Part shown: piece by piece, positions 1 to 64,000 of the stretch
Numbering within the stretch: the first letter of the stretch is position 1
How the letters are laid out: each line of letters begins with the position of its first letter
Origin: Asterias amurensis
Taxonomy: Eukaryota > Echinodermata > Asteroidea > Forcipulatida > Asteriidae
Assembly (NCBI RefSeq): GCF_032118995.1
Contig: NC_092656.1
Location: 18,992,965-19,056,964, forward strand
Reading direction: 5' to 3'
DNA length: 64,000 nt
Translations under genes and position numbers: made by a program
The notes under the pieces: generated by a model
The model's input: the letters and a program-made list of their open reading frames with translations, nothing else
What the model was told of the DNA's origin: nothing
Databases searched by the model: none

Positions 1-1212
1 TTGGTCCTCGCGTTCTTCACCTTTTACTGTTACATAGTTCCCAGTTGGATTTCTTTTATTCCTGTCTTTTGTGCGACTTTGTTTACAGTTTGACTCACAT
101 TTCTCATTCTTTATTCACTTTGCATCAATAATATTGTAAAGATCATCATGCTTATCGTGGAGGACTCTGTTGTTAAGAATAATTCCTCCATTTACTTGTG
201 ATTACGAGGCGACGAGAATGGGAAATAATATACCAATCAGGTCCAATGGGGTTGAGGTTTTTTTGATGCACGACAACATCGGTTTAAAATATTCATAGGG
301 GAGTTGTATTACAGCGCCAGCTCTGCCATTATTTACGAATCTCTATTTTGTAGCTTCGCTAGTTTAATCACAATTTCCATTTTGGACGGCTAAATTTAAT
401 CATCATTAAGCCGTGTTTGGGTGCAGACCGTCCCCTCCATTGTAACGTTTGCCTCAGGCGGCAGTCTTTTCATTCTGATCAATTCAGAATTTTCTGGCCA
501 ATTGACGCGAGACCATGACATAACACAAAGATTTTTTTTAATGAATTTAATTAGTGGTAACAAATAAGTGCATATTATATACTATTTTTACGGATTTTTT
601 TTGTCTTTTAAATATTTCATCAAGCTGTGGTATGATCTCAAAATCAGGGATGGGCAAATTTAGAGTTCTCTCAATATTCTATTTTAATGTTTTTATTTTG
701 ATGTTTTGGGTGATGTATTGACTAGCACAATTAGAGCGTTACAACCAAGGCCGTGAGATACAGCTGTAGATGAACCATCAGTCACACTACATGTTATATC
801 TTGTATTGTTTTGTCTCTCAAACACAAGTCAACCTTTTTAATATTACTTTTTCCGGTGCCCAAAAAAAATCCCCCCAATATTCCTTTGTTTGCGAAGAAC
901 GTGAACGCACCACGACGATTGCCGGCACGTGGGAGTGGGGAGAGAGACGGGGCAAACTTAGCTCCCGGCCCCCACGGCAGGCTCGACAGATTTTCGGTTC
1001 ACCCCCTTCAGCGCGTTAGCATACCCACTGCTTGATTAACTGCTAAAGAAACAACTAGTGGCGACTATCCTTAATTAAAGTTGCCCAAGGTGCTCCTTTC
1101 TCTTGTAATCACGTCCGAAAGGATTACAATAAAGCAGCCGTAGATTATTTTACTGTTACAATCTTTTGTGAGTACTTAGAGTGTGTATTTTTTTTGTCCC
1201 GTAAACTCTCAG
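1..1212. other. Left-edge non-coding stretch
   Basis: I see no exon I can support here. The stretch is AT-rich with a short GC-rich patch near 900-1010. It lies upstream of a likely internal exon at 1213, so it is probably intron of the same unrecognised plus-strand gene. Confidence 0.4.
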
Positions 1213-4200
1213 ATACTGCTGTGGAGAGCGTGGCTAAACTTGAACGACAGTATAGAAGAAATGTGGTTGCCCACCAACTCATTGCGCGAGGTATGTACAG
1301 CCACATGTAGGTGTCAATCAACTATAACTAAATTTAATGTTCGCACACAACAAGTATTGCAATACAAAAATGGTAATATTTCAACATCCATTGAAAAATA
1401 TTAGCATAATAAAGACAAAGATCTGCTCTACCGTGTGAAAATTATAGTCTTTTGTTGTGGGAGAGTGCTTTTTATGACATCAACTATCCGTTCACACGTT
1501 TGGCGATAATGCGAGTAAACAGTCGAGGCGTTTTATGCAAAATGAAACAAGGTTTCTTCTCAGATCCAACAGTTCTCACAATAGAGTTGTATAGGCCTAC
1601 ATCGTTGTACCCGCAAGTTCACCATTAAAGTTTGCCTGTAATTAATATTTGAATATTATTTAAACTATCATGCCGTATTCTTCGTTTACCGAAGCGTAAA
1701 TAATACAAAAAGTGTAGGGCCTATTCACAAAAGTGTCTGAATATATTCCGAAGATAATATAAACTGAGTATTGAAAATAAATAAGCCTGGAATACAAATA
1801 CTAAAACCTGAGAATACTTTTTTAAAATAGGAAGGAAAAGTATTCCATATGTATCATGGCCCCTTGCATTTGGATTTATGAGTCTTTGAAATATGACAGG
1901 ACAAAACATAATGGGGCCACGCACAGCCGCCTACAAATTGGCTTTGTGCAAAATATCAATGTTTCGATTTCATAAATCCATAAGTATAACTGATAAATCA
2001 AAATTTTGGGGCTCAGGGTTGGCTGTTTTGGGTGCAGGTGTAGCAGCATTTACGTTACTAGTCGATGGTACCCTTTTTCGAAATTGGTATCTCCACTGCG
2101 GATATGTTACGCCACTGCCAAAATCGTGGCGCAAGACTTCTGTGTGCATATATGTACTGAAGGCCATACCACTAGGTGAAATGTCATTAGCCGTAAGGAA
2201 TATTAACGTTGATGGGACACTATACACCAAAAACTGATTTTTGAAATTCATATATTGATAATACAGTAATAATATGGATATTTATTAGCATTTATTAATA
2301 TTTCACGTTATGGTTAAGGGTTTTATGATTTGCGATTCACTCAGTGCCTAATGTGCTCAAGGCCCACTTTGGTGTAATTTGCTGCCTTTAATAAAGACAT
2401 CTTATCCGGGCGTTTACACAACACATGGGAGCACCATTAAAATGTCCAATCCGAAGGCCAATTCATTATGGTTGAGTGTCTTAGTTGAGGACATGTCGCG
2501 TGTATGAGGGACCCAAACCACTATACCAGAACCCAAACTGGAACAACTTGTGTCCGTTGCGCTAAGCCCGCGCTCGGCCAAGAAACGCTTGTAAGACACT
2601 GCTTTTTTACAGAAGGATACCAGCCCAATGCCTGGTTGTATCTCCCCCTACCCCGCCTCAATAGAGCATCAAAGTTATACGCATACAAACATGCTTTTTA
2701 AAGTTCTCCTAACAACAAAATGTGTATGATTTTTCCTGGTTTTTTTTCTCTCTTCAAACCTAAATGATGCAAATTTGTATCGCGTGGCGCCGGTATCTGT
2801 CAATGTTAACGCTTTATGGCGAATGAATCTTATTACTCCAGTCACTAGCCATTATTTCATTCGTTAAACCATCTCAGCTCCCTTGTGAGTATACAGTCTG
2901 TGCTGCCAAGAATGTCACTTTTAGCGCACCAAGCTAAGAGAGTCATAATAAACACCATGCCTTCACCGGTACCCATTTTACCTTCTGGTGTAGTGAGGCA
3001 ATTATAATAGTTAAGTTTCTTGTCCAAGGACACAAAGTGTCACGACTGGGATTCAAACCTGCAACCCGACGACTTAAGCCTGGTTTATACTTCCTGCGAA
3101 TGCGATACGATATTTTTTGCCGTCACAGCCCTTTTTCGCTGCGAATGTTTTGCAGGAGTTGAGCACATTTCAACTGATGCAGATTATAAGAATTGGTGGT
3201 CACCAGAATTTTAGGCCGGTCATGATTCGCTTTATAGTAATGAATATATCGCGTATTCTTCTACAAAACCCATCAGGAGAATAATGGGTATCTGCATAGG
3301 ACATAATTTGGTTTATGTTGGCAACCGTTTTGCGCCGTTTTGGCCGGGCTGCCGGTTTGCATACTCCACAGGAGTTGAGAAAGCTGAGGGCCCAAATGAC
3401 AAGGGATGAGAAAGACATTCGATACAATGTTTTAAAGTGTCTAATAATTATTTATTAGTATTATTACAATCGTATTATTGATAATAAATCTTGAACACTG
3501 TATCTTTTTTTCAAAGATTTAGTTTTTAAATTGGTAACTGATACACCAAACAGAACAGTTTTCACTGCTGCCTTTTGATTCAAGTATTGCTTTACCAAAG
3601 TGTCTACGCCTCTTTTAATTCTCAATAAATAATACGGCAACAATTTAATCAATGAAATGTTGCAGAGTAATTCCCCCTCAATCATTCTACCTCATTTTAA
3701 TCGCTGGACGGCGCACGGCCTCATAAATTTAAGAACTTTCCCCCCATTTAATAAGCCCTTGGAATTGACTTCACTACAGCGTCATGTGTTTGGCTCTAGG
3801 GGTGTGTTGACGAAAAGAAACTGTTACTCTTTTATCTTTCTTGTTGTATACTGTGGCACTTTTCCCTGTTATGAGCATTTTCACACCCCACGAGCGGGGA
3901 AAAGTGAACCAGGGCTAGCACGTGGCCCTCCACTAAGCCGGTCACAATCACGGCAAAGCCCGGCCCGGGGCCCCCAGTCATTTATTGTGGTATGACGGTC
4001 CATGGACGGTCAGAGTAATCAGAGCTAAGACCCGGGTTCGCTTAGCTTGCCAAGGGATGTTTAAACTTGTATTGTTCGGGCCAGCACACAATAAAATGGT
4101 GCGGCCAGAAGTCATGCACTCCAAGGCATCATTACCTGTGATTAATGCTAGAAGTCGATCTTAAAATGTTCATTTCCTTTATGCCTTCTCTATATGAAAA

Positions 4201-6084
4201 GCTAGAACAGAAAAGTAATTGATTATTTCAGGGGAGATTTAGAGTTTTTTTCTGCCCGTCTCTCTTTGGTAGACTCCGGGGTACGGGTTCCTTCCCCCCG
4301 AGGAAGGCTTGGACGTCAACGTTCCATCTGTCCCCGTCTTCTCGCGGTTATACCCGGTCAGCACTCATGCCTCGCTTCGCTGCCCTCATATGTAATACTC
4401 AACTTGAAATACACTTTAAACGACGTGTGATTAGCTAAACATATATTTTATTTCAGCAAGACTACCCCCGTGTTATCAGTTCCAATTTAACAGCGAGAAC
4501 AGTAAGCTGTAACTGATATCTTAATGGAATTACTTCAAATTACCTGGACGATTTTCTCCGTTTTTACGGGCTTATCACGCAAATTAAACAGTATCATCTT
4601 ACATGCCGAGCGCGCGTGGCATTAAATGAATATTATTCCAAAGTGAGAGTGTAATGTGCATTGTCAGGAAATCTCAGTATAATGTCAAAAAAATAACCCA
4701 GATTCGACGCGAACTGATGACCATTATTCCATCAGGAAATACAAGGAAACGCACTTGATTAATTGACGGACTATATAGGAGAGCACTTCGTTAACTTTCA
4801 AAATAATATACACTTTACATTAAGGTTAGGCTTCACTGGCACGACCGCTTTCCGAAACGGGAATTAGACCGATTGAGTTACGACCAATTGGCAACTTGAA
4901 ATCAACCCCACCCTATAAAAGGTCATTTCAAAATGATATTCTGAATTGTAAAAATATATTTCTGGAGTGACTTTTCAACCGGCCATTGTGGACTTACCGC
5001 CGGGGGGAGCGTGGCTTCTTCTGTTAACACACAGTTTATTTTAGAATGTATTTAAACAAAAGACACACAGTGAAAAGGAATACCATCGCATTGGGGGTCG
5101 GGCTTAGGTTTAAAACAATATATATAATTAACGTCTTCTAGAAGCCAAGCCGTATAGTATGCTTACATTTTGAGTTAACCTATTTTGCTCTTACATCCAC
5201 GACTGTGTCCTTTGCTCATTCCCAATTTAAACCCAAGTACCCCAAAACACCGTGTTGGCCTACTGACAACATCACAGATAATGGCCCACAAAACAGATCA
5301 CAAAAGCAAGACTGCTAAATAATTTCGACACTTTAAATACAGGATTTATTTTTGTTCTCCCGTTGTTTGGAATTAAATGTTTCAACCGTTTCCCCCAAAA
5401 GCGACGTCCTTACTGGTTCCGTACAAAAAAATCTTAAAAACGAAGTTTCTCTCGGCTCGTTGAAACCGACAACCTTTGGCAACGTTCTCGGTGTCAAATG
5501 ACTGTACAACAATTAGCAGTTACTCGTTGTTACATGCTGTTTAAAGGCAGTGGACACTATTGGTAATTTCTCAAAATAATTATTGTCATAAAACCTCACC
5601 TGGTAACGAGTAATGGGGAGAGGTTGATATAAAACATTGTGATAAACGGCTCCCTCTGAAGTGACGTAGTTTTCGAGAAAGAAGTAATTTTCCACGAATT
5701 TTATTTCGAGACCTCAAGTTTAGAATTTGAGGTCTCGAAATCAAGCATTTAAAAGCACACAACTTCGTGTGACAATTGTGTTTTTTTCTTTCATAGTTAT
5801 CTCGCAACTCCCACAACCAATCGAGCTCAAATTTTCACAGGTTTGTTATTTTACGCATATGTTGAGATACACCAAGTGAGAAGCATGGTCTTTGACAATT
5901 ACCAATAGTGTCCACTGCCTTTAAAGACAATGCTCATCATCAGCTGGTGGAACTAGTGTTTTTTTATCAGAAGATAACTCATCTTATATTTTGTTCTTTA
6001 TTTTTTTTTCAACAGAGCACCAACTGAGCACAGAGATCGAGATGAGACGCAATGCTTACCTAACGGCACAACAGAAGTATAGAG
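1213..6084 (+). CDS. Two exons of an unrecognised coiled-coil-like protein (partial gene)
   Basis: Two candidate internal exons, 1213-1290 and 6016-6084, join in one frame. The first follows a T-rich tract and CAG and ends before GTATGT. The second follows a textbook run of T then CAACAG and ends before GTATGC. The split codon GAG closes the junction. The joined peptide begins DTAVESVAKLERQYRRNVVA and continues through AREHQLSTEIEMRRNAYL to TAQQKYR. It is rich in charged and Gln residues with helix-like spacing. I do not recognise the family. Upstream exons would lie left of the window. A possible 3' exon is at 10974, which would fit the outgoing phase. The second exon sits in about 180 bp between two MITE copies. 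The evidence is splice signals, open frame and phase agreement only. Confidence 0.5.
1291..5540. other. Putative intron of the orphan gene
   Basis: Apart from the SINE pieces and a fragment of the CCTGCGAATGCGA inverted-repeat family at about 3072-3180 (a complete copy is at 30681-30819), I see no supported feature. GC-rich patches near 3890-3975 and 4255-4380 do not carry a convincing exon. Confidence 0.35.
2340..3090 (-). repeat. Two degraded tRNA-derived SINE pieces
   Basis: The stretch 2340-2530 carries decayed body motifs (ACACAACACATGGGA, TCCGAAGG). The stretch 2960-3090 ends in a decayed tRNA B-box region (GGGATTCAAACC). Both match better copies at 41866-42274 and 38640-39003. Confidence 0.5.
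5541..5924. mobile_element. TTAA MITE, family A copy 1
   Basis: This is a non-autonomous DNA transposon of about 380 bp. It starts at TTAA followed by AGGCAGTGGACACTATTGGT and ends with the reverse complement followed by TTAA. An internal palindrome (TTTCGAGACCTCAA / TTGAGGTCTCGAAA) lies near 5703-5740. TTAA at both ends suggests a piggyBac-type mobiliser; this is inference because no transposase is present. Confidence 0.85.
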
Positions 6085-6106
6085 GTATGCAAAAAAAACC
6101 ATAACA

Positions 6107-6491
6107 TTAAAGGCAGTGGACACTATTGGTAATTACTCAAAATAATTATTAGCATAAAACCTTTCTTGGTGACGAGTAATGGGGAGAGGTTGATGGTATA
6201 AAACATCGTGAGAAACTGCTCCTTCTGAAGTGCCATAGTTTTCGAGAATAAAGGAATTTTTCATGAATTTGATTTCGAGACCTCAGATTTAGAACTTGAG
6301 GTCTCGAAATCAACAATCTAAAAGCACACAACTTCGTGTAACAAGGGTTTTTTTCTTTCATTATAATCTCGCAAGTTCGATGACCGATTGAGCTCAAATG
6401 TTCACAGGTTTGTTATTTTATGCATATGTTGAGATACACCAACTGTGAAGGCTAGTCTTTGACAATTACCAATAGTGTCCACTGCCTTTAA
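6107..6491. mobile_element. TTAA MITE, family A copy 2
   Basis: It has the same termini and internal palindrome as the copy at 5541-5924, with TTAA at 6107-6110 and 6488-6491. It begins only 23 bp after the splice donor of the orphan-gene exon at 6016-6084. Confidence 0.85.
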
Positions 6492-8219
6492 TGTTTATCC
6501 ACTGCAAACAGACCGAGGAGTTATAACTGCACCATGGGTGTTGTCACAATATTGATATCTAAAAAGGAACACAATTTACACCACGGTGTTAAAATAACAC
6601 CCATTTCAGCGATTTCTTTTTTACATTGATGTTTTGTTTCTTTCACACTGGTGTTTGTTTGGTTCTCTCTTTGATATTTTGAAGTGACAACACCAATAAC
6701 TTCAATGCTTACACCACAAAATCTTTAACAACAATCAAGCTTGACAACAACGCCATTATGAGGTTAATTTAGATTCTCTCCTTAATATCAATATGTGAAA
6801 ACACCCATGGTGTCATTTGAACACCGAAAGCTTTTTTAACCCTGCGCTAAAACAAATTCAGTTGAGAAAAAGGAATCGTCAGAGTTTAGTGCAAGATATG
6901 TTTCCTATTTACAATGATTGGGATGTACGTTATGCGTACCAGCATAAGGTTGTCAGACAAAATATGTCACATGCAAAATGTGAATGGTATCTTGCTCAAT
7001 CTTTCTTTAGCAGTAGAACATTTCAAAGCAATATTCTCCGGTGGTGAAATTTGGCCCTCACCTTTTGAGAGCTTTTCAATAAAGAATCCCTTAAAATACC
7101 TTTGTTTTCGAGAATCTTCAATGGTTCCCTTATTTATTCCCAGCATCTATTATTTCTTCCGCAGAGAACCAGGGAGCCCTCAACCACTTTTCCCGCCATA
7201 TTTTGTCTTCGCACGGCACATGCATGGACTGACCGTCTGCGAAATAACCCCGTCAGTGTTCACTCGTTCAAATGATTCTCGTCATTATCATCGACCGCTC
7301 TGGGCCCAATTGCTAAGCACAGACACATTTTGCTTAACAGAAACTGGTTGCCAGCCCAAATTCCATAAAACACCCACACAAACCAAAGAAAACAGTAATT
7401 CATTTATTCATTCCCACTAAAACATATGAATTCACTAAAATGTGACGGTTCAAAAGTCAGCCATAAATAAAAATGGCTGGCGATTTTTTTGAAGTAACCA
7501 GTTTACTAAAAAGCATCGATCAATGTTTAAACATTCTCTTTTGAAAAGAGATTGTCGCAAAAGCTTTGTCTGTAAAATTGTAGCCCACTTAATTGTTAAC
7601 GACAGAAATTATAAGCACTTAAGGTTTGCATAATTAATATCTGTTTTACGTCTCGTGTACTAAGATGTGTTCACAGGGTAGGCCTAGGCCTACTAAATGT
7701 ATTCAACGAAGTGATTTAAATGGTGTCTTCGTTGTACATGTACAATTTTCGTAAAAAAATATGAACCAAAGACGAAAACCCAGACCAATATACATTGTAA
7801 TTTGTAGTAAGTAGATCAATGAAAGCACCCCCAAAAAACTGCGTTTTAGCACTTTTATTAGGTGACATCTACATACCAAGTATTCTTTAATATTGGTTTT
7901 CTCTGTAATTGTGTTGTATTATACTTGTAGTCTACACTGTACGTTCTTCAATGTATATTATTTTTTCACTTTTTTTTATAATCAGTGTTAATGTTGGCTC
8001 AATTAAGGCCTTTTTAACTTAAAAAGTCATTTTCATAATGTTTTAAACGATCTGTACATATCTGTGAATAGTAACATATTAAGTTATTAATTATCTAACT
8101 TGTCTACCCAATTCTGTAAAGTATCAGTTTTGATGTTCGACACGATTAAATGTGTTCGACCACCTTATTCGACTTTTAAAACATATCTCGTAAACTGTGT
8201 TCGACATACCATTTTGACC
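6492..8219. other. Non-coding stretch
   Basis: No supported gene. The 168-codon open frame at 6914-7420 has no recognisable domain and includes a fragment of the CCCAATT...GCTAAGCAC repeat (about 7305-7380), so I treat it as chance. Confidence 0.4.
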
Positions 8220-8790
8220 GACCCATCATGTCCGCCATTATGCCCGGTGACGCATGCAATTATGTCCTCTATGCAATGCTATCCGGGGGACATTATTGCA
8301 TATGCAATAATGTCCGCCGGACGGTTTTGCATATGCAATCGTGTCCGCCTGGACGTTGCTGCATAATGCAATTGTGTCTGCCCGGACACATTTGCTAATG
8401 CAATTGTGTCTGCCCGGACACATTTGCATATGCAGTTGTGTCCGCCCCGTGCAAAACCGTCCTTGCAGTAAATTAAACGCCCATGTTTAAAATGCCCATG
8501 TTTAAAGTGCATGTCATGAATGACATGGGAAATGTTCGGCCGTTTGGTATTCGCTGCAATCATAAAAATACGAGAATATTCATGCTGCATAAACATTACG
8601 TAGGTTCAATGCATGCACGCTCGCTTACGTACACGTACTGTGCAGTCGTCCACCGGACGGTTTTTGCATAGCCCCGGACACGATTGCATATGCCAAAGTG
8701 TCCCGAGCGAACAGTATTGCATGGCGGACACAATTGCATCTGACACCGGTCCACTGCACGCGACAAACTAATCTGTCAGACATTATGGCC
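8220..8790. repeat. Degenerate array of palindromic units
   Basis: At 8220-8470, and again at about 8640-8790, the sequence repeats imperfect palindromes such as GGACACATTTGCATATGCA followed by a variant of its complement (CAATTGTGTCCG). Units are roughly 35-40 bp and diverged. The core TTGCATATGCAA is self-complementary and contains octamer-like ATGCAAA. It looks like an old satellite or foldback element rather than coding DNA. Confidence 0.6.
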
Positions 8791-8874
8791 CCTGTCGAAC
8801 ATAGTGGCCCGACAGTGATCGACACAGTCTCAAATGCATACGTCTCAAAAGATGCACTGGTACCATTATGTTTC

Positions 8875-9257
8875 TTAAAGACAGTAGACACTATTGGTAA
8901 TTGTCAAAGACTAGCCTTCACAGTTGGTGTATCTCAACATATGCATAAAATGACAAACCTGTGGAAATTTGAGCTCAATCGGTTGTCGAAGTTGCGAGAT
9001 AATAATGAAAGAAAAAACACCCTTGTCACACAAAGTTGTGTGCTTTCAGATGCTTGATTTCGAGACCTCAAATTCTAAATCTGAGGTCTCGAAATCAAAT
9101 TCGTGGAAAATTACTTCTTTCTCGAAAACTATGTTACTTCTTTAGAGGGAGCCGTTTCTCACAGTGTATTATACTGTCAACAGCTTCCCATTACTCGCTA
9201 CCAAGTAGAGTTTAATACTAATAATTATTTTGAGCAAATAGTGTCCACTGCCTTTAA
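8875..9257. mobile_element. TTAA MITE, family A copy 3
   Basis: Full-length copy in the inverted orientation relative to 5541-5924, with TTAA at 8875-8878 and 9254-9257 and the GAGACCTC palindrome near 9060-9097. Confidence 0.85.
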
Positions 9258-9905
9258 GGCACCAGTCAAATAAACGACTAGCACTTTTCTATAAACCGTC
9301 CCATGCTTGTAAAATTGTGTTTTTAGCACCTCCACAGTTTTGGATATGTCCAGCAAATTATGACGACTCTAGGTTTATTTAGGAGGTTGCAACATTTGCG
9401 GAAGATAACGAGGTTCATGTGCAAAAGCAGTATAATGGTGTTTTTTTCGAGACTTATCTCGTTATCGTCAGGTTTTACCCGACACGAAAAGCACACAAAA
9501 AGAAAAAACGAGAAATCTCTATGGAAAAGTGTTTTTCAAAAGTTTATTATTTTAAATGTATATTTTTTCCATTACCCTTATATTGTTATCCTTCACTTAA
9601 TTTTATGTTGCAATAAAAATAACATGTCATGTAATTATGTATAAAGACAATAAATCAATGACAGGTCCTGTATGTGCAATCCGTGTATTAAAATACAAGT
9701 CATTAAACTGTTTCTTTTAAGAAGCAAAAAAAAAAAAAAAATCTAACATGTTTGAAACAAAACCAACAAACAACAAATAACCAATTATTGCTTTCGAAAA
9801 TAATATACAAATCGTAAACAGTCACCATGGTTTCATAAAGGAACGAATTAAAACAATTCATGAAATGTCTCTCAAAATTGTCATATGGAATAATTCTACA
9901 CTACT
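9258..9905. other. Non-coding AT-rich stretch
   Basis: It contains a poly-A run near 9727-9743 and a possible polyadenylation hexamer near 9650. I see no gene. Confidence 0.35.
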
Positions 9906-10288
9906 TTAAAGGCAGTGGACACTATTGGTAATTACTCAAAATAATTATTAGCATAAAACCTTACTTGGTAATGAGAAATGGGGAGCTGTTGATAGTATAA
10001 AACATTGTGAGAAACGGCTCCCTCTGAAGTAACATAGTTTTCGAGAACGAAGTAATTTTCCACGAATTTGATTTCGAGACCTCAAGTTTAGAATTTGAGG
10101 TCTCGAAATCAAGCATCTGAAAGCACACAACTTCGTGTGACAGGGGTGTTTTTTTCTTTCATTAATATCTCGCAACTTCGACGACCGATTAAGCTCAAAT
10201 TTGCACAGGTTTGTTACTTGATGCATATGTTGAGATACACCAACTGTGAAGGCTAGTCTTTGACAACTACCAATAGTGTCCGGTGTCT
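9906..10288. mobile_element. TTAA MITE, family A copy 4
   Basis: The left terminus and internal palindrome are intact. The right terminus is decayed (AATAGTGTCCGGTGTC), and no second TTAA is present. Confidence 0.8.
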
Positions 10289-10725
10289 GAAAAAATATGA
10301 TGTTGATGAAAACTATAATTACGCAGCTTCATGCAATTTTACAAAAAACCGAAAATGTTAAATACATATTCTTTCAGAGTGAAGCAAGGAGGCCAAAAGT
10401 TGCCTAATATTTACAAAAAAACAGAAAAAGAAGTCAACATTACAATTGTTGATGTTGTAGAAAAATACACGCTCTAAAGGGACGATTTCAATACAGTGCA
10501 GAAAAATTATTATTGCTCAAGTTAAAATAAACTTTTCATTTAAGATTAGGAAAAAAGTGTTTAAGAAATTTGAAAGATGTAATGAACAGCCTGCTTGGTT
10601 GCTATCTGTTATCTATTCGAATAAGTTGCTGGTGTAATTTCTCGCATTTGAGCTGTCATAGAAGAAGCACTTTAATAACCAAATCGCTTTTCAAAGATCA
10701 CAAGGCTTAAAGGCAGAGGCATATG

Positions 10726-10925
10726 AACATTTCGCCTGGTTCGGTTTCCAGGCCTGTATGCTTCGTATTTGAAAGGGCAAGGGCACCAAGGCACTTTCTC
10801 CTTAGAAAGGGCACCCTATTATAAGAGGCAATTGTAAATTTCTACTGGAGCATTTCAAGGGCACCAAGGCAATGACCAGGGGCATGGAGACAATCGTCTT
10901 TGTTGCCTCCATGAAGTAACAGGCA
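10726..10925 (-). repeat. Dispersed repeat, GGCACCAAGGC family
   Basis: Reverse-orientation copy of a repeat also seen at about 11831-11920, 25262-25380, 47086-47215 and 61219-61390. It is recognised by GCCTTGGTGCCC and AAGTGCCCTTTGCAAGATGA. At 61219-61390 the ends read AGGCCTGAAATT and its complement, so it may be a MITE. Confidence 0.55.
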
Positions 10926-10973
10926 TGGGTTTAAATACCTTGCTTTAAGATAGCTTAGGTGAAAGTAAGACAG

Positions 10974-11143
10974 TGCCTATGCATCTACATGTCCCATTTG
11001 GGGTCAGGCTAACAATGGTCCCCTTTTTAAGAAAGAAAATCATCAATTTCTTTGGCAACTACAAGACGCATCCATATGAAGCGGCATTGGCTAAGGCTAC
11101 AGCAGAGAAAGCATTGAAGGATCCAGCCCTAGCCATTGTCTAA
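10974..11143 (+). CDS. Possible terminal exon or small ORF, unrecognised
   Basis: An open frame runs to TAA at 11141-11143. It includes an internal ATG at 11015 and reads MVPFLRKKIINFFGNYKTHP, then YEAALAKATAEKALKDPALA, then IV. Composition is protein-like (Ala/Lys helix). A CAG at 10971-10973 would enter it with the phase left by the exon at 6016-6084, so it could be the last exon of that gene, but the polypyrimidine tract is poor and one match in three is expected by chance. I do not recognise a family. Confidence 0.25.
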
Positions 11144-11588
11144 GCTGTAAATTCAGACAGGGCCATACAGTATACACACCGCCCTCTACTGTCCCCTCAT
11201 TGTAATATCAATCTTGAAGAAAAAGGAAACTGTCGAACCGAGTATTATTCTAATGGCAAACAAAATTATCAACAATAACAACAAAACCTACTAAACAGTT
11301 GCCCTTTAGAACCTCACAATAAAAAATAAAAATAGTAGTGGCCTTTAAAGTTCAGCCTTGCCACCCCCCCCCCCTCCAAACAAAGGTACACACCCCCATC
11401 AGACCTTGATTTACCTGCAGGCCACTGAGGCCAAAAACCTTTTTTCGCAAATACCCATTGCTCGAACGCTAACTGTTGAATGAGGTATATTCTGGTCTAG
11501 CGTAATCGCTTGCTAGACCAGCATGCACCTCATTCCACGCCTAATATGCCCATACTGAGTAACGAGTGCGATAAGGTCTATGCCCTCC

Positions 11589-11831
11589 TGAGCCCAATTT
11601 CATAGAGCTGCTAAGCACAACAATTTGCTAAGCATGAAACTTCTTCCTTGATAAAAACAGGATGACCAACCAAACTTCCATTTGTTGCATTGTTTTTACT
11701 GGTATTATAAGCTGTTGTTTGCTTATCCTGAAAGTCACGTCGAAATTTGGTTGGTAATCCTGTTTTTATCATGGAAGAAATTTCATGCTAAGCAAATTTT
11801 TGTGCTTAGCAGCTCTATGAAATTGGGCCCT
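11589..11831. mobile_element. MITE, family C copy 1
   Basis: Inverted-repeat element with ends CCCAATTTCATAGAGCTGCT and its near-perfect complement at 11806-11831. Relatives are at 16885-17082, 27316-27485, 33718-33953 and 39951-40059. Confidence 0.75.
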
Positions 11832-12932
11832 GGTCATAGCCTTGGTGCCTCGTCAAAAGTTTCCCATGTACTTTAAGGTTTGTCAATGGAAGTGCCCTTT
11901 ATGTGCATGCCCTGTCAAAGATGAAACTCCTGGGCCGACACATGTATAAACATACAAATTTATATAACACTAATATTTCAAAGTGGAAAACAGCGCCCAG
12001 TTAGATTGTGTAAGAATGCTAATATTGTACATTGAGTCAATCGAGAGTGCACTGTCCTTAATGATCAATGCCTGTTATCTCCCAGACAGTTCTTACAAGT
12101 GGTTCATTAATGGTGAATGGTATTGCAGATTGCAATACAGTCTGCAAGACAAGAAGAATACCTATATCAAATTCCATTCAGCCAAGCTCACTCATCTAAA
12201 AACAGCGTCCCATTGTTCGGATAAAAGTGGAAATTCGTAGTAGAAGTGTCGAAATAATGTCATTTCTAGATGTTTTTGTTTTTGCTTATTCAGTGATCTC
12301 CAATGAATAGACCCTGCGAAGTAATCCCAGTATCATTAGACATCTTTCAGAAGGGTCAAATTTGCTCAAGACAGTTGTGTGCTTTTAAGTTGCTAACAGG
12401 CAAAGACAATGCACACTGCAGTGGTCTGAACTTTAAAAGTGCGAGGCCGCTGTAGATCTTGGTAAAAGTTAGAGAGCTGATGATGTATTTATCCCTACAT
12501 CAGATTTGTAAAAAATTTGATATATTTAAAAAACAGAAACAAAAAAAACCTAAAGGTGCAAGGCCGATGGAGATGATATTATTGGTAAAAGTTAGAGAGC
12601 CGATGATATATCTATCTTCAAAAGAGCTTTGTCAAAAACTTGAAGGAAAAAACCAACATCAAAAAAACGGGAGGCTCCTCACTTTCTAAAGAGGGCTTCA
12701 TTTAATTTGACGCAGAAAGAAAAAACACCCTGTCAACAAAACAAATCGTCAACAGCCGGAACTGTTCACATTAGTTGCGCGTTGATGTGACGACGAGACA
12801 TGTCAGATGATATCTTTAATTAGGAAAATTAACCGAGGCCAAACACCATTAGGAGTCGGCAACGACAGGATAAAAGAGAAAAAACCTTGGAATGATAATG
12901 ACGCTCCGATATGCGTAGATTTATGACTGGAA
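11832..12932. other. Region 3' of OSTF1
   Basis: It holds a fragment of the GGCACCAAGGC repeat (about 11831-11920) and the presumed OSTF1 3' UTR (about 12700-12932). A pair of similar segments (GTTAGAGAGCTGATGATGTA near 12467 and a variant near 12590) looks like a small local duplication. No further gene is seen. Confidence 0.4.
12701..12706 (-). terminator. Candidate OSTF1 polyadenylation signal (ATTAAA)
   Basis: ATTAAA on the minus strand, about 230 nt past the OSTF1 stop codon. This is a common variant hexamer at a plausible distance. It is unproven. Confidence 0.35.
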
Positions 12933-15900
12933 CTAATCGCTGTCTTCATCGTTTAAGTAGTCCTCATCATCCAACCCTGTAAAACAAATCATTCCAAATT
13001 ATTCATAAAATGTATTATACAAGATTGGTTGAGACGAAAAAATAGTCGCAGATAAGCTTGGGCGATATCGATTAATTTTATTCACGATATATCGCCGACA
13101 ATATATCGCGATATTCGATATAATCGCGATTAATTAAATTTGACATCATCAGTCTTCAAACTCCTAGTGAAAGTTGTAGAAGAGACAGTCATAGCATAAG
13201 AGGTGTTCTAATGACCTATTCTTCTGGTTTTACTCCAAACCTATGGGGGTGCAAGATGTCTCAGCTAGCAAATACATCGCAATATTTAATCGATACCGCG
13301 ATATATCATTTCGATTAAAACCAAATCCATCCGATATCGAAATCGTTTCCAAATTAATATCGCGATATTCGATAGTATCGTGATATCGCCCAAGCTTAGT
13401 CGCAGACAGTTTTCATGTTTTATATGATCAACCACATACATGTACATAAAGGAACAAACCTGTGAAAATTTAGGCTAAAAGGCAGTGGACACTATTGTTA
13501 TTTCCTTTCTTCAAAATAATTGTTAGTATTACTAGGTAATGAGCAATGAAGAGCTGTTCAATAGTATAAAACATTATGAGAAACGGCTGCCTCTGTAGCA
13601 AGTTTTTGAGAAAGATAAAAATATTTGAATTGAATTCGAGACCCTCAGCTGAGGTCTCCAATTCAAGGCATCTGAAAGCACACAACTTGTGCGACAAGGG
13701 TCTTTTTCTTCCATTGTTCTCTTGCACCTTTGACGACCAATTGAGCTCAAATTTTCACAGGTTTGTTACTTTATGCATATTTTGAGATACACCAAGTGAG
13801 AAGACTGGTCTTTGACAATTACCAAAGGTGCCCACTGCTTTTAAAGGGTTTCGGTACCTTTAGTAGCAAAATTTTATTTTGTTACTATTGTTGTAATTAT
13901 TAAAATCAAACAACAAATTGTGTACGTTCTTTCTTTTTAGGGTTACATGTTATTAATACATACACTTGCTTGCAATTTCACAACTGTTTTATTAATTGAG
14001 TGCGAAGACACCAACATTAATCACGGTTGTTCACTTCATTAAAATAGAAGAGGAGAATTGTTTATTTGGTGTGAAGTCAAACGTGACTACTTTCTGAACC
14101 AAGGTCAGCCCTTTTGCGAGTGATGAATGACGACTTGCATGAATTTTAAAGATAATTTCAAAGCTGCTAAATGAGGCACACTGAACATTTACACATGGGG
14201 AATTGACTCCCTTAGTGGCACAACTTAGGTGTAATAATGATTTAATAATAAATAGGTTTTTTATAGGACTTTATCTACGAGCATCTTAAAGGAACACGTT
14301 GCCTTGGATCGGTCGAGTTGGTCTATTAAAAGCGTTTGAAACCGTTTGTTATAAAATGCATATGGTTAGAAAGATGTTTTAAAAGTAGAATATAATGATC
14401 CACACAAGTATCACTCGAAATTGCGAACTATCACGATCGCCATTTATGTTTTGACTCCCATAAATGGCCGACCGTGTTAGTCCACAGGGTAAGAAGAAAA
14501 CCACGCAATTTCGAGGCATACATTGTATTTGTGTAGATCATTGTATTCTACTTTTACAATATCTTTCTAACCATATACATTTTACAACAAACGGTTACAG
14601 AATGCTTTTCAAAGACCAACTCGACCGATCCAAGGCAACGTGTTCCTTTAAAGTGCTTTTTATGAATTATGAGACCCATTTATGTAAACCCATTGTAAGT
14701 GTTAACAAGATGCTGTGGTGCATTCAGCAGTCACTGCCAGAGACACCAGGGCAGATCCCTTCTCTTAGTGATAGGTGTCAATGGTTTTTTTTTGTGCAGT
14801 ACACAACAAATGGGCCATGGCCTTTCATCCCATCCAACAGCGGAGTGTCAAGACCGGGACTTGAACCCACACCAACAAAACGCTGATCAGAATCACCAGA
14901 GCTTGAGTCCAGCCGTCGATTTCACAAAACTCTTCCTAACTTAGGATTAATCTTATAACTTAGGACGAGTCCAAACCCTGCACTGTACCATGCAGACCTT
15001 AAGATTTATTTAGTTTCTCGTCCTAACTCGAGATAAGACGAGAACTAACTCTTTGTGAAATCAACGGCAATAATCTTGACTGCTTGCGCCACGAGATGAT
15101 GGCAGGTAAATTTGGTCAACAGGAAACAATCATGAATACAACAAGGCTACAGCATTTTCATTTTATTTATTCTGGCTAGGAAGCAAAGGAATATCAGAAA
15201 ATCAAACTTAATCACTATACTAGCCAAGATACTAGCCAAGAACCCAATGGAGAGAAGATAAGGGAGGAAGTCTCACTTTTAGATGTGAGAGGAAAACCCA
15301 AAAGAACTATATCAATCCACAAATTGCCCTCGGCATGGTACGAACCGGGGTCCTGGAGGTGTAAGGAAAGGATAACACTACACCAACCCGACCAACCGGG
15401 GCCTTTCTCAAACCACGGCTTGGGCTCCGGCTCCGGCTTAGGCTCTCCGCGCTGTACACGTATCTCGGCCTTTAACCTGCATTTTTAGCGCGTGTTGCTG
15501 CTTGTACCTGCACGCGGAGCCTGAGCTGGAGCCTAAAGGCCCGGTCACACAGGCCCCAATAACGAGAACGAAAAAGATAAGGATAAAAATGCACCCCCTC
15601 GATTGGTTGAATGATGTGGGCGTTTTCTGCAAGGAGCAATTCAACCAATCGCTAGAGTGCATTTTTATCGTTATCGTTTTTGTTCTCGTTATCGGGGCCT
15701 GTGTGACCGGGCCTTAAGTCGAGGTTTGAGAAAGGCCCCCGATAAAGGGCTACAGCAAGACTACAACACAACCCCCCAACATGAAAGCGAGACTTACTTG
15801 ATGTGTAGGGTGCAAGGAGAGCAGCGGTTTCTGGGTCCTTTGCGGCAAGTTCTTGTGCTATTTTGTCTGCTTTATTCTTTATATTTGTACGGGCACCTAA

Positions 15901-18900
15901 AGAAAAGAAAAAAAGAACAACATACAATTTATAAACACCTTACCAAAGTGGGCAAAGCAATTTTTTATGCAAAAAATTATTTTGAGTAATTACCAATAAT
16001 GTCCAGTGCCTTATTCATTTAATTGAACACAGGAATTTCTTATGACAGAAACTTGAAAATCCTGTCAATACCTAAACATAAACAAAGTCCATACATTTAA
16101 TTTTTCATGAAAAAAACTTCAGAATAAACTGGCTAAATGCCCTTTTCTTAAATGTTTTGATATTAATTTGCTATTCAAAATTTAATTGGTGACAGTCTAT
16201 GTGAAGGGGTAATGGCTTACAGTAGAATTACGATACACTTACAGGGAAATAAAGAAATTTTGTTCCTCAATTGAAGAACTATCTGTTACACATGAATAAT
16301 AAACATTGAACAATGCGTTTTATCCCTCATTTTATTTCACTTGGTTTAAGTTTAATTAGTGTGGCGTTTCCTTGTGGAAAAGGGAACTAGGTCACTTCAG
16401 TGTGGGATAAGAGTCAACAAAGGAAAGTTATCAAATTTTTATTAGTCATGCTTTGTTGGTTGAAAAATAAGTACTAAAATTTTAATTTATTTAAAAAAGT
16501 TGTAATAAAGCGTTTTATCATACCCTTAGGGGTATATCAAAGGGCTCATTATTTGGTTTTCAACAGGATAGGCAGAGCTTTGTTTTGACTTATGCGCCCA
16601 TTAATGTAGAACCTCATAAAGGTTTAAAAGGTTCTATTGTACATTAAGCAACCACTGCAAGAACCACACAGGCAAACCCCTTCTCTGCGAGACAAGTGTA
16701 GGATCTGGACCTTTGCATGGTGAATGAAGCAATCAAATAAAATAATTTACACGAACAACAGATTGTAATAATCTTACCAATCACACGAGCCAGGAATTTG
16801 TATGAGAAAAAAAGTTCTGTCAGTTTTTATTCATTTTCGATTCTGGATTTACGCTTTGGGTTGTGCCAGCCTGCAAAGAAGACCTGGGCCCAATGTCATA
16901 GATCTGCTGAAGCACAAAATGGAGCTAAGCACAACAAAATCATGCTTTTACAAGAATGTGGTTACCAGCCAAAATACCATTTCTCATCTACATTTTGTGA
17001 CTGGTATCCGGATAATGTTTGTTTAGCGGAAACATTTTGTAGCAATATTTTCTACTGAAGCAGCTCCATGAAGTGAGACCCAGGCTCTGTGACCTTAATA
17101 ACTGTCCTACGACTCAGTAAACTGAATAATCGTCCTCACCTTTTGCCAGTAACATTCGGACGACCTCCGCGTGACCTTTCCATGCCGCGGCATGTAAGGC
17201 CGTGTCACCGATCTTGTTCTGTGAGTTGACTTCCACTCTGGGCTGGGCCAGCAAGGTTTTCACACATTCTACATGACCCCCATGAGAGGCCCAGTAAAGA
17301 GGCGTGGAACCAGACTTATCCAAACCATTGACAGAGACCTACGAACAGAACAAAAAATTAAAACTAAATCAGCAAGGCATTTTATGATCAATCATAAACT
17401 CATCAATGAAAATATTTCTAATGGAAATAATTTGTACTGGACCAGAACTTTGTAACAAGACCAGGGGTCGATTTCACAAAGAGTTAGGACTAGTCCTAAC
17501 TTAGGACTAGTCCTAAGAGATATCAAAAATGTACAGCTAGTCCTAAGTTAGGACTACTAACTCTAGATAAGACTTGTCCTAACTCTTTGTGAAACCCACC
17601 ACTGGTTCAAAATCTGGTGAGATTTGTGGCGACACCATGTTTATAAATCTCTTTTGAGTAGTTGGGGTTGGAAAGAACCGATGGTTTGAAAACTCGATCA
17701 GTATGCTCTCATTGTCTTCAGGAGAATGCGGAACAGATCCAAAATGTGAACAAACATGAAAAGACCAGACACAAAACGACACCACAGTTTTTACATATAA
17801 AATTATACTGCTTTGTTTTGTTTTGTTTGTTTGTTGGTTTTTTTGTTTGTTTGTTGGGGGTGTTTGTTTGTATGGTGGGGTGTTTGTTTGTTTGTTTGTT
17901 TGTTTGTTTGTTTGTTTGTTTGTTTGTTTGTTTGTTTATTGGGTTTCTTTTAGAAGAAAAGATCTGTATTGTCTTATGGGTAAGAAGACCTCTATACTCA
18001 ACAAACTGAAACATGTTTATCAGACTCAAAGTCAACTTGTGTATATCATTTTTTAAGTGAAGATATTGATTTTTTTAAAAACCCACCCAAAACAAGACCA
18101 CTGGACTTGCCCGACACTAAATTTCTAACGTCAGTCTCGGATTCCAGTGTAAATTTTGAGACCAGGGCCCCATTTCAAGAAGTACTTAGATTCATCTTAA
18201 GATAAGTTATATGAAACTATTGAGAAACAAGTTAATTATCTTGATTTCCCCTCATGACCTAAGAGATTTTCAAAGAAAACTTACAAGATTATCGAGAGAC
18301 TCTTTTAAAAAGTCAACATTTCCTCTTTTGGAAGCTTCGTGTAGAGGGTTGTCGATTCGATCCATGTTCTCCTCAACTGAAACATAATAAAAAATAATTT
18401 ATAATAGTAACTAGCTCTTATAAAACACATTTCACAATAACCGTCTCAATACGCTTTTAATACATTAGTGGCCCGGTCTTTGGGCCTATAACATTCCTTC
18501 AATTTTTCTCATCTCCCTTGGGAGTTTACAACCTAGGCAACCATAGCGCTCAAAGGCTTTTTCAAACACAATATCAACCTCAACCCTCACAGGTACCCAT
18601 TTATACCCCTAGGTGTAGAGAAGCAGTTATAGTCATGCATCTTGCTCAAGTGCCATGACCTGGATTCGAACCCCCACTCTGATGACTTAACCACCAGAAT
18701 TTGATAATATAATAATAATATCGAAGCCTTATATAGCGCACGTATCTACCAAACAAGGTACTCAAGGCGCTGAGTATATACAAACTTTCAGAAAGATAGG
18801 TTATTGCAGTGATGGATTCTGAGACCAATTATGTAGCACTTATAAGGGTTTACAAGGTGCTACGGCGCATTAAGCAGCCACAACCAGGAACACCGGGGCG

Positions 18901-21900
18901 AACCCCTTCTCTTTTCAATAAGTGCACTGGGTTCTTTTACATGCGTTACACAACACATGGGACCAACGGCTTTACGTCCCATCCGAAGGATGCTCTTAAC
19001 CACTCTGCCATGACACCTCAATCAACATAGCGCCCCCGGTGGGATTCAAATCTGAGTCCCAGAGGAGGAAGGCGAGGCAAGACACAACTACACCAACCCA
19101 ACCACCACCATAAGGCTCTAATCGGTATACGTACTGTAATTGCTTGGGATCAGACCCGTCTTCTTGCCACATCTTGCCGTATACCAATCCTTGTTTTTCT
19201 GAAAGACAGAAGACATCTGATTAAACTTATTAGTACTTTTTAAATCAACAAATAATATATGAAACTACAGTTATACTCCTTAGTGGCTTAAATCAATTAA
19301 AATAATTTAATTTGATTTTAATTGGTTCGGTTGTACCTTTTAAACTCACTACACTAAAAAGAGTTGAACCAAAATACATGTAGTAGGCCTATTCTTTATC
19401 CCTGATGCATTATCAATATCAATCATCAATCAAATTTGTTTAACAAGCAAATCAAAAAACGAAACCCAACAACCCGCTTCTTTTGAAAATCTATCCACTA
19501 AGCAATCTAAAAATGAAAAAACAAACAAAAAAACCCACAATTTTTGTCCAATCTACTTCAGATCAAATGCACAAAAATCACAATACAAAGATAAAACATT
19601 AAGAATACCACAGACTGTAGTCAGGGTTTTTAAGGAAAACTAAAAACACTAAGTGAAACAAATCTGAGAACCTCGTTTAATTATTAGCATACTTAGGCCA
19701 AACTCCCAAAATGTAGGCCTAAAATGCCCTAGTAGCTTTTTAAAATATTTAAAGAAGAATTAAAAAAAACATGCCCCCCCCCCAAAAAAAAAAAAAAAAA
19801 AAAATCAACAAGAAATATTTAAAATGCACAAATCAAGCAAGAATAGCAATACATCAATGAAATGTCAGAAGCAATTCATACAACTGGGCAAAGAATCAAA
19901 CGTGTCACAGAATTTAAAATTATATTATTATACTTCAAAAATGTCAATACATTCATACATTGTAAAAAATATAGACAATAATAATGAGGTATATCATTCA
20001 AATAGTTTAGAAAATCAAATCACAGACACAGAGCAAGTTGACAGAATAAAGCAACTACGTGCACAGGTAATATATAAACAAAAGTGACGTCTGTCTCGAG
20101 CCTAGAGGTGGCTCACTGGGCCAGTATTTATATCTGCCTTTGCTTGGCATTAAACGAAGGAGAATATTTCTATTCTCACTGGACAAAGATGTCAGTCCAT
20201 TGCAGGTTACTCCCCAGCTCTCGCGATACCCATTTGTACTCCGGGTGGAGAGAAGCAATTATGACAAAGTGCCTTGCTCAAGGACACAAGTGTCACAACT
20301 GACCAGGTCAAGACTCAAACCCACATTCAGTGCTCTCAGAAGTAGAGTCCACTAACCATGACACCCCACTACATACACATGGAATATGAAAGAAATAATA
20401 ATACACAGATTTTGCCAGGTTTTGTCATCTCAACAAATATCTACACAAAATGTTGCATTTATTCCAAGCTCACCATATCTGTAACATACAACAAGTCATC
20501 TTCTTTAAACGTCAGCTCATCACGCTAAAAAAAAGAGAGAAAGATAAAAACACATTTTTAATATCAAATTTAATGAATTTATTTCATAATCACAAATCTG
20601 GCACTCTATCTATCTTATCTATTACTAATAATTACTCATGTGTTTGTTTTTTGTCAGAACTCATTTTTGAGTTTTATAATATCTCTATAAGACCACATTC
20701 CTAGTGCTATCATATAGAAGAGGACCAGTTTCTTCCTTCATAGGCATATGACCCAGTGGGGCAGGCGAAGGGGGCAGCTACCCCCAAACTTTGAGCAAAG
20801 CAGTGGGGAAATTTGTGAACAGGTTTCCTAAAACACAAGCTTGTCCATGACGTGTCAACATAAGTTTGAGTCCTGAGCTGAGTAGTGTCTATTTGTTGAT
20901 TTTGATCTTGATGTAATAATTGATCAGCTCCTTTCTAGGAACAACACTCAATGAGGTCATGTCAGGAGGGAGGAACTCTAAGTCGATTGTATGCATACCT
21001 ATGAGTGTACGCCAAAACTTAGTGAGGCCAGTGATGCTGGTTGCTAAAGACACTGGATACTATTAGTAATTGTCAAAGACCAGCCTTCACAGTTGGTGTA
21101 TCTTAACATTATGCATAAAATAACAAACCTGTGAAAATTTGAGTCAATCGGTCATCAAAGTTGCGAGATAATAATGAAAGAAAAAACACCCTTGTCACAC
21201 GAAGTTGTGTGCGTTTAGATGGTTGATTTCGAGACCTCAAGTTCTAAACCTGAGGTCTCAAAATCAAATTCATGGAAAATTACTTCTTTCTCAAAAACTA
21301 TGGCACTTCAAAGGGAGCCGTTTCTCACAATGTTTTATACCATCAACCTCTCCCAATTACTAGTCACCAAGAAAGGTTTTGTGCCTCTAATTATTTTGAG
21401 TAATTACCAATAGTGTCCACTGCCTTTAAGTAGGTGAGTGAATTCCAGTCTTTAGCAATATTGGGAAAGTATGACTTATGAAAGGCGTAAGTTCTAGAGG
21501 AAGAGATTCTAAGGGTGAGTGGGTTGTGATTTCTAGTGATGACAGCTGTGGGGTCTCTAAGGTTGAAGCTCAGATGTTCTTCCAGATCAAGTTGAATAGT
21601 TTGTGGATGATTTTGTGCATTGTGAAAAGTCTCTGGTTAAGGCGTCTGTGTTGAAGTAAGGGAAGCTCAATTTCATTTAACATAGCTGTTAATACAGAAC
21701 TATCCCTGGTGTAGGTGTTGGTAATGAAATGTGCAGCTCGTTGACAAGTTTCTCAGAGAGAGTGAGAGATCTTGACATACTCACATGCTGAGCCTGGTAG
21801 TTATACAGGGCCCGGAAAACCTTCACCTGACCTGGACAACAAGATATAAATAAAAAGTCAATCATTTATTTATTGAATGTCATCTTTGATTTGACAATGC

Positions 21901-23387
21901 ACATGTAGTCCAGATCAATGATGTGCAACAGTGTTGCCAACTACTAAACTATAGAGCCGTCTTCACAACAACACACATGTATTTGTACGAATGTAGATGT
22001 GTAGTAAATGGTAAACTATCACAAAATAAATCACTTTATTATATATTGGTGACCATGGCCAGATGCAGAAATTTAGAAAGAAAAATTTCCGTATCCTGCA
22101 ACCACTTTTTCATTCGTTGTGAAATAAATTAGGAATACCTTTCCGTATCTGCCACCACTTTTTCACTCATTTTTACAGAAATGGATATCTCATTGAGGTA
22201 AATTAAATACTAGGCTATATTATTTCATATTGAATGAAAAAGTGGTGGCGTGATACAGAAACTGTTCCTAAAATTCGTAATTAATCAAATAAAGTAGTTA
22301 TCCCTTTAAAGGTAAAAATGAGTTAAAAAAACGGTGGCAGGATACAAAAATATTTCATTTTTAGCCAAAATAATTACAACTACAATACGTGCAATCCCAT
22401 TACACAAGGGTGATAGGAGTCTAGTCTTAATATTCTTACTTTTAGTTATATATACACTTGTAATGCTTGTACAGTTACACAGTGTTGAATGTGGACTTAA
22501 AGTATCGTAGCATCATACGTTATCGACCCTCATATGTTTTCGGTCCCCAACTTTGATTCCCGTTTATCGCGAAATTGTGCAAGCTGCACCGGTGACAGAA
22601 GCTATGCAGTTTACTCACAGTCTGTATTTTCACCAGGCTTAATCATGCTGAGAATAAAGTTTCCTGTCGCTGTTTATGGTCAAACATTTATAAAATGATT
22701 GATTTTTGGTACTAATCACTAGTGCATTATTATGCCAACATTCAAGTGAGTCAAAGAAACATCATCCAATCTCAAATGTTCAAAACAAAATTACTATCTG
22801 CTAGATTGAGTTTTATTCTGCTTTAGTCACTAGATGGATCACGTGAGGTGGTTACTATTTGGGATTCTATGGTGCGCAAATGTGGGGAAAATATTAAAAT
22901 ATTTTAAGTGAAAATGACAACAATTTTTTTTATTTATTTACTGCATAACTGTTATAAATTCCGATAAGAGTAATAAATATTAAGTCTACATTTAAGAGAA
23001 AATATCATAGATTGGTTTCTTATCTCCTGATTGCTCCAATGTCGTGCATGCATAAGCACTGTTAATGGCGGACTGTCTCTCGCAACGTAAAACCAAAACT
23101 TTAAAAATTTCAACACACCATGAAGTGAAAGTGTTATTGTTAAAAAATTTGATAGATGATTTGAAAAAAAAAATAAAAATAGTTTTTGATTGTGAACAAT
23201 TTTTCTGTTATCCTACTGAAAACACATGACACCAGGATAATTGATACTTTTTAACAACAATAAATAATCACGCACACACACACAAAAAAGGGCCAGTCAG
23301 ATAAAATTTATTTTGGTGAATGTTTTGTTTACCTGGCTTGGGGACTGGCTTGGGTGGAGGTGGTGCACTTCTTGCTGGAGTAGTCAT
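12933..23387 (-). CDS. OSTF1: Osteoclast-stimulating factor 1 homolog (SH3 plus ankyrin adaptor)
   Basis: Eight coding exons on the minus strand: 23387-23333, 21831-21785, 20524-20474, 19198-19135, 18376-18285, 17338-17140, 15896-15798 and 12976-12933. Every junction is GT-AG and phases close to 216 residues (human OSTF1 is 214). A Pro-rich start ([10 protein letters not shown], from residue 9) precedes an SH3 domain at about 19-74 with ALYNY, DELTF and GLIPSNY; the usual Trp pair is Trp-Tyr here. Ankyrin repeats follow ([33 protein letters not shown]), then an acidic tail [12 protein letters not shown] typical of the family. The family is a cytoplasmic adaptor that binds Src-type kinases and indirectly promotes osteoclast formation in mammals; its role outside vertebrates is less clear. 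It is head to head with VPS45. Introns carry MITEs, SINEs and a LINE fragment. The identification is firm. Confidence 0.95.
13052..13397. mobile_element. hAT-like MITE, family E copy 1
   Basis: Terminal inverted repeats AAGCTTGGGCGATATCGAT / ...GATATCGCCCAAGCTT enclose CGATAT-rich arms and a unique centre. The flanks are an 8-bp direct duplication AGTCGCAG at 13044-13051 and 13398-13405. An 8-bp target duplication is the hallmark of hAT elements. It lies in the last OSTF1 intron. Confidence 0.85.
13476..13844. mobile_element. TTAA MITE, family A copy 5 (diverged)
   Basis: AGGCAGTGGACACTATTG starts at 13480 after a mutated TTAA (CTAA). The right end keeps TTAA at 13841. The internal palindrome is weakened, so this is an older copy. 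Confidence 0.8.
14286..14651. mobile_element. TTAA MITE, family B copy 1
   Basis: TTAA followed by AGGAACACGTTGCCTTGGAT at the left end, and the complement followed by TTAA at the right. The interior is a long imperfect palindrome centred on CATAAATGGCCGACC. Relatives are at 47748-48091 and 59290-59679. Confidence 0.85.
14664..14913 (-). repeat. tRNA-derived SINE, subfamily 1
   Basis: Its body motifs (ACAAGATGCTGTGGTGCATT, CAGATCCCTTCTCT, ACACAACAAATGGG) and decayed tRNA head (GGGACTTGAACCC, CTGATCAGAATCACCAGAG) match the fuller copy at 41866-42274. Confidence 0.75.
14912..15068. mobile_element. MITE, family D copy 1
   Basis: GCCGTCGATTTCACAAA and TTTGTGAAATCAACGGC bound an interior of repeated CTAACTTAGGA / TCCTAAGTTAG motifs. 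Relatives are at 17466-17599 and 36441-36611. Confidence 0.75.
15398..15739. mobile_element. Outer MITE interrupted by an inner MITE
   Basis: Outer ends GGGGCCTTTCTCAAACCAC at 15398 and GGTTTGAGAAAGGCCCC at 15723-15739 are inverted repeats. Internal arms GGCTCCGGCTCCGG / CTGAGCTGGAGCC also pair. The right arm is split by a second element at 15534-15717. Confidence 0.7.
15534..15717. mobile_element. Inner MITE nested in the 15398-15739 element
   Basis: TAAAGGCCCGGTCACACAGG at the left and its complement ending at about 15717 are long inverted repeats that extend through AACGAGAACGAAAA. A CCAATC pair flanks the centre. It lies inside the outer element's right arm, so it is younger. Confidence 0.75.
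15973..16012. repeat. Family A MITE end fragment
   Basis: Only the right terminus (GAGTAATTACCAATAATGTC...) survives, beside OSTF1 exon 7. Confidence 0.6.
16590..17082. repeat. SINE fragment followed by family C MITE copy 2
   Basis: The stretch 16590-16715 retains SINE body motifs (GGCAAACCCCTTCTCTG). The stretch 16885-17082 is a family C MITE with ends GGGCCCAATGTCATAGATCT and GCAGCTCCATGAAG, and it ends 58 bp from OSTF1 exon 6. Confidence 0.6.
17466..17599. mobile_element. MITE, family D copy 2
   Basis: A compact copy. GGTCGATTTCACAAAGAGTT and AACTCTTTGTGAAACCC surround tandem GACTAGTCCTAA motifs that make it almost wholly self-complementary. Confidence 0.75.
17813..17940 (+). repeat. (GTTT)n microsatellite
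   Basis: An interrupted GTTT run ends in about 14 uninterrupted units at 17882-17938, within an OSTF1 intron. Open frames over it are low-complexity artefacts. Confidence 0.95.
18575..19022 (-). repeat. Two adjacent SINE copies
   Basis: The stretch 18575-18705 carries the subfamily 2 end (GGTACCCATTTATACCCC, GGATTCGAACCCCC). The stretch 18708-19022 is a subfamily 1 body with a TAATAATAAT tail side, TATATAGCGCACGTATCTAC, and the head end GCCATGACACC. Confidence 0.7.
20115..20365 (-). repeat. SINE, subfamily 2-like
   Basis: The motifs GATACCCATTTGTACTCCGG, CTTGCTCAAGGACACAAGTG and a decayed B box (GACTCAAACCC) match subfamily 2 copies. It lies in an OSTF1 intron. Confidence 0.6.
20990..21779 (-). 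mobile_element. CR1/jockey-like LINE fragment split by a MITE
   Basis: Read on the minus strand, 21779-21430 gives a reverse-transcriptase C-terminal region with recognisable pieces: [38 protein letters not shown] and IAKDWNSLT. The frame is broken within it. A family A MITE (about 21045-21429) separates this from the continuation at 20990-21044. A second copy of the junction sequence at 26375-26475 lacks the MITE. Confidence 0.75.
21045..21429. mobile_element. TTAA MITE, family A copy 6, inserted in a LINE
   Basis: The left terminus is decayed (TAAAGACACTGGATACTATT). The right terminus keeps CCACTGCCTTTAA. It lies inside the LINE fragment at 20990-21779. Confidence 0.85.
22060..22355. repeat. 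Dispersed repeat with CCACCACTTTTTCA motif
   Basis: Repeated and inverted motifs TTTCCGTATCTGCCACCACT, AAAAAGTGGTGGCGTGATAC and CTCATTGAGGTAAATTAA recur at 46226-46600. The arms are inverted, which suggests a MITE family. Confidence 0.6.
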
Positions 23388-24042
23388 CACTGAATGAAGA
23401 GGCTATTTATTCCTCTATAAATAAACAGACAACAAGGAAACACAATAACTGAAACTACATAAAACCCAGGAATCAAATAACAACAACACTGACACCAAGC
23501 CCACCAAACATTATATCAAAACAGAATCCACACTCGCTACATCCGTGTTGCGTCTGATTTCAGCCTTTCTCTCAACAAGAAAATACATATGCAAGTTTTC
23601 CCGAACCAGACTACGACGGGGTTAAAACCCGGAAGTGTTAGTTAAATTGAATACTTTATTTACTACCGATGTAGCGGTCAGTTGTTGATTGATTCTTATG
23701 GTCCCGATGTGTGGTAGTAATTTTGGGAAAAAAACACTATTGCTTGCGTGTTTCTAGTCTTAGTATCAAGACCTTCCCGCGGAAATGGATCTATTCCAAC
23801 AATGTACACCAAAGCGTGTTAGACATAGTAACGTTTTGAACAAAGACTAGCGTGTCCTGGGCCGTTCGGGTCACGTCAAAAGAGGGCGCTGTTTGGATTT
23901 ATTATTACAGTCGATGTCATTAAAACATAATGTGTTTGGCTGTTTACAAATCTTCTGCTGATTGATGCAAGAAAATTGAAGCCGAAAACGTCTTTAATTA
24001 GCTTCCAAGAGAGTCAGAAACGGGACGAACTGAAGTAGGGTC
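23388..24042. promoter_or_regulatory. OSTF1-VPS45 shared promoter interval
   Basis: About 655 bp separate the start codons of two divergently transcribed housekeeping genes. I see no TATA box at a convincing position. The layout suggests a bidirectional promoter; this is inference. Confidence 0.5.
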
Positions 24043-24045
24043 ATG

Positions 24046-27000
24046 ATGAATGTGATCCTTGCAGTGAAGCAGTATGTGGCCAAGATGATTGAAGAGAGTG
24101 GACCTGGAATGAAAGTGCTTCTGATGGATCGAGATACCGTGAGAATAAATTAATTTACAACAAAAATAGTCGGAAAAATAAAAAACTTTGATTAGACTCT
24201 TATTATAGAGGTGGGGATGGGAAGAGTCCGAGCGGAATGGGGGAGGGATGTCATTGTGCTTTTTGTTTAGAATTCATGAAAATCACATTTACATTAAGAT
24301 AAAACCATTTACTTGGAATGTCCCCGCAGATTGCATATTATAGAGAGGGCTTTACAAATAACAAAAGCCAAAGATGAACACCTACATGTACCTAGTGAAA
24401 AAACATTAAGTTTTAAGTTTAACATGTTTTGGCCATGCTTCCAAAATTGGGACGAAATTGCCACACACACACAGATTTGAAATATCATAGATGGAATCCT
24501 GTGCACACAATCAATCTAGCACTAGACCCAGTAACTGGGACGCTGTACTCCTTTTCTCAAAATTTTGACATCCTCATTCAAACTAGCTAGTACGACAGAG
24601 AATATCAAAATTTTGTAAAAAGGAGTATAGCGCCCCAGTTTACTGGGTCTAATCTAGCACAGTCTATTGCAACTTGCAAGAACATCTTCCATAACAAGCT
24701 GTTTTCCCACCTATTTTCAGATCAGCTATGTGAGCATGGTATATGCTCAGTCTGAGATTCTCCAGAAGGAAGTCTATCTCTTTGAGTTACTCAACTCCAA
24801 TGCCAGAGAAATGATGAAGCATCTAAGATGTATTTGTTATATCCGCCCAACTAAGGTAAGATCTACTCCTAGAACTATGAGGTGTGTTCCCCTATCGTCT
24901 CCACGATAGCAGAACGAACCTCATAGCTCTAGGCCAACGCTCTGGCAAAACTAGACTGAAGTTAGAGTTATCTTTCAGCTCTGATTTGATCCTGACTCAA
25001 GGGCGTTCACGAAGAGCTAAGAATGATCTCAGCTGCGAATCACTCTTTTATTTGCTAAGCAAAGTGTGTAATCACTATGGCAATGGACTGAGAAAGTCTC
25101 AGGCATATTAGAACAATGGGACCTGTTAAAGCAGGTTAGTTGATTCATTCACGCGTGAGAGTGATGTACGTGGACCAAAGTGGTCCCCTAAATCTTGGAT
25201 TACGCGGCCTATATTAACTAAATCTTCTTGAGATTATTCTTAGTGCTTTGTGAAATTAGCCCCCTGGGATGACATAGATGCCCTGGATGCTGTTGCCCTC
25301 GTTGCCCTAGTCTTTGCCTTGGTGTCCTTTCATGGGAACATGACAGAAATGGTAGCAATATGATTTAAACTGTTTCACTGACGGAAAAATTTATATACAA
25401 ATTGTTCTGCTGCAGGAAAACATTGATCTCTTATGCCAAGAACTGAAGAGTCCAAAGTATGGAATATACTGCATCTGTGAGTAACTTTCTTTTTAAGACT
25501 AATTTTTTTTCTTTTATTTTTCTAAAAGATTTGATAATGAAAACAAACGAGTAACGGGATGGACGCAAAGTGGTCTCCCTCATTGTAGACAGTCTAATGC
25601 TTTGTATTAAGCTTTATTAAAGATGTTAATAAGCATTATTGATCAGTGGTCAGGTCGGAGTAGTTGTGTCTTTCCTCGCCTCCCACCTCTAGGCTCTAGG
25701 ACCCAGGCATCAAATCACGTGGATTGGGTTTTCAACCCCCCTGACTGCATTGGCTTTCCCTGGAAGAATTCTCTGGGTTTTTCTCCCAAAACTAAATCTG
25801 AAACTTTCTGCCTTGTCCTCTCTCCATTGGGTTCTTGGCAAATTCACCTTCCGAGAGCCCTTGGCTTCACAACCGGAATAAATGAAATTAAATGAAGTTG
25901 AGCTGAAATTAATTTATTATACTTGAATGTGTTTTGAATTTACTAGACTTTAGCAACGTAGTAAGTAAGAGTGATGTGAAGAGGTTAGCTGAGGCAGACG
26001 AGCAAGAAGTTGTCAGAGAAGTCCAGGTACGTATGTAGTCAATCCCAGGCATGAGATTATCCGGTTTTTTCTGTTTTCAAGACTTTTTTATTGAGTTTTT
26101 TCTTTTAAATTGTATTAAGAATAAATCCTAGCGGTACACAGTTAAATATTTGAACTGTTTTAATTTTATAAAGAAGATTGATGTCATTTGTATGATGGAA
26201 AGGTATGATCAATACTCAACAGAATAGGATACTTTAGGACGCTAGGTGGCAGCAGACTTACCAGGTAAATGTCCAGTGTTTACGTAATTCCGAGCGTGCC
26301 CACATGACCGAGAACAATGTATTTTACCTGGTAAGTCTGCTGCCACCAAGCGTCCCAAAAGTCTCCCAGTGATGAGCACCTATGAGTGTACGCCAAAACT
26401 TAGTTTGGCTAGTGATGCTGGTTGTTGAGTGAGTGAATTCCAGTCTTTTGCAGTGTTGCGGAGTGATCTCGTTGAAGGTACTTGAACCTTTACTGTTTCT
26501 AATGTTTAAAACCTATTTTTATTGTAGGAGTTCTACGGAGATTACATTGCAGTCAGTCCTCACATCTTCTCCTTCAACATTGTGGGATGCTCACAGGTAA
26601 CGTTTAAACATACAAGGAACCAAACAGGAGACCCCTTTGCATATGACGCCACCTGTCATTGGCTGAGAGGTGTGCTTGACGCATACGCCTGGAAGATGGG
26701 CGTGAAGCTCTGGAGCTTTTCCCTTCTTCTTGACACACAATGATATCAGTTACAAATGTCGTGACCTTCTAGATGGGACTTGAATAATATAATAATAGTT
26801 TGGGGGGCTTATCATCCTTACTCGCAGCTCAGAGCTGAATTGCGAAGGAAGCGGCTACAATGTGTTCGAGAAGCAGGCATGCAAGGGCGCCTTTGGCTGT
26901 CAGCCACATCAACCCATTATGACCACGGAGCACAGCCAAGTTCGAAAGTGTTTGATTTTTCCTGAGGGAGGAAAACTGGATGGTCTGGAATCGCTTGTGG

Positions 27001-30000
27001 CACAGCAGAGAACCAATGCACAACTCAACTCACATATGGCCCCGGCCGGGAATCGAATCGAGGTCACCTTGGTGATAGGCGAGCGCTTTACACACACGCC
27101 AACCATGCCACCAAATTTGATAAGTTGTTATTTTCTTTCTAGGGCAACGTGTGGAAGACTGGCGTTTTGAACAGGATATGTGCCGGTCTTACAGCAGTCC
27201 TTTTATCCCTCAAGAAATGTCCAATGATCCGCTATCAGAACTCGTCTGAGCTCGCAAAGCGATTAGCTGAAAACGTCAAGGTGAGATCTTGAGACATTGA
27301 CCCTTAATTCACATGGGCCCAATTTCATAAACCCTGTGTAAGCACAAAAACTTGCTCAGCACAGAAAAGTATTGCTTAACAGAAACGGGGTACCAGCCAA
27401 AATTCCATAAAGTTTACATTGTTTTGATTGGTGCCCCATTCATTTTTTTGCTTAGAAAAGAAACTTGTTAATGAAATTGGGCCCGGATGTCATCACCTCT
27501 GATAAATCTTGGTTGCACCATTTTGGGATTTATGTTCCTCATGTGTTAACTGTGAATGTGAAGGTGTTGATTTTGATTTTGATTTTGATTACAGCAAGTG
27601 ATATCAAAAGATGCCGGTTTGTTCGACTTCAGACGGACAGATGTGCCACCATTGTTGCTCGTCCTTGATCGTCATAGCGATGCAGTGACTCCCCTCCTTC
27701 ATCAGGTGACTCCATTACTTCCCGTTCTTTATATCATCATTGGCAGATCTTGCTGTAGAATTAAGTCCAGCTCATACTCACTCAACTTTTGATAGAGAAG
27801 CAAATTATAAGAACTTACTCCGCAGTAGTGGAGTTAATAATGAGAAGTCCCCTCTCTCCAATAAGCGAAAGTAGAATGTCTTGGCTAATTTCTTACCTAT
27901 TTTGAATTTGTTGTTTGTGGTATTATTTTTGGATCGAGCCAATACTTGTTAGTGGTGATTTTAAACGATGTTGTGATGTTTGTTAACAGTGGACATACCA
28001 GGCCATGGTGCACGAGTTGCTCGGCATTCGTAATAATCGCATTGACTTGTCCAAAGTACCTGGAATCACCAAAGATCTGCAAGAGGTTGTCTTATCGGCA
28101 GAGCAGGATGAATTCTATGCAGCGGTACGTACAAAGCCTTAGCTTAAAGTCATAACATTAATATCCATCACTAACTCAGTGAAGCTCAAGGCACTTCAAC
28201 TTTCAGTATTTTCTTGCAAGGTGTTGTGGGATACGTATCTTAACCTTGACATGGTTGATTCTGGTATGCCGTACCATCTCCACTTAGACCAGCTGCTACC
28301 CTGGACAATTTTAAATCCAACCTCAAATCCCACCTATTTCAACTTGCATTCTCTCGTTCTTTGCAGTGTTCAGTTTTTGTAAAGCGCATTGAGATTTCTT
28401 CTAGTTATGTTTTGCGCTATATAAGATTGATTATTTGTTATGAATATCGTTATTTGTAGAATGTTTACAACAATTTTGGTGAGATTGGTGGTCGGATCAA
28501 GGAACTGATGGAGGAGTTTCAGCAGAAGAGCCAAAGTACAAAGAAGATTGAATCCATCGCTGACATGAAGGTAAGACGGCATTCATTGTATCTCCATGAA
28601 TGTTTAAGGTGAAAGGTTGGCACTCTTGTGCCGATTTTTATCCTCGCAATATTGCGGCAGAAAAGTGTTGCGATATTTGACATTGTCATCGCTGTTTGAA
28701 CAGAACTGACTTGATAGCTTTTGTGTTTGTAAAGATAGTGGATCTGGTTTTTGACTGGCCACTCTAAATGGACTAAGTCACAAACCTGGTTATTAGCCAG
28801 AGGTCCATTAACAGCCGCCAGCCGCCAACCCGGTCATTACAACGCAGTGAAGAGCGGCTCATCACACTGTTTTTGCTTAATTATTATTCTTTGATGGATC
28901 TTTTCATTAATTTTTTTTCTCAAATGAAAGACTACAACTTCTTTCACTACTTTGTTTAAACTGGACGCATCACTTCGTTAAATCTTGCAGGCCTTTGTTG
29001 AGAACTATCCACAGTTTAAGAAGATGTCTGGAACTGTATCCAAGCACGTGACGGTTGTAGGAGAGTTGTCGAGACTCGTTGGTTCAAACAATCTACTAGA
29101 GGTGTCTGAAGTACAACAAGAGTTAGCTTGCCAGAGTGACCACAATGAGTCCCTGAAGGTAAAGTCAAATGTTGGAAGAAGAAAGAGGAGATAATACTCA
29201 GGGATTAGATAAGACCCAGGGATGACAAATTCGTAATCTTCTTGACAAATCCTCTGCAGAAAATCTTGTTCATGCTTTCATTACATGCCGCCTTGATTTC
29301 TGCAATAGTCTTCTTCTCGGTCTACCTGACTCAGCAATCTCTAAACTACAGCGAGGTTAGAACTCGCCATCCAGATTGGACACAGCACCTTACAAAAGTT
29401 ACAAAGCGCTGTACATAGTTTCTACAATTAAACACAAGTTATAATAACTTAGCTTAGCAAAAAAGCAAATTAGTTTTTTACATGGCTTTGAAGGATTCAA
29501 GAGATGATGCTTAACGGATGTGAAGAGGTAGATTGTTCCATATTATAGGTGTGCTGACTGTGAAAGCTCGTTGGCCGGATCGCGTGTCGGTGTGGGGTAC
29601 ATGCAGGCTCATTTCCATTGTGTTTGTCAAAGATGTTGGTCAATGACGTCATGTGCAATCCATCTATATTTGAACTTTCTTTTGTTAGTAATAGTCCACA
29701 TTTAGGTACAGAGAATTAGATGCCCCATAGCCCACACACAATAGACCCTTCCCATGAAATATGTAAATTGCACATTTTGGAAATATGTAAATTGGTTGGC
29801 AAAATGAGGGAACATCGCGCTGTTTTATACACGGCTAATGGGTGCGTGACGCAGACGTGATTGCACGTCTGCTTAGTGCACAACTCTATGGCGTTTGCCA
29901 ACCAACGGTCTGTACGCATGCGTGAATGTAATTAGAATATTTCATGGGAAGGGTCCATTCACCATTGCTTTGTGATAAATTGCAACCCGTTTTTGTTTAC

Positions 30001-32803
30001 TCTGAGCAGAAGGTACGTGGTCTTGTGATGAGTGATAGAGTGAAAGAGCTTGATGCATGCTGTCTGGTGGCACTGTATGGTCTCCGCTACGAAAGACATA
30101 GTAACAATGACTTCATGACGTTACTGAGCGCGCTCAGCAGGAAGGGAGTCAGTGAAAGAAACAAAAGGGTTTGTAGATCATCTGAACCAATCAGAATGCT
30201 CCTTTATCTACTTGTATATCATCTGGACCAATCAGAAAGCTCCTTTATCTACTTGTATATCATCTGGACCAATCAGAATGCTCCTTTACCTACTGGTATA
30301 TCATCTGAACCAATCAGAATACCCCTTTACCTACTGGTATATCATCTGAACCAATCAGAATACCCCTTTACCTACTGGTATATCATCTGAACCAATCAGA
30401 ATACCCCATTACTTACTGGTATATCATCTGAACCAATCAGAATGCCCCATTACTTACTGGTATATCATCTGAACCAATCAGAATACCCCATTACCTACTC
30501 CTTTTCACATGTCAGAAGGTTGGGCTCTCCAATCTTCGACCTGGCACATAAAAAGAGAAAGTGTCCCAGCGGCAGTCCGTTCGTAAAAAATGAAAAACGT
30601 TAAGAGACGCTTTACTGTTACATGGTTAGAATTACTTCTATGACACAGTTTTTCCATTTTCATGCTGAATGCATCTATCCTAAAGCCCGGTTCATACTTC
30701 CTGCGAATGCGAAAGTGAAGCGAACTTTGGTGATGCAACAATTGGTACGCGCTCCTTTTCCCTTTGTAATGAAATTCGCATCGCACGAAGCATTCGCAGG
30801 ATGTATGAACCGGGCTTTATGCAAAGATGACGAATAACTGTCTCATTTAATTTTCTTGAACCATAATCATCTTGACCCCATCATTTGCAAATCCATGAAC
30901 AATTATATTTTCAATTTCTACCAAAGTTTTGCGCACTATTTGAAAGATGTATTGAAACTCATTCAGTGTTTCTGATGTATATTTTCTTAGTTGGTGAGAG
31001 CTGTAGTGGAGTATGGTGGTGAACGGAGCCGAGGGACGGATCTATTTGGTCAGAATAATCCTATCTCAAGAACGAGGAGGTTCTTCAAGGGACTCAAGGT
31101 ATTATAGAAAGCGAAATAATTTTCTGTAAACTTTGCTAAACATTTACCTGTTTCTGTGGACCGCCTGCAAGTGTGAACCTCCTATTGTCCCTATTTTGTT
31201 TAATACTCTTTAACTTTTTGGCAACAGCTCCCATTGGTTTTGTACACGTTTTCCAACTGTGGACCTTTCCTGAACTGTGGACTCTAGTGTCCCCTTTTGT
31301 TATAGGTCCCCGGTTTGAATGTGTATACCTACTCACCAAGACTGCCTCTAGCTACCAGGCGATCTCAGTTGTCTAGTGGCAAGACATCCACTTTAGAATG
31401 GTAATGGTAGTGGGTTCAAATCCCACTCTAATCTAATAATAAGCCTGTGGATTGTTTCACAGGACTCAGGGGGGGGGGGGGGGGCTGAGTGTGTCGAGTT
31501 TTACACACATCGGTGTGTGGGTAAACCCAAATGATAAAATTTGACTCAAAACTAATTACATAAGACGACAGAACAGTGTTTCTTGATTGTTGATGAACCT
31601 TAAAAAGAGGGTATGGTTTAGTCAGTCTCAACGTAGGTTTTGAAATTTTGGTAATTGTTTTGCTTGTTTATCGTAGGGAGTTGAGAACATCTACACCCAG
31701 CACACACCGTTACTGCAGGAGACATTGGATCAGTTGATTAAGGGGAAACTGAAGGAGGGAAGCTATCCATACCTCGGGCCAAGTCAACTCAAAGACAGGT
31801 GAGTCAATCGTGGCCATGACACCCTACGCAAGCATCTTCTGACAAGTGCCTCCTCTTAACGAATACAGAGTTCTTTACAATATCAGTACTTGGTTGGTCT
31901 GTAAGCAAGGGGGGCTAGTTCCCAGTCTTATTATTGTGAATACTGTTCCGGCTGGTCGTCTTAGAACAGTGCAGTGAGATCAGGTTACAAACAAGTAGGT
32001 TTCTTAAGTTTGTAGGGCTCCCTTCCAAACCTTGCCAGGTGTCTCTGTGTAAATTGATTTTCTTCATGTACTCGAGTTCTTATGTTATTTAGTTCTTATG
32101 AAGTAACCATTTTCATTTTTTTGTTTTCACAGACCGCAGGATATCATCGTGTTCATGGTCGGTGGGATTACATATGAAGAGGCGCTGGCCGTTTATAACA
32201 TCAATAAATCAACTCCAGGTGTGAGGATCGTCCTTGGTGGAACCACAGTACACAACTCACAGACGTAAGTTTCCTCATAATATTGACGTTCAGACTCAAG
32301 ACTAGCATTGACACGCCATAAACTCGTCTCCCAATTAAGGGATAGCACACAATTGGGTTTGTCACCAGAGCAGATGTCTTTATTGGGGTGTTGTGGCTAA
32401 GCGGATAAGAGCACCGAACTCAAGGCTCTGATGCTTCTGTTCAGCAGAGTGTGGGTTCAAGTCCCGGTCATGACACTTTGTGTCCCTGAGCAAGACACTT
32501 AACTATAATTGCTTCTCTCTACCCAGGGGTAAATGGGTACCTGTGAGGGCAGAGATGGATCTTGTGATTGAAAAATATTAATTTTGAAAAACATTATTAA
32601 TGGAAAAACAAGTGGGTTTTGAGGTTGGATTACAATGAAAACAGGGATTGTTTGTGACATAGTTTTAAGACAGAGAGTGTTCCCGTTATCCATAGAGGTT
32701 TATGACTAAAAGTTAAATCAAAGCAGGCAGTTTAAAGTATTTGTGTGGTTTCATTTTGAACAGGTACCTTGAAGAGGTTGCCATGGCTCAGCATATGTCA
32801 TGA
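24046..32803 (+). CDS. VPS45: Vacuolar protein sorting-associated protein 45 (Sec1/Munc18 family)
   Basis: Fifteen exons: 24046-24138, 24721-24855, 25416-25476, 25947-26026, 26528-26596, 27143-27280, 27595-27705, 27990-28124, 28460-28570, 28991-29158, 30010-30168, 30991-31098, 31677-31798, 32133-32264 and 32764-32803. All junctions are GT-AG and phases close to 553 residues (human 570). Diagnostic stretches are [20 protein letters not shown] at the start, [67 protein letters not shown], the very conserved [39 protein letters not shown] and [17 protein letters not shown]45 binds TLG2/syntaxin-16-type SNAREs and acts in TGN-endosome and endosomal fusion. The C-terminus after LEEV is shorter than in human. 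A second ATG lies one codon upstream at 24043; the 24046 start matches homologs. A 41-bp minisatellite follows exon 11 directly. The identification is firm. Confidence 0.97.
24521..24655. mobile_element. Small MITE in VPS45 intron 1
   Basis: TAGACCCAGTAACTGGGACG at the left pairs with its complement near 24633-24655, and the arms continue through GTACTCCTTTT and AAAATTTTGA. A fragment of the same family is near 43978-44012. Confidence 0.7.
25625..25895 (+). repeat. Dispersed repeat, likely SINE-like
   Basis: The motifs GGTTTTCCCTGGAA/TTTCCCTGGAAGAATTCTCT and TTGGGTTTTTC recur at 42360-42420, so this is a dispersed repeat. Its class is uncertain. Confidence 0.4.
26235..26358. mobile_element. 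Short inverted-repeat element (MITE)
   Basis: GACGCTAGGTGGCAGCAGAC...CCAGGTAAA pairs with TTTACCTGG...GTCTGCTGCCACC. It lies in VPS45 intron 4, directly beside the LINE fragment at 26375. Confidence 0.7.
26375..26475 (-). mobile_element. LINE fragment paralogous to 20990-21779
   Basis: ATGAGTGTACGCCAAAACTT and GAGTGAATTCCAGTCTTTTG match the sequences flanking the MITE at 21045-21429, here without any insert. Confidence 0.7.
26825..27120 (-). repeat. tRNA-like SINE, separate family
   Basis: The minus strand reads GGCATGGTTGGCGTGTGTGT, then GCTCGCCTATCACC and a B-box-like GATTCGATTCCCGG, as in a tRNA-derived head. It ends 20 bp before VPS45 exon 6. Confidence 0.55.
27316..27485. mobile_element. 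MITE, family C copy 3
   Basis: GGGCCCAATTTCATAAACCC and TTAATGAAATTGGGCCC bound a short interior with GCTTAACAGAAACGGGGTAC. Confidence 0.7.
28165..28450 (+). mobile_element. LINE 3'-end fragment (L2/CR1-like)
   Basis: It encodes the pieces [19 protein letters not shown] and a tail with AAAGCGCATTGAGATTTCTT...GCGCTATATAAGA, as in CR1/L2-type 3' ends. It is a remnant in VPS45 intron 8. Confidence 0.65.
29238..29372 (+). mobile_element. LINE reverse-transcriptase fragment
   Basis: The frame gives [20 protein letters not shown] followed by DSAISKLQR, a standard late-RT segment of L2/CR1-type LINEs. It is a remnant in VPS45 intron 10. Confidence 0.75.
29741..29958. mobile_element. MITE with AATAGACCCTTCCCATGAAA ends
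   Basis: AATAGACCCTTCCCATGAAA at 29740 pairs with TTTCATGGGAAGGGTCCATT ending at about 29959. It ends about 50 bp before VPS45 exon 11. Confidence 0.75.
30177..30499 (+). repeat. 41-bp minisatellite, 8 copies
   Basis: Units start at 30177, 30218, 30259, 30300, 30341, 30382, 30423 and 30464 (the last is partial). Each begins ATCATCTGAACCAATCAGAA and ends near ACTGGTAT. The array starts 9 bp after the last base of VPS45 exon 11. Each unit carries a CCAAT box. Confidence 0.95.
30681..30819. mobile_element. Small MITE, CCTGCGAATGCGA family
   Basis: TAAAGCCCGGTTCATACTTC pairs with the complement ending GAACCGGGCTTTA; the arms continue into CTGCGAATGCGA. Fragments occur at 3072-3180 and 43197-43345, and possibly near 43665. 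Confidence 0.8.
31335..31490 (+). repeat. tRNA-like SINE and poly-G tract
   Basis: CTGCCTCTAGCTACCAGGC, then GTCTAGTGGCAAGACATCCA and a B-box-like GTGGGTTCAAATCCCAC. It resembles 49975-50095, and a run of about 17 G ends it near 31486. Confidence 0.6.
32388..32572 (+). repeat. SINE, subfamily 2, with tRNA-Leu-like head
   Basis: It runs GTTGTGGCTAAGCGGATAAG, AGCACCGAACTCAAGGCTCT, a B box GGGTTCAAGTCCCGG, and then the body CAAGACACTTAACTATAATT and GGGTAAATGGGTACCTGTGA. It is truncated relative to 38640-39003. Confidence 0.8.
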
Positions 32804-32919
32804 GAAAGGCTCCAGACAGAGTAGAGACTCGTACAACTTCCGGAGGTACACAAGTACAGTAATACAGTTTGATCCATGACTGACTCACTTATTATGTACC
32901 AAGTGGGATGCCTCAAGCC

Positions 32920-33213
32920 CATAGAGTTATATATAAGAACTAGAGGGCGCACTGGTGATGCTGCTTGCACAAACGCCACGGGACCGCAAGATGACAAGCG
33001 CGCCATTCTGTACGCGCGTTGAATATGAAATACACGTTTGAGTTTTTTTTTATTGAACGCTCACGCGATGCGGTTTGTTCAACTTACAAAATGGCCGCAC
33101 AAACACATGCTGTGAGATGGCTGTTTTGTCAACTTAGAAAATGGCCGCCTGTGCCCATGCGGGGGCGCGTATATAGGCCAGTGCGCCCTCTAGTTCTTAT
33201 ATATAACTCTATG
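32920..33213. mobile_element. hAT-like MITE, family F copy 1
   Basis: Perfect terminal inverted repeats of about 36 bp (starting CATAGAGTTATATATAAGAA, continuing through CTAGAGGGCGCACTGG) flank 220 bp. The 8-bp duplication CTCAAGCC lies at 32912-32919 and 33214-33221. It sits in the 3' flank or UTR of VPS45. Confidence 0.85.
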
Positions 33214-33384
33214 CTCAAGCCTCACTTATACACAGTTGTTGCTGATCAGAACGGATCAAAAGCACCACATGATGATAATACATGTAGTATATAAATGTAA
33301 TATACAGTCTTTTTCGAGGGCACCCATTGACCAGTAAGATACTCAAGGAGCTTCAACAAAAACATAATTTTTTATTTTAATAAT

Positions 33385-33953
33385 GAGACTAATTTATGTA
33401 GCACCTTATCAAGATTTACAAGGTGCTGTGACCAGTCAGCAGCCACTGCCAAAAGAACTGGGGCAAACCCCCTTCTCCAAGCAATAAGAGTAACTGGGTT
33501 CAGACCTGCAGCTTTTTGTCCCATCATAAAGAAGCAGCAATAATGGATTTGGTGTCTTGCTTAAGAACACAAGCGGCACAGACGGGACTCGAACCAACAG
33601 TCTGCTGATCAGAATAGAAATGCCACAGCTTGAGTCTGGTGCTCTCAATCGTTTTGGCAAGACACGCCACAGACCTCTTGTTTTCATTCAGACAGTCCCC
33701 ACCCTGTTGACCCACCCAGGGCCCAATTTCATGGCTCTGCTTACCTTAAACACATAATCGGCGCTTACGGAAGCAGGGAATTCTGTGCTTACGGCAAGCG
33801 TATTTCACGGGTTAGCAGCGAATTTGGGCTTTTGCGTGTGCATGCTCCACGTTACTAGGCATTCTACGCTTACAAGGCTAGCGCAGAAATTCGGCACTTG
33901 CACGTAAACGGGGAAACGCGATCATAAGCAGAGCCATGAAATTGGGCCCTGGT
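33385..33953. repeat. SINE (minus) followed by family C MITE copy 4
   Basis: The stretch 33385-33650 is a subfamily 1 SINE (AGCACCTTATCAAGATTTAC, GGGACTCGAACC, CTGCTGATCAGAAT). The stretch 33718-33953 is a MITE with ends GGGCCCAATTTCATGGCTCT and AGAGCCATGAAATTGGGCCC (one arm each). Confidence 0.7.
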
Positions 33954-34272
33954 CATTTCATTCATTTAAATAAATGTTACAGCTTTACAGCGATTGAAAC
34001 CAATACATGGACATTCCAGTTAAAAGTGAGGTTTTTAATGTGTAGATAAATACAGTATAATTTAATGCATAATCCAATGTCTCACTTGTGCCCAATTTCA
34101 TACAACTAGCAAACGTTATGCTTAGCAAGAAATTAGTGGGGTAACTAGTATTTTATTTCTGCTAAGCATGATTTCGATGTGCTTGGGAAAATGCTCACTG
34201 CAGAATTCTGCAGGTTTCACATGAAACTGATTGATTATCAAGAAACTTTACACCACCTACTAAGTTTTTACT

Positions 34273-34633
34273 TGAAGACGGTGGACACTATTGGTAATTG
34301 TCAAAGACCAGTCTTCTCACTTGGTGTATCTCAACATATACATAAAATAACCAACCTGAGAAAATTTGAGCTCAATCAATCGTCGAAGTTGCGAGGAAAG
34401 AAAAAAACACCCTTGTCACACGAAGTTGTGTGCGTTCAGATGCTTGATTTCGAGACCTCAAATTCTAAACTTGAGGTCTCGAAATCAAATTCGTGGAAAA
34501 CTACTTCTTTCTCGAAAACTACGTCACTTCAGAGGGAGCCGTTTCTCACAATGTTTTATACCATTAACCTCTCCCCATTACTTGTTACCAAGTAAGGTTT
34601 TATGCTAATAATTATAGTGTCCACTGCCTTTAA
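34273..34633. mobile_element. TTAA MITE, family A copy 7
   Basis: The left terminus has lost TTAA (TTGAAGACGGTGGACACTAT). The right end CCACTGCCTTTAA is intact, as is the GAGACCTC palindrome. Confidence 0.85.
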
Positions 34634-36440
34634 TTGAGATTTTTTCTGTACAATTCTTTTGGAGGATGTGTTTATGAAGTGGGATATTTTGAGGATATGG
34701 GACGGTCTTGGACACTAGAGACTTGTTGTTGGGACAAGTTCAAAGTGTTACTAAGAATATGTAGCCAGAAATCACTGTCGACTCAAAAGTGGTCTTAGAT
34801 TTTGATAAACATGCTGACTATTTCGTAAATTCTTGAAAAATAGTGTATTGACCCCTTGCACGCGCGTCATACGTGGCGACTGATGCCACGCTCACCATGT
34901 TGGTGGGCAGTTAGGTTTACGTGTATTAACGCCGCGTCGCCTAAAATGCACACTTCACTGCATAAGGTGCAGCATAGAGTTGTATATGAAAATGCATAGT
35001 GAAATTGCCCACCAGTATGGCGCATTCAAGATTTTTCTGATGATGGCGTCAGGTGAAATGGGTCAATACTCTGTGGTTGGGCAAGGAAGGAAATTGTGTT
35101 TTGCTGTGAAGTATGTGTCAAATTTAAATGTCAAGTTTGTGAATGGATTTAAAGGTGAATTCATAACAGTGCTTATGCCAACTGTAAATTTATTGTAATT
35201 AAAGTACGTTGATGTAACAGTAATGTAATGTTTAACAGTGTAAATACATAGTCTTAATAAAACACTAAAATACATATCATGATATGATTTGTGTGTGAAC
35301 TTGTACTGCTTTATTAAAGTAAAAAATTGTATGAAAGATCTGTTGAAACAATTCTTTGATACTTAAGAAATTTAGCACACCCAATTTAGTCTTTGAGACA
35401 AACCAAGTGTTTTAGAGGTACCTGTTGGGGCAAATACATCAGGCTATTAAACAATTGTGTATCTAAATATTTCTGACATTGATTTATCCAATTTCATGAA
35501 TGAACTAATAATAAAATAAAGTAAATATAATTGTCAAAATAAATTTGGCGAGAAAACCACAACACACATAGATGCATAGTTACTACATAAAATTCTCTGC
35601 TAAAACTAAATTGTCACTGTTCTTATTTCATTCTGACTTATTTCAGAATTTGTTATGGTCTTAAGAAATAAATTATGCAGGTACGAAATTTAGAAGAAAA
35701 AAAAGGAAAATTTGCTTGACTACATGGGCTGACATCCATGTACATATGATACAGGTTTTTATAGAATTTCCAGGCTAACAACAATTTAACTAATTTTACT
35801 AAGGGGAAAACAATATCGGAAATCAGACTTGAGTAGAAAGAATATCATGGCTAATGACAGTTGTTTTAGTATAAGTTATCACACAAGCGAGTGGAATACG
35901 AAAAAATATAGCGCTTCTGTGTCGGCCGAGTTGGATATAGGACGCAGACGCGCTATATTTTCTGTATTTCCATGAGCGCACATGTGATAACGTGTTTATC
36001 TTCAAGCAAATTTGGCGCGTGACATAGAACACACAAGACGCATGGTAGTGATATTAGCCGTGCAATATAGGTTTTTATCACCACTCCATTCTGCCAATCT
36101 GATTGGAGGATTAGCGCGTACTTGAAGATAATGACAGTTGTTCAAACTACAAGAATTGTTCATGATGTAAATCAACAGTTGTAGAAAAGAAAGAACAGAA
36201 CTTCCGGTAATAGTTGAAGAAAATATTAAAATTTCTTTCAGAATATTTCATACATAATTTATAAGAAAAAGAAAAAATCAAATGGCAAGCTACACTTAAA
36301 TCTAAAGTGTGTTGGTTTTGTTAATGCACACCTTATTCAATGGAATGTTTAACATATTCAACCTCATCAAAAGAAAACCTAAAAAGTTAGTTTTGAAAAC
36401 AAATACTACTATACTTTTAAAATAGGCAACTTGGTATAAC
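34634..36440. other. Intergenic stretch between convergent VPS45 and ADPGK
   Basis: No gene is seen. An inverted repeat at about 35875-35993 (GTTATCACACAAGCG ... ATGTGATAAC; ATATAGCGC / GCGCTATAT) looks like another small MITE. Confidence 0.4.
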
Positions 36441-36611
36441 TGCCATCGATTTCACAAAGAGTTAGGACTCGTCTTATCTCGAGTTAGGACGAGTAACTCG
36501 TCCTAACTTTATATTAATCTTAAGGTCTGCATGCTACAGTGCAAGGTTGGGACTCGTCCTAAGTCCTAAGATTAATCTTAAGTTAGGAAGAGTTTTGTGA
36601 AATCGACGGCT
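36441..36611. mobile_element. MITE, family D copy 3
   Basis: GCCATCGATTTCACAAAGAG and TTTTGTGAAATCGACGGC bound CTCGTCCTAA-type palindromic arms. Confidence 0.75.
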
Positions 36612-36904
36612 GGCCACATTAGGGCGATGTAACTATGTTGTCAGAGTGGCGTCACATCAATCTAAAGGTCACAGGTTCAAACACTTCTCAAGTAAATTTG
36701 TCTTCGTTCAAACGAAAATTAACGTTAAAAGTTGAGCAATGTTATGTTACTATCAGTGACATGGGCTAATTTCTTGCCATTCTCTCAAAACATGAAGGGA
36801 AACAATTAACTAATTAGCATTTTTCTCTATATTTTTTAAAAGCAGAGGCATTTTATATGAGCACCTTCACACACAGTTTGTATCCTACTCGTCTAATGGA
36901 CGAC

Positions 36905-36910
36905 TTTATT
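36905..36910 (-). terminator. AATAAA overlapping the ADPGK stop codon
   Basis: The minus strand reads CACAAATAAAG, so the stop TAA (36908-36906) lies inside an AATAAA hexamer. If used, the 3' UTR would be only about 10-30 nt. It may be coincidence. Confidence 0.3.
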
Positions 36911-39900
36911 TGTGTATATATTGTGAGTATAACATTCCAGTTGCTGATATTGCATCTCCAAGTCCAACAGTTTTCCCCGGTTTCTTGCACACGAGTACCG
37001 GGCTGAAATGAAATGTAACATCCCCTCTCTGCCATTTCAGAAGGGGCTTACTGGGGTCAAAGGTTATAACTTGTTTCCTCAATGGAGCGTAGTCTACGGA
37101 CAACGAAAACACTTTCGGTATGCGCAGATCTACTTTAGCTGGATTGATGGGTATATCACCGCACGCCTGGCGACCAGCAATTCGGGCACCGACCCCTACA
37201 GCAGACAGACTGTTATCCCAGTGGTTAGGTAAAGTAGCTATGATGTGAAATGTTAACGAATGGAAATGCACTCTAGTCAGCAGTGACCTCTGACCTTCAA
37301 CAAGAGCGGTTAGAATCCAGTAGAGAATGTCGGCCACGGCGCCGATTTCAGGGTAGCCGTTTTCATCAGCTGTGAGGTCTGCGTGGGGACCCTGGTTGGA
37401 GCGGGACACCAGACCAAGCTCTTGCTCGTTCAAGCCCAAGGAATGAACCACTGGTAAGAGCTGAAAAGGAAACAAGAGATAAACAAAAATAGAAAGCAAC
37501 AAATTACAATTGAGAACTTATTATAAAAATCAATACTGAATGTTTCATGTTAAGCCTATACTCTTCAATAAAATTGACATGGCTGAGATATTATGAAAAC
37601 TTTTACCTTTTTGAGAGGACAAATCATCACTTTCTTTCAATTTCCTTTAAAGACAGTGGACACTATCGGTAATTGTCAAAGATCAGTCTTCTCACTCGGT
37701 GTATCTCAACATATGCATAAAATAACAAACCTGTGAAAATTTGAGCTCAATCGGTCATCGAACTTGCGAGATAACAATGAAAGAAAAAAACACCCTTGTC
37801 ACACGAAGTTGTGCGTTTAAATGGTTGATTTCGAGACCTCAAGTTCTAAATCTGAGGTCTCGAAATCAAATTCGTGGAAAATTACTTCTTTCTCGAAAAC
37901 TATGGCACTTCAGAGGGTGCCGCTTCTCACAATGTTTTATACCATCAACCGCTCCTCATTACTCGTCACCAAGTAAGATTTTACGCTAATAATTATTTTG
38001 AGTAATTACCAATAGTGTCCACTGCCTTTAAGATTCTTGTTACTGTGGTGTGCTGTTTGGCAGTAGTATACAGCTAATAGTGCAACGCAGTAACCAGTTT
38101 ACTTATCGCACAAAAACAGCAGAGAATTATATTTTCTCTGGCACAAATATTGCCCTCGTATACTTGACTTGTGAAAAAGTAGCCACATTTCAATTGAGTT
38201 TTTATCGTTTTCATTTCATCAAGAGCAAAAAACACGCTAATACTAAACAAGTCCATACCGTTTTAACTATGAGTCGAACCAGTTGTTCATTTGCCATGCT
38301 AGCCAACTCCAGGTGGACAGGTAGACTCTTAGGGAGCTTGCCTAGCTCAATGTCCATGGCGTGGATTTTTTCAATCTGCTTAGCGAGAGTGCTGCTGTCT
38401 AGAAGATGAAGACCCGAGAACATCACAACGTCCGGCTGGAAATCTGAAGAGAAACGAATGAAAGTCAAGTTTTTGATTCGCGCAAAACTTGTACAGTCTT
38501 AAACCCTTTTCACACTACTCTTATTTCCCAGAGGCGACCCTGGGGAATAATGGCCGGCCCTTTCACACTTGGATTTCTTTACCCCTGACCTACACCCAAC
38601 AAATGGGCATACCCCGGGGAGCAGCCACGCATGCTATGGGTGTCATGGCCGAGTGGATAAGAACACCGAACTCAAGCTCTGATGCTTCTGTTCAGCAGAG
38701 TGTGGGTTCGAATCCCGGTCGTGACACTTGTGTCCCTGAGCAAGACACTTAACTGTAACTGCTTCTCTCCACCCAGGGGTAAATGGGTACCTGCGAGGGC
38801 AGAGATGGTTCTTGTGATTGATTTAGCCGATTAGCGCATATTAATGTTGCACAAGGCTGCATACTCCCCACCAGTGGGTTGAGATGGTTTAAGAAGTGAT
38901 TTAAGGCCCAGTGACCAGGGGTAATAATGTGAAGCACTTTGGGATGCCCTCTGGGTGTGAAAAGTGCTATATAAAATTGGGTTGTTATTATTATTATTAT
39001 TATGGAGTAGAGGGAAGCGTTAAAACCCTAAGGTATTCTTGAAACGTGCAATCGGAACTCCGTGGAATAAGGACCTAGGCGGGCACAGTGTAAAAGTGCA
39101 CCAGGGTAACCATGGGGTTAAACTCCTGGGGCCTCCCCAGGGCTGTAATCCAGGGGGTAAGAGATGCAGTGTGAAAGAGCTTATAAGTATCGATGAATGA
39201 AACAAATTTAACAAGCTATTTACGGTTACCTTCGATGCTTGAAGTGAAGACGTCCAATCCTTCCAGCTCCGCGTTAGCGACGTCATGTGATGTTATGAAG
39301 CGTGTTGCTATGGGTGTGGTCAGCTTACCCCATCGTTCTCCTTTGCCATACTCCATGATCAGATGGATCTCGTCTGTTTCTCGCACACTTGACTCTGATA
39401 TCTTAACTTTACTGGGCATTAATCTCCGGACAATTGGTCCGGCTGGCCCAACAAGAAGAATCTGTGATAAATGTTCAAAGTTGAAAGGAAGTTTGTACTT
39501 AAAGGATTTGGGTACTTTTTCAAAATGTCCATAGATTTACATTAAACTTACAGGGTTTGAAGATAATGATAGTGGAAAGCTTCCCTTCAAATCTTACTTA
39601 CTGAGGTGCTGTAGTTTTTGAGAAATGATTAAAACAGTGTCATGAAAATACGTTTGAAAATGATTAAAATAATTTTCGAAAATTATTTTCATGACATTGT
39701 TTTACTCATTTCCAAAAAACTACAGCACCTCAGCACATAGTATTTTCAGGGAAGCTTTCTACTATCATTATCTTCAAACTGTGTAATTTAGTGTAAATCT
39801 GTGGACATTGTTTTTTTTGTCCTACAAAAGTTACATAGACCCTTTAACTTAGTTCTTGACGAGCAGAAGCTTGGTGAAAGTTGAGCTTTTGGTTGGAACT

Positions 39901-41805
39901 TTACAAATGGCGCCATCATAATGTGATAAGCTCTTAAACTTGAATTAAGCTGGGTCCAATTGCCAGGCTCTGTTTACTGTGCTTACAGAGCCTGTGAAGC
40001 ACATGATTCTATAAGCGCAGAATTCCGCGGTATAAGCACAGCCATGAAATTGGACCCATATGTACTCACCTCTACATCCTCGGTAAGCTGTGCCATCATG
40101 AATGCCATCAAAGCTGCATTCCCTCCTATGCTGTACTGTAATATTAAATAAGAACAAATTGTCAGGATGAAGACACCGTTAGAGAGATCAATTAATAACT
40201 CACTCTGTGGCAGTGAAGTAAATAACCTCACCATGGAATGTTTCAAACCCAACATCATAAACAATAATCTTGGAGGTACATTTTCTGTCGGGTGATGAGA
40301 AGCAAAAAAAAAAAAAAAAATCACCATGGCACTATTGACACCTCATCTTAAAGGCAGTGGACACTATTGGAATCTTTTCTTGGTGACGTCACAAGTAATG
40401 GGGAGAGGTTGATGGTATAAAACATTGTGAGAAACAGCTCACTCTGAAGTGCCATAGTTTTCGAGAAAGAAGTAATTTGATTTGAGACCTCACGTTTATA
40501 ACTTGAGGTCTCGAAGAAATCAACCATCTAAATGCACACAACTTCGTGTGACAAGGGTGTTTTTTTTCTTTCATTATTATCTCGCAAGTTTGATGACCTA
40601 CTGAGCTCAAATTTTCATAGGTTTGTTATTTTATGCATATGTTGAGATACACCAACTGCGAAGGCTAGTCTTTGACAATTGCCAATAGTGTCCACTGCCT
40701 TTAAGATGAATCTTAGAGAAATCAGCCCCTGATTCTTGACCATACCTCTTTGACCTCCAGCTTGTCTGCAGCCTCTATAACAGTATCAAACACATCACCA
40801 TCGGCAAAATACCTCTCAGCCGCAGCACCAGATGCAAAGAAATTACCAAAGCTTTCTTGTAGATCGGTCAGTGAGTTGAGTAACGCATGATCTTCGGTTG
40901 CACCTTGCTTGATGTTGAGTTTGTCCAGCAAAGCTGTGGCTGAGACTATCAGATCAGCATTGATGTTTAATCTGTGATGCAATTGATTTAACGATGATTA
41001 ATAAGTAAATGAACACTGTGGTCTGTGGTTTATAACACCACCAGTTATATGCTAATTAAGGGGATTACAATATAGGGGAGCAGAGTTAATGAACCATTAA
41101 ATTAGATAAGTTTAGATTAGAAAATAGAACTAGCTGTTGCAAACAAATTACCAACCAAATGGACCGAGAGTATAAATGCAAAAAATAGTTAATGGTCTGA
41201 CGTTTCGACCCTAGCAGAGTCTTTCTCGAAGGCTAAATGACAACACAACAAACATGAACAGGTGACTAAGTGAAACATAAGCAGTGAAGTGGAAATACAT
41301 GAATGGGGTTAGAGAGCATACAGAAACAAGCAGGGGGTAAACAATGAATAGGGGGACAAAAAGGGGGGTGAAGGGAAGGGACTGGCTTGACCACAAGCAA
41401 GAAGATGGAAACACAAAGGACAACATGAAGGGTGGGGATTAGATTAGATTAGATTACATAATGAGCTGATTAGCAGTTAATCATATCCTAACACTGGGAT
41501 AGATTACTAACTAACTTCTTGCTAACATCTTGCAATCAGCATGGATGCTTCTTCCTCCATGCAATCAGGGTGAAATTGAAAAACCTGACACGCAAGGTCT
41601 GTCCGTCAATTTCAAAGTAAACCTTGTGACAACCTTACCCGACAGCAACACGTTTAACTTTCTTAGCAGGATCTTGAATACCAGTAGACCATCCACGGAT
41701 GACTTGTGTCTCGGCCGACGAGGTGTCATGTAGAGAGAGGTTGTAGTCGTACAAATAAGCAACTGCTATGAGTACAAAGGCTAGGATTAGTGGACCCCAC
41801 TCCAT
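36906..41805 (-). CDS. ADPGK: ADP-dependent glucokinase
   Basis: Six coding exons on the minus strand: 41805-41639, 40971-40746, 40135-40070, 39461-39230, 38443-38259 and 37460-36906. Junctions are GT-AG and phases close to 476 residues (human 497). Residues 5-19 (PLILAFVLIAVAYLY) form a hydrophobic signal or anchor, as in ER-associated ADPGK. Then come VKRVAVG, SGAAAERYFADGD, GGNAALM (135-141), LVGPAGP, DEIHLIMEYGKGERWGKL, RFITSHDVANAELEGLDVF, MFSGLHLLDS, PVHLELASM, SLGLNEQEL and TVGLGDAIS with the presumed catalytic Asp at 461. The family phosphorylates glucose using ADP and has a ribokinase-like fold. The coding exon acceptor is at 41821, with a likely non-coding exon near 44587. It is head to head with metaxin. 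A MITE ends about 10 bp from the donor of exon 3. The identification is firm. Confidence 0.96.
37647..38031. mobile_element. TTAA MITE, family A copy 8
   Basis: Full length, with TTAA at 37647-37650 and 38028-38031, in ADPGK intron 5. Confidence 0.88.
38502..39185. mobile_element. MITE split by a SINE
   Basis: TAAACCCTTTTCACACTAC at the left and GCAGTGTGAAAGAGCTTATA at the right are inverted ends, and GGGGCCTCCCC / CCCCGGGG-type arms lie within. The SINE at 38640-39003 interrupts it. Confidence 0.65.
38640..39003 (+). repeat. Full-length SINE, subfamily 2, tRNA-Leu-like head
   Basis: The head GTGTCATGGCCGAGTGGATA, a CTCAAG anticodon-loop-like segment, a CAGCAGAGTG variable arm and B box GGTTCGAATCCC precede a body (CCCAGGGGTAAATGGGTACC) and a CR1-like tail (GTGCTATATAAAATTGGG) ending in (TTA)n. 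The A and B boxes imply an internal Pol III promoter. Confidence 0.85.
39499..39848. mobile_element. TTAA MITE, family G copy 1
   Basis: TTAAAGGATTTGGGTACTTT and the complement side ACATAGACCCTTTAA bound a palindromic interior (GAGGTGCTGTAGTTTTTGAG / complement). It lies in ADPGK intron 3 and begins 38 bp from exon 4. Confidence 0.8.
39951..40059. mobile_element. MITE, family C copy 5, at an exon edge
   Basis: TGGGTCCAATTGCCAGGCTC and GCCATGAAATTGGACCCA are the inverted ends. It ends about 10 bp from the last coding base (40070) of ADPGK exon 3. Confidence 0.65.
40348..40704. mobile_element. TTAA MITE, family A copy 9
   Basis: TTAA at 40348-40351 and 40701-40704, with a short internal deletion near the left arm. 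It lies in ADPGK intron 2 and ends 42 bp from exon 2. Confidence 0.85.
41180..41262. mobile_element. Possible Penelope-like terminal fragment
   Basis: The minus strand contains GACTCTGCTAGGGTCGAAAC followed by GTCAGACC. This resembles the stem II and GAAAC part of the hammerhead ribozyme carried by Penelope-like elements. The CUGAUGA core half is not recognisable. It is a small fossil in ADPGK intron 1. Confidence 0.3.
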
Positions 41806-41865
41806 GGTGTATCAACGGACCTGTGCATAAATGGATCAATTAAAAAAGTAGTCAGGTTGGCATAG

Positions 41866-42274
41866 ATAATAATAATAACGAAGTCTTATATAGCGCACGT
41901 ATCTACCAAACAAGGTACTCAAGGCGCTGAGTATATACAAACTTTCAGAAAGATAGGTTATTGCAGTGATGAATTTTGAGACCCAATTAGTTAGCACCTT
42001 ATAATGGTTTACAAGGTGCTATGGTGCATACAGCAGCCACAGCCAGGAACACCCGGGCGAACCCCTTCTCTTTTCGATAAGTGCACTGGTTTCTTTTACA
42101 TCAATACACAACACATGGGACCAACGGCTTTACGTCCCATCCGAAGGACGAAGCAATGGTTAAGTGTCTTGCTTAAGGACACAAGTGTCACGGCTTGGGA
42201 TTCGAACCCACACTCTGCTGATCAGAAACACCAGAGTTTGAATTCGGTGATCTTAACCGCTCGGCCACGACACT
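41866..42274 (-). repeat. Full-length SINE, subfamily 1, tRNA-Leu-like head
   Basis: Read on the minus strand, the head GTGTCGTGGCCGAGCGGTTA starts at about 42274, followed by a B box GGTTCGAATCCC and the body ACACTTAACCATTGCTTCGT. The tail is ATATAAGACTTCGTTATTAT. It lies between the ADPGK coding start and its presumed first exon. Confidence 0.85.
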
Positions 42275-44011
42275 TCCATAGTAGTGATACCTTTGCTCGG
42301 TTTTCACATCTACAACGATTGTTTGAATCCCAACGGGGCACTAGATTTAGTTTTTAGCCCCTGATTAATTGTGTGGGTTTTCCCTGGAATATTTCTCTTG
42401 GGTTTTTCCTGTGACAGTCAGGAGGATGGAGACTGCCACCTAGAACTATATGAGGTTTGTCCACTATAGCGGAATGAACCATCATAGTTCTAGGAAAAAA
42501 AAGGGTTATGATCAACTACCTACTACTATTTTGTGTTGTCAAATGCATCAAAATCAAAAAGCTAACCTAAGAACAAACAGTGATTTTGTGCAAATTTGAA
42601 AGTTTTTCCTGCGTTGTCCGGTATTTCCTGTTTAGTTTTCTGATATTTTTTGGTATTGTCTGTTAAACGATGTTTTCCAGTAGACTTAGCCTTTTAAATA
42701 ATAAAATAAATAATAAGAGGTTTTTATATTGCACTTTTCTAAAACATGATCAAAGCGCATTTTTTTATAACAAAGAAAAAGATAAATTAAAACTAACAAG
42801 ACACAAATCACTTATCTACTATTTAGGAAAGAGATCAGCTTTTAGGTTTTTTCTTAAAAGTAACAACACAAGAAGATTAACGGACATTAATTGGGAGATC
42901 GTCATACTTTCTGCAATAGACTGTGCAAGTCTCGCGCGCACCGGAGCGAGAAAACACGACACCTGAAGAACTTAATTTTTTTATGAATCAAAACTTTGCT
43001 TTAATTTTTTCTTAATGCGAGTCTGAACAAAAAAAATACCCATTAGAGCTTCTTTAAATTAGTTTTAGCTTTTTAAACAAATACACAATTTTCGGTTAAA
43101 GTCTATGTATAGACAAAAGTAAAACTCTGGAACAAGGATGTTTGTTTGATCTTAAATGTTTTGAAACCCCTTTTGTAAATCTACGCCCGAATGTGTAACT
43201 ACTGAAAGCTGGTTTATACGCGGACGCACGATGGTCGCAAGGGCGTTAGATAAACGCGTGACGCATTTTAAAGAGGAAGCCGACGCCTAAGCGACCAATG
43301 AAAAGGCTTTCTACCCCGCGCGGCCATAACAAGCGTCTGCGTAAGTTTCGTGATTGGAGATGGGCACAAATTCTTAATTTTTTACAAGTAACCTGACCTG
43401 AGGTCAAGTTCAAATATCGGTTTTTCTTCGTTATTAATGTTGACTTTATTTTTACTTTTATATATGTTGTTAATTAGTATTACATTTTTAACAACATATG
43501 TCATTTTTATGGTCATAAACTATATCAAACTAAAGTAATGGACGAAACAAAATCTCCCCAACGTAAAACTCCATAAGGTTGGGACCACAATGGTCCCGGA
43601 AGTTCAAATCTGCGCGAGACTTGCACAGTCTATTGGGAAGCAAATTTTGACATCACAAGGCCGTTTTCGCTACGAATGTTTGCAGAAGTTGAGCACATCA
43701 CAAACTCTCTGTCTCTACTCTTCCAAATTATTTGTTGTGATTTATGTGAATTTGTGACGTCAAAATTTGTATCGCATTTGTGTCCAGGCTCTACTTTACA
43801 CTTTCATAATAATTTTTTCTATTTAGGCTGGCACATGATTCATAACATAATGAATTGAATAACATACTGAAATATGAAGAGTGTGAAATGTGACCACTTT
43901 GTCTTTACCCACATATTATGAGGAAATATGCTAAATTAATATCAATAACTGATGCTATTCAAAATTTCGAAAAAAGGAATCTAGCCCCCCAGTTACGTGG
44001 TCTAATTAAGA
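42275..44011. other. Presumed ADPGK first intron, no gene seen
   Basis: It contains a hairpin at about 42440-42497 (CTAGAACTATATGAGG / CATCATAGTTCTAG), related to 24865-24935. A GC-rich fragment of the TTTATACGCGGACGC type lies at 43197-43345. The 98-codon frame at 42670-42966 shows no domain. Confidence 0.35.
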
Positions 44012-44499
44012 CCCATAGTATATAAGATTAAGAACTAGACTCTAGTCTAGAGGGCGCACTGGTGATGCTGCTTGCACATACAAACGCGACGGGACCACAA
44101 CACAAGGAGACATATTATTATTATTAAGTACACTTGGGAGAGTGTGTTGATAACGCTACGCGATGCTGTTTTGTCAACTTGCGAAATGGCCACACACCGG
44201 GCCATGTGAACACAAGCTATGCGATGCTGTTTTGTCAATTTACAAATTGGCCGCATGAGCGCATGCCAGGCCGCATATTAGGCCTAGGGTGTGTTTAGGC
44301 GACCCCAACCAAAGTCCAACCGAGTCTTAATCGGTTATCCATTGGCATGGTCTGAACCGCATCGTCACACTCACAGCGCTCAACTGCACACGCAAAAATA
44401 TTCAACCAATAGATGATCAATGCTTCTGGTTGGGGTCGCCAACAAAATGCACTCTAGTGGGCCCTCTTGTTTTTATATTATAATTATAACTCTATGTTT
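44012..44499. mobile_element. hAT-like MITE, family F copy 2, with inner insert
   Basis: GAGGGCGCACTGGTGATGCT near 44049 and the right end CTTGTTTTTATATTATAATT with AACTCTATG match 32920-33213. An inner inverted-repeat piece (AGGCGACCCCAACC / GGTTGGGGTCGCC, about 44296-44442) appears inserted in it. Confidence 0.65.
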
Positions 44500-44586
44500 T
44501 GACCCCTCTGCCTACCCACAATGCATTGCGATTCGACCTTCGACCTTCAATCAAGGTAATTGGATCTAGTGACAATGTTTGCTTAC

Positions 44587-44665
44587 CTTCCTTGCGATCA
44601 ATTCTAGTTTGGGGTTCCCTCGTGAAGAGATGGTAGTTTGTAGCCACAGAAATGGCGAAAGTTCT
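44587..44665 (-). other. ADPGK: Likely non-coding first exon of ADPGK
   Basis: The minus strand reads GAATTGATCGCAAGGAAG directly before GTAAGC (donor at 44586). The first coding exon begins at an acceptor (TTATGCACAG) at 41821, leaving 15 nt of 5' UTR before ATG. A 5' UTR exon is therefore expected, and this is the best donor upstream. The 5' boundary is a guess. Confidence 0.4.
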
Positions 44666-44924
44666 GCCCAAAAAGTGAAGAAATTATGAATAAATTCAAA
44701 GTTCCAGAACTGAAGTTGAGCTGAGCTGCTAGCTGAGTGGTCTTCGTGTTGTTGACACGCGTGACATCATGTGGACTGTGTTTTTAATTATTGCACAAAC
44801 ACAAAAATGAGGGCGCTATGCTGGTTTAACGGTGGTGTTTTGTTTGCCGTTCGCTCGTCCCCAGCGCCTTGCTTCCTGGATATAGATAGACTGGCCGCTG
44901 GGGCCGGGCCGAGCCGAGCGAATG

Positions 44925-45343
44925 TTTGCCGGTGAAAAATTAACGGTTGTGTTAAATACCGCCCTCTTACGTGTGGACTGCTGCTTTATGATTGGTCTGT
45001 TGCGCGTAAGTTAATAACCAAGCTTTATGATTGGTCTGTTGCGCGCAAGTTAAATAACCAAGCTTTATGATTGGTCTGTTGCGCGTAAGTTAATAGACAG
45101 GTATGAAGCGCCCTCTGTGTGGGAACAGACGGGAGGTTGCGTGCAACCAACCAATCAAAGTTCAAGGAAAGGAAGTTGCGCGTAACAGACCAATCATAAA
45201 GCTTGGTTATTTAACTTACGCGCAACAGACCAATCATAAAGCTTGGTTATTTAACTTACGCGCAACAGACCAATCAAAAAGCAGCAGTTGTCCACACGTA
45301 AGAGGGCGGTATTTAACACAACCGTTAATTTTTCACCTGCAAA
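44925..45343. repeat. Large inverted repeat with CCAAT boxes
   Basis: The left arm (about 44925-45094) is near-complementary to the right arm (about 45175-45343), with an 80-bp spacer. Outer ends are TTTGCCGGTGAAAAATTAAC and its complement. Each arm holds about three 40-47-bp units with TTATGATTGGTCTGTTGCGC, each with an inverted CCAAT box. It lies between ADPGK and metaxin. Confidence 0.9.
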
Positions 45344-45532
45344 CAAAATGCCACCGTCAGCTAGCTTCAGCATCTCTCACGCTATGAAACTCCGGCTCAT
45401 AATGAACACTAAACTAAGAGGGCGGTATTTAACACAACCGTTAATTTTTCACCTGCAAACAAAATGCCACCGTCAGCTAGCTTTAGCATCTCTCACGCTA
45501 TGAAACTCCGGCTCATAATGAACACTAAACTT
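45299..45532 (+). repeat. 117-bp tandem duplication upstream of metaxin
   Basis: Units 45299-45415 and 45416-45532 are nearly identical, both starting TAAGAGGGCGGTATTTAACA. The first unit overlaps the end of the palindrome. Each carries an ATG (AAAATGCCACCG) that could form an upstream ORF if transcribed. Confidence 0.92.
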
Positions 45533-45865
45533 GAGCCTCCAGCAAAAGTTTTCGTCAAAAACCATATACAAACGTCATTCAATACACAGTCTCCTTTGGG
45601 CGACTGGAAAGCTAGCAAGACCAAAAAAACATAAACAACAACAAAAACAAATAAATATTCATTTCAGTTGATCAAAATTGTTGACATTTAATTACAAGTT
45701 TCATACAAGCCATCCAAATGGAGTGGTCCCGAAAATGCCGTCAAGTGAAAATTCTTTGAAAGACGAAATGCCGTAACTTGACGGTAGTTGACGAAAATTT
45801 GCGGGGAAAATATAAACGCACTTTTGACGACCGGTCTGGTTCAAAGTTCAAAGTTGAACATCATC

Positions 45866-48800
45866 ATGGCGGACTCCAGTAATCAACGCAACGAGGCGAC
45901 GAATGGAGGCCAGATTGCGATGGAACTGAACTGTTTAAAAGGCGACTGGGGTATACCTTCTGTAGACAGAAAGTGCCTGAATATTTTGGTATGAAAATAT
46001 CACTCATTTTGTTTAATTATAGATTATTCAACACAGAGCAATCAATCAACCACATGCACACACACTCACACTAAGTTGACTAAGTTATGACTAAGTCACT
46101 AGTGTGTGAATGAGTGAATGGGACGAAAAACGCTGGCATTCTTTATTATTAATTTAAGCGCATAAAATACATTCAATTCACCCGTGCACTACGGACCCGG
46201 TGCAAAGTGTCCGGGGAAAGTTTCCGGATAAGTTTCCGTATGGCGCCACCACCTTTTCCATTCTAAGTTACCTCACTCGATCAAACAATGAAAAAAAAAA
46301 ATAATAATGTTCCCTTTTTGTAAAAATTTGTGAAAATGGGGGTACCAATGGAAAAGGGGTGGCATCATAGTATTCATACGGAAAGTTATCCAAAAAAAAT
46401 GGATTAGCGTCAGATGAGATATTCATTGGGTAAAAATGAATTAAAAAGTGGTGGCAGGATAGTTTCCGTATGGCACCACCACTTTTTCATTGGTATGATT
46501 TATGAAATAATATAGTCTTGGATATAGTATCTAATTTACCTCAATGACTATCCCTTTTTGTAAAAGAAAAGAGTGAACAAGTGGGGGCGCCATACAGAAA
46601 GTTATTGGAATTCTAATCCAAAGTAAAGATAGATTTATTATTATTATTTTTTTTTTTTTGACAGACATATGGACAGTTTGCAGGTGCATCCCTGAAAGTA
46701 AAGAACAATGGAAATTTGTGGAGAAACCCGTCAGGTATAGCCATCAATTCTTTTCATTCAACTTATTTTTTGTTGGTTGTCTTTTCCTTCTTCTTTTCTT
46801 GTTTTAATATACATAAAGTGTGATCACAGTCGACTCACATTATTAGTTTCCTCCGTCAGGCCATTTCCCAGTTTTCCGAGCTGCCCAAGAGGTCCTGAAG
46901 TCAGACACTCAAGTTATAAAGTACTTCCAAGACAACCAGTTGGATCTAGATGAAGAATTGACGGACCAACAGAGGGCAGATGTCCTGGCGTTTCAGGCAT
47001 TGATGGAAGAGAAATTTCTACCTGGATTGGTAAGGTTTAAAAACCATTTAACTGTATGACCTTTCATATGATTATGGTTTTACCCAGAGGTCATGGACGC
47101 TGGTGCCCTGGTCTTGGCCTTGGTGCCCCTCCAAACATTTTCTGTAGTCTTTACATTTTTTCGATGAAAGTGCCCTGTGCAAAATTACAGTGGCCTTGCC
47201 CTCTCAAAGATAAATTCCAGCTTGAGTAATGTACTTACTATTATATGCAGCATGCAATTTAAAGTTTTCATCAATGGCAATGAATGCACACATCCAAAAA
47301 TCATTGACGTTTTTATATTTCATTGTTCACAGCTTCATGTGTGGTGGATAGATGCTAAAAACTATGTCGAATTTACAAGGCCTTGGTACGCAAAAGCTCT
47401 CCAGTTCCCTTTGAATTACTTCATCCCTGGACGATGGCATCGAGAAGCGGAGCTTAGAGTGGAGGAGACAAGGGGAGGCAGCCACATGGAGCCACAAGAA
47501 GTCACCAACAGAGTAAGTGTTGAAAAGATACAGAAAACAGGAATGAGAAATTTCACACTTTTTAGCTGAATTCAGACTTTTTTTGTGTGTACCTCATAAA
47601 CAGAAAATGCCGTATTTTTTCTCAAAATAAAAACAAGTCATGTTCTTTGATCTACCTTTCTTGTGCTGAGGACACTGCTCCCAGAAGCTCCTTGGAATCT
47701 ATAACTCCAGGGGTTGCCAAAATTAAAAAGATTAAAATTTTATCACTTTAAAAGAACACGTTGCCTTGGATCGAACGAGTTGGTCTATAAAAAGCATTTG
47801 TAACCGTTTGTTATAAAATGCATATGTTTGGAAAGATGTAGAATACAGTGATCCACACTAATTTGCCTCGAAATTGCGTGGTTTTCCTTTTACTTTGCGA
47901 ACTAACACGGTCGGCCATTTATGGGAGTCAAAAACTTGTAAAAGGAAAACCGTGCAATTTCGAGGCAAACTTGTGTGGGTCATTGTATTCTACTTTTACA
48001 TCATCTTTCTAACCAATGCATTTTATAACAAATGGTTACAAACGCTTTTCAAAGACCAACTCGACTGATCCAAGGCAACGTGTTCCTTTAATGTACCTCC
48101 TTAGATCTGGATCACAGTTCCAGACTTCTTTGTCATCACTGACTCTCATCCCTGACATGTGCTGAGATTTTATACTTAATTATAAAACTCAGTGATTTTA
48201 AATTGTCTCATTTTTGTCAAGGTTCTCCCCAGGTTTTTTTTCAAAACTGGGGGCATTCTGGACCTCCATTTTTTAGATTTGACCGAAGGATGCTGAATTG
48301 AAACAAAGTCTTTGGAATGTTTTCTACTTTGTGTTTATCTTGGTGTTAAAAGCCCTACTTGGCAATCTGGAGCATTCTATATGACTTCTCTTGATTTTTG
48401 TGTGAAAATGTTTCTTACTATTGTTTATTTTGCGGTATCAGCCAAAATTTGTACGTATTAGCATGTAATTGCGTCATCGGCTCGATACGCTAATGTAGCT
48501 TGTGCATGTGGAGAAAGTCTCTGTTGAAAACTCATTTTTTGTTTAAAGCTGCTTATTTGTACCTTTCTCTCTTTGCATTTTTAATGTTCTCTTTATGCGC
48601 TTAGAGGCTTTTTGCATTAGGCGCTTTACAAACGTCTTCTTGTTATTATTATTTGTCTTTGATCAACTTCTTATGATGTTGAGTTCTTCCTTCTCTATTG
48701 ATAGGTATGCAGTGATGCTAAGGAATGTTTGAATCTCCTCTCTGTCAGACTTGGAGAAGAAGACTTCTTCTTTGGTAAAGTGTAAGTACCAGAGTTGTTC

Positions 48801-50545
48801 GAGATGAAACAAATTCAATTTGGGAAGTGGAGGTCTTAACTGAGTAGCTAATGCATACTACAATACTTACCATCACTGGTCAATGAACCTTTTGCGAGTT
48901 AGATTTGTATAATGTGTGGTACAATGAATTGCTCAGTTGCAATTGACTGCCTTAATTTGAATTCCTGAGACTAAAGACAGTTGCTATAGCACATGGTTCG
49001 GGCAAGCTTTTGTATAGCAACTTGCAGACGAGCAAACCTGTAAAACTCTGTGGATAGTGGATGATACCCATGCCTACATCATTTGTGTGAAGGGGACAAC
49101 CCTGTGTCAACCCCAGGAGTAGCTTGCAATGTGCCCCTGGTGACATTTAAGTGTAGCCCTCAACTTGAAGTGGCCGTCCGTTGCCTTGTGATGTTAGGCA
49201 ATTACTCATAAATAAATAAAAGTAATAAAATAATACAATTTCAAATTAATCAATTATTCCAGCTTTGCAATCTCTTCATTGGCTTCCTATTCATTCTCGC
49301 ATCATCTTCAAAATTCTCCTTTAAACATTTCAATGCAGTCGTGGAAGGGGACCAACTTACCTGAAAGATCTACTAACTCCATACACTCCTACTAGAAACC
49401 TCCGTTCTGCTAACAAAGACACCCTCGTTATTCCTAAAGTTGCCACCAAAGCATATGGTCAACGTAGTTATCAGTTTGCTGCTCCTCACTTATGGAACAA
49501 TCTCCCTCTACACATCAGACAAGCCACCACGATCTCAAGTTTCAAGACTCTTCTCAAAACATATCTATTCAAATCTTCATATACTTAATTATTCTTTTGT
49601 TTTCCTCTGAGCGCTTAGAGACTTTCTTTTGGAGGTGTTAGGCGCTATAGAAATACGGTTGTTATTATTATTATTATAATCAGCAAAGTGTATTATTGTG
49701 TTTCAGACCTACATCTTTAGATGCTTTGATATTTAGCTACATCGCTCCATTACTACGAGCACCACTCCCTAGCAACCAACTTCAGATGCATCTTAAAGGA
49801 GCAGACAACCTTTGTAGTTTCTGCTCTCGCATCTTGTTGAGGTACTTCCCTGAGGAACCCCAAGGTAAAATCAAATTGTTGTATGTTTTTTAAGTAAATA
49901 GAGTTATTAATTTTGGTTTTACTGTATGTTCAGTACTTTCCCGAGCTTTGAGAAGAATTAACAGGCATACTACTCGGGTGGGACTGAACCCACGACCAAA
50001 ATTGCCTGGTAGCTAGAGGCAGCTCGAATCCTATATTTGAGCAGCCAATCGAACTGCCTCTAGCTACAAGGCAATCTTGGTGGTCTAGTAGATCTGAAAG
50101 ATCTATTCTTTAAAAAATAAAAATTTTAGTAAAATTCTCAGCCGGTAAAATATTTGAGGATTTGAGATTTGCAGTCTTGTGGAGTTTTACCTTGATTTCG
50201 ATCCCTATTTTGGTTTGGTCAATTTTGTCTGTAAACACACAAACCAAACAGTGCACTCCTATAGTGTCCTAGTTATCTCAAAGTTGTTGTGCTGCCATCA
50301 GTGATTTCCAAATTTGTTTCTTTGTTTCACCCACAGGTACCCAGCAATCTACCTCCAAGACGTCAACGGACGATTCCTTTGACGACCCACACAAGAGACG
50401 CAATCAGGTGCTGGCTGCTCTATTTGCATTGACAGCCATGGTTAGCTATGCATTCATGAATGGTCTGGTCAGATTACAGGTAACGGACTCTGGTGATGGA
50501 GGAATCGAACTTGAATATGAAGAGGAAGACGATAAACCAAATTAG
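45866..50545 (+). CDS. MTX1: Metaxin-1-like mitochondrial outer-membrane protein
   Basis: Seven exons: 45866-45988, 46665-46734, 46860-47029, 47333-47512, 48705-48781, 49707-49864 and 50337-50545. Junctions are GT-AG and phases close to 328 residues (human MTX1 about 317). The N-terminal GST-like half has MELNCLKGDWGIPSVD, TYGQFAGASLKV and LAFQALMEEKFLPGL, followed by WWIDAKNYVEFTRPWYA, PFPLNYFIPGR, SDAKECLNLLSVRLGEEDFF and PTSLDALIFSYIAPLL. Residues 284-304 (VLAALFALTAMVSYAFMNGL) form a C-terminal tail anchor before an acidic tail. The tail anchor favours MTX1 over MTX3. The family acts with SAM50/MTX2 in beta-barrel protein import and mitochondrial architecture. The last coding segment is triplicated just downstream. 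A possible AATAAA lies at 51509. The identification as a metaxin is firm; 1 versus 3 is less so. Confidence 0.94.
46226..46600. repeat. Compound copy of the CCACCACTTTTTCA repeat
   Basis: TTTCCGTATGGCGCCACCAC occurs twice in direct orientation and its complement (GTGGGGGCGCCATACAGAAA, AAAAGTGGTGGCAGGATAG) also occurs. This suggests two or more inverted-repeat copies side by side in metaxin intron 1. Compare 22060-22355. Confidence 0.6.
47086..47215 (+). repeat. Dispersed repeat, GGCACCAAGGC family
   Basis: CTTGGCCTTGGTGCCCCTCC and GATGAAAGTGCCCTGTGCAA match 61219-61390 and the inverted copy at 10726-10925. Confidence 0.55.
47748..48091. mobile_element. TTAA MITE, family B copy 2
   Basis: TTAAAAGAACACGTTGCCTT and AAGGCAACGTGTTCCTTTAA bound a palindromic interior around GGCCATTTATGGGAGTC. 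It lies in metaxin intron 4. Confidence 0.85.
48520..48662 (+). mobile_element. LINE 3' tail fragment
   Basis: GCGCTTAGAGGCTTTTTGCA followed by AGGCGCTTTACAAACG and (TTA)n is the L2/CR1-style 3' tail, also seen at 49600-49679. Confidence 0.6.
49258..49679 (+). mobile_element. L2/CR1-like LINE 3' end
   Basis: It encodes the late RT/C-terminal signature LHWLPIHSRIIFKILL, then [40 protein letters not shown] and SFKTLLKTYLFKS. This is followed by a 3' UTR with GTTAGGCGCTATAGAAATAC and a (TTA)n tail. It is 5'-truncated with one early frame interruption, in metaxin intron 5, and ends 28 bp before exon 6. Confidence 0.88.
49975..50095. repeat. tRNA-like inverted repeat
   Basis: GCCTGGTAGCTAGAGGCAG and CTGCCTCTAGCTACAAGGC are inverted around 50 bp. 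The flank GGGACTGAACCCAC resembles a tRNA T arm on the minus strand. It is related to 31335-31435. Confidence 0.55.
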
Positions 50546-50970
50546 AATATGGAGACAAAAAACATTTAAAACAACCTTAACCCACAATCTATCGCAAGGT
50601 TTTGTTTGAGATAGATCCTGTACCCAAAAATGGTCTGGTCAGATTACAGATAACGGACTCTAGTGATGGAGGAATCGAACTTGAATATGAAGAGGAAGAC
50701 GATAAACCAAATTAGAATATGGAGACAGAAAAACATCTAAAACAACCTTAACCCACAATCTATCGCAAGGTTTTGTTTGAGATAGATCCTGTACCCAAAA
50801 ATGGTCTGGTCAGATTACAGATAACGGACTCTAGTGATGGAGGAATCGAACTTGAATATGAAGAGGAAGACGATAAACCGAATTAGAATATGGAGACAAA
50901 AAACATTTAAAACAACCTTAACCCACAATCTATCGCAAGGTTTTGTTTGAGATAGATCCTGTACCCAAAA
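50461..50970 (+). repeat. Three tandem copies of the metaxin 3' coding end
   Basis: Units of about 170 bp are at 50461-50630, 50631-50801 and 50802-50970. Each carries the last 28 codons and stop of metaxin plus the start of the 3' UTR. Units 2 and 3 share changes that unit 1 lacks (CAGATAACGG for CAGGTAACGG; Gly to Ser), and their reading frame is intact. Only unit 1 is needed for the predicted CDS. Confidence 0.95.
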
Positions 50971-52618
50971 CCACCTGAATATTGAGACAAGGTACACCAA
51001 CTGCCTTATACCTAATGGAGGGATACTGTCAGCTAAAAGTGCTTCCATTTGTGAGCATAAAGAGATTTTAGATAAAACTGTAACAAGTTGCTTTCAATTT
51101 GCAACCTATCGTAAAACTAAACAGCTTTTAAAAGGTGTCCTTGCCTCGAGCAATTCAGTGTATAAAACTCTGACTGTTGACCGGCTGTAAGCAACAACTG
51201 TTTCTGTCATTTGCCAGTGACGGCCAATTCAACCGAAACAATTATTGGTCACGACCGCGAAAATTATATTGACAATTTATTATTAAATAAGGTTATAAAC
51301 TAGGGCCCTTTTACTGTCAGTGAGTTGTCCCGCCCAACTACCTCTCGCCATGAAGTCCAAGAGGATAAAACTTGAATGAAAAATGTAATAATTTTGAGGA
51401 TGTGTATTTGGAAGAAGTGGGCTGAATCGAAGAACGAAAAACATTTTTTTCCTTTTTTTCTAATTGATAATTCTGTTAAAACGCATAGCAAGACGTCCCA
51501 TCTGGGCCAAATAAATGTATAGTTCTCATGTTGTGTTTCTTGAACATTAAAACAAATTTGGAATCAAATTTCAAATTAATTTAATATCAAAGTGGTCTGT
51601 GTTTTTTCTCAATGATATGAACACCCTGCTGTTCTAGTAACTGGTACTCCGATTATCTACTCCACGGCAGTAGAATAAAGCAAGACAGTTCCCTAAGAAC
51701 AACTCTACCTGGCAAGTAGATACACACATGGTGTTACCCCAAACCAAATATATATTGATACCCACCATGCAATGCCTCAAATCCTATAACTGGTACTTTC
51801 TATTTCCTTTTGTTATTGGATACCTTACTCCCTTCCAGTGATGGTTATTCGCCTAAAGATGTGGGTGACGTCTTAAGGACACTTGAACGATGGGCCATTT
51901 TTAATAAGATGTTCAGCTATTGTATTGTGTTTTTCTTACACACAAAGAACAAAAGGAAAACTGAAATCCTAAATGATGCCCGCCCAAGCCCCTCCCCCAA
52001 ATGCTGTCCCTAATCAAAATATTCCATTCTAGACTGATTTGAGACCCCAAGAAAAGGCATACATTGTAAAAAATTTGCCCTATTGTGAACTGCGGAACGT
52101 TGACTTTCAACTTGAGATATTTTGGATGACATGACACAAGCACTGAAAAAATAGTTTCTATTTGCCGGGAGGTGCAGGGATATTTTTTAAGATTAATGCT
52201 CAGACGTTTGTAAAATTATAACGGGTACTTTTATTTGAATGGTGAATAACTTACTGGGCACTGAGACTTTCCATGTTAAATTGAACAGAGGATTGAAGGT
52301 CAAGAGGCAATGAATCAATCTCTTTTTACTTTATTTTTCTTCTTTACTCTATTTTTCGTTTATTTTTGAATATTTGTTTGTTTGCACTGTATGCTTTGGG
52401 AGTTTATTTAGTGGGGTGCACCACCCAGAACCCGCCCACTTTCAATGCACTATTGCTGCAGTGCGCCCTCAATCGACACTTGTGAACCAGCATTTTGTGA
52501 ACATAATACATGTAATATCGTACGTGCACTTCTGCACATATCAACACTGTTACTGTCATCGGAACTCCAAATTTAGTTGTTGTTTTTGGGGGTAAGAAGA
52601 GAATGTGAATTAGCAACA
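50971..52618. other. Metaxin 3' flank and MCEE upstream region
   Basis: Candidate polyadenylation hexamer AATAAA at 51509. About 650 bp upstream of the MCEE ATG is low-feature sequence with no clear promoter motif. I see no gene. Confidence 0.4.
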
Positions 52619-55600
52619 ATGGCAGCTTCTTGGGTCAGGTTAGGAATTCAACAAGCCTTGAAGTGCTCGGTAAGAAGTTGTCTTTGGAATGATACTGCCT
52701 CACTAGTTGCGATGACGTCAGACGTAACCCTCCTGCCGACGGCTACGCCGTCGGCAGGAGGGTTACGTTATCGCAATTAACTCTAGCCCCACTTGTGTGG
52801 CCAAGTATTAAGTAAGGATTCAGCTATCCTTGGCCACACAAGTGGGGCTACATGGTGCCCTGTTTTTGTTTGTGGTGCCCTTTGCAAAGCATAAGATAGT
52901 CATCTCATAATATAGCATGCCCCTTATTTATCAATCAGACTCAGAGGATAACAAATTGCTATGCCCCAAACAAAGCCCAAAGCCTGGGGCTGGGTAAGTC
53001 AATCGGCACTATTATCGTGATTCAGAAACGCAATGCATTGTGGGAAGGAATATGGGGCGGTTTCTATGCAGTTTCTATACCCCCTACGACTCGCGCACGC
53101 AACGCCTATACCTTTGTGTGGGTTCAACAGCGCCCTCTCTTGATATTTTGCTATTCGCGATAAACCCTATAGACCGATCCATCGCATTAGGCTCCGCCCA
53201 CGACGCACATGTGAGCAAGAGCACGTGGGGCTCGCCAATGCCTTTCTGCACAACTCTTCCGCGCGGGCCAAGATACGCGCACGCTTGTCGGACCTTATTT
53301 GTCGGACCTTCGTTGTGTGTGGTTGGTCAATACGCAATGGGGCACAGCTTAGTGGATCGGTCTGTTGTGTTCAGAGTTTATTTGCACCAAGGTGCTTTCG
53401 TTATTGGGTGCGTTCGTTTAGCTTCCCTGGGTCTCCCCAGCGTAGCTCACGCGGGTGAGCCCCTGACAAGAGCTAAACGAACGACCACTCACCACTCTCG
53501 TAGTGATGTCGTTTACCTGGGGTCAGCCCTCAAGTGACCAACTCCACAAGCAGGGCACTGGGGGCTGACCTGGGTGAGCACCTGGAATGACGTCAAAAGC
53601 TATCCGAACGCACCGGGGCAGACCGTTGGTGACCCAGGGAAGCTAAACGAACGCACCCATTATTGTCATTGAATAAAAAACTGATTTGTGGGGTTGAACA
53701 AAGAATTGACTAGAGTGGGATTCGAACCAACGACCTCCGGATTAACGTGCCGGCGCTCTACCAACTGAGCTATCTAGCCCTATATTGGCGGCGTCCCTAT
53801 TTTGTCAATATCTTTATTCAGGGGTGAATAAAAAAACTAACGCAGGCAAAATATTTCTTGTTTTATTGTAGAGGGTAACCTTATCAAGACCCTACTCTTC
53901 AGAAAACTTGTGGAAACTTGGACGAATAAACCATGTGGCAATAGTGGTGCCCAATCTCGGTGAGTACTGTTTCTGTGTATGTAAATTTAGTCTGGTTCTT
54001 TGTTCTTTCCATACCCTAGAAGATAACTTTTGAGTAGAAGTGTACATGTAGGCCCTATCCAATGAGAAGTGCTCAAAGGTGGCTTAACGTTTATGAGAAG
54101 GGGTATTCAGAATCAAATGTCAAAAAAAAATCCTTGAAATGGTTATGATCCACCCCTAAATTAATTGACTTACTATTTTGTCTATTACAAACACACACTG
54201 TAGGACAAAGTGATGTCACAAATGAAGTAAAATTGTTTTATGACTGCTGTCCCAGCTCGGAACATTTAAAAAACATATCTTTAAAAACAGAGGACATAGA
54301 CTGACAAAAACGAGGACCTTAACACAATACACACAAAATTTAAGTTTGCTTTCCCCTTTGGCAAAGTTTGTTACCGAGTCTAAACAATTCTACAATCAAT
54401 CAAAAAGATTACATAATGAATGCGAAGATACTTTTAATACTTATCTCAACAATATTTTGTTTCGTTGTATATTTTTTAGAAGAGGCAACAAATCTTTACA
54501 AGAATGTGTTCCAAGCAACAGTCAGTGAACCACAAGTGAGTATCTTAATGATTGTTAATATTATTATTTACTATTGTTTTTGTAATGAAACCCAAGGATG
54601 CCTTAAAGCCATTGGACCCTTTCACAGATTTACAAATAACTTACAGGGTTTACAGAAGGCAATGGTGAAAGACTTCTCTTGAAATATTATTCCATGAAAT
54701 GCTTTACTTTTTGAGAAAACAGCAAAACAATATAAATTCTCGTTAACGAGAATTACAGATTTCTTTTAAACACATGTCATGACACGGCGAATTGCGCGGA
54801 AACAAGGGTGGGTGTTTCCGTTGTTTTCTCCCGACTCCGATGACCGATTGAGCCTAAATTTTCACAGGTTTGTTATTTAATATAGAAGTTGTGGTACACA
54901 AAGAGTGGGCATTGGACAATACTGTTTACCGAAAGGGTCCAATGGCTTTAAAGGCAGTGGTAATTACTCAATCACTATTGGTAATTACTCAAAATAATTT
55001 TTAGCATAAAACCTTTCTTGGTGACGAGTAATGGGGAGAGGTTGATGGTATAACACATTGTGAGAAAGTCTGAAGTGCCATAGTTTTCGAGAAAGAAGTA
55101 ATTTTCCACAAATTTGATTTCGAGACCTCAGATTTAGAACTCGAGGTCTCGAAATCAACCATTTAAACGCACACAACTTTGTGTGACAAGGGTGTTTTTT
55201 TCTTTCATTGTTATCTCGCAAGTTCGATGACCGATTGAGCTCAAATTTTCACAGGTTTGTTATTTTATGCATATGTTGAGATACACCAACTGAGAAAACC
55301 GGTCTTTGACAATTACCAATAGTGTCCACTTGCTTAAAAGGGTCTGTTTTGGTTTTGTACTGACTCTAAAGATTAATGGCAATAAAATCCACCTGGTAAG
55401 AAGTACAGTAGCTTTCGATCGTAAGCCATAATTGCATTTTGAGACACATTTGATAAATTTGTCAAGCAGTATTTTCTGCCATTATGAAATTCAACCCCGG
55501 TGGCTAGCAACATTTTTTAATCCTTCAATTTAGAAACTTGTTGTTGTTAAGGATTAAAAGTAGTTATATTTGTTTAAAACCACTCGGTTTTTGTCATTTC

Positions 55601-55754
55601 AATGTAGGCCTTGCCTGAACACGGAGTGACGGCCGTCTTTGTAGAATTACCCAATTCCAAGTTGGAGCTGTTACAACCACTTGGTGATGATAACCCCATC
55701 CAGGGATTCCTTAAGAAGAAGCCCGGTGGTGGAATACACCACATTTGTCTTGAG
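52619..55754 (+). CDS. MCEE: Methylmalonyl-CoA epimerase, 5' part of gene
   Basis: Four exons: 52619-52669, 53872-53959, 54480-54535 and 55608-55754. Junctions are GT-AG and phases agree, giving 114 residues so far. Residues 1-27 are basic and Ser-rich without acidic residues, as in a mitochondrial presequence. Then come LWKLGRINHVAIVVPNL (His38 is a likely metal ligand), NLYKNVFQATVSEPQ, LPEHGVTAVFVELPNSKLEL, QPLGDDNPIQGFLKKKPGGG and IHHICLE with the second metal-binding His pair at 109-110. The enzyme interconverts (R)- and (S)-methylmalonyl-CoA in mitochondrial propionate catabolism and has the vicinal-oxygen-chelate fold. The C-terminal exon, which should begin VDN and carry the catalytic Glu, was not found before 64000, so the gene is 3' partial here. 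Confidence 0.93.
52707..52850. repeat. Two consecutive perfect hairpins
   Basis: The first hairpin is 52722-52768: arms ACGTAACCCTCCTGCCGACG(GC) and complement, with a 3-nt loop (TAC). Outer TTGCGAT/ATCGCAA pair beyond a bulge. The second has arms TAGCCCCACTTGTGTGGCCA(AG) at 52784-52805 and the exact complement at 52829-52850, with a 23-nt loop. Both lie in MCEE intron 1. Confidence 0.95.
53170..53363. mobile_element. Inverted-repeat element, AGACCGATCCA ends
   Basis: AGACCGATCCA at 53171 pairs with TGGATCGGTCT ending at about 53362. The interior is GC-rich (GCTCCGCCCACGACG). It is probably a MITE and is adjacent to the next one. Confidence 0.5.
53407..53660. mobile_element. MITE with GGGTGCGTTCGTTTAGCTTC ends
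   Basis: GGGTGCGTTCGTTTAGCTTC continuing to CCTGGGTC pairs with GACCCAGGGAAGCTAAACGA and on to CGCACCC. Flanking bases ATT on both sides could be a 3-bp target duplication, as in Harbinger-type elements. Confidence 0.75.
53700..53785 (-). repeat. tRNA-like SINE head or tRNA pseudogene
   Basis: The minus strand gives GGGCTAGATAGCTCAGTTGG, TAGAGCGCCGGCACGTTAAT and CCGGAGGTCGTTGGTTCGAA, a cloverleaf with good A and B boxes. The anticodon loop would read GTT but position 33 is C rather than T. Downstream AATTCTTTGTTCAACCCC looks like a repeat tail, so a SINE is more likely than a functional tRNA. Confidence 0.55.
54603..54951. mobile_element. TTAA MITE, family H
   Basis: TTAAAGCCATTGGACCCTTT and its complement ending TTTAA bound an interior that contains CGATGACCGATTGAG...AAATTTTCACAGGTTTGTTA, as in family A. 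Its right TTAA is also the left TTAA of the next element. Confidence 0.8.
54948..55337. mobile_element. TTAA MITE, family A copy 10
   Basis: It has a family A interior. The left terminus carries a short duplication of GGTAATTACTCAA, and the right end is decayed (CCACTTGCTTAA). It is in MCEE intron 3. Confidence 0.8.
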
Positions 55755-55839
55755 GTGAGGCCCCTTTCAATCACAATTCCATTTTATCTTTATTTTCATT
55801 TTTTCTTTTTTTTCTTTTTTTCATGTAGTGTGATAAAAA

Positions 55840-56094
55840 ATAGCTCTTAAAATTGGTTTTGAGAAATGAGACTTTGTCACTAAAATACGTTTAACACACT
55901 AAAATAATTTTCGTCTCACTGAGACAAAATTGTTTTTGTGACTTGTTTTACTCATTTCTCAAAAAATACAGCACCTCTGCAAGTAATATTTTAAGGGAAT
56001 CTTTCTACCATCATTATCTTCAAACGGTGCCAGTTTAATGTAAATCTGTGGACATAGTTTTTTTGTGTCCATCAAAATGTACCCAGACCCTTTA
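55840..56094. mobile_element. TTAA MITE, family G copy 2 (left end lost)
   Basis: GTCTCACTGAGACAAAATTG centre and the right end ATGTACCCAGACCCTTTAA match 39499-39848. The left terminus is missing. Confidence 0.65.
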
Positions 56095-56242
56095 ATTTTG
56101 TAATATTTTGATGTGCTTTTCATTAAAAAACATCAAAAAAATTATGGCTAGGTTAGGTCAAATAGTGTGATATGTTTCCTGCTTTTAGAGGGTGTGACCA
56201 TAGATTACCTCTGTCCTTACTCTATGGTGTGACATAGCAGGA

Positions 56243-56778
56243 AAGTGCCTTTATTTCATGGAGAAGAGATACAAGGTGGACAAGCTGTGCATATCTTTAC
56301 TTGTTCAGATGCTTCTTATAGTACAAACAAAACAGGAACAATGAACCTTAAAACCTACTTAAAAGAGTTGACAAGTTTGTGATGTAAGAATCTCTGAAGA
56401 GTTACATAACTTTGAAACTAGGACTACAGATTCCTGAACAACTCTCCCTGATTCTGTAAGTTTCCTTAAAAATAAACCAATCTTTCCATGTTCTGATGAG
56501 CAAATTAGGGAAGTGCCTTTATTTCATGGAGAAGAGATACAAGGTTGACAAGCTGTGCATATCTTTACTTGTTCAGATGCTTCTTATAGTACAAACAAAA
56601 CAGGAACAATGAACCTTAAAACCTACTTAAAAGAGTTGACAAGTTTGTGATGTAAGAATCTCTGAAGAGTTACATAACTTTGAAACTAGGACTACAGATT
56701 CCTGAACAACTCTCCCTGATTCTGTAAGTTTCCTTAAAAATAAACCAATCTTTCCATGTTCTGATGAGCAAATTAAAA
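56243..56778 (+). repeat. 268-bp tandem duplication
   Basis: Units at 56243-56510 and 56511-56778 differ at very few positions (for example ACAAGGTGGAC versus ACAAGGTTGAC). Both begin AAGTGCCTTTATTTCATGGA. I see no coding function. It lies downstream of MCEE exon 4, presumably in its last intron. Confidence 0.95.
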
Positions 56779-57189
56779 AATCTCCCTGCTTGTGGAAACT
56801 TTTTCCCTATTACATTACACTTAAGTATTTCCTTGATTATTTTTTATTTCTCTGTTTTTATTAAAAGTATATCTATCAACATCTTACTAAGCATTGAGGA
56901 AGGAAAATACCCCCCAAAATCCTTCCTCCATACTTAAACTATACACAATTTGTAGTCAAAAATCATTACCTTAACTCGCCATAGAGGGCAGCATTCATGG
57001 GAGTAGTTAAAGGGTATTTTGTACTTGGTCAATGGCTTGTTACTGTGCACAAGCTACACTTTGTACACTACTTGATGTATGGGACCTCAAATGCCATGCC
57101 ATGTGTGAAGCAGAACTGTCTAGTTTGGAGACTACATGTAAATTGTTTGCCACAAGAGATGTTTGATTTTAGACCAGTATCGTAGGACT

Positions 57190-57567
57190 AAGCTTGGGCG
57201 ATATCGATTTATTTTATTCACGATATATCGCCGACAATATATCGCGATATTCGATATAATCGCGATTAATGAAATTTGACATCATCAGTCTTCAAACTCC
57301 AAGTGAAAGTTGTAGAAGAGACAGTCATAGCTTAAGAGAGGTGATCTAATGACCTATTCTTCTGGTTTTACTCCAAACCTATGGGGTGCAAGATGTCTCA
57401 GCTAGCAAATACATCGCGATATTTAATCGATATTGCGATATATCGCGATTATCGCGATTATCGCGATATATCGATATTTCGATTAAAACCAAATCCATCC
57501 GATATTGAAATTGTTTCCAAATTAATATCGCGATATTCGATAATATCGTGATATCGCCCAAGCTTTT
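57190..57567. mobile_element. hAT-like MITE, family E copy 2
   Basis: It has the same termini and unique centre as 13052-13397, with a longer CGATAT-rich right arm. The 8-bp duplication GTAGGACT is at 57182-57189 and 57568-57575. Confidence 0.88.
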
Positions 57568-59289
57568 GTAGGACTCAAGTCCGACGAAATGAACCAAGTC
57601 TGTTGAGATTTTACAGCTCGAGTGCTACCAAGAAATTGGTTGGGACTCGGACACAGACTTGTTTTAACTTGACTTACCATGTCTTAAAGTTTACTCTGAG
57701 AACTGCTTGTGACTCACAAGTCACATATGTTTCCCGGCATTAATTTAAACCAAAATGAGATGAACAAACATCTTTTCATCATTGGAGAAATGAATTGGAG
57801 GAGTTCATCCTGAAATGTAATGTGAGACATCTTGAAGATTTGGGGTCTGGATTGCAGATGGCAACAACATGGCAATAAGAAAGGAGGGGTCCCTAAACCC
57901 AACCCTCCACCCCATCCTAACCCTGCCCAAAACAACAAAATAAATATGCAGTCCAAAGCCAGCTTACTTAATGACATGTTGTACTAAAAAATGAAAGATG
58001 AACACTTTTGAAGAAGGGCGGTTAATCCCAAAGGATTCTTAACTCAACTTGCTCTCGATTTTACATAAGAGTATTGTCGCCTGCGTATGTGTGGACAACA
58101 TGTGTTTGTGGATCATTTTCTCCTCATACGTGTCAATTTTTTCAATGAACACTTTTCATATTTTGTGTTAATGACCATGGGACATTAACTACAATCTGAT
58201 GACAATTAACATTTTAAGTTATTCTTGCCTCTGGGAACTACAAAACAGTGATTCTTCCAATAAATGCTACACATGTACAACTTTTGTACAAGCCTAGTCT
58301 GCCATTGTACATAACATGTTCTCCAGCTGATGGGTTTTCTATGCATAATATTTATGGTTGACACGCAATCCTTCTATAATGTAGATCCCACCTGCTTTCG
58401 AAATGACCTTTGCTATCTTTTGACAATCATCAGTGTGTAGTTTAGTAGCGCAGTGGACTCAGGCAGGCTCGGCGAAATGCATTCTTTGAATCACCAACCC
58501 CCCCCCCCCTTTTGTATTATTTTAATTTCAACTTCCAAGGAGACTGTTGTTAATTTATGGGCATTTAGGTGTATCGGCCATCAGTCCAAGCAGACTGCAG
58601 TGTACTCGTTTATCATTCTTGCTTTGTGGACTGGATTCCATCTGTTCATTAGGATATGCTTGGCTGGTTATATACGGCAGTTTCGATGGGCAGTTGGTTG
58701 GCTGGCTGCTAAAATCAGTCAGGGATGCCCTGTATATAACTCATAACCCAACCCAATAGAAGAGCTTGAATAAAGGACCTCCAGAATTTGAGTCTAACAA
58801 ATGAATAGGCAGACTATGAACCAGTTGTAGAATGAAACCCTTTGTCAGTAATTTTGTTTCAGTAGCCAGTTTGCATGTTAGTGTATTCCAATAAGATTCA
58901 AAACTTAAAATACAAATTGCAGGATTTGAAATTAAAACAAAAGTTATTTAATTCATTTATTTAACTCTGAGAGCACACTAGTTATAAACAGAGATGAGAA
59001 ATTTCAGACTGCAGACTGTTTATGTTTTTCGTTATTTAAAAAAAACCCAGAATCATCTGTCAACATTCATTCAGGAAAAAAATTATATGATATTCAAATT
59101 GCCAACGTATCAATGCCTGCAGAGTATGGCAGAGTATGGCTTGAATGTACGTATCTCTGGAGGTTTCAAATGTGTGGAAAATGCATTATCCAAAAATAAG
59201 GGGTTTAAAATGAAGATGCAATTAGATTGCTCTGAGCATTTTTATCAAAATTAACCATGACATAAATTTTATTAAAATTGCATGCACAA
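57568..59289. other. Non-coding stretch
   Basis: No exon is supported. A poly-C run lies near 58499-58508. Probably MCEE intron or intergenic sequence. Confidence 0.35.
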
Positions 59290-59679
59290 TTAAAGGAACA
59301 CGTTGCCTTGGATCGGACGAGTTGGTCAAAACAAAAGCGTTTGTAACCGTTTTTTATATAATGCATATGGTTGGAAAGATGTTATAAAAGTAGAATACAA
59401 TGATCCACACAAGTTTGCCTCGAAATTGCTTGGTTTTCCTTCTACTGAGCAAACTAACACCGTCAGCCATTTATGGGAGTCAAAATTTTGACCCCCATAA
59501 ATGGCCGGCGTGTTAGTCGACGAGGTAAAAGGAAAACCACGCAATTTCAAAGCATGTTTGTGTGGATCATTGTATTCTACTTTTACAACATCTTTCTACC
59601 CATATGCATTTTATAAAAAACGGTTACAAACGCTTTTCAAAGGCCAACTCGACCGATCCAAGGCAACGTGTTCCTTTAA
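59290..59679. mobile_element. TTAA MITE, family B copy 3
   Basis: TTAA at 59290-59293 and 59676-59679, with family B termini and a long central palindrome (GGGAGTCAAAATTTTGACCC at about 59475). Confidence 0.88.
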
Positions 59680-61218
59680 TGTCTTGCAGTCTTATGAAAT
59701 GATGATAAAGTTTGCCTATATTGCATTGATCAAAATGATAATTATGTGAAAGAAATTCATAAGGCAGAAGTTTTTTTCTTTTGAGATTTGGGTCCTTCGG
59801 ATAGGGCATAAGTTGCTTAGACTAGAACCTAGTACACTTATCGCTATAAGAGCAGGGAGTTTGCCCTGATGTTTTCTGCTATTTTTGTAGATTGTGCCAC
59901 ACCATTTTGTTGTCAACCATTACATGGTGCCATGGGTCTTACACTCAAAATAGCTTCGCATCCCTAGAAAAAAGAAATCATAATGAGCGCTTCGATACGC
60001 CCTCGGGTGTGATTAAGCGCACATATAAGAACTGCATATTATTATTTATTATTTATGAAATGTGATCCCTGGTATAGAAAGGCTATGTGTAAACAGTGAA
60101 CGTGATACATGTAGGTGAGAAATGTGCTTTCTGCCGTCAGTCTCCGAGATGGTAATGAGGTTTGCATTTACCTTACACTTTGGGCCGAGGCAGTTAATGA
60201 AACCTTGAGAGGGAGTACAGCTCAACAGTTAAAGACACAGAAAACAATAAAGCAGAGGAATATGTGATTTATAGTCGGGTTTAGAGCGCAAGGCCAGATT
60301 GATATTTGATGTCAATCTGGTATTCCATGCAGCTATATCTTCCTCCTATTATATGGGTCGGGTTGGCAGCGCATCGGAGCACACAGCAGGACATTTCCTT
60401 TATGGGTTTGACATCATCATCTAGCCCCCCCTCCTCCTCCAGCGATAAGAAGACTGAATCAATGATGGATGGACTGCTTCCTGTTGTTTTTAGAGGAAGT
60501 GTTGGCCAGTGTAGAAAGGACAGAGCAAGGCAATTGTAGAAATTATTCAGTGGCCACTGAATGGTTTACTACCTATCATTCAAGACAGTAAGGGGGTTGA
60601 CTGTGTACTGTGCGTTAACCACACCATATTGCAGACTGGCTTAGTTAACCTACATGTATCATTCAAAACCACTGTGGATGATATTAAATGGTCAAACAGT
60701 AGGAGGGTTAACTGTGTACTTTTTTCATTAATACATTATATTATATTGTTGGCTTGCTTTGTTTATCATTCAAGACCACAGTGGATGAATTGTCAGGTAT
60801 GTAGTGGGAGGGTTGACTGTGTACTGTGTCGATCCATTCACGACATGATATTGTATTGCATACTTGTCATTCAAAACCGTGTGAATAATATTGGATGAGT
60901 CACACAGTAGGAGGGTTAAGACAGGAAAGTGAACTTTCAGAAAAAGACTCCCATTTACTTAGTATGAAGTTGGTACTGCTGGTCAAAAATATGCTGTGAA
61001 AGAAGGGAGACATTCAAACCTACATGTAGGTTGGGTTTGACAACCGTTTGAAGTGAACCTCATTTTGGTATGAAGTGTTGGGTTCTGAGAAGAGTCAGTG
61101 TTGAGAATCTCAACATTATCTCAGCTCCAGCACTTCCTCTCAGAAATTCAAGTCACAGGGTTGTCATCCTCAAACTAGTTTTCTGACTTTCCACACCAAG
61201 CAAAGATTCATTCTAAGC
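59680..61218. other. Non-coding stretch with a short internal repeat
   Basis: GTAGGAGGGTTAACTGTGTACT and variants recur near 60590-60910 with TCATTCAAGACCAC, a degenerate direct repeat of about 110 bp. No gene is seen. Confidence 0.4.
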
Positions 61219-61390
61219 CAGGCCTGAAATTATCAGGAGGCTACATACATGTAGCCCATGGCCTTTGTTGCTACGAGCTTGGCCTTGGCGCCCTTGAATA
61301 GTTGCCCATAGACTTTTAAGATTCTCCGATGGAAGTGCCCTTTGCAAGATGAAAATGTCCTTGTCCTCAAGATGAAATTTCAGGCCTTCT
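61219..61390. repeat. Dispersed repeat, GGCACCAAGGC family, with inverted ends
   Basis: AGGCCTGAAATTATCAGG and GATGAAATTTCAGGCCT are inverted ends around GCTTGGCCTTGGCGCCCTTG. This is the best-bounded copy of the family. Confidence 0.6.
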
Positions 61391-61462
61391 AAACTATCCT
61401 CTTAAAGACTTTGTGTGAGCCATTTGTGAACAGCGCTAAAGCCTGAAGCCTTTTAATATTTT

Positions 61463-61627
61463 TTAATAAGGGTGTTTTTTTCTTTTGATACATACGTCCT
61501 CTTGCAACCGCGATGACCAATCGAGTCCAAATTTTCACAGGTTTGTGAAATATGCATATAATTATGTTGGGATACGCCAAGTGAGAATATTGGTCGTTGA
61601 CAAGTACCAAACGTGTCCAGTGCCTTT
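61463..61627. repeat. Family A MITE half-copy
   Basis: GTGTTTTTTTCTTTTGATAC...CAAATTTTCACAGGTTTG...GTGTCCAGTGCCTTTA. Only the right half remains and it is diverged. Confidence 0.65.
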
Positions 61628-62313
61628 ATTGTGTGGGATTTTTGGACTCGTGTTTGTTGTTGTGGTTGGTCACTGGATTAAGGGGTGGGTCTCTATGGAT
61701 CGGTCTATGGTGGGGGGGGGGGAATGTAGTATCTGGTTTTACAGAGAGTAAGCGAAAGAGAAGCATGCATATCCTGAAGGAATTTTCAGATCCTATGCCC
61801 CGAGGAATGTCTAGTCGGCTAATAAATGTTACTTCCATCAAGATGACTTTAACGAGAGGTACAAGTTTCATCTTGAGAATGTTTGGATTAATCCGTTGTG
61901 ATCGATTGGAACGATCGCTCATCAGACGCAGATTAATACATAATCTGGCTTTTTTCAACCGCCTGACAAGTATATTTCAACAACAGTACAGAGAAAAGCA
62001 CGCCATGCGACACTTAGGAAGCTATTCAAGTTCTAGTTAAATCCATCTTTGGCCAATTAAACTTCCTGTCTGAGAGGGAATGCGGGGAACGCTAAGCTTG
62101 TTGAAGTCGACCATGTTGAGACGGGTAATTTGAAAATAAGCTTTTCTTCCTGAAAAGGAACTTAATGAGGCAAAAATGGACCCATGGTACCCAAGGGTAG
62201 ATTGGGGCCAAATACAGATGTGCTAACAGATTCTTGAACCCTTGTCTTGTAGTCGCACTTTTGTATTGAAGATTAGATATCGAACGTTTTCATGAATTTT
62301 GGCAGCAATGGAA

Positions 62314-62520
62314 GTGTCGTGGCCGAGCGGTTAAGAGCACCGAATTCAAACTCTGGTGTTTCTGATCAGCAGAGTGTGGGTTCGAATCCCCAGCCATGAC
62401 ACTTGTGTCCTTAAGCAAGACACTTAACCATTGCTTCGTCCTTCGGATGGGACGTAAAGCCGTGGGTCCCATGTGTTGTGTAACGCATGTAAAACAACCC
62501 AGTGCACCCAGTGCATTTTA
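62314..62520 (+). repeat. SINE, subfamily 1, 3'-truncated
   Basis: GTGTCGTGGCCGAGCGGTTA head, a TCTGATCAGCAGAGTGTGGG arm and B box, and the body AAGACACTTAACCATTGCTT to GTGTTGTGTAACGCATG. It matches 41866-42274 read on the minus strand. Confidence 0.85.
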
Positions 62521-64000
62521 TTTAAAGGACATCCAAATATGGATAAACCCAGAGCTGTTAAGAACAGGAGATTGGTTACCAGTCAGTATGCCATGTATAT
62601 TGTGTGTGCCTGGTACTCAGCAAGTTGCATACATTTTTGCTAAGCATTTTTTTTTTCATTTAACAGAGTGTGTTGGCTCAGATAGGGATGTACAGTACTT
62701 GTACGTACTTTACCCAAGGCTGTGTCCAAATTTGCAGCTACGTCTATAGCTAGAGTTCTGCATCATCATGCGATAAGGTATAGGAGAGCCTTAACAACAC
62801 CCTTAGCATTAGCCGTAGCTGTAAACGCCAACAGAGTGTCAATTTTCATGTAGACTTAAGAAGTCATTTTTTGAGTCAGGTTACCAGGAGGGCTGTAAAA
62901 ACCCCACATCCATGTTGATTGATTCTCAGAATAAAGCTTCAGGTCATATTGTTGAAAACTCTTTAAATAAAGAAAATGATGTTGATTGATTTCTTGGTAT
63001 TGGCTTTGATTGATCTAGTTATAATTGTCCTGATAACATTATTAATCCCAGATCTCCATGGCCGCTCATCTGGTTAGACTCAAACGATGACAGTCCTGCA
63101 TCCTCAAAGTCTGCCAGATTTCCTGGGGCACGCAGGGGAAAACAAAAGGGAACTTACGGATTTTCAGTCGTTTCAGTCGTGCCACTTTGAATTACCTGTT
63201 GCGTTGGAGAGTTTTTAAAGGGTTTAAACCTTCCTTCTTTGAGTTGTTGGCTGCGAGTATGTAGGCCCTCTTTTTCTTATTCAGAAAACAAATCTTGCAT
63301 TGGGATTAAAAGTCCATCTTCCCAAAAATACTCAAGAGGGATCTTTAATGAAGTAGAATTTGCAATAGTCCATTAACAGCAACCAGTCACCAGCTGGGTC
63401 ATTACCATGCAGTAAAGTCCTGCTGCTCACATTGTTATTGCCTGATTAACACCAAACTTTTAAGGACTTGGAAAAGATCTGTTCCAACGGTTTCAAGCAA
63501 TTGTTCTGTGGGCCTGCAGTACAAATCACATCCTACAAAGTCTGACTTGCTGCATAGAGTTTTTGAGGAACTGAGAGTAAGTACAAGCTGGAATGATACC
63601 TGAACAAATTGTACGTTGACAGGTGCAACATCTGGCAAACATGCAAAACAAAAGACAAACCAACAAATTTTTTTTAGTTTAATTTTGATTTGATGTTTTT
63701 TTTTTTACTTCAGATCACAACTTCAGATTATTACATAAAGCAAAGCATAAAGCTGGAAATCCTTTAATTTCCATATATGGTATTGTTAATTGTCAAAGCT
63801 TATAATAGTCTATCTCTGTAAAAAGATGCATAAAGACTATTTTACGAGGTTTAGTTTGTGAACATGCAGTTTGTGATAAATGCTTGATGACATACAGCCA
63901 CTGGGTTCAACTGCCTGTTAGAAATTGCGTTTGGTCTTTGGGTAGAATTTAAGAGCCAATCAAATAACTAACTTTGGACTGCAGCTCTCTCACGTTGGGG
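62521..64000. other. Right-edge non-coding stretch
   Basis: No recognisable exon. I looked specifically for the missing MCEE exon (a frame beginning VDN with AHGKPVIFLHP-like sequence) and did not find it. Confidence 0.35.

Follow-up and report, generated by a model that had tools for sequence, protein, structure and literature searches.

The tail of a metaxin gene is present three times in tandem, and this array is most likely a recent duplication that is essentially neutral. Gene and array lie in the window, by which we mean the whole 64-kb stretch of DNA that was analyzed (C9:18992965-19056964); genome-wide searches covered 491.5 Mb in 23 contigs. We propose that a 170-bp segment starting inside the last metaxin exon and ending in the 3' flank was duplicated and that one copy was then duplicated again, presumably in this order. 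The extra copies would have become 3' untranslated sequence, probably carried along in the transcript. With the stop codon inside the segment, copy 1 is enough to complete the normal protein, and it would be their youth that has left copies 2 and 3 with frame and stop intact. A recent origin is suggested by the copies themselves: any two are separated by 2 or 3 substitutions and by no more than one internal indel over 170 bp. Changes in the coding-homologous part are not fewer than elsewhere, similar arrays are frequent in a genome sample, two more arrays with 99% match are found in the window, and the RNA fold is unremarkable, all of which speaks for a duplication that is both young and neutral.

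The metaxin gene and its repeated tail

The protein encoded by the seven exons (Table 1) matched the Pfam families Tom37 (E = 9.5e-32; 110.4 bits), GST_C_6 (E = 1.2e-21; 76.7 bits) and GST_N_4 (E = 8.2e-16; 59 bits), compared with curated cut-offs of 25.1, 28 and 30 bits, respectively. Judged by these domains, the gene is a metaxin, that is, it belongs to the Tom37/SAM37-related outer-membrane import proteins. An alternative acceptor of exon 5 at 48723 would give a product of 322 amino acids. When solved structures were searched by sequence, weak matches alone were obtained, none at E ≤ 0.001; the top match was the glutathione transferase StyI (E = 0.0027), and chains of Tom37/Sam37 came next (E = 0.0028 to 0.034). 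Tom37 was found at two places in the genome, both of them exons of this same gene, and GST_C_6 likewise at two, one exon of the metaxin gene and one place on C5. A C-terminal membrane anchor is typical of metaxin 1, and inspection of the translation by eye revealed the hydrophobic stretch VLAALFALTAMVSYAFMNGLV just before the tail. The normal tail is encoded by copy 1 of the array, where the 328-amino-acid protein is completed.

Table 1. Features of the metaxin gene and its tail array (positions in the window)
Feature	Position	Strand	Remarks
Metaxin coding span	45866..50545	+	7 exons, 328 amino acids; joining of the exons gives a single open frame
Metaxin exon 1	45866-45988	+	
Metaxin exon 2	46665-46734	+	
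Metaxin exon 3	46860-47029	+	
Metaxin exon 4	47333-47512	+	
Metaxin exon 5	48705-48781	+	
Metaxin exon 6	49707-49864	+	
Metaxin exon 7	50337-50545	+	
Repeat copy 1	50459..50628	+	170 bp; last 28 metaxin codons, stop and 83 bp beyond
Repeat copy 2	50629..50799	+	171 bp, one inserted base; AGAT replaces AGGT
Repeat copy 3	50800..50970	+	AGAT replaces AGGT
Hypothetical intron	50480..50649	+	One repeat unit, copy-1 donor to weak copy-2 acceptor; alternative end 50820
First AATAAA past the metaxin stop	51510..51515	+	Pattern scan

The initial annotation had described the last 28 codons plus stop as triplicated at about 170 bp, and this was confirmed. Tandem Repeats Finder reported an array at 50459-50970 (period 170, 3.0 copies, 97% matches, score 987), and the anchor ATGGTCTGGTCAGATTACAG was found at 50460, 50630 and 50801, that is, at a spacing of 170 bp and then, because of the one-base insertion in copy 2, of 171 bp. 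The unit thus comprises the end of the coding sequence and, past the stop, about 83 bp of flanking DNA, with copies 2 and 3 downstream of the copy-1 stop. Over the 28 codons preceding the stop, the C terminus reads NGLVRLQVTDSGDGGIELEYEEEDDKPN in copy 1 and NGLVRLQITDSSDGGIELEYEEEDDKPN in copies 2 and 3. Alignment and translation also bore out that the extra copies keep frame and stop and share changes lacking in copy 1; these are GTA/ATA (V/I) and GGT/AGT (G/S), both G/A differences at first codon positions. Private to copy 2 are one inserted G and one T/C difference, both past the stop, and private to copy 3 is one synonymous A/G difference. Copies 1 and 3 are separated by 3 substitutions. 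Copy 2 differs from copy 1 by 3 substitutions and from copy 3 by 2, with 1 indel in each case; the final base of copy 3 was not counted. A dispersed repeat was ruled out, since the 510-bp array matched a single place in the genome in a search that skips very common words.

Frame, stop and transcript of the extra copies

In the initial annotation, the kept frame of the extra copies was taken as a possible reflection of use or simply of youth. Youth is the likelier reading; the frame is no signal of use, since three random substitutions would conserve it, with the stop, in about 77% of cases. The coding-homologous part has 3 substituted sites, 2 of them missense, and the remainder has 1 substitution and 1 indel. 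In the 87 coding bases of copy 2, 22 of the 261 possible single changes create or destroy a stop. With three substitutions placed at random, frame and stop are preserved with a probability of about 0.77, and we therefore did not accept the kept frame as evidence of use. A single random indel spares the coding part with a probability of 0.49, and with this term the kept frame is unremarkable, yet not certain by chance. Nothing in these counts points to constraint on the extra copies at the protein level, but the counts are too small to exclude it. Read-through of the stop into copy 2 was rejected, since the frame past the copy-1 stop hits the next stop after seven codons. Separate translation of the copy-2 or copy-3 tail was also rejected; the upstream frame hits TAA after 16 codons and has no ATG.

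A pattern scan past the metaxin stop found ATTAAA at 51282 and, further on, the first AATAAA, which would put copies 2 and 3 inside the 3' untranslated region (3' UTR). If the repeated 3' UTR segments altered the stability or localization of the metaxin mRNA, the array might be a selected regulatory change, and this would fit with both extra copies lying past the stop but ahead of the AATAAA. We consider this extremely improbable: the RNA fold of the repeat unit (copy 1) was unremarkable (z = 1.23), by which a structured RNA element in copy 1 was rejected, and regulation explains nothing beyond what youth explains.

Splice signals and known tandem-duplication introns

The array could also be an incipient intron, in which the copy-1 AGGT serves as the donor and the AG of copy 2 or 3 as the acceptor, so that one or two units are removed in some transcripts and an ITDSSDGG tail and a shorter 3' UTR result. 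We regard this as unlikely, and the two ends of the candidate intron speak differently. CAGGTAACG at 50477-50485 in copy 1 reads CAG/GTAACG, with the junction at 50479/50480; the AGGT in a duplicated exonic segment that marks tandem-duplication introns is thus present in copy 1, and copies 2 and 3 read AGAT. By generic matrices, this site scored 4.01, compared with -0.35 to 3.75 for the donors of the six real metaxin introns, and 229 of 20,230 sampled GTs scored as high. The claim of a good donor in copy 1 therefore stands, and it argues against pure neutrality insofar as occasional splicing is possible.

The acceptors argue the other way. By the same generic matrices, the candidates at 50650 and 50821 scored -1.58, below all six real metaxin acceptors (-0.07 to 9.68), and 15% of the sampled AGs (2,924 of 19,018) were as good; pyrimidines occupy 8 of 16 positions, compared with 9 to 14 at the real sites. 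By this measure they are poor acceptors. The acceptor-like AG noted in the initial annotation does exist, but it does not distinguish the extra copies, since TTACAG is found in all three copies; what sets the extra copies apart at this site is the missing donor GT, not the AG. The branch-point consensus is YTNAY, and no match to it was found within 70 nt ahead of either candidate acceptor; matches are present for five of the six real acceptors (in one case the sole match is 8 nt from the junction), so that one real acceptor does without as well. Four other AGs precede the first candidate junction, at distances of 9 to 53 nt.

Translation bore out that splicing of copy 1 to copy 2 or 3 would keep the frame and give the ITDSSDGG tail. 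The junctions given there as 50480->50651 and 50480->50822 become 50479/50650 and 50479/50821, a difference of convention by one base. The predicted products would carry I for V and S for G and otherwise match the normal protein. That the frame is kept speaks for the splice reading, whereas a tail altered by just two conservative residues speaks against it. The junction would fall 66 nt before the new stop, which lies in the last exon, so that nonsense-mediated decay would not be expected.

The unit-length geometry and the AGGT fit the tandem-duplication model as presented in PMC4974935 and PMC3443670. In the cases described in PMC4974935, ATP2A1/ATP2A2 and Schizosaccharomyces SPOG_01682 and SOCG_00815, as in metaxin, an AGGT-bearing exonic segment was tandemly duplicated, and an upstream-copy donor with a downstream-copy acceptor would remove whole units with the frame kept. 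For those genes EST or experimental support is described, whereas splicing of the metaxin array is predicted from the DNA; in addition, its segment spans the stop codon and its copies 2 and 3 carry AGAT instead of AGGT. The geometry also fits the dual-specific splice sites described for UBC and VCX3A (PMC10809524), with an AGGT in the unit and a candidate intron of one or two units. For UBC, splicing of units is described there as shown by RT-PCR, whereas the metaxin array is a candidate with a GT in copy 1 only; VCX3A is, to the knowledge of the authors of that paper, the only such intermediate with a spliceosomal intron. Like the ordinary small tandem duplications whose origin by break repair was studied in PMC8355091, the metaxin copies are arranged head to tail and share, by eye, at most one base at the copy-copy junction, but the class described there is below 100 bp, whereas the metaxin unit has 170 bp and three copies. 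Among the titles listed for metaxin, tandem-duplication intron gain and sea star genomes, none dealt with this locus, and none was listed for metaxin in sea stars.

The array may thus work like a tandem-duplication intron but cannot be filed as one. That it is a natural intermediate of intron birth, with low-level splicing from the copy-1 AGGT to copy 2 or 3 that is possibly polymorphic in the population, has little probability in our view. If it were true, an intron would be arising across a stop codon, from a duplication that costs the protein nothing, and spliced and unspliced RNAs would give nearly the same product. Spliced even weakly, the array would be a rare case in which an intermediate stage of intron creation can be seen; unspliced, it is an ordinary one of many young tandem duplications. 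Of the initial reading, the duplication, the changes common to copies 2 and 3 and the in-frame splice product hold; the kept frame carries little weight, the acceptors are poor by the matrices used, and splice use is a candidate function predicted from the DNA. At most, the array could be raw material for a new intron; the normal protein is intact. That duplications spanning a stop cost the protein nothing suggests that terminal exons may be permissive start sites for new introns.

Tandem arrays elsewhere in the genome

To determine the frequency of such arrays, one 10-kb stretch was sampled from each of contigs 1 to 17, at the 5-Mb mark (17 stretches, 170 kb in total). This sample contained 13 rows with a period of at least 80, those in one stretch overlapping one another; a match of 95% or more was reached by 4 rows, which cover 1,869 of the 170,000 sampled bases (1.1%). 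The 64-kb window had 4 such rows, 3 with at least 95% match, the metaxin tail array among them. From the sample, a rate of 23.5 per Mb or about 11,600 arrays genome-wide was calculated, a rough value from only four arrays (95% range, 3,150 to 29,600). Similar arrays, with 4 in 170 kb, are therefore common in this genome. Assuming 20,000 to 25,000 genes, 220 to 275 stop codons would be expected inside such arrays by chance, before selection; a duplication across a stop codon keeps the upstream frame whole and should not be purged by selection at the protein level.

AGGT was present in 817 of 1,972 sampled 170-mers and a donor scoring at least 4.0 in 209 of them, both strands being counted apart. 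When the nested row was dropped, the units of the remaining 12 sampled arrays contained AGGT on the plus strand in 7 cases and on the minus strand in 3. Duplication will therefore often produce a splice option with this geometry as a by-product, though less often one with a donor as good as that of copy 1.

Further arrays were observed in the window. Two copies of a 116-bp unit (99% match) lie just upstream of metaxin at 45299-45531, and two copies of a 268-bp unit (99% match) lie downstream at 56239-56775. A 41-bp unit is repeated eight times (95% match) at 30173-30499, partly within the open frame 29932-30390 (+). Two arrays of ~40-bp units in opposite orientation, with ATTGG/CCAAT within the units, occupy 44983-45282, some 580 to 880 bp ahead of the start codon of metaxin; they could fold into a hairpin or provide CCAAT boxes.

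Near-identical copies could also result if a single or double copy had been expanded during assembly, and C5 has a possible artefact of this kind in its identical 4,341-bp mitochondrial stretches, unless these are a real nuclear insertion. For the metaxin tail we hold an assembly artefact to be very unlikely, since the private changes in copies 2 and 3 are not made by simple reuse of one read, and similar arrays were found in the genome sample. The preferred reading is still the young, neutral duplication.

The mitochondrial stretches on C5, a nuclear contig, are at 657374-661714 (L003) and 673794-678134 (L004), with their COX1 matches 16,420 bp apart. The comparison covered these two stretches, which are 97.3% identical to the mitochondrial contig. 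Either mitochondrial DNA of nearly full length was inserted there in tandem, or a divergent mitochondrial genome was misassembled. The mitochondrial contig itself is contig 23 (16,427 bp); its gene order, together with the presence of 22 other contigs, fits a sea star. COX1 was recognized in it by its Pfam family, and the other genes were assigned by eye from open frames, with code 9 chosen for translation; ND1-like and ND2-like frames are on the strand opposite COX1.
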